64,000 bases of DNA. It comes from Agrobacterium larrymoorei (GTDB taxonomy: Bacteria > Pseudomonadota > Alphaproteobacteria > Rhizobiales > Rhizobiaceae). Of this stretch, positions 1 through 64,000 are shown piece after piece; the first letter of the stretch is position 1; each line of letters begins with the position of its first letter. The stretch lies in NCBI RefSeq assembly GCF_005145045.1, contig NZ_CP039691.1, positions 1,004,001-1,068,000 of the forward strand, given 5' to 3'. Under the pieces are notes generated by a model, which was given only the letters and a program-made list of their open reading frames with translations, did no database searches and was not told where the DNA came from. A program made the translations under genes and the position numbers.

Positions 1-1443
1 ATGAACGTAGAACTGGGCAACGCTGCGGAGGCGGCAGCCAAGGGATCCGCCAAGTCTGCATTCATCTCCACCTCCATCGCACTGGTGCTGGTTGCAGCCA
101 TTGCCATCATTGCCACGCTCCTGTCCTTCTTCCGCATAGCGCGCCCAATCGAGGACATTACGCGTTCCATGAACGCGCTGGCTTCGGGCGATACGGCCAG
201 TGAAATTCCGCACGGCGCACGCAAGGACGAGATCGGCGATATGGCCGCTGCCGTCGCGGTGTTCCGTCAAAATGCGCTGGAGCGTGAGCGTCTGGAGCAG
301 GAAGCGGAAGAAAGCCGCGATGCGAGCGAACAGCGCCGCATCGCGCGCGAAGAGCAGAAGGCACAGGAAGCAGCCGATGTTCAGTTTGCGGTGGATGGTT
401 TGGCCGATGGCCTGCGCCATCTTGCCGATGGCGACATGACCTTCCGCCTGAATACGCCTTTCGTTGGTCAGCTGGATGGCGTTCGGTTGAACTATAATGA
501 ATCGGTCGAGAAGCTTCAGACGGTTCTGCGCTCGGTTGGCGAGAATGCCCGGATGATCGATGCTGGTGCGAATGAAATCCGTTCGGCAACGGAGGACCTC
601 TCCAAGCGCACCGAGCAGCAGGCGGCATCCGTCGAGGAAACGGCGGCAGCACTGGAACAGGTGACGACTGCGGTAAAGGATTCCGCAGTGAAAGCTGGCG
701 AGGCCGGTGAACTGGTGACGCAGACCCGTGCCGGTGCCGAGCGTTCTGGCGAGGTGGTGCGCAAGGCCGTGGTTGCGATGGAAGAGATCGAGAAGTCTTC
801 GACCGAGATCAGCAGCATCATCGGTGTGATCGACGATATTGCCTTCCAGACCAACCTTCTTGCGCTGAACGCCGGTGTCGAAGCGGCGCGTGCGGGTGAG
901 GCGGGCAAGGGCTTTGCCGTGGTTGCGCAGGAAGTGCGTGAACTGGCCCAGCGTTCGGCAAGTGCTGCGCGCGAAATCAAGACCCTGATCACCAAATCGG
1001 GCGAGCAGGTTCGCGATGGCGTGGAACTGGTTGGCGAGACCGGACGTGCGCTTCAATCCATCGTATCCGAGGTTCAGGAAATCAACCGCAATGTGACCGC
1101 CATCGTAGGTTCGGCAAAGGAGCAGTCGACGGGTCTTTCGGAGATCAATTCCGCCGTCAACCAGATGGATCAGGGCACACAGCAGAACGCTTCCATGGTG
1201 GAAGAGACAAGTGCTGCAACCCACAGCCTCGCTGCACAGGCAGCCTCTCTCATGGCGCTGCTGGGACAGTTCAAGCTGGAGGGTGGCGCACAGATCCGCG
1301 CGGTGTCATCGCAAGGCCACCGCACTTCGGAAACCGCAAAGCCATCGCCTGCACGCGCGCTCGGTCAGCGGCTGGCTTCTGCCTTCACCTCGAAGGGATC
1401 GGCTGCGGTTGCCGTTTCGCAGGATAGCTGGACGGAATTCTGA
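1..1443 (+). CDS. Methyl-accepting chemotaxis protein, 5' end outside window
   Basis: Chemoreceptor that relays ligand binding to CheA/CheW at the inner membrane. The visible 480 residues begin just before a transmembrane segment (about residues 20-43), followed by a HAMP linker ([11 protein letters not shown]...) and a long cytoplasmic coiled coil. The conserved hairpin tip is clear ([20 protein letters not shown], near residues 285-304). The protein ends SWTEF, which fits the xWxxF pentapeptide that tethers CheR/CheB in some receptors. The periplasmic sensing domain and true start lie upstream, so the ligand class cannot be judged. A hairpin with a T-run follows 24 bases after the stop. Confidence 0.93.
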
Positions 1444-1467
1444 TCGGTTCAAAGGAGTACCGTGTGG

Positions 1468-1495
1468 AAAGGCGGGAACATCTCCCGCCTTTTTT
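1468..1495 (+). terminator. Rho-independent terminator after the chemoreceptor gene
   Basis: The inverted repeat AAGGCGGGA / TCCCGCCTT is followed directly by a run of T. It lies inside any 5'-extended reading of the next ORF (GTG at 1462), which argues for the later ATG at 1570 as the start of the ABC transporter. Confidence 0.85.
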
Positions 1496-1569
1496 CATTT
1501 GAAGCCCATTACCAAAATATAATCCGCCGCGTTCTTTGCGACCTTCGAGAATCCGCCTATACCCTCAAT

Positions 1570-3438
1570 ATGATAATCACCCGTGTTTTCCGCTATTTTG
1601 AAAACTGGATCGAGCCCTTCGCCCGCAAGGACGATTTGAGGCCGCCGGAAGATACGTTTGCATTCATCTGGTTCTATCTGAAACAGGCCAAAGCGCCGTT
1701 CTTCGCCATGCTGGTTCTGGGTGGCCTGACTGCTGCCATCGAAGCTGCGCTGTTCTGGTTCGTCGGGCGGCTGGTGGATATTCTCTCGACCGTCAAACCG
1801 GGTGACGGCTGGTCCGGGCTTCTGGCGAGCCATGGCTATGAGCTGATCGGGATGCTGTTCCTGATTGCTGTCGTCCGCTTCATCGTGACCATGATAACGG
1901 CGCTGGTGGATCAGCAGATCATCACGCCCGGCTTCTACAATCTTGTGCGCTGGCAGTCCTACATGCATGTGGCGCGGCAATCGCTGACCTTCTTTCAGAA
2001 CGATTTTTCGGGGCGCATCGTCACCAAGGTATGGTCGGGCGGGCAGGCGGCGGGCGACCTTGTGACCTCGCTGATGGAAAGCGTCTGGTTTGTCGGCATC
2101 TACTCCGTTTCCATGCTTTTCCTGATCGGTGGTCTGGACTGGCGGCTTGCGGTTCTGGTGGTTGTCTGGGTCGGGATATTCGCGATGCTGGCGCGCTACT
2201 TCGTGCCGCGCATCCGCTTCCATTCCAAGGAAACCGCGGAAGCCGCCTCCATGCTTTCCGGGCGCATGGTGGATGCTTATAGCAACATTCAGACGCTGAG
2301 GCTTTTCGGCCGCGACGATGCCAATGACCGCTACATGCGGCAGGGCTTCGACATTTTCCAGCATGCGACGATGACCTTTACCCGCTTCATTACCGGGGTC
2401 CGGGCATCCATGGCGCTGCTTTCAGGCGTCATGATCACGTCCATGGCGGCGCTGTGTATCGATCTTTGGCTGGCGGGCAAGATCAGCTCGGGGGCGGTTG
2501 CCTTCACGCTGGCGCTGGTGCTGCGCCTCAACTTTCTGCTTGGCCGGTTGATGACGCAGTTCAACGGCATCATGCGCAATTTCGGCACGGTGCAGAATGC
2601 CGCCGAGCTTATTTCCCAGCCGATCGGTCTTGTGGATGCTGCCGACGCGCGACCCTTGACGGTAAAGACGCCGAGCGTTCATTTCCAGAATATCAGCTTC
2701 CATTACGGACGCGGCAAGGGTGTCATCGATCATCTCGATCTTGCGATTGCACCGGGCGAAAAGGTCGGCATCGTCGGGCGGTCCGGCGCGGGCAAGTCGA
2801 CGCTGGTCAATCTTCTCTTACGTTTCTACGATGTCGAGCAGGGGCGTATTCTCATCGATGGGCAGGATATCGCGCATGTGACGCAGGAGACGCTGCGCGC
2901 GCATATCGGCATGGTGACGCAGGATACCTCTCTGCTGCACCGCTCCATTCGCGATAACATCATGTTCGGGCGGATGGATGCCACCGAAGAGCAGCTGCGG
3001 GAGGCAACGCGCCGCGCCAAGGCGGATGACTTCATTGCCCGGCTGGAAGACCAGCGGGGACGCAAAGGTTTCGACGCGCATGTGGGCGAGCGCGGCGTGA
3101 AACTCTCCGGCGGCCAGTGCCAGCGCATCGCGATTGCCCGCGTGATGCTGAAGGACGCGCCGATCCTCATTCTCGACGAGGCGACATCTGCGCTGGATTC
3201 CGAAGTCGAGGCCGCGATCCAGAGCAATCTTGATGAATTGATGCACGGCAAGACCGTGCTCGCCATCGCACACCGGCTCTCCACCATCGCCGCACTCGAC
3301 CGGCTGGTGGTGATGGATGCGGGCCGCATCGTGGAGCAGGGCACGCATGGCGAGCTTGTCTCGCGCGGCGGGCTTTACGCGGAGCTTTGGGCACGCCAGT
3401 CCGGCGGGTTTCTGGATGCAGATGAGGCGGCGCAGTAG
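1570..3438 (+). CDS. ABC exporter, fused permease and ATPase
   Basis: Half-transporter of the lipid/multidrug exporter type (MsbA-like), expected to act as a homodimer in the inner membrane. The 622-residue protein has an N-terminal six-helix membrane domain (about 35-330) and a C-terminal ATPase: Walker A GRSGAGKST near 403-411, signature LSGGQCQR near 511, Walker B ILILDEATSALD near 531 and the H-loop AIAHRLST near 565. The signature carries Cys where most homologues have Arg (LSGGQRQR). The ATG at 1570 is preferred because a GTG start at 1462 would put a terminator hairpin inside the gene. The substrate cannot be read from sequence. Confidence 0.92.
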   Translation: MIITRVFRYFENWIEPFARKDDLRPPEDTFAFIWFYLKQAKAPFFAMLVLGGLTAAIEAALFWFVGRLVDILSTVKPGDGWSGLLASHGYELIGMLFLIAVVRFIVTMITALVDQQIITPGFYNLVRWQSYMHVARQSLTFFQNDFSGRIVTKVWSGGQAAGDLVTSLMESVWFVGIYSVSMLFLIGGLDWRLAVLVVVWVGIFAMLARYFVPRIRFHSKETAEAASMLSGRMVDAYSNIQTLRLFGRDDANDRYMRQGFDIFQHATMTFTRFITGVRASMALLSGVMITSMAALCIDLWLAGKISSGAVAFTLALVLRLNFLLGRLMTQFNGIMRNFGTVQNAAELISQPIGLVDAADARPLTVKTPSVHFQNISFHYGRGKGVIDHLDLAIAPGEKVGIVGRSGAGKSTLVNLLLRFYDVEQGRILIDGQDIAHVTQETLRAHIGMVTQDTSLLHRSIRDNIMFGRMDATEEQLREATRRAKADDFIARLEDQRGRKGFDAHVGERGVKLSGGQCQRIAIARVMLKDAPILILDEATSALDSEVEAAIQSNLDELMHGKTVLAIAHRLSTIAALDRLVVMDAGRIVEQGTHGELVSRGGLYAELWARQSGGFLDADEAAQ

Positions 3439-3473
3439 GGGGTGTTGCTTCTTACTCCGCCATCCTGGGCTTG

Positions 3474-3800
3474 TGCCACTGCTGTCTGGTTTAAACTTAT
3501 AGGTTAGTTTGGGGCGAGAACAGCTCCCCCACCCGTCACCCCGCACTTGATGCGGGGTCCAGCAGACGCGCGTCTGCGCGTCGAAGAAAGTTCTTTCAGA
3601 CCAAGGACTTGGTCTGACTGGATACCGGGTCAAGCCCGGTATGACGGAAGTGGGGTTGCGCCGTCGCCACCCTGCTCCAAACGCGGTCAAAGGGCGTGCC
3701 AAGCGGATTTCAAGGATGGAACTTCAATGCATTCAAAGCCTTGCCCCGCATCCGCACATTTAAACTAAACAGCAGCGGGACACGCCCGAGGAGGGTGGAA
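3474..3800 (+). repeat. Dispersed mosaic intergenic repeat, copy A
   Basis: Non-coding stretch built of small palindromes, including CACCCCGCACTTGATGCGGGG, a CGCGCGTCTGCGCG block, CAGACCAAGGACTTGGTCTG and ATACCGGGTCAAGCCCGGTAT. The same blocks in the same order recur at about 41486-41890 (same orientation) and 36740-37000 (opposite orientation). It fills the gap between the ABC transporter and the convergent EEP gene. Confidence 0.85.
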
Positions 3801-3903
3801 CCGCTGAACTACCCGACGTGGAAATTGTACAGGAATGCCTGTCGATTTAAACCGCACGGTATTGCGCAAAGACGCAAGTGGTGCGGTCTCCCTCGCAACA
3901 ACA

Positions 3904-4902
3904 TCACCGCGCCGAAATCATAAAATCCGCAACCAGCCCATAATGGTTCGACCCCAGAGCCTCCGGCAATCGCTCAAGCTTAACCAGTGTCGCAGGCTTT
4001 CGCGCAAAAACATGGTCTATGGCGATGCCGAATTTTCCGGCCTCTACCGGCCATGTCGCCGGCTCCCATTGCGCTTTCATCAGGCCTGTGGTCTGGAGAA
4101 AATTGCGCATGTCCGGCACGATACTTGCGGAATTGAAGTCGCCGCCGAGGATGAGGGGGCCGGTCGTGCCGTTCAGGGTTCGGGCAAGACGGCGCAATTC
4201 GTTGTTGTGGTATTCATCGAAATAGGGCTTTGCCAGATGCGCTTGGGCGAGCGTCATCGGCACGCCATCGAAATCGATTGTCGCAACGCCGATGCGGTCG
4301 CGGCTGACATAGCTGAGGCTGCCGATCTTTGCATCGTTCAGCGGGCGCTTTGAAAGCATCAGGAGATCGCAGGATGGCGTACCGGTGCCGCAGCCGAGGC
4401 GATAAGGGTAGGTTTGTTGCAGCCGGGGCAGAACATCGATCAATGCCGCAGCCTCCATCACGTAAACCACGTCCGCATTCGATGCGAGAATCGTATCCGC
4501 GATTGATTCGGCATTGGCGCGATTTTCCATCAGCACGTTGAAGGACAGAAGCCGGAAGGATTTGGCGCTTTCTGAAAACTGACCGTCCGTCGAAAATTCG
4601 TGGTGCATGTAAATGGCATGTGCGCCGAGCAGAAACGACCAGACGAACAGCACTGCGAAAATGCGCGCACGCAGCGCCAGCAGGCAAATAAGAGAGAGCG
4701 TGCCTGCGGCAAGCGCGATGTGAAGCTGGAAGCTGTTGACGAAGGCGAGCAGCCAGAAATCTTTTAAATATCGGACGCTTATGGAAAAAAGTGCTGCGAT
4801 GAGCGCAGCTGAGGCGATGCAGGTGAGCCGTGCTTTCACGCTTAAATTCCCGTCTCTTCGCTCTCCCGCGTGTCGATTAGCACGCGGCTGCGTGCCGCAC
4901 AA
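3904..4902 (-). CDS. Membrane-anchored endonuclease/exonuclease/phosphatase-family protein
   Basis: Member of the EEP metallo-phosphodiesterase superfamily, which includes DNase I-like enzymes and VanJ-type lipid phosphatases. The N-terminal third has about three hydrophobic segments (roughly residues 26-45, 50-75 and 80-98). The catalytic fold begins at [11 protein letters not shown], then VVYVMEA (metal-binding Glu), [11 protein letters not shown] (Asp-Asn pair) and a terminal [11 protein letters not shown] containing the catalytic SxH. The membrane anchor suggests hydrolysis of an envelope substrate, but that is inference. The start is uncertain: an internal start near VKARLT (about 20 residues in) is possible. 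It converges on repeat copy A. Confidence 0.8.
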
Positions 4903-5148
4903 TGTTGCACGATGGCCAGCCGGGCGGGAAAAGGGACGAAAAAATTGCCGAGCAAGGCGAAATTACGGCAGCTTTGTGAGCTTTCCTCTTGCCAAGGTCG
5001 GGCATATTTTGCGATCACACATATCAAGCGCGATTTCGTCTTCGCGCAGTATGACCGAGACCTTGGGGATGGAGTTTGTCTTGGATCAAATCATAGCGGG
5101 AGGACTCATGCGATTTTCAACAAAATTAGCGCAGAGGATGGTGTAGCG

Positions 5149-5727
5149 GTGAGCGAGCACGTAAATGACCATGACGCTTCGGGTGAACCCACTCGTCGCG
5201 ATTTTCTTTATCTTGTAACGGGTATGGCGGGTGCTGTCGGCGCTGCTGCCGTGGCCTGGCCCTTCATTGACCAAATGCGTCCCGATGCTTCCACGCTTGC
5301 GCTTGCCTCCATCGAGGTCAACGTTGCCAGTGTCGAACCTGGCATGTCCCTGACCGTGAAGTGGCGCGGTAAGCCGATTTTCATTCGCAACCGCACCGAA
5401 AAGGAAATTCAGGAGGCCAACGCCGTTCAGTTGACCGATCTGAAGGACCCCGTTGCCCGCAATGCCAACCTGGCGGATGACGCGAAGGCGACCGATATCG
5501 ACCGTTCTGCCGGACAGGGCAAGGAAAACTGGATCGTCATGATCGGCTCCTGCACCCATCTCGGCTGCGTTCCGCTCGGCCAGTCCGGCGATTTCGGCGG
5601 ATGGTTCTGTCCCTGCCATGGCTCGCACTACGATACGGCGGGCCGCATTCGCAAAGGTCCGGCGCCGGAAAACCTGCATATTCCGACCTTCGCATTCACA
5701 TCCGATACCGTGATCAGAATCGGATAA
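5149..5727 (+). CDS. petA: Ubiquinol-cytochrome c reductase, Rieske iron-sulfur subunit
   Basis: Rieske [2Fe-2S] subunit of the cytochrome bc1 complex, which takes electrons from ubiquinol and passes them to cytochrome c1 on the periplasmic side. At 192 residues it has the usual length. The N-terminus carries a twin-arginine type signal/anchor ([11 protein letters not shown] plus a hydrophobic stretch), and the cluster-binding boxes CTHLGC (135-140) and CPCHGSH (154-160) are intact. The GTG at 5149 is chosen because it follows an AGAGGA box and gives the expected length; the frame is open upstream to 4870 without family resemblance. First gene of petABC, 13 bp before petB. Confidence 0.96.
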
Positions 5728-5740
5728 GGGGACATATGAA

Positions 5741-7027
5741 ATGAGTGGTCATTCCAGTTACCAGCCCTCGACCGGTATCGAAAGATGGGTCGATTCCAGG
5801 CTTCCGCTGCCGCGCATGATCTATGACAGCTTCATAGCTTACCCGGTTCCGCGCAATCTGAACTACGCCTACACCTTCGGCGCGATGCTTGCCGTCATGC
5901 TGATCGTGCAGATCCTGACCGGCGTCGTGCTGGCCATGCATTATGCCGCCGAAACCACCGTCGCCTTCGTCTCCGTCGAAAAGATCATGCGTGACGTGAA
6001 CCACGGCTGGCTTCTGCGCTACATGCATGCCAACGGTGCGTCCTTCTTCTTTATCGCGGTTTATCTGCACATCGCCCGCGGTCTCTATTACGGCTCCTAT
6101 AAGGCTCCGCGGGAAATCCTCTGGATTCTCGGCTGCGTCATCTTCCTTCTGATGATGGCGGCGGGCTTCATGGGTTACGTTCTGCCCTGGGGCCAGATGT
6201 CCTTCTGGGGTGCGACGGTTATCACCGGCTTCTTTACGGCCTTTCCTGCTGTGGGTGAGTGGATCCAGCAGTTCCTGCTCGGTGGCTTTGCCGTCGACCA
6301 GCCGACGCTGAACCGCTTCTTCGCGCTGCATTACCTGCTGCCGTTCATGATTGCCGGTGTCGTCATCCTGCACATCTGGGCGCTGCACGTCACGGGCCAG
6401 ACGAACCCGACGGGCGTCGAAGTGAAGAGCAAGACGGACACGGTTCCGTTCACGCCTTATGCTACGCTCAAGGATGCGCTCGGCGTTGCCGTGTTCCTGC
6501 TCGCCTATGCGTGGTTCGTGTTTTACATGCCGAACTTCCTTGGCCACCCGGACAACTACATCATGGCGGACCCGCTGAAGACCCCGGCGCACATCGTGCC
6601 TGAGTGGTACTTCCTGCCGTTCTACGCCATGCTGCGCGCCATTACCTTCAATGTCGGCCCCATCGATTCCAAGCTCGGCGGCGTTCTGGTGATGTTCGGT
6701 GCCATCGTGGTGCTGTTCTTCCTGCCCTGGCTCGATACGTCCAAGGTTCGTTCCGCGGTTTATCGCCCATGGTACAAGCTGTTCTTCTGGATTTTCGTGG
6801 CCAATGCCATCATGCTTGGCTGGCTCGGTTCGCGTCAGCCTTCCGATCTGTTCGTCACGATGTCGCAGCTGGGTACGCTCTATTACTTCGGTTTCTTCCT
6901 CATCATCATGCCTCTTCTCGGCCTGTTCGAGACGCCAAGGCGCATTCCGAATTCGATCACCGAGGCCGTTCTTGAAAAGAACAAGGCCAAGGCCGGGACT
7001 GCCGCGCCTGCGGCCGTCAAGATCTGA
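5741..7027 (+). CDS. petB: Ubiquinol-cytochrome c reductase, cytochrome b subunit
   Basis: Integral membrane, di-heme subunit of the bc1 complex that carries both quinone sites. Its 428 residues include the N-terminal four-helix heme bundle, conserved HANGASFFF and [18 protein letters not shown], the quinol-oxidation site PEWYF in the C-terminal half, and eight or so membrane helices. It sits 13 bp downstream of petA and its stop abuts the leader of petC, so the three genes should be co-transcribed. Nothing is missing compared with the alphaproteobacterial family. Confidence 0.97.
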
Positions 7028-7048
7028 GTGCGAGAGAGGATAATGACA

Positions 7049-7933
7049 ATGAAGAAGCTTGTAACGGGCATCGCGCTCATTGCCGCTCTCGGCGGGTTTA
7101 CTGCGGCGTCGGCGCAGGAAGGTCATGGCGATCTTGCAGCCCAGACGGAACATGCGATTGCGGGTGGGCACTTTCCCATTCTGAAGCCGCATGAGGAAAA
7201 GTGGTCCTTTGCCGGTCCATTCGGCAAGTATGACAAGGCCCAGCTTCAGCGCGGCCTCAAGGTGTACAAGGAAGTCTGTTCCGCCTGCCACTCCATGAGC
7301 CTCGTTTCCTTCCGCACGCTGGAAGATCTCGGCTACTCGGAAGATCAGGTGAAGGCTTTCGCTGCGGAATATGAAGTGCAGGATGGCCCTAACGCCGATG
7401 GTGAAATGTTCACCCGCAAGGCGGTTCCGTCCGACCACTTCCCGTCGCCGTTCCCCAATAAGGAAGCGGCGGCAGCATCAAACGGCGGCGCGGCTCCTCC
7501 GGACATGTCGCTGCTTGCCAAGGCACGTGGCGTCGAACGCGGCTTCCCGCAATTCGTTTTCGACATGATCCCCATTGTCGGCGGTTATCAGGAAGGCGGC
7601 CCGGATTACATCCACGCGCTGCTGACCGGATATCAGGACCCGCCAGCCGGTGTCGAAGTGGCTGAAGGCACGCACTTCAACCCTTATTTCGTCAGCGCAT
7701 CCGCCCTGAAGATGGCCCCGCCGATCAGCGCCGATCAGGTGACCTATGACGATGGTGCACCGCAGACGGTCGAGCAGTACTCGCACGACGTCGCCGCCTT
7801 CCTGATGTGGGCCGCCGAGCCGCATCTGGAAGAACGCAAACGCACCGGCTTCATGGTCATCGTTTTCCTGCTTATCTTCACCGGGCTACTCTACCTGACG
7901 AAAAAGTCGGTTTACGCTCGCAAGGAACATTGA
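7049..7933 (+). CDS. petC: Cytochrome c1 of the bc1 complex
   Basis: Membrane-anchored c-type cytochrome that passes electrons from the Rieske protein to soluble or membrane cytochrome c. A cleavable Sec signal (KKLVTGIALIAALGG...ASAQ) is followed by the heme motif CSACH (77-81) and a C-terminal anchor helix (VIVFLLIFTGLLYL). Three in-frame starts exist (7028, 7043, 7049); 7049 is preferred because the AGAGAGGA box at 7033-7040 lies 8 bases ahead of it. In some bacteria b and c1 are made as one polypeptide; here petB and petC are separate. A hairpin terminator follows. Confidence 0.95.
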   Translation: MKKLVTGIALIAALGGFTAASAQEGHGDLAAQTEHAIAGGHFPILKPHEEKWSFAGPFGKYDKAQLQRGLKVYKEVCSACHSMSLVSFRTLEDLGYSEDQVKAFAAEYEVQDGPNADGEMFTRKAVPSDHFPSPFPNKEAAAASNGGAAPPDMSLLAKARGVERGFPQFVFDMIPIVGGYQEGGPDYIHALLTGYQDPPAGVEVAEGTHFNPYFVSASALKMAPPISADQVTYDDGAPQTVEQYSHDVAAFLMWAAEPHLEERKRTGFMVIVFLLIFTGLLYLTKKSVYARKEH

Positions 7934-7957
7934 GCGAAAGCTTTTGGACTGAATGAT

Positions 7958-7989
7958 GGGCTCCCGCGTTTCCGCGCGGGGGCCTTTTT
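7958..7989 (+). terminator. Terminator of petABC
   Basis: GC-rich imperfect inverted repeat GGGCTCCCGCG / CGCGCGGGGGCC followed by TTTTT, 24 bases after the petC stop. Confidence 0.75.
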
Positions 7990-8131
7990 GCTTATTCAAC
8001 AGCATTTTGTTGTTTTAAGATTTGCGCTCGCGTCAACCAGTTGCTGATGACGGTGTTTTTGCTTGGTATGAAGTGACCGAGTTGATAAGGTCGGCTGACA
8101 TTCAATCCACTCCATCACATCTGGACCTCTT

Positions 8132-8674
8132 ATGACCGTTATTGCTTCGGAGCTTGCTGCTGCCATTCGTTCCATTTCCGACTATCCGAAGCCGGGAATC
8201 ATCTTCCGCGATATCACAACCCTTCTCGGTAATCCGCGCGCCTTCCGCCGCGCTGTCGATGAGCTGGTACAGCCCTATGCGGGCACCAAGATCGACAAGA
8301 TTGCGGGTATGGAAGCGCGTGGCTTCATTCTGGGCGGTGCCGTCGCTCACCAGCTTTCGGCTGGTTTCGTGCCGATCCGCAAGAAGGGCAAGCTGCCGCA
8401 CACCACGGTTCGCGTCGCCTACAGCCTCGAATACGGCGTGGATGAAATGGAAATGCACGTCGACGCCGTGCAGCCCGGTGAAAAGGTCATTCTGGTGGAC
8501 GATCTGATCGCAACGGGTGGAACGGCGGAAGGCGCCGTCAAGCTGCTGCGCCAGATGGGTGCCGAAATCGTCTCCGCCTGCTTCGTCATCGACCTGCCGG
8601 ATTTGGGCGGGCGCAAGAAGCTGGAAGATCTGGGCGTGGAAGTGCGCACGCTGGTTGAATTTTCGGGGCACTAA
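8132..8674 (+). CDS. apt: Adenine phosphoribosyltransferase
   Basis: Cytosolic purine-salvage enzyme converting adenine and PRPP to AMP and pyrophosphate. The 180-residue protein has the family length. The PRPP-binding loop [16 protein letters not shown] is complete, and the N-terminal [13 protein letters not shown] and [11 protein letters not shown] stretches are characteristic of Apt. It stands 198 bp after petC behind a terminator, so it probably has its own promoter in 7990-8131. Confidence 0.96.
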
Positions 8675-8737
8675 TAGCCAATATTGAGACTGAAGTCCTT
8701 GCTCTGGCTTTGCTGAAGAGCGGAAGAGAGATTGCCT

Positions 8738-9460
8738 GTGCAAAAGCTGAAAGATTTCAAGACCTGGCTGTTTCGCCTTGTTCGATACACCGTCACACAG
8801 CCCAAACCTTGGAGCGATCCTGCTCTCAATGGGCGCAGCGTTATGGTCGTCGGTTCGGCGCCCAAGTCTACAAAGCCAGCTGACTTCGGTCCTTCCTATC
8901 TGGTCATTTCGATCAATGCTTCGCAGATCGTTGCGAGGGAATGGGGCGTCGAAAAGCCTGATATGACGTTGATGATGTTCCACCAGATCGAGGGCAAGTA
9001 CAAGAACGCACAGGAAGTTCGCCGGGTTTTGAACGGCGAAAGAACCGGGCATCTCTATCTGCTTTTATGGCGGCACGATCTCAAGCGGCTGAAAGAAGGC
9101 CTGAAGCGGATCAACTACGGCTATGATCAGTTGTCGATTGTCGACCGCTACAGCCGAGTCGCACTTGTGCGCGCCATGACGGGTAAGCTGAATTTCGAGA
9201 TTGGCCCTGAATCGAAGTATTCTAACGGTATTATCGGCGTAATGCTGGCGCTTCACAGTGGCGCGCAGCGGGTTGTGATCTCCGGCATCAATCCCGCATC
9301 GACTGGTCATATCTATAACGCCGAAAACCTGCATCGAAAGCATAGCGGACCCGATATGGATGCTTTGCGCCATATGCAGAAACTTGGCTTACCGGTCTAC
9401 ACTGCGGATCCAGAGGTTGCCAAAGCGACAGGGTTGCCGCTCTGGACGGGCGAGGCTTGA
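8738..9460 (+). CDS. Conserved protein of unknown function, transferase-like
   Basis: I do not recognise this 240-residue protein with confidence. After a basic N-terminus it has a short beta-strand plus glycine motif (SVMVVGSAPKST), then LVISINASQ, a central Lys/Arg-rich part (RHDLKRLKEGLKR), and a second glycine-containing stretch SNGIIGVMLALHSGAQRVVISGIN. The pattern GSAPS..ISIN..., with a later SxG and GI(N/D)P, recalls small bacterial sialyltransferase-like or DUF115-like glycosyltransferases, so sugar-nucleotide binding is plausible but not shown. GTG at 8738 has a GAAGAGAG box 7 bases upstream; a TTG at 8732 is the alternative. It sits 63 bp behind apt and may be co-transcribed. Confidence 0.55.
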   Translation: MQKLKDFKTWLFRLVRYTVTQPKPWSDPALNGRSVMVVGSAPKSTKPADFGPSYLVISINASQIVAREWGVEKPDMTLMMFHQIEGKYKNAQEVRRVLNGERTGHLYLLLWRHDLKRLKEGLKRINYGYDQLSIVDRYSRVALVRAMTGKLNFEIGPESKYSNGIIGVMLALHSGAQRVVISGINPASTGHIYNAENLHRKHSGPDMDALRHMQKLGLPVYTADPEVAKATGLPLWTGEA

Positions 9461-9470
9461 GAGGCGATTT

Positions 9471-9938
9471 TTACTCGAACTCCAGAACCTTGCTTTCGAA
9501 GCTCACGACCGGTTGGCCGTGTTGATTGATGCCTTCGTTCAGCGTCGTGTTCAGCAGCAGTCCGGGGCGTGATGCGAGCGGGCGTGACGCGAGAAGCGTG
9601 GCGTAATATATCACATCATCTCCCGCATAGACCGGGCGGAGCCATTTCAGATTGCTGAAGCCGGGGGAAGGGCCGAGCTTGGGGGGCGCGATTCCTTCCG
9701 CCTGCAAGCGTTTCACCTCTTTGACCCAGTAATCGAGGAAGCATCTCATCCATGTCGCACTGGTCTGCCAACCGGAGGCGCACAGGCCTTCGAAAACCGA
9801 GCTTCTGGCCTCCTCTTCACTGAGATGAAACGGCTGGGGATCGAATTTCTCTGCATAGCGGGTGATGGATTCGGCTGAGAAATGAACGGTGCCGAGTTCC
9901 AGACGCTGGCCGAGCGGGTAGAGTTCTGTGAACTTCAT
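9471..9938 (-). CDS. MaoC-family hotdog dehydratase (second of a tandem pair)
   Basis: Single-hotdog MaoC-like protein (155 residues) of the (R)-specific enoyl-CoA hydratase superfamily. The conserved D-x(4)-H element is visible in KFDPQPFHLSEEEAR, followed by the hotdog helix GLCASGWQTSATWMRC. Start ATG at 9938 overlaps the stop of the upstream paralogue by four bases (ATGA), pointing to translational coupling and perhaps a heteromeric enzyme. The substrate is not evident. Confidence 0.85.
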   Translation of the reverse strand: MKFTELYPLGQRLELGTVHFSAESITRYAEKFDPQPFHLSEEEARSSVFEGLCASGWQTSATWMRCFLDYWVKEVKRLQAEGIAPPKLGPSPGFSNLKWLRPVYAGDDVIYYATLLASRPLASRPGLLLNTTLNEGINQHGQPVVSFESKVLEFE

Positions 9939-10390
9939 GCGGCTTTCTCCGCCGAAGTGGACAGCATGGCATTCAGTTCGGCAACACATACGGTCTCGCC
10001 GCGCTGGTTTTGCAACTCATGGCGAAGCTTGATGACGCCCATGCCCGGTCGTGATTTCGAAACGCGCTGCTCGATGACGGTGGATGTGCCGCTGAGGGTG
10101 TCGCCTGCCAGAACGGGTTTTTTCCACTCCACGAAATCGACGCCGAGGCCGGCTTGCGAGGGGGATTTACTGATATAGCTGTCCACCGTCATACGCATCA
10201 GTATGCCGCATGTGTGCCAGCCGGATGCGGCCAACCCACCGAGAATACTGGCCTTGCCTGCTTCTTCCGAGAGATGCATGGGCTGCGGATCGAACTCGGA
10301 TGCGAACTCGATGATCTCATCCGCCGTCACCACCTTCGGCCCCAGCGCAAAGCTGCGCCCCGGCGTAAAATCTTCGAAACTGTATTTCAC
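9935..10390 (-). CDS. MaoC-family hotdog dehydratase (first of a tandem pair)
   Basis: Paralogue of the following gene, 151 residues. It has EFDPQPMHLSEEAGK, with the catalytic Asp/His of the MaoC hydratase motif, and GLAASGWHTCGILMRM. The later KKPVLAGDTLSGTSTV matches the second MaoC signature (P-V-x-x-G-D-x-L). The two proteins share motif spacing and probably arose by duplication. No fatty-acid or PHA gene is adjacent to suggest a pathway. Confidence 0.85.
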   Translation of the reverse strand: MKYSFEDFTPGRSFALGPKVVTADEIIEFASEFDPQPMHLSEEAGKASILGGLAASGWHTCGILMRMTVDSYISKSPSQAGLGVDFVEWKKPVLAGDTLSGTSTVIEQRVSKSRPGMGVIKLRHELQNQRGETVCVAELNAMLSTSAEKAA

Positions 10391-10782
10391 GAGCTTACTC
10401 CTCCGTCCCGTGATCCAGCTTTCAAGCTAACGCGAATATTTCCTTTACGTAAAGGTCAAATTCTTGATCGGTGGATGAAATTGGGTGATGGGAGGTTATG
10501 GGTGCCACGGAGGAGGGGATTGCTCTGAGAGGTGTCGGTTGCGGTATGGGGCGGAATGACACTTTAAGAGCCTTTTGAAAACTCGGATGGGTCGATCCGG
10601 CGTTACCTTTGCGTCCTGCTGCAACTCTACCTCTCCGCTATTGCCCTAATTGAACTCTTTTGAAACTGGAGCTGGATAGCTCTGATTGGGATTGGGTGAT
10701 TGTTGTCCGAAGTAGGTATTAGTTCATTGGAATGGCGGTATTGCGAAAAAGAATTTTCCGAGGTGTCGATGCGTTGCATCGT
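10391..10782 (+). other. Intergenic stretch with degraded mosaic repeat, no gene seen
   Basis: No credible coding sequence. Next to the MaoC start it has a TTTACGTAAA palindrome (10442-10451). From 10567 it contains a decayed element related to the one at 44938-45100. The remainder shows nothing I can name. Confidence 0.6.
10567..10618 (+). repeat. Degraded copy of the 45-kb palindromic element
   Basis: The order AGAGCCT-TTT-GAAA-CTCGGATGGGTCGATCCGGCG matches the left half of the element at 44938-45100 (AGAGCCTGTTTGGAAA-CGCGGACGGGTCGATCCGGCG) with a few substitutions. The right arm is not clearly recognisable here, so this looks like an older, decayed copy. Confidence 0.65.
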
Positions 10783-11364
10783 TCAACGCGGCCATCCAGC
10801 GAGTGCCTGCTGCACGACCGCGCGAAGTGCATCGCTATCCGCCCCTGCCTTTGCCTGCACGGCAATGCCGTGCGCAATGGTTAGGACAAATGTGGCGAGG
10901 CCATCAGGGTCGACTGTTACTGGCAGGTCGCCTTCGGATTTTGCGCGTTCGAAGCGCTCGCGAAAATGCCTCTGTCCTGCAGCACGAAAATCGATCAACG
11001 CTTGCCGGACGGGTTCTGCATCGTCCGATCCGGCCAGGACGCCATTGACGCCAAGGCAGCCAGTGTGCCCGGCGTAGCGGGTGTTGAGATTGACCGTTTC
11101 ATACAGGAAATGAGCTACCGCTTCGCGGGCAGTGGGCAGGCCAAGCGCGACCGGGATGAAATCCATATATCGTTCCGAATACCGCGTCAGAGCCTTTCGG
11201 AACATGCTTTCCTTGTTGCCGAAGGCTGAATAGAGCGCTGGACGCTCCACGCCCGCAGCGTCGACGAGGTCCGAATACGACGCGCCCTCATAACCCTTGC
11301 GCCAGAAAACGCAGAGCACCTCGTCCAGCGCTTTGTCGATATCGAATTGCCGATGACGACCCAC
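10783..11364 (-). CDS. TetR-family transcriptional regulator
   Basis: Probable repressor of the divergently transcribed SDR gene. The 193-residue protein has a typical TetR N-terminal helix-turn-helix (FWRKGYEGASYSDLVDAAGVERPALYSAFGNKESMF, about residues 20-54), with a variable C-terminal ligand-binding domain. The motif LYSAFGNKE is the usual recognition helix region. A single Cys (GHTGCLG) lies in the ligand domain. It is separated from the SDR by 145 bp carrying a perfect palindrome, a likely shared operator. Confidence 0.9.
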   Translation of the reverse strand: MGRHRQFDIDKALDEVLCVFWRKGYEGASYSDLVDAAGVERPALYSAFGNKESMFRKALTRYSERYMDFIPVALGLPTAREAVAHFLYETVNLNTRYAGHTGCLGVNGVLAGSDDAEPVRQALIDFRAAGQRHFRERFERAKSEGDLPVTVDPDGLATFVLTIAHGIAVQAKAGADSDALRAVVQQALAGWPR

Positions 11365-11430
11365 GAACTGCCTCCTTTTCGAATTGTAACGAGCCTTATT
11401 AAATCACTTGACAGGACCGGGCTACAATTA

Positions 11431-11458
11431 ATAACGGTTGTTATCGTAATGATCATTA
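11431..11458 (+). promoter_or_regulatory. Palindromic operator candidate between tetR-like and SDR genes
   Basis: Two adjacent dyads: ATAAC-GGTT-GTTAT (11431-11444) and the perfect 12-mer TAATGATCATTA (11447-11458). A TTGACA at 11408-11413 lies about 17 bases before the first dyad, so a bound repressor would cover the -10/start region. Divergent TetR/SDR pairs are commonly controlled this way; binding itself is inferred. Confidence 0.6.
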
Positions 11459-11509
11459 TTAATTGGGTCTGATCCTCGTTGGTGAGGTCGCCCAGATGAG
11501 GGGTTTTTC

Positions 11510-12271
11510 ATGGCAAAATTGCTGACGGGAAAAGTGGCGCTTGTTACAGGAGGATCACGCGGATTGGGGGCGGCGACTGCCGAGGCGTTGGCAGACCATG
11601 GCGCAGATGTCGCCATCAGCTATGTCGCATCTTCGGATAAGGCGAAAGCAGTCGTTGATCGACTTCACGCCAAGGGTGTGAAGGCAATCGCGATCAGGTG
11701 CGATCAGGCCGATATGACCGCGGCACAGCCGATGATCGATGAGGTCATCGGACATTTCGGAAAGCTGGATATTCTCGTCAACAACGCGGCGGTGGTTGCC
11801 AAGGGGCAGAAGGTTGACGATCCGCAGCTGGACACGGTCGCGCTGGATCGACAGTGGCAGATCAACGTCATGGGCGCTGTCGCGACCACCCGAGCCGCAG
11901 CGCGACAGATTTCTGATGGCGGGCGGATCATCTTCATCGGCTCGATCAATGGCGATGTGGCGCTCATTCCCGGTGTGGCCGACTATTCGGGAACCAAGTC
12001 GGCGATCAATGGCTATGCCAGAGGCGTCGCTCGTGACCTCGGTTCGCGCAACATTACTGTGAATGTCATCCAACCCGGCGCGATGCCGACCGATATGATG
12101 GTTGAAGCGCTAGGAAGCACGACTGCACCCGACGCCTTCCTTGATATGCATGCGATCCGGCGAATTGCGACGCTGGAGGAAGTGTCCGAGATGGTTTGCT
12201 TTCTTGCCGGTCCGCGTGCGGGGTACATTACCGGCAGTATGATCGACATGGCGGGCGGACTTTCGAGCTGA
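11510..12271 (+). CDS. SDR-family NAD(P)-dependent oxidoreductase
   Basis: Classical short-chain dehydrogenase (253 residues), closest in pattern to 3-oxoacyl-ACP reductase-like members. The Rossmann motif TGGSRGLGAATAEAL is near residue 14, then NNAAV (about residue 90), the catalytic Ser in IGSINGD and the YSGTKSA Tyr/Lys pair. Substrate unknown. It is transcribed away from the TetR-like regulator and is its likely target. Confidence 0.92.
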   Translation: MAKLLTGKVALVTGGSRGLGAATAEALADHGADVAISYVASSDKAKAVVDRLHAKGVKAIAIRCDQADMTAAQPMIDEVIGHFGKLDILVNNAAVVAKGQKVDDPQLDTVALDRQWQINVMGAVATTRAAARQISDGGRIIFIGSINGDVALIPGVADYSGTKSAINGYARGVARDLGSRNITVNVIQPGAMPTDMMVEALGSTTAPDAFLDMHAIRRIATLEEVSEMVCFLAGPRAGYITGSMIDMAGGLSS

Positions 12272-12292
12272 CGCAAGGGTGATACTGCACCA

Positions 12293-12318
12293 GCCCAGAG
12301 CCTAAGAGCGCTCTGGGC
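12293..12318 (+). terminator. Hairpin after the SDR gene
   Basis: Arms GCCCAGAGC / GCTCTGGGC, 22 bases downstream of the stop. There is no T-run, so it may be a weak or factor-dependent terminator. Confidence 0.4.
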
Positions 12319-12367
12319 AAAATCCACTTCACCCAATGGGACGCCAGACAGGAAAGAGAAATGCGCC

Positions 12368-12422
12368 GGGCAGGGCGGTGTTGGAAGATACGATGCTCTA
12401 GCTATCCAACACTGGACTGCCC
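12368..12422 (-). terminator. Long hairpin after ychF
   Basis: Imperfect inverted repeat of about 18 bp per arm (GGGCAGGGCGGTGTTGGA against TCCAACACTGGACTGCCC), lying just past the ychF stop and between two convergent genes. No strong T-run is seen. Confidence 0.45.
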
Positions 12423-12430
12423 AGCCTGAA

Positions 12431-13534
12431 TTACGTATTGAAACGGAAATGAATGACGTCGCCGTCGTTCACAACATATTCCTTGCCTTCGTCGCGGCCC
12501 TTGCCGGCTTCCTTGGCGCCGACTTCGCCCTTGAAGGCGACGTAGTCGTCATAGCCGATGGTGAAGGCGCGGATGAAGCCGCGTTCGAAATCCGTGTGGA
12601 TGACGCCAGCGGCCTGCGGGGCCTTGGTGCCGCGCACGATGGTCCAGGCGCGGGTTTCCTTTGGGCCGACGGTGAAATAGGTGATCAGGTCGAGCAGGTG
12701 GTAACCGGCGCGGATGAGGCGGTCGAGACCGGCTTCTTCCAGACCGAGGGCCGAGAGGAATTCCTTCGATTCTTCTTCAGGAAGCTGCGCGACTTCGGAT
12801 TCGATGGCGGCGGAGATGATGACGCATTCCGCGCCCTGCGCCTTCGCCATTTCGGCCACGGCCTTGGTGTGCTCGTTGCCATCGACAGCATCGGCTTCGG
12901 CCACGTTGCACACGTAAAGTACAGGATGCGAGGTCAGGAGGTTGAGGCCCTTGAGGACTCCGATCTCGTCTGCCGCAAGCGTCTTCAGGAGCAGGCGGGC
13001 AGGCTTGCCTTCGTTCAGCAGCTTGATGACCGCTTCCATGACGGGAAGCTGGGCCAGCGATTCCTTGTCCTTGGAGGTGGCGCGCTTGCGGGTCTGCTCG
13101 ACGCGGCGCTCGAGGCTCTCGAGGTCGGCAAGCATCAGCTCGGTCTCGATGGTATCTGCATCGCCAACCGGGTTGATGCGGCCTTCGACGTGGGTGATGT
13201 CGTCATCTTCGAAACAGCGCAGGACGTGCACCACGGCATCGACTTCGCGGATGTTGGCGAGGAACTTGTTGCCCAGACCTTCACCCTTCGATGCGCCGCG
13301 CACGAGACCGGCAATATCCACGAAGGAAATGCGTGTCGGGATGATTTCCTTGGAACCGGCAATATCGGCCAGCACCTTCATGCGCGGGTCCGGCACGGCC
13401 ACTTCGCCGGTGTTCGGCTCAATGGTGCAGAAGGGATAGTTTGCTGCCTGAGCCGCCGCCGTTTTCGTCAGCGCGTTGAAAAGGGTGGACTTGCCGACAT
13501 TCGGCAGGCCAACGATACCGCATTTGAAGCCCAT
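12431..13534 (-). CDS. ychF: Redox-regulated ATPase YchF (Obg family)
   Basis: Ribosome-associated P-loop ATPase of the Obg/YchF group, linked in other bacteria to oxidative-stress control. The 367-residue length fits. The G1 motif [14 protein letters not shown] begins near residue 8, the [17 protein letters not shown] switch region follows, and a C-terminal TGS domain ends [12 protein letters not shown]. YchF differs from GTPases in its G4 motif; here the corresponding place reads CNVAEAD. In many bacteria it lies beside pth and rplY; here it is in the same strand block, with other genes inserted. Confidence 0.97.
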
Positions 13535-13647
13535 GGCTTGAACCTGTCTCTATCTCTTGGAATTCTGTTGCCAGCCTTTTGCGGAATGCACCGGGCAAGG
13601 TCAAGTCTTGTCGGCGCAAACCACGCCGATTCCGCCCGAAACTAACG

Positions 13648-14277
13648 TCAAACAGGTGTTTGGCCAAAGCCGAACCAGGCGGAAATCAGCGCCCAGCCGC
13701 CATAGACGATGCCGATGCTGAAAAGCACCGAAAGAATTGCCAGCACCAGGCCGCCGAGAAGGGCGAGATCATCTCGCTGTGCAAGCGCCAGGGCAATGAT
13801 CAGAATTGTGATGCCCGGCAGCGTGTTGCCGAAGGGAATGGGCAGGGCAATGAGAACTGCCATCAGAAAGATAACGATGCCGATGAAGGCAGGCCCGGCA
13901 AAGCGAGCGAGCACATGGCCACGCGGTTTCAGCAGTTTTTCCAGCTTCTCCAGACGCGGCGCGGCCTTGTTTGCAGTCAGTTCGATAATCGAACGGGAGA
14001 CCGAAAGGCGACCAATGAAACCGGGGAGCACCAGCTTTCTTGCGCGGAAAATGATCTGAAGCGAGAGGATCGCCAGCGCCGTTCCGAAGATCATGCCTGC
14101 CGGGATACCGGGTGTGGGGATGATGGCGGGGATGGCGAAGACCAGCAGGACGAAGGCGATGGCCTTGTCACCGAGTTGATCTAGCAGATTGTCTAGCGAG
14201 ACGCGTTCGGGAAGGCCAAGAGGAAGATTCTTCAAGGCCACAGCCATGCTATGATGTCGCGTCTTGTCATCCATCAT
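13648..14277 (-). CDS. ExoD-family exopolysaccharide-synthesis-related membrane protein
   Basis: Inner-membrane protein of 209 residues with a cytoplasmic N-terminus and four to five hydrophobic segments (AFVLLVFAIPAIIP, AGMIFGTALAILSL, FIGIVIFLMAVLIALPIP, ITILIIALALAQ, VLAILSVLFSIGIVYGG). The proline-rich turn IPTPGIPAG and PIPFGNTLPG are hallmarks of ExoD, first described in Sinorhizobium meliloti as needed for exopolysaccharide production and alkali tolerance. The molecular function is not established. An alternative start exists ten residues in (MAVALKN). Confidence 0.82.
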   Translation of the reverse strand: MMDDKTRHHSMAVALKNLPLGLPERVSLDNLLDQLGDKAIAFVLLVFAIPAIIPTPGIPAGMIFGTALAILSLQIIFRARKLVLPGFIGRLSVSRSIIELTANKAAPRLEKLEKLLKPRGHVLARFAGPAFIGIVIFLMAVLIALPIPFGNTLPGITILIIALALAQRDDLALLGGLVLAILSVLFSIGIVYGGWALISAWFGFGQTPV

Positions 14278-14390
14278 ATTGCATTACCCCAAAGTGTGCA
14301 GAATTAAGGGAGATCGAAGTGTTCATGGCGAAGAAGTGGTGACCGCCAGCTTTGTTTCAAGATCGGTCTGCAGCGGGGGAAATGCCCTAC

Positions 14391-14947
14391 TTAGAACGGC
14401 ATTAGCGTCGCGAGAGGGATATTTGCCCTATTGAGTTGGGCCGTCAGGTTTTCCTGCTGGCGTTCGGTGAAGGCGCGTTTCGGCAATGGTAAAAACAGAT
14501 GAGGACCGAAGAAGAGCGTAAAAATTAGGTCGTCCTGCGTCCACATTCTAAATTTTGGCCATTCGTAACGCTGAAAGCCTGTGTCATTGAGTATAGACAA
14601 GGTGTCTTCGTTCCAGGTAACTGCGAGATTGGCATTGTGGAAAGGTGAAATTCTCAAATTCTTCTTGGTGTTGTAGATTGCCAGCTTTCTAAGGAAAAAA
14701 GAACCAATCCGATAGCTAGAATAACAGCGCTATTGAACTGGATATAATCAGCCACATGAGGTGAATCTGGTGTGAAAACCTTCAGGTTGACGAATAGAAG
14801 GATCATGAGCGCCAGGACAGCGACGCCGATGTAAGCCTTCTTGTTTTGCCTCAAATAATGTTCGTATCCGCGGGCAAATTCTTCTTCGGTCAGCTGATAT
14901 TTGATCTGCTCAACAGGGATTTCTAACAACGCGTCTGTTTCGGTCAT
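14391..14947 (-). pseudogene. YcxB-like membrane protein gene split by a frameshift
   Basis: Two overlapping reading frames together look like one small YcxB-like protein. Frame 1 (14947-14654) encodes the N-terminal cytoplasmic part and two membrane helices (AYIGVAVLALMILLFV and SAVILAIGLVLF). Frame 2 (ending 14391) encodes the C-terminal domain with EWPKFRMWTQDDLI and the family-typical LPLPKRAF. The frame-2 reading stays open upstream through KLAIYNTKKNLRISPF, joining naturally to helix 2. The switch point is near a run of six A (14695-14700 on the plus strand); one extra base there would restore a protein of about 185 residues. A sequencing error or a slippage site is also possible. Confidence 0.65.
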
Positions 14948-14995
14948 GCCAAACTCCTGAATGAACTTTATAACAATCTAAACACAAAGCGTGCC

Positions 14996-15712
14996 TTAGT
15001 CCGTCTTCCCAAACATCTTCTTCAGCATTTCGGCCATGGGCCCGGTCTCCGGCAGCTTCTTCGGTTGTGCGCTGTTGCGGGCCTGATGGATGTGGGATTG
15101 GGCGGCGGGTTTGGCAGTTTTCGCGGGTTTCTCCGCTTCGGGCTTGGCACCGGTCGGGAGCGCCAGCTTGTTCATCAGTTGGGAATCTTCACCCTTCACC
15201 AGCATAGAGGCATTGTCGGCGATGGCGTCGATAAGAGGTTCCAGCCAGACCTTGTCGGACTTGGCGAAATCACCAAGGACATGTCCGTGCACGCGCTCCT
15301 TGTCTCCCGGGTGGCCGATGCCGAGGCGCAGGCGGCGGTATTCCTTGCCGCAGTGGGCGTCGAGTGATTTCAGGCCGTTATGGCCGCCATGGCCGCCGCC
15401 GATCTTGATACGGGCGCGGCCTGCGGGCAGGTCCAGTTCGTCGTGAATGGCGATGATGTCGCCGGGCTTCAGCTTGTAGAAACGCATGGCTTCGCCGACG
15501 GATTCGCCGGAGAGGTTCATGAAGGTCAAAGGCTTCATCAGCAGAACTTTCTCGCCGGCAATCTCGCCCTCGGAAATCTCTGCCTTGAATTTTTTGGACC
15601 ACGGCGCAAACGAGGGCAGGCGTTGCAGGGCATCGACCACCATGAAGCCGATATTGTGCCTGTTTCCGGCATATTGACTGCCGGGATTGCCAAGGCCTGC
15701 AATGATGATCAT
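14996..15712 (-). CDS. pth: Peptidyl-tRNA hydrolase
   Basis: Cytosolic enzyme that frees tRNA from peptidyl-tRNAs dropped by ribosomes. The N-terminus ([20 protein letters not shown]) carries the catalytic Asn/His pair, and [24 protein letters not shown] is the second signature. At 238 residues it is longer than the roughly 190-residue core because of an Ala/Lys/Pro-rich tail, a feature usual in rhizobia. In this family pth normally follows rplY; here a c-di-GMP module lies between. Confidence 0.97.
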
Positions 15713-15800
15713 GGACGTATTCCGCTTTCCGCAAATTCTCGTTGCTCTTCACCAACGCGAAACGGGGCGGGTGTCAACTTTTTTGTAGCAGAACGGACAC

Positions 15801-16517
15801 TCACTCGTGGATGATGAGGCCGTATTTCTGGTAGATGCGCTTTTGCGTGCCATCGGCAATCAGCCCATCCAGCGCTTTCTGCATTTTCTCGATCAGCTCG
15901 TCAGGCACGCTTTTGTGGCAGGCCATGCCAAGACTTTGGTGGCTGAAGGTGATCACTTCCGCGAATATGCCATTCGGCAGATTTTTAAGGGCACTCTCGG
16001 ACATGGGCATCAGGTCGATGCGACCGGCAGCAAGCTTGGAAAGCGTGTTGTTGAAATCCGCGCTGATATCGATGCGCGGGAAATTCAGGGCATGGAGCAG
16101 GGCCTCCGTATAGTCGTTCCGCTGCGTGCCGACCGTGTATGCCTTGGCGTCATCCAGCGACGTGATGCCGAAATGGGAATCCTTGCGAGCGACCAGCACG
16201 TTGCGGTCGGTGTGGATAGGCGACACCCATTTGAAGCGGTTTTCGCGCTCCGGCGTGCGCGCGGCGGCAAAGACGCAATGCATCGGCTCGTTTTCGGCAA
16301 GCGCTATGGCGCGTGCCCATGGCATGACGGTCGCTTCATAGGAAATATTTGTGCGCTCGAAGACGATCTTCAACTGGTCCATATAGACGCCGGTTGGATT
16401 GCCATCGGCATCGCGCAGATTATAGGGCGGGTAATATTCCGTTGAAAGAATAAGCTTTTCCGCGCTGGCGGGTGCCGACGCGAAAAGCAGTGCTGCACAA
16501 AAAAACCATCGCCACAT
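15801..16517 (-). CDS. Periplasmic solute-binding protein, partner of a GGDEF-EAL protein
   Basis: Small family-3-type substrate-binding protein (238 residues) with a Sec signal peptide ending ASAPASAE. The mature protein starts LILSTEYYPPYN, a common beginning for amino-acid/polyamine-type binding proteins, and has the PERENRFKW and ADGTQKRIYQKYG segments typical of the fold. No transporter permease or ATPase is nearby; instead it starts 15 bp after the stop of a membrane GGDEF-EAL protein on the same strand. By analogy with Vibrio NspS/MbaA it may sense a ligand for that enzyme rather than feed a transporter; this is inference. Confidence 0.8.
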   Translation of the reverse strand: MWRWFFCAALLFASAPASAEKLILSTEYYPPYNLRDADGNPTGVYMDQLKIVFERTNISYEATVMPWARAIALAENEPMHCVFAAARTPERENRFKWVSPIHTDRNVLVARKDSHFGITSLDDAKAYTVGTQRNDYTEALLHALNFPRIDISADFNNTLSKLAAGRIDLMPMSESALKNLPNGIFAEVITFSHQSLGMACHKSVPDELIEKMQKALDGLIADGTQKRIYQKYGLIIHE

Positions 16518-16532
16518 TCCGCTCCCCCAAGC

Positions 16533-18926
16533 TTATGTTCCGACTTTTTCCATTCTCTCGTCTTCGACCGGCATGATGTAATTTGCCATCAGAGTGCGGA
16601 TCGGCTGCGGTCTGGCGAAAAGATATCCTTGGCCGCAATCCACGCCGATGTCTCGCAACATGGCCTTCTGCTGTTCCGTTTCGATGCCTTCTGCAATGAC
16701 GATGCAGTTCATCTTGTGTGAAATCGCGCTGATGCCTTCCACGAGCATGCGGCTGCGGGTGCTGACATCCGATACGTCATCGCTGATGGAGCGGGTAAAG
16801 GACTGGTCGATCTTGACGATATCCACCGGGAAGCGGTTGAGATAGCTCAGCGACGAATAGCCGGTGCCGAAATCATCCAGCGCTATGCGGCAGCCCAGCT
16901 GGCGTATGGCGTTCAGCACGGCCCGGATTTGCGGGTCGTCATGCATCAGAACGGCTTCGGTAATCTCTACGATCAGGCGATGCGGGATGATGCCATGGCG
17001 GTAAAGCAGCCCGGCGATGCGGGTCGGCAGGCCCGGTTCGAATTGCTGCGCCGAGAAATTGACCGCGACATAGGCCTTTTCCAGTCCGGGCAATTTCGAG
17101 ACTTCGGCAAGGTTGTGCAGCGAATGCTCGAGAATGACATTGCCGATGCGCGCGATGCTGCCATTTTCTTCGGCAACGCCGATGATGGGGCCGGGTGGCA
17201 GGATGCCTTTACGGGGATGGTTGAGCCGCATCAGCGCTTCGAAACCACGGGTCACGCCGCTGTCCAGTTCCTGAATTGGCTGGAAATGCGCCTCGAACCA
17301 GTCGCCTTCGATGGCCTGTTCGATATCCTGCTCGATCTCGGCACGCTCCCGCGCCTCGTTCATGATGGCGGGATCGAAGACCTGCGCGCCGTTCTTGCCC
17401 GCGCGCTTTCTGGTGTACATGGCCAGATCGGAATTCTGCAGCAATTCGGAAGCGCTGCCTGCATGTTCGGGATAGATGGCGAGGCCGATACTGGCGCTGA
17501 GGCGCACGCTTTGCGAGGCGACGAGGAAGGGCTCTTCGAACATGGCGCTGATCTGATCGCAGAGCGCAAGCGCGCGCTCCTGCACGTCGGGCCCGGCCAG
17601 CAGAAGCGCAAACTCATCGCCGCCGAGGCGCGAGGCGCTATCCATGGGGGTCAGCATGCGGTTGAGGCGAACGACGAATTCCTTGAGAACGGCATCGCCT
17701 GCGGCGTGGCCGAGATTATCGTTGATGCCCTTGAAGCGGTCGAGATCGATGAAAAGGCAGGCAAGCTCGGTCTGGCTCGCATCCGCTTCCATGATCTGCT
17801 GATCGAGCATGGATTCAAAGCCCTGACGGTTGAGGAGCCCGGTCAGATGATCGGAAATGGCCTGAAGGCGGTTACGCTTTTCGGAGCGGCGAAGCTCGGT
17901 CACGTCCGTCATGATGCTGAGGACTTCGGAGCCGTCTTTTTCGTCTGCGGAGTTCAGCGCCTTTTCGGAAATCAGCACATCCATCAACCGTCCATCGGCG
18001 CAGATGAAGCGGACTGTCAGATCGGCGTCTGTGGATTTGCCATCCATTGCTGCGTGATGCTTGCGGCGCTGACGGAAGCTTTCGCGGTCCTTCGCGTGCA
18101 GCAGATCTTCGAAGTTGCGGGCCAGCGCATCCCGGCGGCTATAGCCCGTGGCCTCGACCCAGTAATCGCTGACCGCGGCGATGCGATCCCGCACATCGAG
18201 CGAGAACAGCATGGCCGGGGTGCGATTGTAAATCTCGGTGGTGCGGCGATGCGCGCGCTTGATCTCGTGCTCCTCACGCTCCAGCTGGATCTGCATTTCG
18301 TTGAAGCTTCGCGCGAGACGGCCCATTTCGTCGCTGGAACGCCAGTCTACATGGTGGCGTGAGCCGAGCCGCCGAGTTGCCTCGATGGCGGCAGTGAGGC
18401 GGAGAAGCGGCTTCATGATCATCAGGCGGTTGCCGATGATGGCCGAGAGGAAGATCGTCAGGATCGACAGGACGAAAATGGAGAGGAACGACAGTTCGAT
18501 GCGGCTGAGAGAGGAGAACAGCCCGACATTCCGGAAGAAGATGGTGATCGTGCCGACCTTGGTCTCGCCGTCCAGATTCTTGTAGAGAATATCGCGGGTC
18601 AGGAAGGACGTATCGTCCGGCTGGCCGGTGCCGGTGGTCTGCGTCACGTCCAGCTGGCCAAAACTGTCCTTCACCTTGACCATGTAGATGGCTGGATCGG
18701 CAACCAGCGTGCCGGTGATCTGGTTGATTGTCTCGTCATCGAGGTCCCACAAAGGACGGCCCAGAGCTTGCGCGTTGGCGATGATGAGGATTTCCAGTCT
18801 GTCGCGCTGGCTTGAGATGGATTCGTTATAGGAAAGCGTCAGCAGGATGGTGAAAAGCGGAGCGACAACGGCCAGGAGGACGCCGGAAACGATCGCTATG
18901 AAACGCCTTTCTACGGAATGAGTCAT
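16533..18926 (-). CDS. Membrane GGDEF-EAL protein with HAMP and PAS domains
   Basis: Candidate c-di-GMP synthase/phosphodiesterase of 797 residues. Order: TM1 (about 12-32), periplasmic sensor (33-145), TM2 (about 147-168), HAMP (170-235), PAS (240-345), GGDEF (360-520) and EAL (535-785). The cyclase motif is intact (RLGGDEF, GGDEF at 435-439). The EAL domain keeps FEALMRLNH (E near 563), ITEAVL, DDFGTGYSS and AEGIETE, so both activities are plausible. It is followed 15 bp later by a periplasmic binding protein gene, a probable partner of its periplasmic domain. Confidence 0.93.
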   Translation of the reverse strand: MTHSVERRFIAIVSGVLLAVVAPLFTILLTLSYNESISSQRDRLEILIIANAQALGRPLWDLDDETINQITGTLVADPAIYMVKVKDSFGQLDVTQTTGTGQPDDTSFLTRDILYKNLDGETKVGTITIFFRNVGLFSSLSRIELSFLSIFVLSILTIFLSAIIGNRLMIMKPLLRLTAAIEATRRLGSRHHVDWRSSDEMGRLARSFNEMQIQLEREEHEIKRAHRRTTEIYNRTPAMLFSLDVRDRIAAVSDYWVEATGYSRRDALARNFEDLLHAKDRESFRQRRKHHAAMDGKSTDADLTVRFICADGRLMDVLISEKALNSADEKDGSEVLSIMTDVTELRRSEKRNRLQAISDHLTGLLNRQGFESMLDQQIMEADASQTELACLFIDLDRFKGINDNLGHAAGDAVLKEFVVRLNRMLTPMDSASRLGGDEFALLLAGPDVQERALALCDQISAMFEEPFLVASQSVRLSASIGLAIYPEHAGSASELLQNSDLAMYTRKRAGKNGAQVFDPAIMNEARERAEIEQDIEQAIEGDWFEAHFQPIQELDSGVTRGFEALMRLNHPRKGILPPGPIIGVAEENGSIARIGNVILEHSLHNLAEVSKLPGLEKAYVAVNFSAQQFEPGLPTRIAGLLYRHGIIPHRLIVEITEAVLMHDDPQIRAVLNAIRQLGCRIALDDFGTGYSSLSYLNRFPVDIVKIDQSFTRSISDDVSDVSTRSRMLVEGISAISHKMNCIVIAEGIETEQQKAMLRDIGVDCGQGYLFARPQPIRTLMANYIMPVEDERMEKVGT

Positions 18927-19148
18927 ATGCCTCTGCTACCGCCCCTGTCGCTCAAGTTCCCCGATCCATGCGGGTAATGCCCGAATGAACTGCTTCTGTT
19001 TCTAAAAAACTGGAAGGAGCTTGAGAGACTTCCCCCTATTCAGCAATTGGTTTTAGAGCCAAAGGTTTGAAGTATCGTTTCGGAGAATGCTTAATCAGCT
19101 TTAAAAACTGTCGCTTAAGTTGCATCTAAGGTAGCCGGCTCAAGGCAC

Positions 19149-19184
19149 AAAAAAAGCCCCGCTTCTTGCGATGCGAGGCTTTTT
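19149..19184 (-). terminator. Terminator of rplY
   Basis: The stem AAAAAGCC(CC)GC / GCGAGGCTTTTT reads as a GC stem followed by T's on the minus strand, 17 bases past the rplY stop. It isolates rplY from the downstream GGDEF-EAL gene. Confidence 0.8.
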
Positions 19185-19200
19185 CAAACAGTGGGAGAAA

Positions 19201-19830
19201 TTACTCCGACTTGTCGGCTTCCGGTGCTTCTTCAGCGGCAGGAGCTTCGTCTTCAACAACTGCAACAACCGGCGGAACGATGGTTGCAACGGTGAAGTCG
19301 CGGTCGGTGATGGTCGGAACAACGTTCTTCGGCAGCTTGATCTGCGAAATGTGAATGCTGTCGCCAACCTTCAGGCCGTCGAGATCAACGGTGATCGCGT
19401 CGGGAATTTCGTTTGCAGGAACGTGAGCTTCGATCGTGTGACGAACGATGTTCAGAACGCCGCCCTTCTTGATCTCGGACTTGTCGTCGTTGATGAAGTG
19501 AACCGGGATTTCAACGGTAACCGTGGAGTTGCCGGAAACGCGCAGGAAGTCCACGTGCATCGTGAAGTCACGAACCGGGTCCAGCTGGTAGTCCTTCGGC
19601 AGAACCTTGTACTTCTTGCCGTCGACGTCGATCGTTGCGATCGTCGTCATGAAGCCGCCGCCGTGGATGCGCTTGGTGATTTCGTTGGTCGAAATCGCGA
19701 TAGAAATCGGGGCCTGCTTGTCACCATAGATGACAGCGGGAATCAAACCGTTGCGGCGAAGTTCACGAGAGGACCCCTTACCAACTCGTTCGCGCGCCTC
19801 GGCCTTGAGCTCATAAGTTTCTTTGCTCAT
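19201..19830 (-). CDS. rplY: 50S ribosomal protein L25/general stress protein Ctc
   Basis: 5S-rRNA-binding ribosomal protein of the long L25/TL5/Ctc type (209 residues). The N-terminal L25 domain ([23 protein letters not shown]) is followed by the C-terminal beta domain (about 100-185) and a short Glu/Ala-rich acidic tail, as usual in alphaproteobacteria. In many genomes it is directly upstream of pth; here a terminator and two genes separate them. Confidence 0.96.
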
Positions 19831-20235
19831 GGCATTTCCTTTTCGAGGTTATATGGAGAGTTCAAACCGGCTTGCCGGACAGGAACTGGAGCGGCTTGAA
19901 AAAAGCCTACTCGACCGCGTTGCCTCCAAGGGTGTCTACACGGATGCGCGCGCTATAAGGCAAACAGGGCGCAAACGCAAGGGCAGCGGCGTTTTTACCG
20001 CCCGTTTCGCAATTTCTCTGACTGGTCGCGGTGCTTAAGGTGAGTGTGTCGCTCTTCTCAGAGATATACTTCCATACCTCACGTATAGGTCAGCATAAAT
20101 ATGATGATTTCAAGTTCATCGACCTTATTCATCGTCTTGTTATGTCTGGCTTAAGCTATTTTTATCCATTTCGATAAACCCGATGAAAAGAGAGCTTGGT
20201 TATAGTCGAAAATCATTATCAAGCAGGGTAGTGCA
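19831..20235 (+). other. Intergenic region between rplY and the MHYT gene, no gene seen
   Basis: About 400 bp between divergent genes. Short ORFs here show no family resemblance. The part from about 20040 is AT-rich and should hold the promoter of the downstream gene; the part next to 19830 should hold the rplY promoter. I could not fix the boxes. Confidence 0.5.
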
Positions 20236-22284
20236 ATGGCGACATTCTGGAACTGTCTGGTTGTGCAACATGACATTCGTTATGTTCTTGCAGCCTTGGT
20301 TCTATGCGCCATGGGATGTTTTCTGACCATCCACCTTTTTGCCCGCGCGCGCCAGGCCGGGCTGTTGCAGAGGCTGCACTGGCTGTTTCTCGCCGCTGTC
20401 ATCAGCGGCGCTACCATGTGGTCCACCCATTTCTTTTTCATGCTGGGATATTATGTCGAGGGCGTCGTGGGGTTCGATCCCTATCTGACGGCTTTCGCCT
20501 TCGTGGTGGCGGTTTGTTCCTCGCTTGCGGGCTTTGCCATTGCCACCTATGGCGGGCGAGGCCTTCTGGTGGAAGCAGGTGGCACGGTGCTGGGCATGGG
20601 GATTGCGGCGACGCATTATCTCGGCATGGCCGCCTATTTCGTGCAGGGCAGGCTGGTCTGGAGTCATGGCTGGGTGGCCGTTTCCATCGGCATGTCGCTT
20701 CTTCTCGGCCTGTTTGCCCTCAACCGGGTGGTTCGACCCGTCAACGGCTTTTGCCGCCACAGTGGCGCGATCCTGATGTTTCTTGCGATCATCGTCGGCC
20801 ATTATATCGGCATGGCAGCCATGTCGCTGGAATTCGATCCGACGGCCCGGATAGAGGACAGTTTCGTATCGCCTGCGGTAACGGCCACGGGTGCGATCAT
20901 CATCATCCTTGCGCTGATGTCTTCCGGCTTTGCGACTTACAGGATCGATCTTCAATCGACCGAACAGGCCTTGCAGCGTTATCGCCACCTTTCCCTGCAT
21001 GATCCGCTGACCGGCATCCCGAACCGCGTGGGCTTCAAGGAACATCTCAATGTCGTGCTGGAGCGCGAAGCGAAGACCGCAGCCGGTGTTGCGCTGCTGT
21101 CCTTCGATCTGGACCGCTTCAAGGAAATCAACGACGTTTATGGCCATGCTGCGGGAGATGCCGTGCTGCGCGCAATCACGCAGAGGGCGTCTGCGGTTCT
21201 GGGCCCGCGCGAGTTTCTGGCGCGGATCGGCGGTGATGAATTCGTCGGGCTGACGGAAAGCTACTATTCCCGCAGCGATGCGGTGGAATTTGCCCGGCGC
21301 TTGCAAAAGGAAATCACCAAGCCAATCGAGTGGCAGGAACAGATTCTTTCGGTCGGTGTCAGCTTCGGTATTTCGGTGTTTTCTTCCGAGGTGCGCGGTG
21401 TCGATGCGCTGATGACCCGGGCGGATGTGGCCATGTACCGCGCCAAAAGCGGTGTTTCCGGCACGATCTGTTTCTATGACAAGCGGATGGATGAGGCGGT
21501 TCTGGAGTGGAACGCGCTGGCAACGGCCATGCGCGCGGGGTTGGGCCGGGGTGAGTTCGAGCTTTACTACCAGCAGCAGAACGACACGGCATCCGGTCAC
21601 ATCGTGAGCTTCGAAGTTTTACTGCGCTGGCGCCACCCGGAAAGAGGTCTGGTTTCGCCAGCCGAGTTCATTCCCATTGCCGAAAAGAGCGGCTTCATCG
21701 TTCCGCTTGGCGAATGGGTGCTGGCGGAGGCGTGCCGACAGGCGACGGGTTGGAAAAATCCCTTCGGGATTGCCGTCAACGTCGCGCCGCAGCAACTGGC
21801 GGACAGGGCCTTCACCACCAAGCTGGAGACGATCCTGCGCGAAACCGGACTGGACCCGCGTCGGCTTGAACTGGAAATAACCGAGAGCAGCATCATTTCG
21901 GACCATGAATATGCGCTCGCGACGATCCGCCGGTTGAAGGCTTTGGGGTTGAAGATTGCCATGGACGATTATGGCAAGGGGCACTCTTCGCTCTCCACGT
22001 TGCAAAGCTTTCCGTTCGACAAGATCAAGCTCGACCGATCTTTCGTGGAAGGCCTGCCGGACAGCATTCAGTCTGATGCCATCGTGCGCTCCACGCTTAT
22101 TCTGGCCAATAGTTTGAACATCGTGGTGCTGGCAGAAGGCGTGGAAACGGAAGGGCAGCTGGCATTTCTGCGGCGCGAGGGCTGTCATTTCGTACAGGGC
22201 TTCTATTTCGGGAAGCCGGGACCGCTGGAAACCATTGCCTCTATCGTGGACAGCGCGGCGGATCCGTTCAGGGCTGCAAGCTGA
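20236..22284 (+). CDS. MHYT-GGDEF-EAL membrane protein
   Basis: c-di-GMP turnover protein of 682 residues with an N-terminal seven-helix MHYT sensor (about 10-235). The repeats read STHFFFM, THYLGM and GHYIGM, the motif proposed to bind a metal or diatomic gas. GGDEF domain: about 250-415, motif intact at 332-336 (IGGDEF). EAL domain: about 430-670, with the signature as EVL (SFEVLLRW, E460), then ITESSI, DDYGKGHSS and AEGVETEGQ. EVL is a frequent active variant and the metal ligands are present, so it may be bifunctional. It has its own promoter region and no operon partner. Confidence 0.94.
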   Translation: MATFWNCLVVQHDIRYVLAALVLCAMGCFLTIHLFARARQAGLLQRLHWLFLAAVISGATMWSTHFFFMLGYYVEGVVGFDPYLTAFAFVVAVCSSLAGFAIATYGGRGLLVEAGGTVLGMGIAATHYLGMAAYFVQGRLVWSHGWVAVSIGMSLLLGLFALNRVVRPVNGFCRHSGAILMFLAIIVGHYIGMAAMSLEFDPTARIEDSFVSPAVTATGAIIIILALMSSGFATYRIDLQSTEQALQRYRHLSLHDPLTGIPNRVGFKEHLNVVLEREAKTAAGVALLSFDLDRFKEINDVYGHAAGDAVLRAITQRASAVLGPREFLARIGGDEFVGLTESYYSRSDAVEFARRLQKEITKPIEWQEQILSVGVSFGISVFSSEVRGVDALMTRADVAMYRAKSGVSGTICFYDKRMDEAVLEWNALATAMRAGLGRGEFELYYQQQNDTASGHIVSFEVLLRWRHPERGLVSPAEFIPIAEKSGFIVPLGEWVLAEACRQATGWKNPFGIAVNVAPQQLADRAFTTKLETILRETGLDPRRLELEITESSIISDHEYALATIRRLKALGLKIAMDDYGKGHSSLSTLQSFPFDKIKLDRSFVEGLPDSIQSDAIVRSTLILANSLNIVVLAEGVETEGQLAFLRREGCHFVQGFYFGKPGPLETIASIVDSAADPFRAAS

Positions 22285-22356
22285 CACACGCATTTTTTCA
22301 TTGAAAGATGAACGGGCAGGGCGCACCATTGCGGAAAAATGCTTTGGGAGGAGCCG

Positions 22357-23316
22357 ATGACAGCCGACGCAGCCCATGCGAGCCACGTCTATGAAAGCGC
22401 GAACCGTTCATCTGCGGCGGCCAGTTCGCCGATAGTCGCTTCCTGGCGGCGATGCATGACGATGCACCATCTGGCGCCGGAGGAGAACCGGAAGCCGATC
22501 TTTCTGTCCGAGGCGGAGTTTCTGAAAGCCCGCGACGATGCGCATGATCTGCTTGCCGAAAGCGCAGACGAACTGGACCGCATCTTTTCTGCCGTTGGGA
22601 AGGCCGGGTGTTGTCTGCTGCTGACGGATTCCAAGGGTGTGGCTCTGGACCGGCGCGGTGCGGCGGGTGACGATGATGATTTTCGCCGTGCCGGGCTGTG
22701 GTCCGGTGCGTTGTGGAGCGAAGCGAGCGTCGGCACGAATGGCATCGGCACGGCGCTGGCGGATGAGCGTTCGGTGGTGGTTTATCGAGACCAGCATTTC
22801 TTTTCGTCCAACATCAACCTGTCCTGCACCACGGCGCCGATCCGCGATCATCGCGGGCAGGTGACCGGCGCGCTCGATATTTCCACCTGCCGCGAGGATA
22901 TCAACGAGCTGACCTTTTCCATGGTGACGCAGGCGGTGCGCGATGCGGCGCAGCGTATCGAGGGCAATCTGTTTCGCCGGGCCTTTCCCGGTGCGCGCAT
23001 CCTTATGGTGCCTTCGGCCAACGCTGCCATGCTGTCGCTTCTGGCAATCGATCAGGACGATATCATTCTTGGAGCCACGCGCGCGGCGCGGCTGGCGCTG
23101 CGGCTGGATGATGCGCGGATTGCGCAGGGTGTACCCGCCTCCGATGCCTTGAAGGAAGAGCGGCATGACAAGGGCTCGGATCTGGCCGAAGCCGAGAGGG
23201 CTGCACTTCGCCGGGTGTTGAGCCGTGCCAATGGCAACATCACCCAGGCGGCAACGCTGCTTGGCATCAGCCGGGCGACGCTTCACCGCAAGATGAAAAA
23301 GCTGGCGGTGCACTGA
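22357..23316 (+). CDS. GAF-Fis type transcriptional regulator (AcoR-like, without AAA+ domain)
   Basis: Activator-like protein of 319 residues. The N-terminus resembles AcoR (SWRRCMTMHHLAPEENRKP), followed by a GAF domain (about 75-215; LWSEASVGTNGIGTALA is a signature of acetoin-type regulators) and a C-terminal Fis helix-turn-helix (RRVLSRANGNITQAATLLGISRATLHRK). The sigma-54-interacting AAA+ domain normally between these is absent. ATG at 22357 follows a GGGAGGAG box. It lies 149 bp ahead of an aldehyde dehydrogenase gene on the same strand and probably controls it. Confidence 0.88.
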   Translation: MTADAAHASHVYESANRSSAAASSPIVASWRRCMTMHHLAPEENRKPIFLSEAEFLKARDDAHDLLAESADELDRIFSAVGKAGCCLLLTDSKGVALDRRGAAGDDDDFRRAGLWSGALWSEASVGTNGIGTALADERSVVVYRDQHFFSSNINLSCTTAPIRDHRGQVTGALDISTCREDINELTFSMVTQAVRDAAQRIEGNLFRRAFPGARILMVPSANAAMLSLLAIDQDDIILGATRAARLALRLDDARIAQGVPASDALKEERHDKGSDLAEAERAALRRVLSRANGNITQAATLLGISRATLHRKMKKLAVH

Positions 23317-23425
23317 GACCCCTGCGAATAACGGGGTCTCTGTCGCAGATGTGAAACAATGTGCACTGCGGAATGCGGGCGCCACCCTTTGATTTGCCCG
23401 AATGTAGGCACAACCTCTCTGCACG

Positions 23426-23442
23426 CGATCAACCCTTGATCG
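23426..23442 (+). promoter_or_regulatory. Dyad upstream of the aldehyde dehydrogenase gene
   Basis: Perfect 7-bp inverted repeat CGATCAA-CCC-TTGATCG, 23 bases before the ATG and just ahead of the CAGGGAGGA ribosome site. It could be a regulator-binding site or a small mRNA hairpin. Confidence 0.45.
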
Positions 23443-23465
23443 TCGTTCATCAGGGAGGATGAATC

Positions 23466-24983
23466 ATGAATATTCAAGTCCAGCAGAAGGCCGGAGAAAC
23501 GCCGTTCAAGCTGAAATACGGCAACTATATCGGCGGTCAATGGGTGGAGCCGAAGTCCGGTCGTTACATGGATAACCTTTCGCCGGTGACGGGACAGAAG
23601 ATTTGCGAAGTGCCGCGTTCCGATGCAAACGACATCGAAGCCGCGCTCGACGCCGCCCACAAGGCACGCGCTGCCTGGGGCCGCACCAGCGTTGCCGAAC
23701 GCTCCAACATTCTCCTGAAGATCGCGCAGCGGATCGAGGATAATCTGGATGTCATTGCCCGCGCCGAGACCTGGGACAATGGCAAGCCGCTGCGTGAAAC
23801 CACCAATGCGGATATTCCGCTCGCCATCGATCACTTCCGCTATTTCGCGGGTTGCGTGCGCGCGCAGGAAGGCTCCATCGGGCAGATCGACAATGATACG
23901 GTTGCCTATCATTTCCACGAGCCGCTTGGCGTCGTCGGCCAGATCATTCCGTGGAACTTCCCGATTCTGATGGCCGCGTGGAAGCTTGCACCGGCGCTTG
24001 CTGCCGGTAACTGCGTGGTGCTGAAGCCCGCGGAACAGACGCCTGCCTCCATTCTGCTGGTGATGGAACTGATCGAGGATCTGCTGCCTGCGGGCGTCAT
24101 CAATATCGTCAATGGTCTGGGCACCGAAGCAGGCAAGCCGCTGGCGCAGAGCAACCGCATCGCCAAGATCGCCTTTACCGGCTCGACCTCCGTCGGCAAG
24201 GAAATCATGCGCTATGCGGCGGATAACGTTACCAACATCACGCTGGAGCTTGGCGGCAAATCGCCGAACATCTTCTTTGCCGATGTGATGAATGAAGACG
24301 ATGCATTTCTGGACAAGGCGCTGGAAGGCTTTGCGATGTTCGCGTTGAACCAGGGCGAAGTCTGCACATGCCCATCGCGCGCGCTGGTGCATGAATCCAT
24401 TTATGACCGCTTCATGGAAAAGGCGCTGAAGCGCGTGCAGGCCATCAGCCAGGACGATCCTCTGAACAATGCCACCATGATCGGCGCGCAGGCTTCTCAG
24501 GAGCAGTTCGACAAGATCATGAGCTATCTGGAAATCGGCAAAAAGGAGGGCGCCAAGGTGCTGACCGGTGGCGACAGGAAGTCGCTCTCCGGCAACCTGA
24601 AGGACGGCTACTACATTCAGCCGACCGTTTTCGAAGGCAACAACAAGATGCGGGTCTTCCAGGAGGAAATCTTCGGCCCGGTCGTTTCCGTTACCACCTT
24701 CAAGACGGTGGAAGAAGCCATCGAGATTGCCAATGACACGGTCTATGGTCTTGGCGCGGGTGTCTGGAGCCGCGATACGAACCTTGCCTACCGGGCAGGG
24801 CGCGGTATCGAAGCCGGTCGTGTCTGGACGAATTGCTACCATGCCTATCCGGCTGGTGCTGCCTTTGGCGGTTACAAGCAATCCGGTATCGGGCGTGAGA
24901 CGCACAAGATGATGCTGGACCACTACCAGCAGACCAAGAACCTGCTTGTATCCTACAGCCCGAACAAGCTCGGCTTCTTCTGA
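23466..24983 (+). CDS. NAD-dependent aldehyde dehydrogenase (ExaC/AcoD type)
   Basis: Oxidises an aldehyde, probably acetaldehyde or similar, to the acid. At 505 residues it matches the AcoD/ExaC group. Motifs: [19 protein letters not shown] (cofactor site), [22 protein letters not shown] with the general-base Glu, and catalytic Cys at residue 300 in GEVCTCPSR, the CTC arrangement typical of this group. The upstream GAF-Fis regulator resembles AcoR, which responds to acetoin/acetaldehyde in other bacteria. No alcohol dehydrogenase gene is adjacent. Confidence 0.93.
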
Positions 24984-25008
24984 TCCGCATGAGCGGGTCC
25001 TCCCCGGA

Positions 25009-25060
25009 GCCGGTGGCGCGTGCCACCGGCATCTCCCGGAGAACGTCAGCTCTCCGGGAG
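25009..25060 (+). terminator. Two tandem hairpins after the aldehyde dehydrogenase gene
   Basis: The first hairpin is GCCGGTGGC / GCCACCGGC (25009-25030). The second is CTCCCGGAGA / TCTCCGGGAG (25033-25060), perfect over 10 bp. No T-run follows, so termination strength is uncertain. Confidence 0.55.
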
Positions 25061-25211
25061 CCCGGATAATGATTGTTGGAGAAGGCCCGAATTGACGTAA
25101 TAGTGTCATCAATTTCGCGCATATCGGTTCCGTCATTTTGCGGTAGATCGATATGCGCCGTCACACTTTTATTGCTTGTCTCTTGTCCCTCTCGCCACGC
25201 GGATCGATCCG

Positions 25212-26723
25212 ATGACCGACGTGGCGGGGCGGTTTCAGGATGCGAAGCAGGAGCTTTCGCGCGGCGTGGAAAGCACGCAATGGGTCAGGCTCGCGCTGCT
25301 ATCGATCCTGCTCGTAACAGCATTGCGCATTCTTGGTCTCACTTTCAACAGGACCGATCTCTTTGTCGATGAGGCGCAATATTGGCTTTGGGGCCGAGAG
25401 CTTGCTTTCGGGGCTTACTCCAAGCCGCCGCTGATCGGCTGGATCATTCGTTTCACCACATGGATTTCCGGCGGTGAGGGCACTTTTCAGGTTCGCCTTG
25501 CCGCGCCGGTCATTCATGCTTTTGCGGCTGCCGCCATGCTCTATCTGGGCCGCATGATCTACGATGCGCGGCTGGGCGCTCTGGCTGCGATGACCTATCT
25601 GACGCTGCCCGGCGTTTCGCTTTCCAGCCTGCTGATTTCCACCGACACGCCGATGATGCTGTTCATTCTGCTGTCGCTGATTTTCTGGCGCAAGCTTGCC
25701 GGGGCTAAAGCTGCTGGCGCTTCCGGCATTCATTTCGCGATAGTGCTTGGCCTTGCGGTTGGGCTGGGGTTTCTGTCCAAATATGCGATGGCGTTTCTGT
25801 TTCCGCTGGTGCCGCTGGCGGCTTATCTGGACCGTGAATGGCGGATCCGGTGGGGCGACGCGATCCTGGCCGGTCTGGTTTCTGCGGCGGTTGTCGCGCC
25901 CAATCTTTGGTGGAATTACGCGCATGATTTCGCCACTGCGCGCCACACCGTCTCCATTGCACATTGGGACGGGCTACGGTTCAAAATTGGCTCTGCACTC
26001 GAGTTTTTCGGGGCGCAGGCGGGCGTTGTCGGTCCCTTCGTCTTCATCGCCATGCTGGCAGCGCTTTGGCAGCTAAGGACGGAGCGCGCGCGGGCGCTTT
26101 CCGCGCTCAGCATACCGCTTATCCTGTTCATGACGGTTCAGGCGCTGATTTCGCGCGCTTTCGCCAACTGGGCGGTGGGCGCTTATGCAGCGGGAATCCT
26201 GCTCGCCATTCCATGGATGGCCGCTCGCCCGCACTGGATGCGCGCTTCCCTGATCCTCAATACGGCGGTTGCAATCATTCTGCCGCTTTTGACGATCTTC
26301 GGTACGGAGCTGCGCCTGCCGAACGGCGAGCTTGCCCTGAAGCGCTATCTCGGTCGCTCGGCTCTTGTTTCCACGGCAATCAGCGATGCAGAGAGGCTTC
26401 ATGCGACCGTGCTCGTGGCCTCCGACCGGTCGTTTCTGGCGGAAATGTTCTACCAGTTGAAGTCCGGTCACCGCATTGCGCCGCGGGCATGGAACGAAGG
26501 CGCGCAGCCGCCTTCCAGCCATTACGCCCTGCTTTACCCGTTGCGCCCCGGCGAGGAGAAGAACGCGCTCTATCTCTCCCGCATCGGATCGGTGCCGGAC
26601 TGCTTGAAGGACCAGCAGCCGGTCGCGCGCTGGGTGGCGACTGCGGGCTTCATGGAAGGCAATGAAATTGGTCTCTGGAAAATACCGTCATCCTGCATTG
26701 AGAGGGCAGAGAATGGAACTTGA
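25212..26723 (+). CDS. Glycosyltransferase family 39 (ArnT/PMT-like) membrane protein
   Basis: Polyprenyl-phosphate-sugar dependent transferase of 503 residues with about ten membrane helices. The first extracytoplasmic loop has FVDEAQYWLWGRELAFGAYSKPP cut in two blocks, with the acidic DEAQYW motif characteristic of the ArnT/PMT fold, and a later SKPPLIGW. Such enzymes glycosylate lipid A or other envelope lipids on the periplasmic side. ATG at 25212 is preferred over an in-frame TTG at 25176. It overlaps the next gene (PAP2) by 11 bp, so the two act together or are at least co-translated. Confidence 0.88.
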   Translation: MTDVAGRFQDAKQELSRGVESTQWVRLALLSILLVTALRILGLTFNRTDLFVDEAQYWLWGRELAFGAYSKPPLIGWIIRFTTWISGGEGTFQVRLAAPVIHAFAAAAMLYLGRMIYDARLGALAAMTYLTLPGVSLSSLLISTDTPMMLFILLSLIFWRKLAGAKAAGASGIHFAIVLGLAVGLGFLSKYAMAFLFPLVPLAAYLDREWRIRWGDAILAGLVSAAVVAPNLWWNYAHDFATARHTVSIAHWDGLRFKIGSALEFFGAQAGVVGPFVFIAMLAALWQLRTERARALSALSIPLILFMTVQALISRAFANWAVGAYAAGILLAIPWMAARPHWMRASLILNTAVAIILPLLTIFGTELRLPNGELALKRYLGRSALVSTAISDAERLHATVLVASDRSFLAEMFYQLKSGHRIAPRAWNEGAQPPSSHYALLYPLRPGEEKNALYLSRIGSVPDCLKDQQPVARWVATAGFMEGNEIGLWKIPSSCIERAENGT

Positions 26724-27594
26724 TATCGCCCATATGCGGATCACGATCTGGCTGATGATCGCGACGCTTTTCTCCGTCATCGTCTTTGCGGCGTTTCCTT
26801 TCATCGACCTCAAGGTTTCCGCGCTGTTTTTCATGGGCGAAGCCGGGAGCTGGGTGGCGGGTGGACCTGTTTTCGAGTTCTGGCGCAATGTCGTGCGCAG
26901 AAGCGGGGAAGCCATCGCTGCCATCGCCTTCCTGATTTTCGTCGGCAATCTCGTGCTCGGTCAGCAGCAGAAAACCGGCTGGCGGGTCTGGGCCTATCTG
27001 TGGCTCAGCACGCTTTCCTGCGCGGGTGTTTTGGTCAACGGCATTCTCAAATCCAATCTGGGCCGTGCGAGGCCGAATGGCGTTCTCGAATTCGGCGGGC
27101 AGCAGCTTTTTACACCGCCATTCCAGTTGAGCGACCAATGTTCCTCGAACTGTTCCTTTTCATCCGGCGAGGTTGCGCTGGTGGCAAGCGTGGTTCTGCC
27201 GCTTTGCGTGCTCATCTGGCCGCAGCTTTCGCGCAATGGCCGGATAATTGCTGGCTTTCTGGCAATCGCGGCGGTGGTTGCGACTGCAATGATGCGCATT
27301 GCCGCCGGACGGCACTTTCTCAGCGATACGACGATGTCGATGCTGTTTGCCGCCCTGATTTCCGTCTTCCTATACCGCGTCCTTGCCATCGGCAACCACC
27401 GGCATGTCTTCACGGCGGCGCCGATCCTCGCAGATTTATCGAACATTCTCGCGCATGCGAGCCGCTATGTGGTGAAGACGTCACGCATTGTCTTGGACAG
27501 GACAAGTTGGGCGGCGCTGCGGACAAGGGTTTTGGCGTTGAGGGAATATGCCCGGTTTTCCAGCCAAGGCCGGTCTGGCGCGACGGTGGAGTAG
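26713..27594 (+). CDS. PAP2-family phosphatase, likely envelope lipid phosphatase
   Basis: Membrane phosphatase of 293 residues with about six helices. Motif 1 is KSNLGRARP (KX6RP); motif 2 reads SFSSGE, with Glu where most PAP2 enzymes have His (SGH); motif 3 is RIAAGRHFLSD (RX5HX3D). LpxE/LpxF and PgpB are the related families acting on lipid A or phospholipid phosphates. ATG at 26713 overlaps the stop of the GT39 gene and is preferred over the longer ORF from 26662. Pairing with an ArnT-like transferase points to lipid A or lipid-carrier modification. Confidence 0.85.
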   Translation: MELDIAHMRITIWLMIATLFSVIVFAAFPFIDLKVSALFFMGEAGSWVAGGPVFEFWRNVVRRSGEAIAAIAFLIFVGNLVLGQQQKTGWRVWAYLWLSTLSCAGVLVNGILKSNLGRARPNGVLEFGGQQLFTPPFQLSDQCSSNCSFSSGEVALVASVVLPLCVLIWPQLSRNGRIIAGFLAIAAVVATAMMRIAAGRHFLSDTTMSMLFAALISVFLYRVLAIGNHRHVFTAAPILADLSNILAHASRYVVKTSRIVLDRTSWAALRTRVLALREYARFSSQGRSGATVE

Positions 27595-27623
27595 GACAAG
27601 TCGGCAAGGATCAGGCACAAAAA

Positions 27624-27646
27624 AGCGGGCTGAGTGACAGCCCGCT
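27624..27646 (-). terminator. Terminator of prs
   Basis: Perfect stem AGCGGGCTG / CAGCCCGCT with a 5-base loop, followed on the minus strand by a run of six T. Confidence 0.85.
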
Positions 27647-27731
27647 GATTATCTGCAAAATGATGACTGTCTTAAAGTCTGTCTCAGAATTGCTGTTTGC
27701 AGCCGACCAGCGGCGTTTCTGGAATAGACTT

Positions 27732-28664
27732 TTAGTCGAACAGGCCGGAGACGGACTGTTCCATCGCCGTGCGGTTGATGGCTTCGCCGAGAAGCGTTGC
27801 TGTCGTGATGACGCGGATGTTGTGGGCGGATTGTACGCCGGTCGTCGGCTGGATGCTGTCGGTGATGACGAGCTCGCGCAGCTTGGACGAGGCGACACGG
27901 GCAACCGCGCCGCCGGAGAGAACACCGTGGGTGATGTAAGCGGTGACGCTGGTTGCGCCGTTCTTGAGAAGGGCTTCCGCAGCATTGCAGAGCGTGCCGC
28001 CGGAATCGACGATATCGTCGATGAGGATGCAATCCTTGCCGGTGACGTCACCGATGACGTTCATGACTTCGGATTCACCGGGGCGATCGCGGCGCTTGTC
28101 GACGATCGCGAGCAGACAGTCGAGGCGCTTTGCAAGCGCGCGGGCGCGCACCACGCCGCCGACGTCAGGCGAAACGACCATGACGTTCTTGGTGTCGTAA
28201 TGTTCCTTCACGTCGCGAGCCAGAATAGGCGCTGCGAAAAGGTTGTCCGTTGGGATATCGAAGAAGCCCTGAATCTGACCGGCGTGAAGATCGAGCGTCA
28301 GAACGCGGTCGGCACCGGCTTCGGTGATGAGGTTTGACACGAGTTTTGCCGAAATCGGCGTGCGCGGACCGGCTTTGCGGTCCTGACGGGCATAGCCGAA
28401 ATAGGGAAGAACCGCCGTGATGCGCTTTGCCGAGGAGCGACGCATGGCGTCGATCATGATCAGCAGTTCCATCAGGTGATCGTTTGCCGGGAAAGAGGTG
28501 GACTGAACAACGAAGACATCTTCGCCGCGCACGTTCTCACCAATTTCTACGAAGATTTCCTGGTCCGCAAACCGCTTTACCGTGGCATTTCCGAGAGGAA
28601 CATTAAGATACTTGCAGATCGCTTCGGCCAGATGCCGGTTCGAATTGCCTGCGAAAACCTTCAT
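27732..28664 (-). CDS. prs: Ribose-phosphate pyrophosphokinase
   Basis: Makes PRPP from ribose 5-phosphate and ATP for purine, pyrimidine, His, Trp and NAD synthesis. Protein of 310 residues from ATG 28664 ([16 protein letters not shown]); the ORF opens 8 codons earlier but this start gives the standard N-terminus. Signatures: [39 protein letters not shown], and the PRPP-binding loop [15 protein letters not shown]. It has a strong terminator downstream. apt, also in this window, uses its product. Confidence 0.97.
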
Positions 28665-28906
28665 TGGTGCCGCCTGTTTCCATGCCATCGCTTGAGCCCG
28701 GTAAAGATGTTACCGCGGCCAGTGCGTCGTTCAACGGGAAGGAATACCCGACCCGAAGGGGTGCCGGACATGCCGTTTTGCCATGGGCGCCTTAATACCG
28801 CTGTTGCCCGTGAATGCAATAGGCGGAACCGCGTTACCCATGATTTTCGTGAAAACTTTGTGACTCAAGTCTTGCAAGCTGTTTTTCAATCGATTGGAAG
28901 CGCTCT

Positions 28907-29617
28907 TTATCCACGCCCTGCCTGCTTCCATGCCTGATATTCGTCCAGCGTCTTGGCTGCGATCTTCTGCATCACGCTATCGCTGACTGCCGCCCATGGG
29001 TCCGTACCGCGCGATGCGATGGTTTCCTGCCCCTGCAGGCGGTGAAGGCGTGCGCCATTGGCGTCGAGCACATCCCAGACATAGATGACGGTAACCTTGC
29101 CGCCATCATCGAATGCCGAGAGGTAGCCCTTCAGGATATTTTCTGCGGACGTATCCGTCGAAGGCCGGATCGTCAGGCCCTTGGCGCGGGCTTCGGCGCC
29201 CAGCTGGCGCGATAGCGGCGTTACGGCCTGAACCGGCGCGCCGATGATGGGCAGGAAACGGATGCTGCCAGCCGCACCGGAAGCGCCGAGAGATGCGGTC
29301 TGCTGCTGCGGTGCGCCTGATGTCTGTGGTTGCGTTTGGCGTGCTACCGGCTCGCCATATTGCGCGCCGCTGGTCATGGCCTGCGCCTGTGCCTGAAGCG
29401 TATTTTGCGGGGCATAGGCCGGAACCTGGCTTGTAACGCCGGTCGAGGAGCGATCCGCGGCGGCGGCCATCTGGTCCAGATCGCCCTGCGTGACGGGCGT
29501 CGATTGCGTGCGGTTATGGCCGACGTCAACCTGTGGCGTCAGCGCATCCGATGTGTTGCATGCAGATAGAGCGAGGACGAGGGCCGGTATCGAAAGCACC
29601 ACGCCGAGCCTGCTCAT
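28907..29617 (-). CDS. Putative lipoprotein of unknown function
   Basis: 236-residue protein with a lipobox (VLALSAC) at about residue 20, so it should be lipidated and held in the envelope. A long Gln/Ala/Ser/Pro-rich low-complexity stretch (about 35-115) is followed by a folded C-terminal domain (RFLPIIGAPVQAVTPL ... ILKGYLSAFDDGGKVTVIYVWDVLDANGARLHRL), which suggests a periplasmic domain known from rhizobial hypothetical lipoproteins. I cannot name a function. Start chosen at ATG 29617 (MSRLGVVLS) to place the signal peptide at the N-terminus; the ORF extends 17 codons further. Window context gives no partner. Confidence 0.75.
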   Translation of the reverse strand: MSRLGVVLSIPALVLALSACNTSDALTPQVDVGHNRTQSTPVTQGDLDQMAAAADRSSTGVTSQVPAYAPQNTLQAQAQAMTSGAQYGEPVARQTQPQTSGAPQQQTASLGASGAAGSIRFLPIIGAPVQAVTPLSRQLGAEARAKGLTIRPSTDTSAENILKGYLSAFDDGGKVTVIYVWDVLDANGARLHRLQGQETIASRGTDPWAAVSDSVMQKIAAKTLDEYQAWKQAGRG

Positions 29618-29700
29618 GCCGAATGTCTCTTCATGATGTACTCCGTCCCGTCCGCCCGAATGCGGCAATGTATGTTTCGTTTCCAGTTGGAGTCAAATAG

Positions 29701-29731
29701 AGAGCGTTTCCATTCAACAAGGAAACGCTCT
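29701..29731 (-). terminator. Hairpin after the M24 gene
   Basis: Perfect 11-bp arms AGAGCGTTTCC / GGAAACGCTCT, immediately after the M24 stop. There is no T-run, so it may act as an mRNA 3'-end stabiliser or weak terminator. Confidence 0.55.
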
Positions 29732-29734
29732 AGC

Positions 29735-30886
29735 TCAAACCGTCAGCATATCGAGGCTGTGGCGGGAGAGCGATTGCGGTGCGCCTTCCGTCGTCAGATA
29801 GGTCTGGCCCAGCGTCATCGCTACGCCCGCATCGCTGTCCATGATGATCATGTGAACGAAGAGCGTCATATTGGGCAGAATTTCCTGCGTGTTTCCGGCA
29901 TAGAACATCTGATGTTCCATCCATGAGGGTGAGAAGCGCGCGCCGAGCGAATAGCCGCAGGCGTTGAGGCGGTGGCGGGTCAGGCCGCGTTCGTCCATGA
30001 CTTTGGCATGCACATCGAACACATCGCCGAAGGTATTGCCGGGGCGCAGAACCTCCTCGATGGCGCGGATGTTTTCTACGCAGGCATTGTAGAGTTCCCG
30101 ATGCCGGAACTCCGGCTCGCCGACGATGACGGTGCGCATCATAGCGGCATGGTAATGGGCGCTCGCGCCTGCCCATTCGAGCGTAATCTGGTCCTTCTCA
30201 TCCAGCTTGCGGCGTCCGGCCTTGTAGCGGCACAGAAGCGCATCCTGACCGGAGCCGATGATGAACTCGTTTGCGGGATAATCGCCGCCGCCGGAAAAGA
30301 CTGCGCCCTGCATGGCGGCGAGAATATCCGCCTCATCCGCGCCGGGCTTGATCAGCGCCAAGGCCGCATCCAGCGCATCGTCCGCCAGCTCGCCCGCGCG
30401 TTTCGCATAGGCGATTTCGGCATCGCTTTTTACCAGTCGAAGCGTGCTTACGAGGTAGGATGCATCCACGATCTGGCAGAAGGTCGCCAGTTGGTTATCC
30501 AGAAGCCGCGCGACGCGACCGGTCATGCCGTGGGTATCGAACTCTATGCCGATACGGCAGCCAAGCAGGTCCATCTCGCTGAGCAGGTTCTTGAGGTCGA
30601 GCGTCGGATCGGCGTTCAGGCGATCCACCCAGATGACGATATTCTCGATGTTGGACGTCTGGCGGGCCTGGCGGAGATCTGCCGAGCGCGTCAGCAGCGT
30701 CATGCTACCGTCAGCCTTTACGATCAGCGTCTGGAAAAAGCAGTAGCCGAATGTGTCGTAGCCGGTCAGCCAGTACATGCTTTCCTGCGCGAAAAGCAGC
30801 ATGGCATCCAGCTTTTCTTCCGCCATCTTCTCGATAAGGCGGGCGCGGCGGGCCTCGAATTCGGCGGTGTCAAAGTGCAGGGCCAT
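29735..30886 (-). CDS. M24-family (pita-bread) hydrolase lacking the metal ligands
   Basis: 383-residue protein with the creatinase-type N-terminal domain (about 1-150) and C-terminal pita-bread domain. The usual metal ligands are absent: the first Asp position is LEWAG, the second lies in YHAAMMRT without Asp, the His motif reads ACGYSLGARF, and the last Glu positions are lost (TLFVHMII, VAMTLGQ). This fits metal-free members such as creatinase or ectoine hydrolase (DoeA/EutD) rather than Xaa-Pro aminopeptidase. It begins 1 bp after pgeF, in a cluster with lgt and midA. No ectoine genes are seen nearby. Confidence 0.85.
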   Translation of the reverse strand: MALHFDTAEFEARRARLIEKMAEEKLDAMLLFAQESMYWLTGYDTFGYCFFQTLIVKADGSMTLLTRSADLRQARQTSNIENIVIWVDRLNADPTLDLKNLLSEMDLLGCRIGIEFDTHGMTGRVARLLDNQLATFCQIVDASYLVSTLRLVKSDAEIAYAKRAGELADDALDAALALIKPGADEADILAAMQGAVFSGGGDYPANEFIIGSGQDALLCRYKAGRRKLDEKDQITLEWAGASAHYHAAMMRTVIVGEPEFRHRELYNACVENIRAIEEVLRPGNTFGDVFDVHAKVMDERGLTRHRLNACGYSLGARFSPSWMEHQMFYAGNTQEILPNMTLFVHMIIMDSDAGVAMTLGQTYLTTEGAPQSLSRHSLDMLTV

Positions 30887-30887
30887 C

Positions 30888-31682
30888 TCAGTCCTCCAAA
30901 ATTGCTATTGCTGAAATCTGTCTTCCGTAATCCGGTTCCGAAAGATGGGTCGTGCGGCGGAAGGAAAAGAAGCGCTCGTCATCCGGATAAGTGCAGATGT
31001 TGAGATTTTCCGCCCGCACACCGGCTTTCACCAGACGATCGACGGTCAGTTGTTTCAGGTCGAAGAAAGCGTGCCCGGCATTGGGTGACGGCGCAAAATA
31101 GGTCTCGTGAGACGGATCGAGTTTCTTCAGATCTTCGACACGTTCCGGTCCGACCTCGTAATTGTCCTGGCTGATCGACGGGCCAAGGGCGGCAACGATG
31201 CGCTCCCGGCGCGCGCCGAGCGCGACCATGGTTTCGATGGTGTTTTCCAGCACGCCATGAACCGCACCTTTCCAGCCCGCATGGGCCGCACCCACGACGC
31301 CCGCCTCAGTATCCGCAAAGAGGATCGGGCCGCAATCGGCGCTGAGCACGCCGATGATGACGCCGGGCGTGGCAGTGACCATGGCGTCCGCCTGGGGGCG
31401 ATCTCCATCGTAAGTCTCATCCACGACCACGACATTGGGGGAGTGGATCTGATGAACCGTCGCCAGTTTTTCGACCGGCAGGCCGAACCATTCCGCCACG
31501 CGGCGGCGATTTTCCAGCACGGCCTCGCGCTCGTCCTCCGAGCCCAGACCGACATTCAATCCGCGATAAATACCTTCCGACACGCCGCCATGGCGGGTGA
31601 AGAAGCCGTGGCGAATCCGGCTGGTGGAATCGGCGGCAAGCAGCGGGCTTTGCACGGGAAGCGGCAGCGTTTCGTCCTGCAT
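30888..31682 (-). CDS. pgeF: Polyphenol-oxidase-like / peptidoglycan editing factor
   Basis: YfiH/PgeF family (264 residues from ATG 31682). Members remove mis-incorporated L-Ser from peptidoglycan precursors, and were earlier called laccase-domain or purine-nucleoside proteins. The metal-binding motif is visible: HGFFTRHGGVSEG, VHQIHSPNV, SADCGPILF and GAAHAGWKGAVHGV. The ORF extends 46 codons upstream without family resemblance, so the internal ATG is used. It lies in a cluster after midA (147 bp) and 1 bp before the M24 gene. Confidence 0.93.
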   Translation of the reverse strand: MQDETLPLPVQSPLLAADSTSRIRHGFFTRHGGVSEGIYRGLNVGLGSEDEREAVLENRRRVAEWFGLPVEKLATVHQIHSPNVVVVDETYDGDRPQADAMVTATPGVIIGVLSADCGPILFADTEAGVVGAAHAGWKGAVHGVLENTIETMVALGARRERIVAALGPSISQDNYEVGPERVEDLKKLDPSHETYFAPSPNAGHAFFDLKQLTVDRLVKAGVRAENLNICTYPDDERFFSFRRTTHLSEPDYGRQISAIAILED

Positions 31683-31829
31683 GGGGTTTTCAATCCTTGG
31701 CGATGTCGCTGATTTTTCAATGAGATTTGCGAGCGAGTGTTTCCGATGAGCGCATCGCGAACGATGCCGTTCGGCAGATTTGTCTCTGCTTCGATTTGGC
31801 GCGATGTTGGCCCAAGCCAAGTGCCCGTG

Positions 31830-32930
31830 TCAATCCAGTGCGCGGAAGGGCAGCAGATGAAGGGCAGGGCTGGAGACGGCAAGCACCTTGAATAGCTCAC
31901 CCATCTTGCCCGCGCCTTCGCCCGCCAGACGGTTGACGGCCTCGGCAATCTGCAAGGTCTGATCCGGCGTTGCCTTGGCGGCGAGCGCCTCGGCGCGCTC
32001 CCTCAGGCCAAGGCCGTAAAGGAAGTCACCCTGATGCAGGCAGCCATTGATGTGCACATCGCTGGCGCCTGCCGTTTTCATCAGGCTTTCGAAATCCACA
32101 TGGCTCGTCAGATCGGCTTCACCGGGATGGGCAAGAACGGGATCGAATTCATGCATGCGCAAGGCCTGCATCGTATCGCCATAACCGGAGACGATATGGC
32201 CGTAATCGATGATCAGCGCCGTACCGCCATTGATCCTCAGCCGCTCGCAGAGCGCGGTCATCACCGCTTCGCGTGCAGGCGAATATTCGAAGATGGCGCC
32301 CAGCGGCTGGCGCTCCGGCTGCGGCGGCAGAAGATCGGGGTCGAGACCGGCGATGCCTGCGGAAAAGACGAGTTCGTCCTGCGCATCCAGACTGACCACC
32401 CTTTCGCGAAAACCCTGCGCCGTCTTGACGAACTGGCGAATGGGGATCGCATCGAAGAGTTCGTTTGCAGCAATCAGAAGGAAGCCGGGCGGCACGTCAT
32501 CGAAGCTTTCGTGCCAGCTGATTTTCTCGCCGTGAGACTGAAGGGTCTGCTGTTGGGTCTCGGTGAGGCGAGGGCTGGTTTCGACCAGATGCACGCTCAT
32601 ATTTTCATAAAGGGGTGCGGCGATGCGTTCTATGACCCGCAGCATATCCGCCATCATCGTGCCGCGACCGGGGCCGATTTCCACCAGCCTCACATTGGCG
32701 GGCGTGCCGTGGCGCTGCCATGCATGCACCATGAAGACGCCAAGCATCTCTCCGAAGAGCTGGCTGACTTCCGGTGCCGTGACGAAATCACCCGTGCGGC
32801 CAAAGGGCTGGCGGGTTTTGTAATAGCCGTGTTCGGGATCTGCGAGGCACAGCGAGAAATAATCCGTAACGCTGAGCGGCCCGTTGAGGCGGATCAGGGA
32901 CTTGATGCGGCGGGCAAGCGGCGTGGGCAT
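31830..32930 (-). CDS. SAM-dependent methyltransferase, MidA/NDUFAF7 family
   Basis: 366-residue class I methyltransferase of the family that methylates an Arg of a complex I subunit in mitochondria (NDUFAF7). Recognisable stretches are the N-terminal YFSLCLADPEHGYYKTRQPFG broken by GRTGDFVTAPEVSQLFGEM, the SAM-binding VEIGPGRGTMMADML, and the later ANELFDAIPIRQF. It starts 6 bp after lgt, an arrangement common in alphaproteobacteria. Its target in bacteria is inferred. Confidence 0.93.
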   Translation of the reverse strand: MPTPLARRIKSLIRLNGPLSVTDYFSLCLADPEHGYYKTRQPFGRTGDFVTAPEVSQLFGEMLGVFMVHAWQRHGTPANVRLVEIGPGRGTMMADMLRVIERIAAPLYENMSVHLVETSPRLTETQQQTLQSHGEKISWHESFDDVPPGFLLIAANELFDAIPIRQFVKTAQGFRERVVSLDAQDELVFSAGIAGLDPDLLPPQPERQPLGAIFEYSPAREAVMTALCERLRINGGTALIIDYGHIVSGYGDTMQALRMHEFDPVLAHPGEADLTSHVDFESLMKTAGASDVHINGCLHQGDFLYGLGLRERAEALAAKATPDQTLQIAEAVNRLAGEGAGKMGELFKVLAVSSPALHLLPFRALD

Positions 32931-32936
32931 GGACGA

Positions 32937-33785
32937 TCACCCAATCTCGGCAACGGTTGCGCGGCGCGCGCGGAAAATGGCCCAGATGCCGAATGCGAAC
33001 ATGGGCGTGGACAGAACCATTCCCATGGTCAACCAGTTCCCGGCTAAATAACCGATTTGCGCATCCGGCTCGCGGAAGAACTCCACGAAGATACGCGACA
33101 GGGCGTATCCTGCAACGAAGGTGCCGGTGATTGTGCCGGGCTTCTTCAGCGCCTTGAAACCATAGATGAGGATGGACAGGACGATGAGCAGCGCCAGTCC
33201 CTCCAAAGCCGCTTCATAAAGCTGGCTGGGGTGGCGCGCGAAGGGCCCGCCCGTCGGGAAGACCACGGCCCAAGGCACATCCGTCAGGCGGCCCCACAAT
33301 TCGCCATTGATGAAGTTTGCGATGCGACCGAAGAGCAGGCCGATGGGCGCAACGGCGGCGATGATATCGAACATGCTCCAGACCGGAATGCCGTTGCGAC
33401 GGGCAAACAGATACATGGCGATAGTGGTGCCGAGGAAGCCGCCATGGAAGGACATGCCGCCATTCCAGATTTCGAAGGCGCGCACCGGATTGGCCATGAC
33501 GGCGGGCAGGTCGTAGAAAAAGACATAGCCGAGACGTCCGCCAAGCACGATGCCGACGGCGGCCCAGACGATGAAGTCATCCAGATGAACCGGCGTCACC
33601 GGCGATTTTTCATGCGGCCACAGCCGATCTGTGATGGAGAGTTTGCGCGCATAATACCAGCCCAGCAGAATGCCCACGACATAGGCAATGCCGTACCAGT
33701 GGATCGACACCGGACCGATGGCGATGGCCACCGGATCGATATTCGGGAACGGCATGATCGAAAACTGGGTAAGCGGTGCAAACAA
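32937..33785 (-). CDS. lgt: Prolipoprotein diacylglyceryl transferase
   Basis: Integral membrane enzyme that adds diacylglycerol from phosphatidylglycerol to the lipobox Cys. The 282-residue protein has about seven helices, HGGFLG (catalytic His region) and the Lgt signature [14 protein letters not shown]. Alternative ATG at 33755 (MPFPNID) would remove ten residues. First gene of the lgt-midA-pgeF-M24 cluster. The lipoprotein encoded at 28907-29617 would be one of its many substrates. Confidence 0.96.
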
Positions 33786-34046
33786 ATCGCGTATTCCATT
33801 TCATTGATAGCGCCCAAATCGGCACGATGGGAATGATTAGCGTAAGCTTTCCCGGTGCGGGAAAATGGCCGGTGAAATGGGAGCGGTCAAGGCGATTCTT
33901 TGGCGCATCCATGGCGGTGCAAAGTAAGGTTACTTCGGCCCGCGCTCCTGTTTTCGCTTGCAAGACGCCAGCCGAGTGCCTACCTGAAATGCATGAACCG
34001 GACAGGGCAAAAGGCCTCTCCGGATATAGACCAAGGACATCGCGCC

Positions 34047-34310
34047 ATGAGCACCACCGGAACCAACCGCATTTTCGATGAATTCGCAAAGCTGATGACC
34101 GATGCCGCAGGTGCGGCGCAGGGTGTGCGTAAGGAAATGGAATCTGCTTTCCATGCGCAGGCGGATCGCTGGCTGAACAGCCTTGATGTCGTCAAGCGTG
34201 AGGAATTCGAAGCCGTTCGTGAAATGGCAATCAAGGCGCGCGACGAAAACGACGTGCTGAAAGCCAGAATCGAGGCGCTGGAAGCCAGGCTTGCGGGCAA
34301 CGCTTCCTGA
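34047..34310 (+). CDS. ubiK: Accessory factor UbiK (YqiC/BMFP family)
   Basis: 87-residue protein with the UbiK pattern: an amphipathic N-terminus (NRIFDEFAKLMTDAAGAAQGVRKE), a middle RWLNSLDVVKREEFEAVREMA, and a C-terminal coiled coil (NDVLKARIEALEARL). UbiK assists the ubiquinone-biosynthesis complex with UbiJ and can fuse membranes as a trimer. ATG 34047 is chosen over the longer ORF from 33900 because it gives the standard N-terminus and follows an AAGGA box. Transcribed away from lgt; a terminator follows. Confidence 0.88.
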   Translation: MSTTGTNRIFDEFAKLMTDAAGAAQGVRKEMESAFHAQADRWLNSLDVVKREEFEAVREMAIKARDENDVLKARIEALEARLAGNAS

Positions 34311-34345
34311 CCCCAATCTCCTCCACTAATTGAATCGCTGCATTG

Positions 34346-34378
34346 AAGGCCGGGCCCCGAAAAAGGTCCGGCCTTTTC
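34346..34378 (+). terminator. Terminator after ubiK
   Basis: Stem AAGGCCGG / CCGGCCTT with a 14-base loop and TTTT following, 35 bases past the stop. Confidence 0.8.
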
Positions 34379-34771
34379 GTTTTGTGTTGTTTTGATGCAG
34401 TTTTTCCCGGAGTGCGGATTCGCCTTTAAAGAGCAAGCGTTTTCATTCGCATTTTTTTAACGTCTGTGGACACTCCCGAAAAACGCAATCGGCAGAGTCG
34501 GTTATGACTCTGAACTGAACTTCCGAACTAAGAGATATCCACGGTTCCCACTGGAAAATGGGGTGGCGGGGGGTGGCGATGGGACTCGCTCGCTATAGAC
34601 TGATTTTAAATGATGATTCGAAACGAACTCGGTAAGCTCCAGACAGGTTCACTGCGTTAATCTGGCGGCGTCGGGCAATCGTCCTAAACTGATGTAACCG
34701 GCATTTGTATGTGCGTTTTTGTGCTTTCGCGTGCGAAACAAAACATTCATCTCCGGCTGAAAAGGTGCCGC
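34379..34771 (+). other. Intergenic region before ybjN-like gene, no gene seen
   Basis: About 390 bp without a credible CDS. It includes AT-rich stretches near 34440-34460 and 34600-34640, and a short G-run (34561-34580). The promoter of the ybjN-proC unit should lie here. Confidence 0.5.
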
Positions 34772-35272
34772 ATGAGCCTAATGGAATTTGAAGTTGAACG
34801 TCTCTCCAACCCGGTCGATATGATCGAGTTCGTGGCGGCCTCCAACGACTGGTCTTTCGAGCGCTCCGGCGAGGACGAAATCGCCATGACGGTAGAAGGC
34901 CGCTGGGCCGACTATCATGTATCTTTTTCCTGGATGGAGCAGTTCGAAGCGCTGCATCTGGCCTGCGCCTTCGATATCAAGGTGCCCGATCATCGCGTCA
35001 ACGAGGTGATCCGCCTTCTCTCGCAAGTCAACGGCCAGACGCTGATGGGCCACTTCGATCTGTGGCGTCAGGAAGATGTGATCATCTTCCGCCAGTCGCT
35101 GCTTCTGGCAGGCGGCGCGGAGCCGACCAACCAGCAGGTCGAAGTTCTGCTTTCGAGCGCGCTCGAGGCTTGCGAGCAATATTATCAAGCGTTCCAGTTC
35201 GTCGTCTGGTCCGGCATGGATGCGAAGGCTGCGATGGATGCGGCGCTCTTCGAAACGGTTGGCGAGGCCTGA
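34772..35272 (+). CDS. YbjN-domain protein
   Basis: 166-residue cytosolic protein of the YbjN family, often called sensory transduction regulators but of unresolved function. Its fold resembles type III secretion chaperones. Family features: the N-terminal SNPVDMIEFVAASNDWSFER, the beta strands around ADYHVSFSW, and the conserved C-terminal block LACEQYYQAFQ-like (EACEQYYQAFQFVVW). ATG 34772 is preferred over the upstream in-frame start at 34709. It is 5 bp ahead of proC and surely co-transcribed, as is usual in Rhizobiales. Confidence 0.87.
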   Translation: MSLMEFEVERLSNPVDMIEFVAASNDWSFERSGEDEIAMTVEGRWADYHVSFSWMEQFEALHLACAFDIKVPDHRVNEVIRLLSQVNGQTLMGHFDLWRQEDVIIFRQSLLLAGGAEPTNQQVEVLLSSALEACEQYYQAFQFVVWSGMDAKAAMDAALFETVGEA

Positions 35273-35277
35273 TACCG

Positions 35278-36096
35278 ATGGTGTCGCTTGGCTCCGCTCC
35301 GCTCGTCCTTATCGGTGCTGGCAATATGGGCGGCGCGATGCTGTCCGGATGGCTGAAGAAAGGCGTTCCCGGCTCTTCGGTCATCGTTGTCGATCCGCGG
35401 CCATCGGACGCCATGACTTCGGTGTTGAAGGATGCCGGAGCAAGCCATGTGACGGCTGCGCCTGAGAACATCAAGGCTGGCATTCTGTTTCTGGCGGTCA
35501 AGCCGCAGCTGATGGATACGGTTCTGCCATCCCTCAAAACGCTGGTCGGCGAGGAGACGGTGATCGTCTCCATCGCCGCTGGCAAGACGCTTGCCAATAT
35601 CGAAAGCCATCTGGGCAAGGCAGCGACCGTTCGCGCCATGCCCAACACGCCTGCCATGGTTGGCCGCGGCGTGACCGGCGCTTATGCCAATGAGGCCGTT
35701 TCCGCGGCTCAGCGCGCTGTGGTGGAAGAGCTGCTAAAGGTTAGCGGCCCGGTGGAATGGGTGGCGAGCGAAGGCGATATCGACGCCGTGACCGCCGTTT
35801 CGGGGAGCGGCCCTGCCTATGTGTTTTATCTCGTGGAATGCATGGCAGAAGCAGGACGCAAAGCGGGCCTGCCGGCGGACCTCGCCATGCGCCTTGCACG
35901 GGAAACCGTCGCGGGGGCTGGTGAGTTGCTTCACCAGTCCCCCGAAGAGGCTTCCCGGCTGCGCCAGAACGTGACGTCTCCCGGTGGTACAACTGCTGCT
36001 GCGCTTTCGGTTCTGATGGCGGATGATGGCATGCAGCCGCTGTTCGACAAGGCGATTGCGGCGGCGAAGACACGGGCTGAAGAGCTTGCGAATTAA
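35278..36096 (+). CDS. proC: Pyrroline-5-carboxylate reductase
   Basis: Last step of proline synthesis (NADPH-dependent reduction of P5C). 272 residues from ATG 35278. The Rossmann motif VLIGAGNMGGAMLSGW is near residue 11, then FLAVKPQLMD, MPNTPAMVGRG and the C-terminal signature SPGGTTAAALSVL. The reading frame extends upstream inside ybjN but without family resemblance. An imperfect palindromic repeat begins at its stop codon. Confidence 0.96.
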   Translation: MVSLGSAPLVLIGAGNMGGAMLSGWLKKGVPGSSVIVVDPRPSDAMTSVLKDAGASHVTAAPENIKAGILFLAVKPQLMDTVLPSLKTLVGEETVIVSIAAGKTLANIESHLGKAATVRAMPNTPAMVGRGVTGAYANEAVSAAQRAVVEELLKVSGPVEWVASEGDIDAVTAVSGSGPAYVFYLVECMAEAGRKAGLPADLAMRLARETVAGAGELLHQSPEEASRLRQNVTSPGGTTAAALSVLMADDGMQPLFDKAIAAAKTRAEELAN

Positions 36097-36239
36097 CAGT
36101 CTGCCCAATAATCACCGCAGGTCGGCTGCAAACGGCAATTTCTGCGCTTCCGGTGCTCACGTACCTTAAGTACGCTGCGCTCCGGTTCTCGAAATTACCG
36201 TTTTCGCCTGATCAGCAGCAATTCTTGAACAGACTGTAA
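36095..36239 (+). repeat. Large imperfect palindrome between proC and csaA-like gene
   Basis: Outer arms ACAGTCTG / CAGACTGT, inner arms AAACGGCAATTTC / GAAATTACCGTTT, and centre GTAC-CTTAA-GTAC, folding as one long hairpin of about 145 nt with mismatches. It lies within an apparent plus-strand transcript and could act as a terminator or mRNA processing site. Confidence 0.7.
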
Positions 36240-36251
36240 GGAGCTACTAGG

Positions 36252-36593
36252 ATGAATGGTGAGATCAGCTACGCGGATTTCGAGAAAGTCGATATCCGGG
36301 CCGGTACCATCATCGAAGCCGAGGCATTTCCTGAGGCGCGCAAGCCTGCTTTCAAACTGAAGATCGATTTCGGGCCGGAAATCGGCATCAAGAAATCTTC
36401 CGCACAAATCACCGTTCATTATACTCTGGAAACGCTCGTCGGGCGGCAGGTTCTCGCGGTCATCAATTTTCCGCCACGCCAGATCGGACCGTTTCGCTCC
36501 GAGGTGCTGACGCTGGGCTTTGCCGATGCGAATGGCGATATCGTGCTGGCCTGCGTCGAGCGCGACGTGCCGAATGGTGCGAAGATGTGCTGA
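36252..36593 (+). CDS. CsaA-like tRNA-binding protein
   Basis: 113-residue single-domain OB-fold protein of the tRNA-binding (EMAP/Trbp111) type, like Bacillus CsaA. Signatures are [19 protein letters not shown] at the N-terminus and [29 protein letters not shown] and LVC-like [12 protein letters not shown] toward the end. CsaA is described as both tRNA-binding and chaperone-like; the role here is unknown. ATG 36252 follows AGGAGCTACTAGG. The promoter is unclear because a long palindrome separates it from proC. Confidence 0.9.
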
Positions 36594-36739
36594 CGCAGCG
36601 CTGATGCCCGGATCAGGCCACTGCTGTTCGGTTGAGATTTATAGACTTGGTATAGGGTGTTGACTGCATTTCGGTTTTTGTACTCTGTACGAATTCGGAC
36701 TCGCCACTGCAACGCTGGCTGTGAATGTGGCAACGGCAA

Positions 36740-37000
36740 TCCCCACTTCCGTCATCCCGGACTTGATCCGGGATCCAGCCAGACCAAGTCCTTGGTCTGA
36801 AAGACTTTTTCGACGCGCAGACGCGCGTCTGCTGGACCCCGCATCAAGTGCGGGGTGACGGGTTGGGGAGCCGTTCTCGCCCCAAACTACCCACCCAGTT
36901 TAAACCGGACAGAAGTGGGATTGTCCCGAGGATCTGCAACCGATTGATTTTGTTGATGTTGGTAGATCCTCGGCACAAGGCCGAGGATGACGGTGCGGGT
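36740..37000 (-). repeat. Dispersed mosaic intergenic repeat, copy B (inverted)
   Basis: Reverse complement of copies A (3474-3800) and C (41486-41890): it contains the TCATCCCGGACTTGATCCGG block, the CAGACCAAGTCCTTGGTCTG palindrome, the CGCAGACGCGCGTCTG block and the CCCCGCATCAAGTGCGGGG block. A further CCGAGGATC / GATCCTCGG module at its end is shared with copy C only. Confidence 0.85.
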
Positions 37001-37073
37001 GGATTTACCGTCTCTCCTCAAGCCTCTGGCTTCGCATAAAGGGCGCATAAACCCAAACCGGACGGCACAGGGA

Positions 37074-38453
37074 TCACGCAGGTATCTTCACGATAACGCG
37101 CAGTCCGCCAAGCGGGCTTTCGTCCAGCGTCACGTCGCCGCCGTGGCTTCTGGCGATATCCCTGACGATCGACAGGCCGAGGCCGGTGCCGGAGGCGTTG
37201 AGGTTGCGGGCTTCATCCAGCCGGAAGAAGGGCTTGAACACGTCTTCGCGCGATTCCGCTGGGATGCCGGGGCCGTCGTCATCGAAGATGATGCTGACCG
37301 ATTTCGGTGCGCGGCGAAGCTCTACAGCAAGCGTTGTAGCATAGCGCTGGGCGTTGGCGGCGAGGTTGCCGATGAGGCGCGAGAAGGCGTTGGGGCGCAC
37401 GGCGAGCTCTTCGACGCCGTTCAGTTCGAAACGCATGGTCTTGCCGAACATCAGGAAATCATTCTGGATTTTTTCAAGCAGGGGTGCCAGTTCCAGCTTG
37501 CCGACATCCTCTTCGGCATCGTCGCGGGCAAAGGCGAGATAGGCTTCCAGCATGGACTGCATGTCGTCCACATCCTTGTCCAGCCCTTCGAGGTCCGGGT
37601 TGTCTCCGGCCAATGCCAGTTGGAGCTTGAAGCGGGTAAGGATGGTGCGCAGGTCGTGGCTGACGCCGTTCAGCATCGCTGTGCGCTGCTCCATCTGGCG
37701 CTCGATGCGCTCGCGCATGAGAATGAAGGCAAGGCCAGCGCGGCGAACTTCATCGGCACCACGCGGCGAATAGGCCGTGATTTTCTGGCCGCGACCGAAG
37801 CTTTCGGCGGCCTTGGCAAGTGAGAGAATGGGTCTGATCTGGCCGCGCAGGAACAGAATGGAAATGCCGAGCAGCACCAGCGACGCCCCCACCATCCAGA
37901 CGAGGAAGATGTGCGTGTTGGAAGCATAGGCCTGGCTGCGGCGGGTGAAGACGCGCAGCGTCTTGTCCTTCAGCTGGATGCGTATTTCGACCAACGAGCC
38001 ATTGCCATAGGTATCGAGCCAGAAAGGTCTGCCGATCTGGCTGGTGATCTGGTCGGCGAGAATGGAATCGAGAATGGAAAAGAGCGGTTCCGGGCGGGCA
38101 GGGGGCAGTTCCGTTTTCGGCTCGATATAGACGCTGAGATCGAGCCGCTCGCGGGCGATCTTGATGACGCGTTGATAATCGTCCTCTTCCGGATCGGTCT
38201 CGATCAGTTCGATGATGGCGGCAATATCGCGCGTGACCGCTGCGGAAAGCCGCTCCGTCACCAGCTGCCAGTGCCGTTCCATGAACACGGCGGCAACGAC
38301 CGCCTGCAACAGAACCATCGGCAGGATGATGATGAGCAGAGAGCGCGTATAAAGGCCGGTGGGCAGCCAGTGCCGCAGCCATCTTACAAAGAAACGCCAT
38401 CCGCGCGCTGGTGCGCTGTTGCGGGCGGCGGTCAGAAAATCGAGGCTTGCCAT
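37074..38453 (-). CDS. EnvZ-type sensor histidine kinase
   Basis: 459-residue membrane kinase. TM1 is about residues 34-52, followed by a periplasmic region (about 53-165), TM2 (IFLVWMVGASLVLLGISILF, about 180-200) and HAMP. The H-box GVSHDLRTILTRF has His266; then an N-box (NLAANAQRY), DDDGPGIP (G1) and GTGLGLSI (G2), all intact. It follows the response regulator by 42 bp, and a MarR-type gene heads the operon. The signal is unknown; similarity is to EnvZ and to kinases of petR-like systems in alphaproteobacteria. Confidence 0.93.
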   Translation of the reverse strand: MASLDFLTAARNSAPARGWRFFVRWLRHWLPTGLYTRSLLIIILPMVLLQAVVAAVFMERHWQLVTERLSAAVTRDIAAIIELIETDPEEDDYQRVIKIARERLDLSVYIEPKTELPPARPEPLFSILDSILADQITSQIGRPFWLDTYGNGSLVEIRIQLKDKTLRVFTRRSQAYASNTHIFLVWMVGASLVLLGISILFLRGQIRPILSLAKAAESFGRGQKITAYSPRGADEVRRAGLAFILMRERIERQMEQRTAMLNGVSHDLRTILTRFKLQLALAGDNPDLEGLDKDVDDMQSMLEAYLAFARDDAEEDVGKLELAPLLEKIQNDFLMFGKTMRFELNGVEELAVRPNAFSRLIGNLAANAQRYATTLAVELRRAPKSVSIIFDDDGPGIPAESREDVFKPFFRLDEARNLNASGTGLGLSIVRDIARSHGGDVTLDESPLGGLRVIVKIPA

Positions 38454-38495
38454 ATATCGCCTATTCGTTACCGGCGTACCAGCAGATGTCTGCCG

Positions 38496-39209
38496 TCAAT
38501 CCACGCTTAGACGGTAGCCGATGCCGCGTACCGTCTGCAAGTAGACCGGATTGGCCGGGTCGTCTTCGATCTTGCGGCGAAGACGGTTTATCTGCACATC
38601 GATGGTGCGCTCGCCGACATCGGCATCGGCATCCACCAGCTCATGCCGGGGAATGGTATCGCCCGCGCGCATGGCAAAAAGCAGCATGATATCCTGCTCG
38701 CGATCCGTCAGGCGGATGACTTCCGGGCCGCGGCGCAGCTCCTTCTTGTGCAGCGAAAAATTATAGGGGCCGAAGATGATCTGCTCGATCTTGGGCGTAT
38801 CCGGCGAGGTATTGCGGCGCAGAATATTGTTGATGCGCAGCACCAGTTCGCGCGGGTCGAAGGGCTTGGCGAGATAATCGTCCGCGCCCGCCTCAAGGCC
38901 CGCAATCCGCGCATCCGCTTCCGAGCGCGCGGTCAGGAGGATGACCGGAACGGATTTGTCTTCGTTCAGGGAACGGGTCAGCGAAAGACCGTTTTCGCCC
39001 GGCATCATCACGTCGAGGATCAGAAGATCGAACTTGATGCCCTGCATCTTGCGGCGCGCCTCGGCGGCATCTGCGGCAGCGGTGATGCGATACCCCTTGT
39101 CGCCTAAAAAGCGCTGGAGAAGATCGCGGATACGCGCATCGTCATCGACGATCAGCAGGTGAGGCGCGTCGTCATCTGCCAGAGGCTGTTTCGTTGTCGA
39201 AGTCGGCAT
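38496..39209 (-). CDS. OmpR-family response regulator (PetR-like)
   Basis: 237 residues: receiver domain (about 16-130) with the acidic pocket DDD (22-24), phospho-acceptor D66 (LLILDVMMPG) and Lys in AKPFDPREL; then a winged-helix DNA-binding domain (VRLTDREQDIMLLF, RTIDVQINRLRRKIEDD). It sits between a MarR-like gene (2 bp gap) and the histidine kinase. In Rhodobacter capsulatus petP (MarR-like) and petR (response regulator) precede petABC; the same pair here suggests a PetR orthologue, now about 30 kb from petABC. Naming is tentative. Confidence 0.92.
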   Translation of the reverse strand: MPTSTTKQPLADDDAPHLLIVDDDARIRDLLQRFLGDKGYRITAAADAAEARRKMQGIKFDLLILDVMMPGENGLSLTRSLNEDKSVPVILLTARSEADARIAGLEAGADDYLAKPFDPRELVLRINNILRRNTSPDTPKIEQIIFGPYNFSLHKKELRRGPEVIRLTDREQDIMLLFAMRAGDTIPRHELVDADADVGERTIDVQINRLRRKIEDDPANPVYLQTVRGIGYRLSVD

Positions 39210-39211
39210 GG

Positions 39212-39763
39212 TTACTCCGCTCCCGTCGTTTCGGGGTCGCGCATCCGCGCGAGAAATTCAAGCACGCAGGCGCGCGCATCCGCCGACATGCCCTCAAGCG
39301 CGCGACCGACGCGCCGCGATTGAGGGTCGCTCAGCGCAAGTGCCAGTTCCCGGCCCGTCAGCGTGGGGTAGAGCCTGCGCTGGCGGCGATCTTCCGGGCC
39401 TGCCATCTGGCGAATATAGCCATCATCGATCAGCTGTTTCAAAACGCGGGCGAGGCTCTGCTTGGTAATCTGCAACGTATCGAGAAGATCGGCCACCGTC
39501 ATGCCCGGATTGCGGCAGACGAAATAGACGACGCGGTGGTGAGCCCGGCCATAATCCAGCTTTTCGAGAATGGCATCGGGGTCGGAAACGAAATCCCGGT
39601 AAGCGAAGAAAAACGCCTCAATCGTATCAAAGTCGATTTTCGCATCATCGACATGGGGAAGGGCTGGGGCCTGTTTGACGGCAGCCTTTTTCAGCGATTG
39701 GGCGGGCACTTCTTTTCCTTCGTCATTATCGCGCTTCGTCACCATTAGCATGAGATTTGCCAA
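39212..39763 (-). CDS. MarR-family regulator (PetP-like)
   Basis: 183 residues with a poorly conserved lysine-rich N-terminal 40 and a MarR winged helix (RAHHRVVYFVCRNPGMTVADLL, TKQSLARVLKQLIDDGYI, DRRQRRLYPTLTGRE). It lies 2 bp from the response regulator gene, so the three genes form one operon. PetP of Rhodobacter is a MarR-like protein paired with PetR; the arrangement here matches. A start at MVTKRDN (39745) is possible. Confidence 0.88.
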   Translation of the reverse strand: MANLMLMVTKRDNDEGKEVPAQSLKKAAVKQAPALPHVDDAKIDFDTIEAFFFAYRDFVSDPDAILEKLDYGRAHHRVVYFVCRNPGMTVADLLDTLQITKQSLARVLKQLIDDGYIRQMAGPEDRRQRRLYPTLTGRELALALSDPQSRRVGRALEGMSADARACVLEFLARMRDPETTGAE

Positions 39764-39878
39764 AATGGTGACGGTCGGGAGACTGTCCCGATCATTTTCT
39801 GTTGCGTTCGATAATATGCCGCAGGTTGAACATCAACGCCAATATGCGTGACGACTATCGTGCCGGGCGCCAAATGCA

Positions 39879-39906
39879 AAAAGAGCGCGGTAGGCCGCGC
39901 TCTTTT
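39879..39906 (-). terminator. Bidirectional terminator after the SH3/DUF1236 gene
   Basis: Perfect 12-bp stem AAAAGAGCGCGG / CCGCGCTCTTTT with loop TAGG, giving A/T-runs on both sides. On the minus strand it ends the SH3/DUF1236 gene, whose stop is 20 bases upstream. Confidence 0.85.
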
Positions 39907-39926
39907 CGTAAAGTCAGAGACTTTGC

Positions 39927-40529
39927 TTATTCGTAGACATAGACCACGCGACGTGTGCTCGGTTCTACCAGAACGCGGCGGTCGTTGACGCGGACATAGC
40001 TATATTCATAGTCCGGGATCGTTACGAGTTCGGCGCTGGCTGGAACCGTGGTGCCGACGACGACATCACCGTCGTAACGCACTGTCTGTCCCGGATGGCG
40101 GTCGATATAGGTGATGACCTGCTCTGGCGGGTTTACCTCACCGACGCGGCCAAGGTTCGGGTCGCCGGGGTTCGGTTCTTCCTGCTGAACGCTGGCGGTC
40201 TTTTCGTAGGTCACGACGGGCACTTCGATATCCGCGCGGCGTTCGCGCAGGATAACCGGGGAGCCTTCATACATAACGTTCAGATAATCTGCATTGGCCC
40301 AGCCGCGAACGCCGTTCACTTCAATACGGCACCAGGCGCTGCCTTCCATGCAACCGTCAAGAACCGCATTGCTGCCGCGTGTTGCGAGGCCTACTTCGGG
40401 GTAATCTTCGCCGGGACCGGAACGCACCGAAATATCCGATGCTGTGGTGGCCACCATCGCCGCATTGGCATAACCGGCGATAAGCGCAAAGGCGCCGCCA
40501 GCGATCATGAGTTTCAGCTTCTTGTCCAT
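39927..40529 (-). CDS. Secreted SH3-domain and DUF1236 protein
   Basis: 200-residue protein with a Sec signal peptide (KLMIAGGAFALIAGYANA), a bacterial SH3 domain (about 25-85: TASDISVRSGPGEDYPEVG ... GWANADYL) and a C-terminal DUF1236 region (VITYIDRHP, VTIPDYEYSYVRVNDRRVLVEP). Such proteins are abundant in rhizobia and probably bind the cell wall or matrix, but no activity is known. Cys pair (GCMEGSAWC) may form a disulfide. Confidence 0.87.
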   Translation of the reverse strand: MDKKLKLMIAGGAFALIAGYANAAMVATTASDISVRSGPGEDYPEVGLATRGSNAVLDGCMEGSAWCRIEVNGVRGWANADYLNVMYEGSPVILRERRADIEVPVVTYEKTASVQQEEPNPGDPNLGRVGEVNPPEQVITYIDRHPGQTVRYDGDVVVGTTVPASAELVTIPDYEYSYVRVNDRRVLVEPSTRRVVYVYE

Positions 40530-40765
40530 TTTGTCTCACTCCATTTGAAGACTGGGGCAAGAACGCACATATCGCCGGTCCGTTCCCGAATTCGTGAACA
40601 CTATGTTTCCGAATCCGGTAGTTATCCTGAAGTATCCCGCTGATTTTCCAAGTAAATTTCAGCCTGCTTAAACCCTCGGCAGCTATTGTTTTTTATCGTT
40701 TTATTGTGCTGCGCCGCGTGGGCGTCTATACGGAAGCATTGTTTTTTAGAAAGGAAGAGGTCGTC

Positions 40766-41422
40766 ATGGGTAAGTTGCAGGCAGGGATCATTCCAGTCAC
40801 GCCATTCGAGCAGAACTGCACGATTCTCTTCGATGACGATACGAAGGAAGGTATCGTGGTCGATCCCGGCGGCGATGTGGATGTCATCGTTCAGACGGTT
40901 TCGGAAAACGGCATTACGCTGAAGGAAATCTGGCTGACCCACGGCCATCTCGACCATGCGGGCGGCGCCAAGGAATTGAAGGAGCGCCTTTCACTCCCTA
41001 TCATCGGCCCGCATGAGGACGACCGGCCATTGCTGGAGCGGATCGAAGTTCAGGCGCAGAAATACGGGATTACGGGCCTGCAAAACGTGCTGCCGGACCG
41101 CTGGCTGAAGGATGGCGAAGTCGTTTCCTTCGGCGACCACACATTCGAAGTCTATCATTGCCCCGGCCACGCACCCGGCCACGTCATCTATTACAACCGC
41201 GAGCAGGGCTTTGCCCATGTGGGCGACGTGCTGTTCAGCGGCTCCATCGGCCGCACCGATCTGCCGGGCGGAAACCACGAGCAACTTTTGGCATCCATTC
41301 GCGACAAGGTACTGCCGCTGGGCGACGAGGTAGGCTTCATCTGCGGCCACGGCCCCGGCGGGCGTATTGGCGAAGAGCGGCGGAATAATCCTTATCTTCA
41401 GGGGCTTTTGGGCGCTGAGTAA
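40766..41422 (+). CDS. Metallo-beta-lactamase fold hydrolase, glyoxalase II-like
   Basis: 218 residues from ATG 40766 with an AGGAAGAGG ribosome site. The Zn-binding motif THGHLDHAGG (HxHxDH) is followed by the third His (HCPGHAPGH), an Asp (HVGDVLFSGSIGRTD) and a C-terminal GHGPGG His. YcbL/GloB-like hydrolases of this kind split thioesters such as S-lactoylglutathione, but the substrate is not certain. The region downstream is repeat copy C. Confidence 0.9.
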   Translation: MGKLQAGIIPVTPFEQNCTILFDDDTKEGIVVDPGGDVDVIVQTVSENGITLKEIWLTHGHLDHAGGAKELKERLSLPIIGPHEDDRPLLERIEVQAQKYGITGLQNVLPDRWLKDGEVVSFGDHTFEVYHCPGHAPGHVIYYNREQGFAHVGDVLFSGSIGRTDLPGGNHEQLLASIRDKVLPLGDEVGFICGHGPGGRIGEERRNNPYLQGLLGAE

Positions 41423-41485
41423 CCGGACGCTTCCTCGTTGAGGACGTAGGTTCGCTGCTTTGCGGAATGCCGAACTCCATAGCGT

Positions 41486-41890
41486 CATCCTGGGGGGTGT
41501 CCCACTGCTGTCCGGTTTAACGTGGGTGGGTAGTTTGGGGCGAGAACAGCTCCCCCACCCGTCACCCCGCACTTGATGCGGGGTCCAGCGGACGCGCGTC
41601 TGTGCGTCAAAAGAGTCTTTCAGACCAAAGACTTGGTCTGGCTGGATCCCGGATCAAGTCCGGGATGACGGAAGTGGGGTTGCACCGTCGCCACCCTACA
41701 GCGAACGCGGTCAAAGCGTGTTCTAACCGGATTTGAAGGATGGAACTGCAATGCATTCAAAGCCTCGCCTCGCATCTGCACATTTAAACCGGACAGTAGT
41801 GGCATTGTGCCGAGGATCCATAACCCCTTGATTTCGTTGATAGCGATGGATCCTCGGCTCAAGGCCAAGGATGACGGCGGGTTTGGCGGT
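41486..41890 (+). repeat. Dispersed mosaic intergenic repeat, copy C (longest)
   Basis: Same module order as copy A (CCACTGCTGTCCGGTTTAA, CACCCCGCACTTGATGCGGGG, CGCGCGTCTGTGCG, CAGACCAAAGACTTGGTCTG, TCCCGGATCAAGTCCGGGA and GATTTGAAGGATGGAACT). It then continues with a CCGAGGATCC / GGATCCTCGG stem shared with copy B. It is wholly intergenic. Confidence 0.88.
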
Positions 41891-42137
41891 GGTTTCGGCA
41901 CGCCGTCATCTCAAACCTCACGAGAGCTTCACATCCCATCAATCGGATATGCGAAAAATAGCCATATCCTTCACCGCGCACTTTCTCTATGGTTGCACCG
42001 AGATCGGAGTTAACGAGCCGGTCTTGGGACTCGCAATCCCTCGTAAGACGGCCAGTGTCGGCCGTCAATGACACCCCTCAGCCATAGGTTTGTGGCTGAG
42101 GCGGTCCATTATGACTATATAACTCTTCTGTCTCTAT

Positions 42138-42246
42138 GGCTGGGGAGGCTCTGACGCATGTCCAAGGCGCAAGCCTAAAGGTCAGGGCGGTCGTTCTTAC
42201 GCGGCTTGCGAATTCCCCGGCCACCAGAGGTCGTTTCCTCCGGTGG
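42138..42246 (+). ncRNA. Structured RNA candidate in the leader of a small membrane protein gene
   Basis: Nested, complementary arms: P1 GGCTGGGGA (42138-42146) with TCCCCGGCC (42214-42222), P2 CGCAAGCC (42168-42175) with GGCTTGCG (42203-42210), and a third hairpin CCACCAGAGG / CCTCCGGTGG (42221-42246). In addition CTGAC (42151-42155) can pair with GTCAG (42181-42185) inside the P2 loop, forming a possible pseudoknot. A TATATAACT box lies just upstream (42116-42124). It matches no riboswitch class I can recall. Seen: complementarity. Inferred: RNA function. Confidence 0.5.
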
Positions 42247-42315
42247 TCATTTCCGTTTCAACGGGATTGTGTCTCAGCGCCTCGCGGCGTGTGGCCACAG
42301 CAATGGGGAAATGAC

Positions 42316-42624
42316 ATGGAACAGTACAGCTTTCTTGCTGATCTTCTGCAAACCTTCCGCATGATGTCCGATAGCGTGAAAGTGCTACTGATTTACATGC
42401 CCGGTATTCTCTTCATCAGCAGCTATGCGATTTACCTGCATCACTTGCGCCATGTTCTTGCGCGGCAGATCGAAGTGCGGCCCTATACTATTCTGCCACC
42501 GGAAAAGACCAGCCGGGAGCGGGTCGCGGATACGCTGCGCTCTCTGGAGAAGCATATGCCGCGCGCGGAGGAGCAGCGTGTTTCCCGAGATGGAGGGATG
42601 AAAGCGGGCGATGAGGTGCGGTGA
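42316..42624 (+). CDS. Small single-span membrane protein of unknown function
   Basis: 102-residue protein with one hydrophobic helix (VLLIYMPGILFISSYAIYL, about 23-41), a following basic HHLRHVLARQIEV, and a charged cytoplasmic tail. No family is recognised. It starts about 70 bases after a conserved-looking structured RNA, which could control it. The reading frame is open to 42136 but that part overlaps the RNA; ATG 42316 is preferred because it begins just ahead of the hydrophobic segment. Confidence 0.55.
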   Translation: MEQYSFLADLLQTFRMMSDSVKVLLIYMPGILFISSYAIYLHHLRHVLARQIEVRPYTILPPEKTSRERVADTLRSLEKHMPRAEEQRVSRDGGMKAGDEVR

Positions 42625-42659
42625 GGCGGGTCATGATTTCACAGTTCACGACAGTATCG

Positions 42660-42829
42660 GCGGCTCACCCCCCTCTGTCCTGCCGGACATCTCCCCCACA
42701 GGTGGGGAGATCGATTTGCGGGACGCGCTCGACCGTCTTCAAACGTTGTAGATTAGGGAAGGTGGTGCGTCTTGCCGATCTCCCTCCTTGTGGGGGAGAT
42801 GTCCGGCAGGACAGAGGGGGGTGAGCCGC
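42660..42829 (+). repeat. 41-bp perfect inverted repeat element
   Basis: The arms 42660-42700 and 42789-42829 are exact reverse complements over 41 bp (GCGGCTCACCC...CCCCCACA). Inner flanks GGTGGGGAGATCG and CGATCTCCCTCCT extend the stem imperfectly. About 60 bp of unique sequence sits in the loop. This is a typical rhizobial intergenic palindrome; translated frames on both strands give the spurious HPPLSCRTSPP peptide. No transposase is present. Confidence 0.92.
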
Positions 42830-42884
42830 GTGTACTGGCATTTCGTCTTGAGCGTCGTTCATGACAATCTTTTCACGACGCGCA

Positions 42885-42912
42885 CAAAAAAACCCGGCAT
42901 TCCTGCCGGGCT
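42885..42912 (-). terminator. Terminator of the cold-shock gene
   Basis: Stem CCCGGCA / TGCCGGG with a 4-base loop and, on the minus strand, a run of eight T beyond AA; 27 bases past the csp stop. Confidence 0.85.
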
Positions 42913-42939
42913 TCAACTAGAAGAGAAAGTCGTTGTGGC

Positions 42940-43155
42940 TCAGCCAGCAATCTGAAGATTGACAGCCTTGGGGCCTTTGCCGCGACGATCCGGTTCCGTG
43001 TCGAAGCTCACTTTCTGGTTTTCTGAAAGACCGGACAGGCCGGAAGCCTGTACAGCAGAGATGTGAACAAAGATATCAGCGCCACCATTGTCTGGCTTGA
43101 TGAAGCCGAAGCCTTTGTCGGTATTGAAGAATTTAACGGTGCCAGTCTCGGCCAT
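42940..43155 (-). CDS. Cold-shock domain protein
   Basis: 71-residue RNA/DNA-binding OB-fold chaperone with intact RNP motifs KGFGFIKPD and DIFVHISAV. The alphaproteobacterial form has a few extra residues compared with E. coli CspA (about 70). Terminator downstream. Such genes are often cold-induced through a structured 5' leader; the 43156-43245 stretch ahead of it could serve, but I see no clear fold. Confidence 0.95.
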   Translation of the reverse strand: MAETGTVKFFNTDKGFGFIKPDNGGADIFVHISAVQASGLSGLSENQKVSFDTEPDRRGKGPKAVNLQIAG

Positions 43156-43586
43156 GCATCAGGTCCTTTTCGCTCTGCCTGTGTTCAGCTCCAGGCAGCA
43201 TTACAGTTTTGCCCGCAAGGGCGTACGGCAGGCAGTTCTTGAATTTTGAGATATTGGACCTTGGCTGTGGAAGTCTTGGACGTTCTGATCAACGTTTTCT
43301 TGTCCCCACCGCCCGAAGTATTGTCTCCGGTGCATCAATTTCTAGGTCTTCCCATGCTCGCAAATTGCCCGAACGGCGGTAGAGTGCTGTGTTTATTTGA
43401 AATTGGCAAGCAAAAGTTTTTATACGCTAACCATGGTGGATGGTTCGCGTTTAGCGCGCAAAGCACGGGGTCAATAAATTTTTTCCCATCATGGGCAGGT
43501 TGTGAAACGAAAACATCGTTGGCGATACGAATTTCCGTTTATTTTCGCGCAGAAGAAGTAAATTTTGTCTCAATGCAAAAATACGC
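43156..43586 (+). other. Intergenic region, doubtful ORF only
   Basis: About 430 bp between the cold-shock gene and the DMT gene. A reading frame at 43246-43614 would give 122 residues without family resemblance, and it runs into the DMT gene on the other strand; I do not accept it as a gene. The leader of the cold-shock gene is expected at 43156-43245. Confidence 0.5.
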
Positions 43587-44489
43587 TCAGAGAGCGGAAG
43601 CAATTTTTCGCTGACGTCTTTTCGTAAGTTCCGGCACCAGTTCAACCAGCAAAATGGCTGAGAAGATGATCGCGCAGCCGATATAGCCAGCTCCGGCAAT
43701 CGTTTCCTGAAGGAATATTGCGGCAAAAACTGCGCCGAATAAAGCCTCCGAGGAAAGAAAAATCGCAGCCTGCGGCGCGGTGGTGTAGCGCTGGCCGATA
43801 ACCTGAAGCACGAAGGCGAGGCCGGAAGAGACGAGGCCGACATACAGAATTTCGGTGATCGATGAGGCGATGGCCTGATAGTCGATGGGTTCGAACCCGG
43901 CGCCGATGGCCATGCTGAGAATGGCGCAGACCGAAAACTGCACGCAGGAAAGCGCGAGTGGCCTGTTGCTTTTCATCACCGCGCGCCCGGCAAGCGTGAT
44001 CTGGATTGCCCAGAAAAAGGCGCAGGTAATGCTGAGAAAATCGCCCGTCGTGAGGCTGGTAAAGGCGCCGCCGGACAGCAGGAAAATGCCGATCAGCATC
44101 ATGATTGCGCCCGGCCAGACGATCCAATGCGGATGGCGACGGTAGATCAATACGGCGATGACGGGAACGAAGATGACGTAAAGCGCCGTTAGGAAGCTGG
44201 AATTGGTAACGGTCGTGGTCAGAAGGCCGACCTGTTGCGTGGTTGCGCCAAGGAATAGCGCAAGGCCGACAAGGCCGAAGGCGCGGTACTCGGCCACGGT
44301 CGGCTTCGCATTAAGCCGGCGTGTTTCCATGAGCGCGAAAGGCAGGACGGCAAGTGCGGCAATGGCAAAACGCAGGCCGACGAACCAGAACGGGCCGATG
44401 CTCTCCATAGCCGTCGATTGTGCGACAAAGCCGCCGCCCCAGATGGCAGCTGCAAGAAGCAGAACGAGATTGGCCTGTATGCGCGACAT
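43587..44489 (-). CDS. EamA/DMT-family transporter
   Basis: 300-residue inner-membrane permease with ten predicted helices in two EamA repeats (for example LVLLLAAAIWGGGFV near the start and APQAAIFLSSEALFGAVFA in the second repeat). Start ATG 44489 (MSRIQAN) is preferred to the longer ORF from 44531. Members export metabolites or amino acids; substrate unknown. Confidence 0.9.
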   Translation of the reverse strand: MSRIQANLVLLLAAAIWGGGFVAQSTAMESIGPFWFVGLRFAIAALAVLPFALMETRRLNAKPTVAEYRAFGLVGLALFLGATTQQVGLLTTTVTNSSFLTALYVIFVPVIAVLIYRRHPHWIVWPGAIMMLIGIFLLSGGAFTSLTTGDFLSITCAFFWAIQITLAGRAVMKSNRPLALSCVQFSVCAILSMAIGAGFEPIDYQAIASSITEILYVGLVSSGLAFVLQVIGQRYTTAPQAAIFLSSEALFGAVFAAIFLQETIAGAGYIGCAIIFSAILLVELVPELTKRRQRKIASAL

Positions 44490-44660
44490 TAGCTTCGACC
44501 GAATGCGATCTGTATGTTCCTCGAAGCGCAATAGGCGCTTCAGACAACGCTTGCGCGCTGAATACGGTTTACAGATCTGAACGTGGAAAATGGCGGGACG
44601 CCGGTTTCGTCGGTGCTGTATCAGGAAGCCTGAGCTTCGGCAAGGCGAGTGCAGGGCCTA

Positions 44661-44924
44661 TCAGTCGCGCCGGTTGCGCACGGAACTATCGCGAATGCTG
44701 TTAAGCGTCAGCACGATGCCGCCCACTGCCATGGTGGCGAAGCCGAGAACGACGAGGCCGATGACGAAGATGCGGTCCGAAGCCTGAGAAATGGGCGCGT
44801 TGGCAATGGCGGAGGTCGTCATTGGATCGACAATTTCAGACGCGTGAGAGGAGGTTGCAAGGCCCGCTGCCATGGTGATGATGACCATGAGTGCGGCAAG
44901 CGCCATCCAGAGAGAAAACAGCAT
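44661..44924 (-). CDS. Small membrane protein of unknown function
   Basis: 87-residue protein with two hydrophobic helices (FSLWMALAALMVIITMAAGLA, shortened to 20 visible here as SLWMALAALMVIITMAAGLA; and IFVIGLVVLGFATMAVGGIV) and a basic tail (DSSVRNRRD). No family is recognised. The ORF extends upstream to 45062 but that part lies inside a repeat element, so ATG 44924 is used. If so, its promoter must lie within or across the repeat. Confidence 0.5.
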   Translation of the reverse strand: MLFSLWMALAALMVIITMAAGLATSSHASEIVDPMTTSAIANAPISQASDRIFVIGLVVLGFATMAVGGIVLTLNSIRDSSVRNRRD

Positions 44925-44937
44925 TCTCTGTGCCTTC

Positions 44938-45100
44938 AGAGCCTGTTTGGAAACGCGGACGGGTCGATCCGGCGACGCTTTTTGCGCCCCGCCGCGTCGA
45001 AAATCTTGTCGATATCGAAGGATATCGCCTTCGATCTTCTCCTTGCAGGACACAAAAATCATTCTCCGGCTCTCCGCCGCCGCGTTTCCAAACAGGCTCT
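44938..45100 (+). repeat. RIME-like intergenic element with 21-bp inverted ends
   Basis: The ends 44938-44958 and 45080-45100 are perfect reverse complements (AGAGCCTGTTTGG...CGCGG). Inside is a second dyad, CGATATCGAAGG-ATATCG (about 45010-45030). A decayed relative is at 10567. No coding capacity, no transposase. Confidence 0.85.
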
Positions 45101-45272
45101 TAGCCGATCTGCCGATTTCCGGTCATTGATGAACATTGTCGCGGTCCCTTGTCGCTCTTGCGTGGCTACAAAAAGAGGCTCCGAAAGAGACCTCTTGGAG
45201 ACCGAATTCAGTCAGTCCGGCGTATTTATTGTGGCGATATAAAGGCAAAGGTTAACAGTTGCTGAAATGCCG

Positions 45273-46208
45273 CTAAACGCCGCGTTTTCCGAAGGTTTTG
45301 ACGGGCTTTACGGCGCGTCCTTCAAAGCTGAGTGGAGCGCGGGGAGCGGAATATTGCAGGTCTTCCCGCCGCGCCTGAAAGGCCGGGCGGCTGGTATTGA
45401 AAAGCTCCGGAAAGCGCTGGTTGAAGGTGGTGGGCGCAAGCTCTGGCCGTGCAAGCGCGTAACCCTGCATGAGGGTGACGCCGAGTTCTGCGCAAAGCTC
45501 GACCTCGCGCTCTTCTTCCAGAGCTTCGAAAACCGGCTCTATCCCTTCTTCCATGAACTGGCGCACGATGACGCGCAGCAGGGCCGCACCTGCCGAGTTG
45601 CGCAGGAACTCGCGCACCCAGGAGGCCTCGAACTTCACATAGTCCGGCTTGACCAGCTTGACCCGTTCGATATCGGAATCGCCAGCGCCGTAATCATCCA
45701 GCGCAACGCGGAAGCCCATTGCGCGCATGTGGTCGGCAAAATCTGCGACGAGGCGGATATCGGAGGCGTTCTTCTCGGAAATCTCGCAGACGATCCTGTC
45801 CGGGGACATGCCGGCCTCATGCGCCGAAAGCCGCATGCGCTCCACTTCCTGCCGCATCTTGCCCGGCGTGCGGAACAGGCCGGGGTGAAAGTTGACGAAG
45901 ATGCGGGCGCGGGAGCGTTCCAGCGCGCCGGTGTTCAAGATATGGATGGTGCGCAGAATGCTGTCGATGGCCTCGATATCATCCGGGTGAACCTGCGCGA
46001 AAAACTGCCCCGGCGTGACGAGTTGCGAGCCCTGATAGGGGCGAACGAGGCCTTCGAAGCTATCGATATCCAGCCTGCCATCGCTGAGGCGGCGAAAAAG
46101 CGGCTGGAGGGCCGAGCGCAGGATAAAAGGGGCATAAACCGTGGACCAGGATCCGTCGGCTTCGCGTTTCAGGTTTGAGAAAATGCTTTTCGCTGCCACG
46201 GGGTTCAT
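45273..46208 (-). CDS. Stand-alone EAL-domain protein
   Basis: 311-residue cytosolic EAL protein without GGDEF. The signature is EGL (SFEGLVRPY), with further residues conserved: FVNFHP, CEISEKN, ALDDYGAGDS and PDYVKFE. The usual loop DFG and K are present, and Glu remains in VFEALEEE where AEGVE is common. It could hydrolyse c-di-GMP or be a binding-only protein. It is convergent with no nearby partner; the next gene, aatA, is divergent. Confidence 0.85.
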   Translation of the reverse strand: MNPVAAKSIFSNLKREADGSWSTVYAPFILRSALQPLFRRLSDGRLDIDSFEGLVRPYQGSQLVTPGQFFAQVHPDDIEAIDSILRTIHILNTGALERSRARIFVNFHPGLFRTPGKMRQEVERMRLSAHEAGMSPDRIVCEISEKNASDIRLVADFADHMRAMGFRVALDDYGAGDSDIERVKLVKPDYVKFEASWVREFLRNSAGAALLRVIVRQFMEEGIEPVFEALEEEREVELCAELGVTLMQGYALARPELAPTTFNQRFPELFNTSRPAFQARREDLQYSAPRAPLSFEGRAVKPVKTFGKRGV

Positions 46209-46317
46209 CCAGCAAGTGATCTCAACCCTTTGAGACTAACATCGAAAGCGTTACTTCCTGATTAAGCAAATATTAAAATAACTTGCAGTGTAACATTTTC
46301 ATGGCATTTGCCCTTGA

Positions 46318-47610
<1,293 letters not shown>

Positions 47611-47628
47611 GCGGTTGAATTGAATTGA

Positions 47629-47657
47629 AAGGCCCGGCAGCGATGCCGGGCTTTTTT
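47629..47657 (+). terminator. Terminator of aatA
   Basis: Stem GCCCGGCA / TGCCGGGC with a 4-base loop and TTTTTT, 21 bases past the stop and reading into the convergent GNAT gene. Confidence 0.88.
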
Positions 47658-47658
47658 G

Positions 47659-48189
47659 TTATTGGGAAATCAGCTCGTTAATGTCATCCCAGGCATAGAC
47701 GAGGTTGTGAGAGCGCCATAGCGGACCGGGATCGACAAATTCTCCTATGATCTCTCCCTTTCTCGCACGATAGAATAGTTCAGCTTGTTCGTTGCCTCTG
47801 ACGACGCTCAGCGCCGCTGAACCGTAGCCACACATCTTCATGTGGCTGGCGAGCTTTGAGAGAATTTGAGTGCCAACACCACGCCGTTTGGCGCTGCTAT
47901 GAATGTAGAGGTGCTTTATCTCCGCTCTTTTCCCGAAAACGGTGTCTGATGGCGGACCTGCGGCTCCTACGCCGATCAATTGAGCTTCGCTTTCAGCAAC
48001 GAGAGCAATCTCATGGGGATCAGTCGCGCAAAGCTTACTCTTCCACATTTCATGTCTGCGGCTTTCATCGAGGGCCGCGTAAGCGTCTTGCGGGACGAGT
48101 CCACGATAGGTTTGCCGCCAAACCTCTACATGTAAGCGGGCAATATCTGCTGCGTCGCGCAGTTCGGCACGTCTTATTGAAAAGTGCAT
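47659..48189 (-). CDS. GNAT-family N-acetyltransferase
   Basis: 176-residue acetyl-CoA-dependent acyltransferase. The N-terminal half reads IRRAELRDAADIARLHVEVW, and the acetyl-CoA binding loop RRGVGTQILSKLA is present (Q/R-x-x-G-x-G/A). A final FYRARKGEIIGEF stretch fits the C-terminal part. Substrate unknown. It lies 27 bp from the ChaA-like gene on the same strand, so co-transcription is possible. Confidence 0.9.
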   Translation of the reverse strand: MHFSIRRAELRDAADIARLHVEVWRQTYRGLVPQDAYAALDESRRHEMWKSKLCATDPHEIALVAESEAQLIGVGAAGPPSDTVFGKRAEIKHLYIHSSAKRRGVGTQILSKLASHMKMCGYGSAALSVVRGNEQAELFYRARKGEIIGEFVDPGPLWRSHNLVYAWDDINELISQ

Positions 48190-48216
48190 TATGAAATTCC
48201 TGAGGCACGTCCTGTT

Positions 48217-49323
48217 CTAAAGCCCAAGAAACAACAGCATCACGAATGTTGCAAACAGAATGAAGTGCGTCATGCCTTCTATGGCGTTCGTTTCGCCATC
48301 GTTGAGGTTGATGGCGGCGACGATGAGGGTGATGAAGACCATGACGGTTTGCACCGGTGTCATCGCCATAATGAAGGGCTGGCCGGTGTAAAGGGCGATT
48401 GCTTCCATGACGGGTACGGTGAGGATGACCGTGGAGAGGGAGGCGCCCATGGCGATGTTGACGACGGACTGCATGCGGTTGCGCAGTGCCGAGCGCATGG
48501 CAGTGAGGATTTCCGGTGCTGCGGAAATGGTGGCGACGACGACGGCCATGAGTGCTGCGGGTGCACCGCTTCCCTCCAGCCCGTGGGACAGAAAAGTCGA
48601 CATGAACTCCGCCAGCACGCCAATCAGCACCACGCCGACGATGATGACGCCGATGGAGTAGGAGGCCGGGCCATCCTCATCCGCATGTTCCGGGCTTTCC
48701 GGGGCAACCTTCTTCCGCTCGGTGCGGGGATAGCTGTAGCTGAAGAAATAGCTGTGCGGACCGACCTGCATTTTGAGGAAAAGCGCGTAGAGCGCAATCA
48801 TGGCGAAGATGGTGAAGGCGGAATAGAGGTGCCACTTCGCTTCCGGGATAAACTCGGGCACAATCATCGAAATGCCCATGGCGGTCAGGATCATCACGCC
48901 GTAGGTGCGGGCGGAATCGTCATTATAGGGCTGCTCTCCATGGCGCAGGCCTCCAAGCAGCGCGGCGATGCCCAGAATGCCGTTGATGTCGATCATCACT
49001 GCGGAATAGATCGTATCGCGGACGAGTGTCGGCGAGGTGGATTCGCTCATGATGATGGCGAGGATCAGCACCTCTACGGCCACAGCCGACAGCGTGAGGA
49101 TCATCGTGCCGTATGGATCTCCCACTTTGGAAGCGAGGATTTCCGCATGGTGGGCAACGCGCATGGATACCGCGACGATGACGGCGATCAGCGCTGCGGC
49201 GACTACAAAAGACAGGGCTTTGCCGCCTTGCAGGACAGTGTGTTCGGCCAGATAAGCCACGATGGCAACCGGCAATGCGAGCAGCAGCAAGCGCTCGTTT
49301 TTCAAAGAGTTTACAACAGACAT
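48217..49323 (-). CDS. Calcium/proton antiporter, ChaA-like (CaCA family)
   Basis: 368-residue inner-membrane antiporter with about eleven helices and two alpha repeats: GPYG-like block SKVGDPYGTMILTLSAVAVEVLILA and the second VVVATISAAPEILTAMRSA with the conserved Glu in APE. ChaA exports Ca2+ or Na+/K+ in exchange for H+. ATG 49323 (MSVVNSLKN) is used instead of the longer open frame to 49623. Confidence 0.9.
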   Translation of the reverse strand: MSVVNSLKNERLLLLALPVAIVAYLAEHTVLQGGKALSFVVAAALIAVIVAVSMRVAHHAEILASKVGDPYGTMILTLSAVAVEVLILAIIMSESTSPTLVRDTIYSAVMIDINGILGIAALLGGLRHGEQPYNDDSARTYGVMILTAMGISMIVPEFIPEAKWHLYSAFTIFAMIALYALFLKMQVGPHSYFFSYSYPRTERKKVAPESPEHADEDGPASYSIGVIIVGVVLIGVLAEFMSTFLSHGLEGSGAPAALMAVVVATISAAPEILTAMRSALRNRMQSVVNIAMGASLSTVILTVPVMEAIALYTGQPFIMAMTPVQTVMVFITLIVAAINLNDGETNAIEGMTHFILFATFVMLLFLGL

Positions 49324-49511
49324 GGTCCCCTTCCAGTCTCTTTCAATTGATGATCGGCAATCTATGCAGTGGCGCTGGCAATTGCGCTCCCGCCTTTTTG
49401 GTAGGATAGTGCGGTTCAAGGACATGGCGACGAAGCCGCGATGCAGTCCTTGAATGCTTGATTGCGGCATTGGTTGCCATGTTTCTCTGGTTGAGATCAG
49501 GAGGAGTGTGC

Positions 49512-49787
49512 ATGACCAAGATATGTTACGAAATCGTCGAGCATGATGGCGGTTGGGCTTACCGCATGGACGGTGCCTATTCCGAAGCCTTCCCATCCCA
49601 CTCCGACGCTCTTCAGGCTGCAAAGATTGCTGCGGCTGAACAGCAGGTGGGCGGAGAGGACGAGGAAATCAGCTATCAGGACGAGCGCGGCCGCTGGCAC
49701 GAGGAGCACAGCCAGGGCGGTGACAGGCCGGAGGCCGAGGTAGTGGATCGATGCGCAGCCGCTGAGCAGGCTGCCAATCCTGCCTGA
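49512..49787 (+). CDS. DUF2188-like small protein
   Basis: 91-residue protein. The pattern YEIVEHDGGWAYRMDGAYSEAFPSHSDALQAAKIAAAEQ matches DUF2188 in layout (shown split as EIVEHDGGWAYRMDG and FPSHSDALQAAKIAA). Such proteins are small, basic-to-acidic and of unknown function. The ORF opens 18 codons earlier, but ATG 49512 follows a GAGGAG box. Confidence 0.7.
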   Translation: MTKICYEIVEHDGGWAYRMDGAYSEAFPSHSDALQAAKIAAAEQQVGGEDEEISYQDERGRWHEEHSQGGDRPEAEVVDRCAAAEQAANPA

Positions 49788-49816
49788 CCGTCGTCACTTC
49801 GTTTTCGTTGCGTGCA

Positions 49817-50761
49817 TCAGCGCTTTGCCGATGGCGCTTCCGGGTCGGTTGCCTTCAAGTGCGCCTTCAGCCCATCCACCAGCGCGCTGAACACGGCGCG
49901 GCAGCGCGGAGATGTTCTGAGGTTTTCGTGCATGGCGACCCAGGTGTGCAGCGCGACTTCCATTTCCGGCAGGACGTGCTGCAACCGCTCATCTTCTTTT
50001 CCCAGTCCGATCTGGCACATACCGATGCCTGCCCCTGCGCGCACCATGGCGAGCTGCGCCAGATTGCTATCGGCGCGGATGGCGAAGGGAATTTGATCAG
50101 CATCGGGGAGGGAGGGCGTGTCCTTCTTCATGCGCTGCAAGATGGCCCGAATGAAGGGCGTCTTGCGGTCAAAGCCGATCAGCCGGTGTTCCGCCATATC
50201 CTCCTTGGTCAGCGGCGTTCCCATTCTTTGCAGGTAATCTTTCGATGCGTGGAAGCCCACGCGGAAATTGCCCACATAGCGCATGACGATGGCGTCCTGC
50301 ACCGGCTCCGTCATGCGGATGGCGATATCCGCCTCGCGTCGCAGCAGGTCTTCTATCGTGTCGGATAAAGAGAGTTCGATTTCGAGTTTTGGATGCGCCT
50401 CCTGCAAGGCGGCAATAATGGGCGGAAGAATTTCAACGCCGATCACATCCGATGCGCTGATCCGCACCGCGCCTTCGATCTTGCCGACCTCACCGGAAGC
50501 GGCGCGCATCAAGGCGGATGCGGTTGCTGCAAGGTTTTCCGCATAGGGCTTGAGCGCAATCGCCGCATCCGTCGGCACAAGCCCGTGCGGAGAGCGAATG
50601 AAGAGCTGATAGCCAATCGCATCCTCGAGCGCGCCGATATGGCGACCGACGGTGGGCTGGGTTATGCCAAGCTCTCTTGCTGCTGCCGATAGCGAGCCGT
50701 CCCTCAGGACGCTGAGGAAGGTACGGTAATAATCCCAGCTAATTTCACGATCTACGATCAT
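49817..50761 (-). CDS. LysR-family transcriptional regulator
   Basis: 314-residue LTTR. The N-terminal winged helix reads GSLSAAARELGITQPTVGRH, with the usual LEDAIGYQLF. The substrate-binding domain follows from about residue 90 (ISASDVIGVEILPP). It is divergent from the NAD(P)-binding protein gene; the 93-bp gap carries TTTCGTAT...GCAAGCATAC stretches that could hold T-N11-A sites. Likely regulator of that gene. Confidence 0.92.
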   Translation of the reverse strand: MIVDREISWDYYRTFLSVLRDGSLSAAARELGITQPTVGRHIGALEDAIGYQLFIRSPHGLVPTDAAIALKPYAENLAATASALMRAASGEVGKIEGAVRISASDVIGVEILPPIIAALQEAHPKLEIELSLSDTIEDLLRREADIAIRMTEPVQDAIVMRYVGNFRVGFHASKDYLQRMGTPLTKEDMAEHRLIGFDRKTPFIRAILQRMKKDTPSLPDADQIPFAIRADSNLAQLAMVRAGAGIGMCQIGLGKEDERLQHVLPEMEVALHTWVAMHENLRTSPRCRAVFSALVDGLKAHLKATDPEAPSAKR

Positions 50762-50854
50762 AAATTTTCGTATGGTTGGTGAACATGTTTAGGCAATTTC
50801 GTATAGCCCATTTCGCAAGCATACTCCAGCCACAGCAAATGATTGGAGTTCATC

Positions 50855-51880
50855 ATGTCAGCAAATACAGGCGATCAAGGCAGAATTGCTCTCGTTCTAG
50901 GCGCGCGCGGCGGCATAGGCGGCCATGTTACGAAAGCCCTGCTGGAACGGGGCTGGAAAGTTCGGGCGCTCATCAGAGGTGAGGCGAAAGCCACGCCGCA
51001 TTCGATGATGGAGTGGCGACAGGGCGATGCCATGGTGGCGGATGACGTGTTGAATGCTGCGCAAGGCGTTTCTCTCATCGTTCACGCGGTCAATCCGCCC
51101 GGCTATCGCAACTGGGAAAAGCTGGTTCTGCCGATGCTGGATAATACTATTCATGCGGCGGAGGCGGTTGGCGCGCGGATTTTGCTGCCTGGCACCGTCT
51201 ATAATTTCGGTCCCGATGCGTTTCCTCTCCTGACCGAAGAGAGCCCGCAGAACCCGGTAACGCGCAAGGGCAAAATACGGGTGGAAATGGAGAGCCGGTT
51301 GCGCGTGGCATCTGAACGCGGCGTGCCGGTGCTGATCGTGCGGGCGGGTGATTTCTTTGGTCCGGCGGCGCGCAACAACTGGTTCAGTCAGGGCCTCGTG
51401 CAGCCGGGCAAGCCGGTGCGTGCCGTTTCCAATCCCGGGGTGCCGGGCGTCGGCCATCAATGGGCCTATCTGCCGGATGTGGCGGAAACGATGATGCGTC
51501 TGCTGGACCGGGCGGATGAGCTGGCACCCTTCTCCGTCTATCACATGGAAGGGTTTTGGGATGCGAACGGACGGCATCTGCCTGCTTCCATCGAACGGGT
51601 GGCTGGCCATCATGTCAAGATGAAGCGGGTGCCCTGGTGGCTGTTCCGGCTTGCCTCACCCTTTGTGCCGCTGTTTCGCGAGGTGCTGGAAATGCGCTAT
51701 CTATGGACGACGCCAGTTCAGATGAGCAATCGTAAACTTGTCGAGTTTTTGGGCTCGGAACCGCAGACGCCAGTCGATGAGGCTGTTCGGGCGACACTTC
51801 TGGATTTGAATTGCCTGGAAAGAGACGGGGCGAAAGCAGCGCCGAAAGCGTCGTTGGAGGAACGTCGCGCGCTGTCATGA
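50855..51880 (+). CDS. NAD(P)-binding epimerase/dehydratase-like protein (extended SDR)
   Basis: 341-residue extended SDR. The N-terminal nucleotide site is LVLGARGGIGGHV, and a weak YxxxK equivalent may lie in PVTRKGKIR. The C-terminal part includes RYLWTTPVQ. It has some resemblance to atypical SDRs that bind NADP without strong catalysis (NmrA-like). Start ATG 50855 follows TTGGAG. Its divergent LysR partner suggests substrate-inducible expression. Confidence 0.78.
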   Translation: MSANTGDQGRIALVLGARGGIGGHVTKALLERGWKVRALIRGEAKATPHSMMEWRQGDAMVADDVLNAAQGVSLIVHAVNPPGYRNWEKLVLPMLDNTIHAAEAVGARILLPGTVYNFGPDAFPLLTEESPQNPVTRKGKIRVEMESRLRVASERGVPVLIVRAGDFFGPAARNNWFSQGLVQPGKPVRAVSNPGVPGVGHQWAYLPDVAETMMRLLDRADELAPFSVYHMEGFWDANGRHLPASIERVAGHHVKMKRVPWWLFRLASPFVPLFREVLEMRYLWTTPVQMSNRKLVEFLGSEPQTPVDEAVRATLLDLNCLERDGAKAAPKASLEERRALS

Positions 51881-51901
51881 GCGCGCGACGATAATTCTTG
51901 A

Positions 51902-53014
51902 TCAGCCGAGGGCCGGATAGTCGGTGTAACCTTCCGCGCCGCCGCCATAGAAGGTTGGCTGGTTCGGCTGGTTGAGCGGCGCATCCTGCTTCAAACGGCG
52001 CACGAGATCCGGGTTGGCGATGAAGGCCTTGCCGAAGGCAATTGCATCGGCCTTGCCGCTATCCACGGCTTCGATGGCGGATGCGCGGTCATAGCCATTA
52101 TTGGCGATCCACAGACCCTTGCCCCCTGCATTGGTGTAGGCTGCTTTTAGCTCGGCATAGTCGAATGGCTTGTCGCCCTGCTTGAAATCGCGTGGGCCGC
52201 CGGTTGCGCCTTCAATGACGTGAATGAAGGCCAACCCACGACTGCCGAGTTTCTTCACCACATAGTCGAATAGCGGCTGAGGGTCGGCTTCGAAAATGTC
52301 GTTGGCGGGCGTAACCGGCGAGAGGCGGATGCCGGTGCGGCCAGCGCCGATTTCCTTCGTGACCGTGTCCACCACTTCCAGCAGGAAGCGCGCGCGGTTC
52401 TCGATGGAGCCGCCATAATTATCCGTGCGGTGGTTGGTGCCGGATTTCAGGAACTGGTCGATCAGATAGCCGTTGGCGGCGTGAATTTCGACACCGTCAA
52501 AACCGGCTTCGATGGCAGCGCGGGCACCCTTGCGATAATCTTCCAAGATGACCGGAATTTCAGCGGTGCCGATTTCTCTCGGTTCGGAGGTTTCGGCAAA
52601 AGCGCCGGTGCCGTCATCATTGATGATATAGGTTTTGGACTTGGCCTGAATTGCGGAAGGCGCAACTGGCTGGCCGCCATGCGGCTGAAGCGATGTGTGC
52701 GAAATGCGGCCCACATGCCAGATTTGCGCGACGATTTTGCCACCAGCCTTGTGCACGCCATCCGTTACCGTGCGCCAGCCATCGATGGCTTCCTGCTTGT
52801 AGAGGCCCGGTACATCTGCATAGCCTTGCGCCTGCTGGGAAATCGGCGTGCCTTCGCTGACGATAAGGCCAGCGGTAGCGCGCTGTTCGTAATAGGCAGC
52901 GTTGAGATTGTTGGGAATTGCGCCCGGAGAGCGGTTGCGGGTGAGAGGCGCCATAACGATGCGGTTTGCCAGTTCAATATCGCCTGCCTGTGCCGGTTCG
53001 AACAGTTTTGTCAT
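51902..53014 (-). CDS. Old yellow enzyme family alkene reductase
   Basis: 370-residue FMN enzyme of the NemA/OYE type that reduces activated C=C bonds and nitro compounds using NAD(P)H. N-terminal signature LANRIVMAPLTRNRSPG; flavin/substrate residues AQIWHVGRISH, GVEIHAANGYLIDQFL, and the phosphate-binding IANNGYDRA and AIAFGKAFIANP. ATG 53014 (MTKLFEP) is used. It is 53 bp behind an ArsR-type gene with a likely thiol sensor, so the two form a probable redox-responsive unit, as for CyeR/OYE in Corynebacterium. Confidence 0.94.
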   Translation of the reverse strand: MTKLFEPAQAGDIELANRIVMAPLTRNRSPGAIPNNLNAAYYEQRATAGLIVSEGTPISQQAQGYADVPGLYKQEAIDGWRTVTDGVHKAGGKIVAQIWHVGRISHTSLQPHGGQPVAPSAIQAKSKTYIINDDGTGAFAETSEPREIGTAEIPVILEDYRKGARAAIEAGFDGVEIHAANGYLIDQFLKSGTNHRTDNYGGSIENRARFLLEVVDTVTKEIGAGRTGIRLSPVTPANDIFEADPQPLFDYVVKKLGSRGLAFIHVIEGATGGPRDFKQGDKPFDYAELKAAYTNAGGKGLWIANNGYDRASAIEAVDSGKADAIAFGKAFIANPDLVRRLKQDAPLNQPNQPTFYGGGAEGYTDYPALG

Positions 53015-53067
53015 GGGAGTGGCTTTCTCTTCTTGTTGATAGAGAGCGCAGCGTTTGCGCGAATGCA

Positions 53068-53358
53068 TCAGAGATTGTCGTTTAGATATTCAAGAAATTT
53101 GGCGATGTTTTCCTCGTCGCGTTCATAGAAATTCCACTGGCCGACCTTGCGAGAGCGAACCAGACCGGCCGCCTGCAAGGCTGCGAGGTGGGAGGACACG
53201 GTGGATTGCGACAGGCCGCTGATTTCGAACTGATGCGCGCACACGCCCATGCTGAACGGATGCGCCTGGTTGAAGTGGTTCTCCGGCTCTTTGAGCCATT
53301 TGAGAAACTTCAGCCGCACCGGATGTGCAATCGCTTTCAGGACGTCTTCGGGTTTCAT
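53068..53358 (-). CDS. ArsR-family regulator, likely thiol-sensing
   Basis: 96-residue winged-helix protein: KAIAHPVRLKFLKWLKEP at the start, and the recognition helix region GLSQSTVSSHLAALQAAGLV. The usual metal-binding ELxVCDL motif is absent; only one Cys is present (MGVCAHQFE) just before the DNA-binding helices. A Cys at this place serves as an oxidation switch in redox-sensing ArsR proteins. It directly precedes the OYE gene. Sensing mode is inferred. Confidence 0.85.
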   Translation of the reverse strand: MKPEDVLKAIAHPVRLKFLKWLKEPENHFNQAHPFSMGVCAHQFEISGLSQSTVSSHLAALQAAGLVRSRKVGQWNFYERDEENIAKFLEYLNDNL

Positions 53359-53436
53359 CTCATTCCTGCATATCTAAACATAACGATACTTATATCGAGA
53401 TTTTTCGATATCAAGGAAAGCGAGCATATTTTTTGC

Positions 53437-53533
53437 AAAAAAAAGGCCGCTGGATTTCTCCGCGGCCCGACAGTTTTGAAGGTCATAACCTCCAGAGGGG
53501 AACAGCACTCGACAGCAAGGAGCGTCGAGGGCC
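53437..53533 (-). ncRNA. AbcR-type (alpha-r15) sRNA, distal copy
   Basis: Minus-strand gene of about 97 nt. The promoter has TTGTTC, 17 bp, then CATATC. The 5' hairpin CTCGAC-GCTCCTTGCT-GTCGAG exposes a CUCCUU anti-Shine-Dalgarno loop. A central CTGTTCCCCTCTGGAGG block is identical in the second copy. The 3' end is a terminator GGGCCGCGG / CAGCGGCC followed by eight T. The location (ArsR, tandem copies, then vtlR/lsrB and trxB) matches the AbcR1/AbcR2 locus as I remember it from rhizobia. Start is estimated to a few bases. Confidence 0.8.
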
Positions 53534-53617
53534 AACCCAGATATGGCGCTGGAATGCCTTCGGAACAAGGGTGATTTATCTAAATAAAGCAGCGTGTAAG
53601 GGAAAATTATTGCGGGT

Positions 53618-53736
53618 AAAAAAAGAGGGCCACCAGATTGCTCCAGGGCCCTTGTAAGTGTGAAGGTCAAAAAACCTCCAGAGGGGAACAGCTGATGCGG
53701 CGGAACTGGGAGGAAAAGCCGCCATGTGCATCAACT
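53618..53736 (-). ncRNA. AbcR-type (alpha-r15) sRNA, vtlR-proximal copy
   Basis: Minus-strand gene of about 119 nt. Promoter TTGAAG, 17 bp, CATATC, the same spacing and -10 as in the other copy. The 5' hairpin pairs GTTGATGC with GCATCAGC and shows a loop with CTTTTCCTCCCAG (anti-Shine-Dalgarno CUCCC). The shared CTGTTCCCCTCTGGAGG block follows, then the terminator AGGGCC / GGCCCT with CTTTTTTT. AbcR sRNAs silence ABC-transporter and other mRNAs with Hfq in Agrobacterium, Sinorhizobium and Brucella. I cannot assign which copy is AbcR1 or AbcR2. Confidence 0.85.
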
Positions 53737-53856
53737 GAGTGCGATATGCTGATTTTTTGTGCTTTCTTCAACTCTTTTTTGTGCAGGACAGGCATGCATT
53801 GTGCGCAACGCTGTCTTTACCTGTCACATTTATTTCGCAAATCGTCAGCCAAAGAA

Positions 53857-53893
53857 AAGGAGATGAGGACAGGTCAGCGTCTCTCATCTCCTT
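53857..53893 (-). terminator. Terminator of the vtlR-like gene
   Basis: Perfect 11-bp stem AAGGAGATGAG / CTCATCTCCTT, followed on the minus strand by TTTTCTTT. It separates the LysR gene from the sRNA gene downstream. Confidence 0.85.
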
Positions 53894-53930
53894 GATTTGA
53901 CAGGCTTCTTGATTGCCTCAAAGGCAGGAA

Positions 53931-54833
53931 TCAGAAGTTCCAGTTGCGCGCTTTCGCCACAATGAAATCGCGGAAAGCCTTCAGCTTCGCCGCATTCTTC
54001 ATTTCATCCGGGTAACAGAAATAGGTGTCGAAAGACGGAATATCTGCCGGAAGCGATAGCTGGATCAGGCCCGGGTCGCGGCCCACGATATAATCCGGAA
54101 GGCAGGCGATGCCGATTCCCAGCAGGCAGGCGCGCTTGATGGAGGTTTGGCTGTTGATCTGCAGATGCGCAACGCGAGTGTTATCGGAAGAGCGCCCGGC
54201 ATTCTCCAGCCAGTTCACATCCAGCAGGTAATTCGGTGCGGGCTCGCCGAAGGAGATGATCTTGTGGTTGTCCAGATCCTCTATCGACTGCGGTTCTCCA
54301 TATCGGTTGATATAGGAGGGGGCAGCGTAGACGTGCATGTGAACGGTAAAAAGCTTGCGCTGGATGAGATCCGACTGTTGCGGCTGGCGCAGGCGGATGG
54401 CGCAATCGGCATGGCGCATGTTCACGTCCAGCTCCTCATTGTCGAGGATGAGCTGAATGGACATTTCTGGGTAGAGCTGAAGGAATTCCTGCACCTTGTC
54501 CGTCAACCAGCCCTGGCCGAGACCGACCGTGGTGGTGACGCGCAGCTTGCCGCTTGGCTTCTCCGTCGTTTCCGTCAGCTGCATCTTGACGGTTTCGAGC
54601 TTCAGAAGCACGTCATGCGCGGTTCTGTAGAGAAGCTCGCCCTGTTCGGTAAGGATCAGGCCGCGCGCGTGGCGGTGGAACAGCTTGACGCCGACATCCT
54701 GCTCCAGCGCGCTGACCTGACGGCTGATGGCCGACTGGGACAGGTGCAGCTTATCGGCAGCATGGGTGAACGACCCGGCTTCGGCAGCCGCATGGAATAT
54801 GCGCAGTTTGTCCCAGTCCAATGGCATAGGCAT
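53931..54833 (-). CDS. LysR-family regulator of the VtlR/LsrB type
   Basis: 300-residue LTTR with helix-turn-helix AGSFTHAADKLHLSQSAISR and a standard effector domain. The gene lies directly after trxB (18 bp) and directly before two AbcR-type sRNA genes. This is the neighbourhood of lsrB (Sinorhizobium, oxidative stress and symbiosis) and vtlR (Brucella, Agrobacterium, direct activator of an AbcR sRNA). The assignment rests on this synteny and on the LysR fold; the sRNA promoters immediately downstream are its likely targets. Confidence 0.88.
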   Translation of the reverse strand: MPMPLDWDKLRIFHAAAEAGSFTHAADKLHLSQSAISRQVSALEQDVGVKLFHRHARGLILTEQGELLYRTAHDVLLKLETVKMQLTETTEKPSGKLRVTTTVGLGQGWLTDKVQEFLQLYPEMSIQLILDNEELDVNMRHADCAIRLRQPQQSDLIQRKLFTVHMHVYAAPSYINRYGEPQSIEDLDNHKIISFGEPAPNYLLDVNWLENAGRSSDNTRVAHLQINSQTSIKRACLLGIGIACLPDYIVGRDPGLIQLSLPADIPSFDTYFCYPDEMKNAAKLKAFRDFIVAKARNWNF

Positions 54834-54851
54834 GCGGTTTGGTGCCTTTCT

Positions 54852-55826
54852 TTATTCGGCAGCGACAGCAAGCGGCGCCTGCGCCGCCAGAAAACGTTCC
54901 GCTTCGAGTGCTGCCATGCAGCCCATGCCGGCGGCGGTAATGGCCTGACGGTAAGTATCGTCCGTCACGTCGCCAGCGGCAAAGATGCCTTCGACATCGG
55001 TTGCGGTGGAATCGGGAGCCGTCCACATGTAGCCATTCGGCTTCAGCTTCAGCTTGCCCTTGAACAGTTCCACGGCAGGCGCATGGCCGATCGCCACGAA
55101 AACGCCGTGGATCGGCATTTCGGTGACCTCGCCCGTGTTGACGTTGCGCAGCTTTGCGCCGGTGACGGAAGGCGGCATTGGCGGCTTGGCAGGTGTGCCG
55201 GTGATTTCCGCGACTTCGGTGTTCCAGAGAATTTTGACATTCTCCTTGGCGAAGATGCGTTCCTGAAGGATTTTCTCCGAGCGGAAGCTATCGCGGCGAT
55301 GCACGACGGTTACCGTCTTTGCGATATTGGCGAGGTAAAGCGCTTCTTCGACAGCCGAATTGCCGCCGCCGACTACGATCACATCCCGGTTGCGATAGAA
55401 GAAACCATCACAGGTGGCGCAGGCGGAAACGCCAAAGCCCTGAAAGTGCTGTTCGCTTTCAATGCCCAGCCACTTGGCCTTCGCGCCGGTGGAGATGATC
55501 AGCGTATCGGCAGTCCAGACCGCGCCGGAATCCGTTTTCACGGTGAAGGGGCGGCTGGTCGTTTCGACTTCGGTGACGAGATCGTTGACGATTTCAGCAC
55601 CCACATGCTGCGCCTGCTTGAGCATCTGATCCATCAGGAACGGGCCCTGAATGGGGTCTGCATAGCCGGGGTAGTTTTCCACGTCGGTCGTGATCATCAG
55701 CTGGCCACCCTGTTCCATGCCGGCGATCAATACCGGCTGCAGCATGGCGCGTGCAGCATAGATTGCGGCAGTGTAACCGGCGGGGCCGGAACCGATGATC
55801 AAAACCTTTGTATGGCGGGCGGACAT
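54852..55826 (-). CDS. trxB: Thioredoxin-disulfide reductase
   Basis: 324-residue NADPH-dependent flavoprotein that keeps thioredoxin reduced. FAD-binding IIGSGPAGYTAAIYAARA is near residue 10, the redox-active CATC motif (VSACATCDGFFY) near residue 140, the NADPH site VVGGGNSAVEEALYLA, and GIFAAGDVTDDTYRQA near the C-terminus. It is co-directional with the vtlR-like gene and divergent from lrp, as in other rhizobia. Confidence 0.97.
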   Translation of the reverse strand: MSARHTKVLIIGSGPAGYTAAIYAARAMLQPVLIAGMEQGGQLMITTDVENYPGYADPIQGPFLMDQMLKQAQHVGAEIVNDLVTEVETTSRPFTVKTDSGAVWTADTLIISTGAKAKWLGIESEQHFQGFGVSACATCDGFFYRNRDVIVVGGGNSAVEEALYLANIAKTVTVVHRRDSFRSEKILQERIFAKENVKILWNTEVAEITGTPAKPPMPPSVTGAKLRNVNTGEVTEMPIHGVFVAIGHAPAVELFKGKLKLKPNGYMWTAPDSTATDVEGIFAAGDVTDDTYRQAITAAGMGCMAALEAERFLAAQAPLAVAAE

Positions 55827-56053
55827 GGAACGTTCCTTTCAACAGGGTGCGGGCAGGCCGGAATCAATATGGCGCCAGAAAAACACCCCTTCTTGCGCGG
55901 TATTTAAGGGCGTCCAGTGTCGATATTCAAGGGCAGCCATGCATTACCAACAGCCCAGTTGCGGCTGAACACGTAATTTTGTGTCGTGGGCGTGAAGGAT
56001 TATTGCGAATCCCACCGCGAAGAGTAGAAGGAAGCATTCATGCTGATAAAGGA

Positions 56054-56530
56054 ATGCGCGCCGTGGCCAGCGTCGAACTCGATGCCATCGATCTGAAAAT
56101 CTTGCGGGAATTGCAGCGCGACGGGCGCATGACCAATGTCGATCTCGCAGACCGCGTCGGCATTTCCGCGCCGCCTTGCCTGCGCCGCGTGCGCAAGCTG
56201 GAAGAGGCGGGCATCATCGAAGGCTACCACGCGATGCTCAACGCACCGAAGCTCGGCTTCGACCTCGTGGCCTTCTGCATGGTAGGCCTCAAGCGCCAGT
56301 CGGAAGCCAACCTGAAAGCCTTCGCCGCCGCCACCGACCGCTGGCCGCTCGTGCGCCAGGCCTGGATGGTCTCCGGCGACAGCGACTTCCTCCTCCACTG
56401 CGTTGCCGAAAACCTCACCCAGTTCCAGGATTTCGTGATTGAAGTGCTGACCGCGGACGAGCATGTGGACACGGTGCGAACGATGCTGACCATCCGGCAG
56501 GTTAAGCGGGTGGGGCTGGTTGAGGTTTGA
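56054..56530 (+). CDS. Lrp/AsnC-family regulator
   Basis: 158-residue regulator: N-terminal helix-turn-helix (DLKILRELQRDGRMTNVDLA, then RVGISAPPCLRRVRKLEE), and C-terminal RAM domain (VMVGLK-like FCMVGLKRQSE; VSGDSDFLLHC, the GD motif in the amino-acid site). ATG 56054 follows AAAGGA; the open frame begins 246 bp earlier but inside the trxB leader. Divergent from trxB. Could be Lrp proper or a specific AsnC-type regulator. Confidence 0.9.
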   Translation: MRAVASVELDAIDLKILRELQRDGRMTNVDLADRVGISAPPCLRRVRKLEEAGIIEGYHAMLNAPKLGFDLVAFCMVGLKRQSEANLKAFAAATDRWPLVRQAWMVSGDSDFLLHCVAENLTQFQDFVIEVLTADEHVDTVRTMLTIRQVKRVGLVEV

Positions 56531-56533
56531 GCC

Positions 56534-57550
56534 TCAACCGTTCTTGTTCCAATCGATAGGTGTGATGAAGCCAAGCTCCTCAAGCTGCTTGGAGCCGGTG
56601 TACTTTATCGAGACATTCTCATCGTAAAGATCGATCCCACCCTTGTCGTTGATCTCGTCCATGAGCTTCACGTAATGTGCCGACCCGCCGAAATGCTGCT
56701 TCTCCTGAACCGCTTCAGAAATTTTCTCCTTGTAGTTCACGAAGAATTTGAAATGCAAAAGCGCACCCCAAGTCTTGGGAAAGTTGCGACCGTAAGGTAG
56801 AGGGCGGTGAGGACTGCTTCCGAAGTAACACGCATCATCCCAATAGATGACAGGATATTTCATCAGCTCATTTTGCTCGCCGAATTTGCGACCTCGGGGC
56901 CCGCCCGTGATGCTGACGCCGCGTTTTTCTAGAGCCATGGTATAGCTGTCAGCGTCTAGGTGATCTGAAAAGAGCCAGGGCGGATCGTTAGCCTTGAGCG
57001 TCTTTTGATCTGCTCCTCGATACATGTCCAGCATCGGTGCCGCCAAGCGCTTGTCACCAGCCCTCTCCATGGCCTTTACCAAATCAGAAATACTTTTCGT
57101 TTCACTGTCGGCAAATACAAGAAACTCATCGGAATCAACGTTCACATACCAACGATTTTTCCCGTAGATTTCAAAAAGCTGTTCTCGCCACTGTCTGCCA
57201 CGCCTCGCTTCAGAGTAGCGGATCGGTGAAGTCCACAGATCGACGTCCGCTTGTGTCAGCAATAACTCTTTCGTGCCATCCTTGGAGGCGTCATCAACGC
57301 AGATGAAGCGGGTTATGCCAAGTGCCCTGTAGTGCTGGAGAAAACTTGGAAGTATCTCAATGTCATTATGGCAAACGAACACCAGATCGATTTGCGGTGA
57401 GGAGAGTTCTGAACGTCGTGTCAGCGCCGACATCTCAACTTTTTTGCGCTGCCTTTTTTCACGTGCGGTGATGCGACGGGTTTCATACATAGTGCGAGCT
57501 TTGGCAAAAAGTCCTTTACTAAGAGGCGCAACTGGGGGGAACTTAGCCAT
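56534..57550 (-). CDS. Glycosyltransferase, GT2/GT92-like
   Basis: 338-residue protein. The start of the domain reads DLVFVCHNDIEILPSFLQHY, then FICVDDASKDGT (nucleotide-sugar site) and YVNVDSDEFLVF (DxD-like metal site); the later SGGG-like SSPHRPLPYG and KFFVNYKEK stretches fit GT92/GT2-like enzymes. Either ATG 57550 or TTG 57556 may be used. It directly follows rfbA and is likely part of the rhamnose-using polysaccharide cluster. Confidence 0.8.
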   Translation of the reverse strand: MAKFPPVAPLSKGLFAKARTMYETRRITAREKRQRKKVEMSALTRRSELSSPQIDLVFVCHNDIEILPSFLQHYRALGITRFICVDDASKDGTKELLLTQADVDLWTSPIRYSEARRGRQWREQLFEIYGKNRWYVNVDSDEFLVFADSETKSISDLVKAMERAGDKRLAAPMLDMYRGADQKTLKANDPPWLFSDHLDADSYTMALEKRGVSITGGPRGRKFGEQNELMKYPVIYWDDACYFGSSPHRPLPYGRNFPKTWGALLHFKFFVNYKEKISEAVQEKQHFGGSAHYVKLMDEINDKGGIDLYDENVSIKYTGSKQLEELGFITPIDWNKNG

Positions 57551-57552
57551 GT

Positions 57553-58425
57553 TCAATAAGAACTCTTTGCAATATTTAGAAGATAAGCTCCGTATTGGCT
57601 CTTTCCGTATTTGCTCGCGATCTCCTCAAATTGATCCGTCGAGATGAAGCCTTTTCGCCAGGCAATTTCCTCTGGGCAGCAGATTTTGATTCCCTGGCGC
57701 TTTTGAAGCGTGCCAACAAATTCACTTGCTTCGAGAAGGCTATCCGGTGTCCCGGTATCAAGCCATGCGAAGCCTCGCCCAAGTAGTTCGACGTTCAATT
57801 TTCCGCGCTCGAGATAAGCTTTGTTGACGTCCGTGATTTCAAGCTCACCTCGGGCTGAGGGTTTGAGATTTGCTGCGATATCCACCACGTTCTCGTCGTA
57901 AAAATAGAGACCTGTAACAGCCCAGTTTGACTTGGGAGACGTCGGCTTTTCTTCAATTGAAACGGCTCTTCTGCTTTCATCGAATTCCACGACGCCGTAT
58001 CTTTGAGGATCGCTTACGTGATAGGCGAAAACAGTAGCTCCATCAAAAGCTCCTGCCGCTCGTGTCAGTATTTCGGTCATTCCATGGCCATAAAAGATAT
58101 TATCGCCAAGTATTAAGCACGACGGACCGCCGGCGACAAAGTCTGCTCCAAGTATATAAGCTTGAGCCAAGCCATCTGGCGATGCCTGAATGGAATAGGA
58201 AATCGAAATGCCCCAATCAGAGCCATCGCCGAGCAAACGCTGGAAATTCCCTATGTCGGAGGGGGTCGAAATCAGGAGAATGTCCCGTATATCCGCCAAC
58301 ATCAAAGTCGACAGTGAATAATATATCATCGGCTTGTCATAGACCGGGATCAGTTGCTTGGAGGTAACGAGCGTCATGGGATGTAGACGTGTTCCATTTC
58401 CCCCGGCCAGAATAATGCCTTTCAC
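57553..58425 (-). CDS. rfbA: Glucose-1-phosphate thymidylyltransferase
   Basis: First enzyme of dTDP-L-rhamnose synthesis: glucose 1-phosphate plus dTTP to dTDP-glucose. 290 residues. GGNGTRLHP at the start is the nucleotidyltransferase signature, then [16 protein letters not shown] and GDNIFYGHG. The GTG at 58425 is chosen since AAGGAGA (58434-58440) lies 8 bases ahead; ATG 58446 is further from a ribosome site. It is 21 bp from rfbD. Confidence 0.95.
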
Positions 58426-58446
58426 GTCGCAGTTCTCCTTTTGCAT

Positions 58447-59334
58447 TTACTGAATAAGTTTTTTTACCGCTATTTGAACGGACGCTTTCCAGTCCGGCAA
58501 TCTTACCCCGTGGAAGGTGTCGATCTTTTGGCAATTCAAGCATGAATTAGGTGGCCGTCGAGCTGGCGTAGGAAACTCTGCTGTCGTGATGCGCCGAACT
58601 TTAGCGTAAGGACCGCCGATCTTCCTAGAAACTGAAAATATCTCTTCCGCAAAGGTTGCCCAGTCTGTGGCGCCTTGACCACATAAATGGAAGATACCGC
58701 GCATGTCTACGTTCGCTGAAGAGAGCATGTTCTTTGCAACAGACAGAACACCGTCCGCGAGATCAAGCGCCGATGTCGGGCTACCTCTCTGATCTGACAC
58801 CACGCTTATCTCATCACGGTTGGTGGCCAGATTGAGCATCGTCTTCAAAAAGTTTTTGCCATAAGTGCTATAAACCCATGAGGTACGTAAAATTGCGTGA
58901 TCTGCCCCAGATGAAATAAGTTTCCGTTCTCCCTCTCTTTTCGATCTGCCATAAACGTTGATTGGGTTGGTGATCTCCGATTCGGTGTATGCGCTTTTGC
59001 TAGTGCCGTCGAAGACATAGTCTGTCGAAAGATGGATGACCGGAACGCCAATCTTTCGCGCTGTTTCTCCTATCAGGCCGATTGCTTGCGAATTTACCGC
59101 ATAAGCCAAGGGCTGTTGGGATTCAGCTTGATCAACTGCGGTATATGCAGCAGCCGAGATGATTAAATCTGGCCGAGCCGCCAACAAGCTTTTTTCGATA
59201 GTATCGACTACCGATAAATCCAGTTGGGGACGTCCCAAGGCGACAACCTCAATATCGTTTCGCTCGCGAGAGAGCTCGACTAGTGCCGTTACTACTTGGC
59301 CAGTGTAACCGGTTGTGACATAACGAACTGCCAT
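58447..59334 (-). CDS. rfbD: dTDP-4-dehydrorhamnose reductase
   Basis: Final step of dTDP-L-rhamnose synthesis. 295 residues. N-terminal nucleotide site is a variant (RYVTTGYTGQVVTALV instead of GxxGQLG). Signatures: DLIISAAAYTAVDQAE, VIHLSTDYVFDG, NVYGRSKREGE with the YxxxK pair. The gene is AT-rich relative to the window average. It overlaps none but is 3 bp from rfbB. Confidence 0.94.
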   Translation of the reverse strand: MAVRYVTTGYTGQVVTALVELSRERNDIEVVALGRPQLDLSVVDTIEKSLLAARPDLIISAAAYTAVDQAESQQPLAYAVNSQAIGLIGETARKIGVPVIHLSTDYVFDGTSKSAYTESEITNPINVYGRSKREGERKLISSGADHAILRTSWVYSTYGKNFLKTMLNLATNRDEISVVSDQRGSPTSALDLADGVLSVAKNMLSSANVDMRGIFHLCGQGATDWATFAEEIFSVSRKIGGPYAKVRRITTAEFPTPARRPPNSCLNCQKIDTFHGVRLPDWKASVQIAVKKLIQ

Positions 59335-59337
59335 AAT

Positions 59338-60396
59338 TTATTTCACGGTACTCGAAATAATGCCTAGCCTCTGCCCTTGATAGGTTTTTCGTAAAGGCAT
59401 CCACCACCAGGCATTTTGAAGATACCACGTCACAGTCTTTTCGATACCTGTCTCAAAATTTTCGTTAGGCTTCCATCCTAATTCGCGTTCCAGTTTGCTC
59501 GCATCGATAGCGTAACGCGCATCGTGTCCCGGTCTGTCTGTCACATAAGTAATCAGGCTCTCGTGGCGAAAGTCGCCCTCAATCTGTTTATTTATAAGCG
59601 CACAAATTTGTTGAACCACGTCGATATTCGCCAGCTCATTGTGGCCGCCGACGTTGTAAGTCTCTCCAATGCGGCCATTTTCAATGATGGTATCCAGTGC
59701 CCGCACGTGATCATCGACATATAGCCAGTCACGCACATTAGCGCCTTGGCCGTACACCGTTATCGGCTTTCGTTCTAACGCATTGAGAATTGTAAGCGGT
59801 ATTAACTTCTCGGGAAAATGATAAGGACCGTAGTTGTTGGAACAGTTAGATACGATAACCGGCAAGCCATATGTTGTAGCCCATGCTTTGGCGAGATGGT
59901 CGGAAGCTGCTTTAGACGCTGAATAAGGGGATGATGGTTGGTATGGCGTCGTCTCGCTAAACAAGCCTATTGAGCCCAATGAGCCATAAACTTCATCAGT
60001 TGAAACATGGAGAAAGCGAAAGTCTTTTTGTTTCTGCTGATCCAGAGTCGTCCAAAAATCTCTTGCTGCCTCCAAGAGCGTGAAGGACCCCATGATGTTT
60101 GTCTGGATGAAATCAATTGCGCTGTTTATCGATCTGTCGACATGACTTTCAGCCGCAAGATGCATGATTCTGTCGGGTTTGAAAGTTTCTATCGCAACTT
60201 TGATAGCTTCACGATTGCAGATATCAGCCTGTAAAAAGCGGTAGCGCGGATTGTCGCGGACATCGTTTAGCGAAGAAATGTTACCCGCATAGGTAAGCTT
60301 ATCGACAACAAGAACATCATAGCCCTTTTGCGATACGAGATATCTGACCAGTGCCGAACCTATAAATCCAGCTCCACCAGTTACCAATACTCGCAT
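59338..60396 (-). CDS. rfbB: dTDP-glucose 4,6-dehydratase
   Basis: Second step: dTDP-glucose to dTDP-4-keto-6-deoxyglucose. 352 residues from ATG 60396, with AGGAG 8 bases ahead. [18 protein letters not shown] is the NAD site, [10 protein letters not shown] and [10 protein letters not shown] carry the catalytic residues (YxxxK), and [12 protein letters not shown] is conserved. It overlaps no gene; the rfbC stop is 13 bp upstream. Confidence 0.96.
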
Positions 60397-60409
60397 GTGT
60401 GTCTCCTGA

Positions 60410-60985
60410 TCATTCTGCAAATTGGAAAAACGCCTCTAGTTCGCGAAGGCGAGGCTGGGCCACGTCCTTCTCTGAGAGGACTACATCCTCGACGGAAATA
60501 GGCCAGTCAATTCCGAGTTCAGGGTCATTCCAAAGTAGCCCCTTATCATGCTCGCGACTGTAATAGTTGGTGACCTTGTAAGACAAAACGCAGTTTTCAG
60601 CCAATGTACAGAATCCATGCGCAAATCCAGGCGGTATCCATAGTTGGTGCTCGTTCGTTTCCGATAGTTCTACTCGAACGTGACGACCGTAGCTTGGAGA
60701 GCCTGTTCGGATGTCAACGGCGATATCGGTGACGGCACCCCTTATGCAACTCACAAGCTTGCCTTGTGCGTGAGGTTGTGACTGGAAGTGTAGTCCACGA
60801 ACCGTTCCAGCGCTGGCTGAGAGAGATTCATTTTCTTGAACAAAATCGAACGAGCCAACATACTGCCTGAAGAGATCAAGGCGAAACTTCTCGCTGAAAT
60901 AGCCCCGATTATCGCCCAATTTCCGGGTGGTAATCAGCACCGGTCCGGGAATTTCCAGTTTCGAAAAAAGCAAACCCTTGTCCAA
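60410..60985 (-). CDS. rfbC: dTDP-4-dehydrorhamnose 3,5-epimerase
   Basis: Third step of dTDP-L-rhamnose synthesis. 191 residues; conserved [17 protein letters not shown] (catalytic His), [15 protein letters not shown], and [12 protein letters not shown]. The only in-frame start that gives a full N-terminus is a TTG at 60985, with weak or no ribosome site; the stop of the upstream glycosyltransferase is 24 bp away. It may rely on translational coupling. Confidence 0.93.
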
Positions 60986-61009
60986 TCGTGTGGTTGAAAG
61001 CGAAGCACG

Positions 61010-62080
61010 TCACAAATCTTGCAGAAGTTGCTGCCATCGGCGTGAAACCGCAGCCTGAGTATAATGTTGCTCAACCAACCTCATGCCTTCGTCGACGCAT
61101 CTCTGCCTCTTTTGAGGAGAAGCCATAAGTTTGCGCAAGCCATCTTCCCAATCGTCTAAAGTTATACAGCTACGAAAAGGCTCGTAGCTATCGATAGCTG
61201 AGGCGCATACTGCCAATCCATTCGCCAGAGAAGTCGTCACCCTGTTCGCACTCTTTGATAGATTGTAGTTGTTTTGCCGTACAGGGATCAACGCAATATC
61301 GTGCATTTGGAGGGCATGATCCACTGTGCCAAGATTCCATTCGAGATATTGAGTTGTAAATCGATGTTTCTCGAATATCTGTAAGTATCTTTCTTTGTTG
61401 TTACTTATTATGGTTAGGCTGATTGGCTTTTCCGCATGGTGCTGTTCGAATATATTTGCGAAGTGCTCAAGGTCGAACATCCCGTTCTGAGCTTTTGTCG
61501 TGCCGTGGTGGCCGAACCAAACGAGCCGCCTTCCCAACTCAACACCGGATGCTTGTATATTTGCCCGCAGCCCCTCAAGTTCCGAGATAGGTTTCCGCCG
61601 GAAGACATGATCCAATTTACCATACGGAATCGACTGTTCCACGGCATCAAGAACCACCTCGACGCGCATTTGGGGGTGGAGATGGTGCGCGATAGCATTT
61701 GCTAAAAAATTCGAGGGTGTTACTACGAGGTCAAACATGTTCAACGCCGCAACAGTCTTCCTATAGTTAACGTTACGCTCGTCGGTGCTGTTGAAAAAAA
61801 TATTATCACATATGTCTAATATCAGTTTGGTGTTGTGTTCCTGCTTGAGTTTGATCGCCCACTCAAGTGAGGAAAGCTTGGTCCGTTTGGATAAGACCAA
61901 TATTTTAGGAGGCCTGTTAAGAAAAAAAGAATTGAAGCGCCTATGAAGCAGGCTCTGGTAATATGCCGTTGATATTCCTATTTTTTGAAGCCCTCGCATA
62001 ACATTTTGACAGCGTATCCGGTGACTTGCTACCGACGTCTTTTTTGTGTGAGGCCAAAAATGAACCTTCGAAGATGTCAT
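61010..62080 (-). CDS. Glycosyltransferase family 1/4-like protein
   Basis: 356-residue GT-B-type protein. The C-terminal Rossmann half shows RLVWFGHHGTTKA and the donor-site-like LSKSANRVTTSLANGLAVCAS, and the end fits glycosyltransferase 4 family layout. The N-terminal half lacks a clear signature. It is the AT-richest gene of the window and is first in the minus-strand cluster leading to rfbC. The likely role is adding a sugar to a surface polysaccharide, not proven. Confidence 0.8.
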   Translation of the reverse strand: MTSSKVHFWPHTKKTSVASHRIRCQNVMRGLQKIGISTAYYQSLLHRRFNSFFLNRPPKILVLSKRTKLSSLEWAIKLKQEHNTKLILDICDNIFFNSTDERNVNYRKTVAALNMFDLVVTPSNFLANAIAHHLHPQMRVEVVLDAVEQSIPYGKLDHVFRRKPISELEGLRANIQASGVELGRRLVWFGHHGTTKAQNGMFDLEHFANIFEQHHAEKPISLTIISNNKERYLQIFEKHRFTTQYLEWNLGTVDHALQMHDIALIPVRQNNYNLSKSANRVTTSLANGLAVCASAIDSYEPFRSCITLDDWEDGLRKLMASPQKRQRCVDEGMRLVEQHYTQAAVSRRWQQLLQDL

Positions 62081-62349
62081 GATCTCTCTCTCTGCGGACG
62101 TCGGTTGGTAAAGTATTTAATGCGCTCGATAAGATCGTACGCACGCTACCCCCGTTTGTCGGTTGCGAAAGTAAAGTGAGGGGCGGCTTTAACCTGCTGG
62201 GGTGCGTTATAGAGCCGTCCCTCAACAAATCAATATACGACGATTCAAAACGCGAAAACCCAGAGAAAACCCTTTACACGACCTTTACTTTTATGTTTGA
62301 GCGCTCGAAAGCTTTTTCTTTTGGCACCATGTTTCATGGAAAACTCAAA

Positions 62350-63168
62350 ATGACACTAGGCGTCTCCGCCTTTATCATCTGCCTTAATGAAGAGGCCTAT
62401 CTCGGTCATTGCATCGAAAGTCTGGAGGGCTGTGCGGAGATCGTGATCGTCGACTCCGGGTCCACCGATGGTACCGCGGCGCTTGTGCAGTCTTACGCGG
62501 ACAAGGGGTGGCCGATCCGTTTTATGTTCGAGCCCTGGCGGGGATATGCGGGGCAGAAGCAGTTTGCGCTGGAGCAGTGCAGCCAGGAATGGTGCCTGAA
62601 TATCGATGCGGATGAGCGGCTGGATGATGCTTTGCGGCAGGCCTTACCGGAGTTGCTGGCGGCACCGGCGAATATCGTTGGCTGGAAGGTCGCGCGGCGG
62701 CCTTATCTCATCGGTTTTGGTTATACGCCGGAAAATGTGCGCGAGCGGAAGAACCTGAGGTTGATCCGACGCGGGCAGGGTGGGTATGATCTGGCGCAGA
62801 AGGTGCATGAGGGCATCGTGCCGAAAGGTGAGGTGGCATCTTCGCAAAAGGGCAGCCTGTTGCATTACCGGCCTCTCATCATCGATGAGCAAATTCTCAA
62901 GGAAAACAAGTACTCCACCCTTAAGGCAGATCAGCAATTTGAAGAGGGAGAGGAGGCTAAGGTCTCAAAGTTACTAGTCTCTCCCTGGCTTTATTTCCTG
63001 CGGCTTTATTTCAGGAACGGGTTGTGGCGTTGCGGCGTGCCGGGCTTTATCGAGGCGGCAACCGGCGGTGTTTACGCATTTCTCACCCAGGCAAAAATTC
63101 ACCAGCGCCATGCGCTGAAGCGACGTCCCAATGTCGATGACATGGAACGCGGGGATTTCCATAGATGA
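62350..63168 (+). CDS. Glycosyltransferase family 2, WaaE/KdtX-like
   Basis: 272-residue GT-A enzyme. VSAFIICLNEEAYLGHCIESL begins the domain (cut here to AFIICLNEEAYLGHCIESL), IVIVDSGSTDGT is the nucleotide site, and LNIDADERLDD the metal-binding DxD. It resembles WaaE/KdtX type beta-1,4-glucosyltransferases of lipopolysaccharide core. ATG 62350 is preferred over the longer frame from 62176. It is divergent from the previous gene, and its stop overlaps the next gene by four bases (ATGA). Confidence 0.9.
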   Translation: MTLGVSAFIICLNEEAYLGHCIESLEGCAEIVIVDSGSTDGTAALVQSYADKGWPIRFMFEPWRGYAGQKQFALEQCSQEWCLNIDADERLDDALRQALPELLAAPANIVGWKVARRPYLIGFGYTPENVRERKNLRLIRRGQGGYDLAQKVHEGIVPKGEVASSQKGSLLHYRPLIIDEQILKENKYSTLKADQQFEEGEEAKVSKLLVSPWLYFLRLYFRNGLWRCGVPGFIEAATGGVYAFLTQAKIHQRHALKRRPNVDDMERGDFHR

Positions 63169-64000
63169 AAATTCTGCACATACATTTCGGTAAAGAAGGC
63201 GGCGCCGAGCGTTTCTTTGTCAATCTCACAAATTCGCTCGCAGAGCGGGGCATCGAACAACGCGCCCTTATAAGACCGGATCGGAGTTGGCGAGCCTCGA
63301 TCGATGAGAGCGTCACCATCTATGAAGGGGTCTTTCGACGCATTTCTCTGTCGCGCTTCGTCCTTTCATGGCGGCTGAAGCGCATTCTCAAACAATTCAG
63401 ACCCGATGTGATCGTGACATGGCAGCTGCGAGCCAGTCGATTCATGCCAGGATATAAATCTGCCTTGCGTGTATCGCGGCTGGGCGATTATCCAGAGCAT
63501 CTGGGCTATTATAAAAACTCGGAAATGCTCGTGTGCATAACGCCAGATATGGCTGATCGCGTGCGTGAACTGGGCTGGAACAAGCCCGTCAGCGTTATTC
63601 CAAATTTCACCAATGCTGCGCCTGTTTCACCGATTTCCCGAGCGGAACTACAGACGCCAGACGACGCATTTGTCGTTGTCGGCATGGGCCGGTTTGTGAA
63701 GCGTAAGGGGTTCGCACATCTCATTAAGGCAGTTAAGAATATTGATGGAGCGTATCTTTGGCTGCTTGGTGACGGTCCGGAAAAGGACGCGTTGATATCG
63801 CTCGCCAACGAGCTTGGAATTGCGGACAGGGTGAAATTTCCGGGCTGGAAAACGAATGCCTATGCGTATCTCGCAGCAGGCGATGTCTTTGCAATCACTT
63901 CCCTGCACGAGCCGCTAGGAAACGTGTGCTTCGAAGGCTGGGGTGCCAATAAACCAACTGTGGCATTCCGAGCGGAAGGGCCATCGTTCGCAATGACGGA
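63165..64000 (+). CDS. Glycosyltransferase family 4, 3' end outside window
   Basis: Open to the window edge; 278 residues visible from ATG 63165, overlapping the previous gene by four bases. The N-terminus (KILHIHFGKEGGAERFFVNL) is a GT-B donor/acceptor start, and the later VVGMGRFVKRKGFAHLI, WLLGDGPEKDALISLA and VKFPGWKTNAYAYLAAGDVF match GT4 family C-terminal motifs, with the E(x7)E region at SLHEPLGNVCFEGW. Probably works with the upstream WaaE-like enzyme on the same glycan. Confidence 0.92.
   Translation, partial: MKILHIHFGKEGGAERFFVNLTNSLAERGIEQRALIRPDRSWRASIDESVTIYEGVFRRISLSRFVLSWRLKRILKQFRPDVIVTWQLRASRFMPGYKSALRVSRLGDYPEHLGYYKNSEMLVCITPDMADRVRELGWNKPVSVIPNFTNAAPVSPISRAELQTPDDAFVVVGMGRFVKRKGFAHLIKAVKNIDGAYLWLLGDGPEKDALISLANELGIADRVKFPGWKTNAYAYLAAGDVFAITSLHEPLGNVCFEGWGANKPTVAFRAEGPSFAMT

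Follow-up and report, generated by a model that had tools for sequence, protein, structure and literature searches.

We propose that the redox-sensing regulator LsrB (VtlR) of the plant-associated bacterium Agrobacterium larrymoorei activates only one, abcR1, of the two small RNA (sRNA) genes that stand in tandem beside its own gene, and that the second gene, abcR2, is transcribed independently, most likely via the heat-shock-type sigma factor RpoH1; we hold this reading, with a two-seed AbcR1 and a linker-seed AbcR2, to be highly probable. LsrB would bind GCAT-N3-TG-N3-T at -61 to -49 of abcR1. AbcR1, together with Hfq, would then silence many transporter mRNAs by means of two anti-Shine-Dalgarno (anti-SD) seeds, one in the 5' loop and one in the linker (UUCCCCUC), which would pair with ribosome-binding sites. 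AbcR2 reliably retains the linker seed only, and may act as a weaker, stress-timed regulator of a subset of these targets. A known circuit is thus transferred to A. larrymoorei and sharpened, with one pair of RNAs and two inputs, redox through LsrB and probably stress through another sigma factor. We infer the dependence on LsrB, on RpoH1 and on Hfq, as well as the targets, from work in relatives; Hfq binding and repression of ABC-transporter mRNAs by AbcR are reported in relatives (PMC7143759), and two anti-SD seeds are described for the AbcR RNAs of Sinorhizobium meliloti (PMC8844928).

Family membership, synteny, the operator, the promoter contrast and the conservation or loss of seeds can be read directly from the DNA compared here. 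A first-pass annotation of the window (the whole stretch of 64,000 nucleotides analysed) had placed two minus-strand units in this region and suggested a covariance search with the ar15/AbcR model. The search, now run, matches both units at the positions assigned to them: the upstream unit (53736-53621) scores 110.7 bits against ar15 (Rfam RF02345; E 1.8e-22) and the downstream unit (53533-53439) 55.2 bits (E 1.6e-8), at a gathering score of 40, and these are the sole two sites in the window above any Rfam gathering score. Weak matches to Trp_leader, BjrC68, RcsR1, SSRC10 and BSR0739 between 53000 and 54000 are all far under the cut-offs. The block CTGTTCCCCTCTGGAGG, described earlier as common to both units, is exact at 53691-53675 and 53505-53489. 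In both the minimum-free-energy and the centroid prediction, each RNA folds into three stem-loops, with a terminator-like hairpin at the 3' end followed by a U tail, and none of 200 shuffled sequences is equally stable (z -3.55 for AbcR1 and -3.53 for AbcR2). Both folds have the three stem-loops and closing Rho-independent terminator of the family, although a generic sigma-70/terminator scan run over 53380-53930 reported no terminator-like site and neither unit's promoter. Alphaproteobacterial promoters deviate from the consensus used by such a scan and the stems are bulged, so that the promoter calls given below depend on comparison between genomes. One long read-through transcript was considered and rejected, because a promoter-like site and a terminator hairpin can be assigned to each unit separately, even though both kinds of signal are absent from the output of the simple scan.

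The genes of the region are all on the minus strand, in the order trxB-lsrB-abcR1-abcR2-arsR (Table 1), and the same order is reported for Agrobacterium tumefaciens C58, in which the pair lies between vtlR (atu2186) and arsR (atu2187) (PMC7486931). Amino-acid identity of the LsrB protein is 100% with A. larrymoorei FPH-AR2 and with one Agrobacterium metagenome-assembled genome, and 98% with A. tumefaciens B6. In A. tumefaciens LsrB, Cys 144, 236, 244 and 273 undergo reversible thiol modification (PMC11975290); all four redox cysteines are present in the window's protein, which adjoins trxB. Every one of the 39 genomes compared within the genus has a strong and a weak ar15 match side by side, with further copies in 18 of them, and a family-wide draw, run with stricter filters, gave an ar15 match in 114 of 151 genomes (above the cut-off in 99 of 151). 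Rfam, synteny and this tandem arrangement together bear out the earlier identification of the units as AbcR1/AbcR2 next to lsrB/vtlR, and the pair is a conserved, well-studied and already known system in a new species. For the comparisons that follow, 81 lsrB loci were used, namely the window and 80 named loci (L033-L112). At least one shared block lies downstream of lsrB in all 81 and two blocks in 72; the other nine (L059-L062, L064, L069, L071, L072 and L081) have a single block and no second unit.

Table 1. Features of the lsrB-abcR region, in positions of the window.
Feature	Position	Strand	Remarks
arsR-type regulator gene, downstream of abcR2	53068..53358	-	NCBIfam NF033788, 59.2 bits (cut-off 55)
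abcR2, ar15 sRNA, downstream unit	53439..53533	-	RF02345, 55.2 bits; fold z -3.53; predicted 5' end ~53533
Shared block with second anti-SD seed (UUCCCCUC), abcR2	53489..53505	-	Exact
CUCCUU, 5' loop of abcR2	53517..53522	-	Present, not conserved
abcR2 promoter, CTTGTT-N17-CCATAT, possibly RpoH1-type	53541..53569	-	CTTG-N18..20-CCATAT in group loci
abcR1, ar15 sRNA, upstream unit	53621..53736	-	RF02345, full model 1-112; fold z -3.55; predicted 5' end ~53736
Shared block with second anti-SD seed (UUCCCCUC), abcR1	53675..53691	-	Exact
First anti-SD seed, CUCCC in UUUUCCUCCCAG, 5' loop of abcR1	53708..53712	-	CTCCC in 81/81 unit-1 loci
abcR1 promoter, TTGAAG-N17-CATATC	53743..53771	-	Sequence and conservation; absent from generic sigma-70 scan list
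LsrB/VtlR operator of abcR1, GCATGCCTGTCCT, exact GCAT-N3-TG-N3-T	53785..53797	-	Sequence match; predicted
lsrB/vtlR, LysR-type regulator, 300 aa	53931..54833	-	Cys144, 236, 244, 273
trxB, thioredoxin-disulfide reductase	54852..55826	-	NCBIfam TIGR01292, 395.4 bits (cut-off 343.45)

The two RNAs differ in their 5' regions. The Agrobacterium group comprises 25 loci, namely the window plus L033-L056, which rank closest by LsrB sequence (some of them labelled Rhizobium or Rhizobiales), and CTCCC is present in the AbcR1 5' region of every one. In the AbcR2 5' region CTCCC occurs at only 4 of 25. When five anti-SD 5-mers are counted together, 6 of 25 have at least one, against 5.5 expected from shuffling of these regions, and the CUCCUU of the window is among the six. 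All 25 retain the linker seed UUCCCCUC in AbcR2. Of the two anti-SD loops annotated earlier, CUCCC (unit 1, 53712-53708) and CUCCUU (unit 2, 53522-53517) are both present, but the second is not a conserved element, anti-SD 5-mers occurring there at the chance rate. A new target seed in unit 2 was rejected for the same reason. The stem that carries the AbcR2 loop is nevertheless kept: with one locus retained for each distinct 3' arm (14 arms), own arms form 6.79 of 7 pairs against 5.85 for swapped ones, a value reached in none of 5000 permutations, and over 24 distinct arm pairs (25 loci) the figures are 6.88 and 6.16 (0 of 2000 permutations), the window's own stem forming 6 of 7. This arm-swapping permutation was used in place of a MAFFT alignment of the 5' arms (22 of 25 loci, without L051, L052 and L054), which had misplaced arms. 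By these comparisons the AbcR2 5' region is a predicted hairpin that is kept around a seed that is not. The absence of motif M1 from C58 AbcR2 has been suggested as the cause of the weakness of that RNA (PMC7486931), and the putative loss of M1 holds for the Agrobacterium group.

The first-pass annotation had proposed that the difference in loops split the target sets of the two RNAs. Acquisition of different 5' loop seeds (CUCCUU versus CUCCC) is very unlikely to have done so: the window does contain both motifs in differing loops, but with anti-SD 5-mers of AbcR2 at 6 of 25 group loci where 5.5 are expected, a hairpin kept without its seed speaks against a split through new loops, and in C58 the reported effect of deleting AbcR2 was a change in 8 genes, compared with almost 100 when AbcR1 was deleted (PMC7486931). 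The difference is better read as a loss, in keeping with the chance-rate 5-mers of unit 2 and the missing M1 of C58, and AbcR2 would rather be a reduced sibling of AbcR1 than one with a new target set. That it is a decaying duplicate, with no function of its own in Agrobacterium, is also very unlikely. Such decay would fit a gene that has neither an LsrB operator nor a conserved first seed, and whose deletion alters few genes in C58 (PMC7486931); it is hard to reconcile with a promoter combination and a second seed retained in 25 of 25 group loci, with compensating arms in the 5' stem and with a tandem arrangement in 39 of 39 genomes.

The promoters of the two units had been described as alike. 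Both do have a CATATC (53748-53743 and 53545-53540), with TTGAAG and TTGTTC, respectively, 17 bp upstream, but only unit 1 has an LsrB operator. Counted from the predicted start of abcR1, this operator lies at -61 to -49, with a conserved extension to about 53779; consensus and position follow PMC8844928, where they are given for PabcR1 of S. meliloti, and PMC7486931. All 81 unit-1 promoters have the box with at most one mismatch in its seven fixed positions, including 25 of 25 in the Agrobacterium group, and it is exact in 61 of 81; when 20,000 positions were drawn at random from this DNA, 2.4% had a box with at most one mismatch. Upstream of unit 2 it was found in none of the 25 Agrobacterium-group loci, at least two of the seven positions differing in every case, the window included. 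The second promoter is marked by CTTG-N18..20-CCATAT, which all 25 group loci have at unit 2; at unit 1 none of these 25 has it, nor do more than 2 of the 56 other loci, bearing in mind that the 25 promoters share ancestry and do not amount to 25 independent observations. CCATAT alone is also common at unit 1 (13 of 25 promoters in the group, 52 of 56 elsewhere) and CTTG also opens the RpoD consensus published for PabcR1 of S. meliloti (PMC8844928), so that only the combination separates the units. The identical CATATC boxes thus mask two promoters that, to judge from their sequences, are differently controlled.

Experiments in C58 point in the same direction: deletion of vtlR is reported to abolish AbcR1 and to leave AbcR2 unchanged, and VtlR binds PabcR1, PabcR2 DNA being no competitor for VtlR (PMC7486931). 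It is very likely, given these experiments and the exact operator of abcR1, that the LysR gene controls at least one of the sRNAs, as had been supposed; going by the operators, it should control only the upstream unit. Control of both sRNAs by LsrB, the picture implied by similar promoters, is the least likely alternative, for although the box is present with at most one mismatch in 17 of the 47 second units that lie outside the Agrobacterium group, all 17 with CTCCC, the unit-2 box has at least two mismatches in 25 of 25 group loci, the window among them, and in C58 AbcR2 is reported to be unaffected by the vtlR deletion and PabcR2 to fail to compete (PMC7486931).

For abcR2 under its own promoter, an RpoH-type sigma factor is likely, but the assignment is weak. 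In S. meliloti AbcR1 is placed under LsrB and AbcR2 under RpoH1 (PMC8844928), and S. meliloti is the only species for which the passages cited here show RpoH dependence of abcR2; the abcR2 -35 region of the window agrees with the RpoH1 boxes, CTTGAA-N16-CCTATAT, in CTTG only, and CCATAT is common at unit 1 as well. LsrB control of S. meliloti AbcR1 is itself disputed, with no change reported in one study (PMC7486931) and strict dependence in another (PMC8844928).

The second units outside the Agrobacterium group are of two kinds. The 17 with the box belong to L074, L085, L090, L091, L093-L097, L099-L102, L107 and L109-L111; each carries CTCCC in its 5' region and lacks the CTTG-CCATAT promoter, which makes the pair there look like two AbcR1 genes. 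A third core is present in L091. Among the 30 second units without the box, CTTG-N18..20-CCATAT is present in 23 and missing in 7.

Compared with C58, the window has in common the gene order, an abcR1 with VtlR input and an abcR2 without it (both predicted here), and an AbcR2 that in C58 is said to be without M1 (PMC7486931); CUCCUU in the AbcR2 5' loop is a feature of the present strain, and so is a third ar15 copy on a plasmid-like replicon, C58 having been compared at its chromosomal pair. S. meliloti shares the tandem beside lsrB, the LsrB box at -61 to -49 and an RpoH1-type PabcR2 (putative here), but both of its RNAs are described with identical pairs of anti-SD seeds (PMC8844928), whereas here AbcR2 does not conserve the first of the two. 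In Brucella abortus one of two sRNAs is likewise under VtlR (PMC7486931); unlike in A. larrymoorei, its abcR genes are on different chromosomes and VtlR activates abcR2 (PMC7486931, PMC4211561).

The third ar15 gene of the genome lies on contig C4 (404,101 bases) at 58396-58505, positions 9897-10006 of locus L113, and scores 112.6 bits; it has an exact LsrB box in its promoter and both seeds. We call this contig Ti-like because a single match of 100% identity to A. larrymoorei pTiAF3.44 covers 88% of a 19.9-kb stretch around the copy. BLAST searches returned 383 plasmid records for a 501-base stretch around the C4 copy, some matching only the neighbouring DUF3800 gene, and 371 for the window's intergenic pair. 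From these lists 27 record stretches (L114-L140) were taken, of which 20 were typed as conjugative, 1 as mobilizable and 6 as non-mobilizable; as the searches were seeded with the copies of this strain, the set is not random. All 22 loci scanned (L113-L134) have an Rfam ar15 match. Counting C4 and leaving out L117, a duplicate of L113, there are 28 distinct extrachromosomal copies, 26 of which have an exact LsrB box near the usual place; it is missing from L131, a Labrenzia locus, and from one of the L135 copies, the second. Six loci (L128-L131, L137 and L138) had been found through matches ending short of the operator, and five of these still have the box. CTCCC is present in 28 of 28 copies and the second seed is intact in 25 (L120, L130 and L134 differ). 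The plasmid copies, such as those of pTiAF3.44, pTiS4 and Rhizobium etli p42d, belong to the same Rfam family as the chromosomal pair and retain the LsrB operator and the first seed; they differ from it in having no lsrB annotated alongside, in forming a separate lineage and in lying often near helicase, ParB-domain or DUF1419 genes.

The separate lineage was recovered in two trees. Tree 1, with 98 rows (the window, alternate lsrB loci and, with L117 omitted, 20 plasmid copies), placed 19 of the 20 plasmid copies in one group (99/96). Tree 2, built from the window, every third lsrB locus and the 28 extrachromosomal copies, had 25 of the 28 together on the same side of a branch with 99/99 support, the exceptions being L131 and the two L135 copies; its bootstrap is unsettled, fuzzy matching shifted some anchors by 1-2 bases, and the long-branch chromosomal abcR2 rows L084 and L108 fall inside the plasmid group. 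Hosts of this group come from seven Rhizobiales genera, Agrobacterium, Allorhizobium, Rhizobium, Sinorhizobium/Ensifer, Mesorhizobium, Aminobacter and Shinella. A giant helicase/methylase gene (labelled lactate dehydrogenase in some records), a ParB-domain gene or a DUF1419/DUF3085/DUF3991 gene accompanies the copy in 16 of 24 annotated stretches; the other 8 have none of these, and 2 of them (L115 and L116) hold conjugation genes.

A conservation profile was anchored on the box (at most one mismatch, L131 left out), which makes identity at its seven fixed positions partly a matter of construction; this does not apply to the GCACAA that follows. Across 19 box-anchored plasmid copies, conservation reaches 95-100% in GCACAA but averages 51% over the 20 bases upstream and 67% over the promoter core. 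Conservation of this extension against drifting flanks points to selection on the operator. The LsrB operator also seems to be longer than published, GCAT-N3-TG-N3-TGCACAA being nearly invariant in the window (53779-53797) and in plasmid loci L113-L133.

We put forward, as a putative and novel lead, the hypothesis of a plasmid-carried AbcR wired to the redox regulator of its host. It is conceivable, though we would sooner doubt it than rely on it, that Rhizobiales plasmids, mostly conjugative among those examined and including the strain's own Ti-like one, carry a distinct AbcR1 lineage selected to obey the host's LsrB, since the operator with TGCACAA is nearly invariant in an otherwise drifting promoter and the seeds are largely kept. 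An arriving plasmid would add an LsrB-driven AbcR to the cell and so lower the uptake of particular nutrients; in agrobacteria, less GABA uptake would mean less quenching of the quorum signal, favouring the plasmid's own transfer. In C58, AbcR1 lowers Atu2422, a GABA-binding protein, an effect proposed to limit quenching of the quorum signal for Ti transfer (PMC4231840), and a plasmid copy that obeys LsrB would add to the same effect. Extra copies as such are already known, as a review counts three AbcR homologues in S. meliloti (PMC7143759).

Among the titles and abstract openings listed by searches of the open literature on AbcR, plasmids and rhizobial sRNAs, none concerned a plasmid AbcR lineage, the papers likeliest to mention one lying outside that search; a survey of ar15 RNAs reportedly includes plasmid members. 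If the hypothesis is true, mobile plasmids carry an sRNA tied to the redox regulator of the host and adjust host metabolism with it. This lineage is the part worth following and would then matter more than the pair in the window; it supplies a concrete operator and named plasmids as test material, and it is relevant to deletion studies in which strains with such copies lose their chromosomal abcR genes alone.

Two further observations concern the plasmid records. L135 (NZ_CP022567.1), a 408-kb record labelled as a plasmid, has a trxB-vtlR-abcR-arsR locus that resembles the chromosomal one, so the plasmid label may be wrong or the locus may have moved. Between the plasmid AbcR gene and the DUF3800 gene downstream of it is an Rfam motif, the DUF3800-VI RNA (RF02915), about 113-115 bases from AbcR, at 9732-9783 in L113, 9418-9469 in L117 and 6285-6336 in L118, where a small hypothetical gene intervenes.
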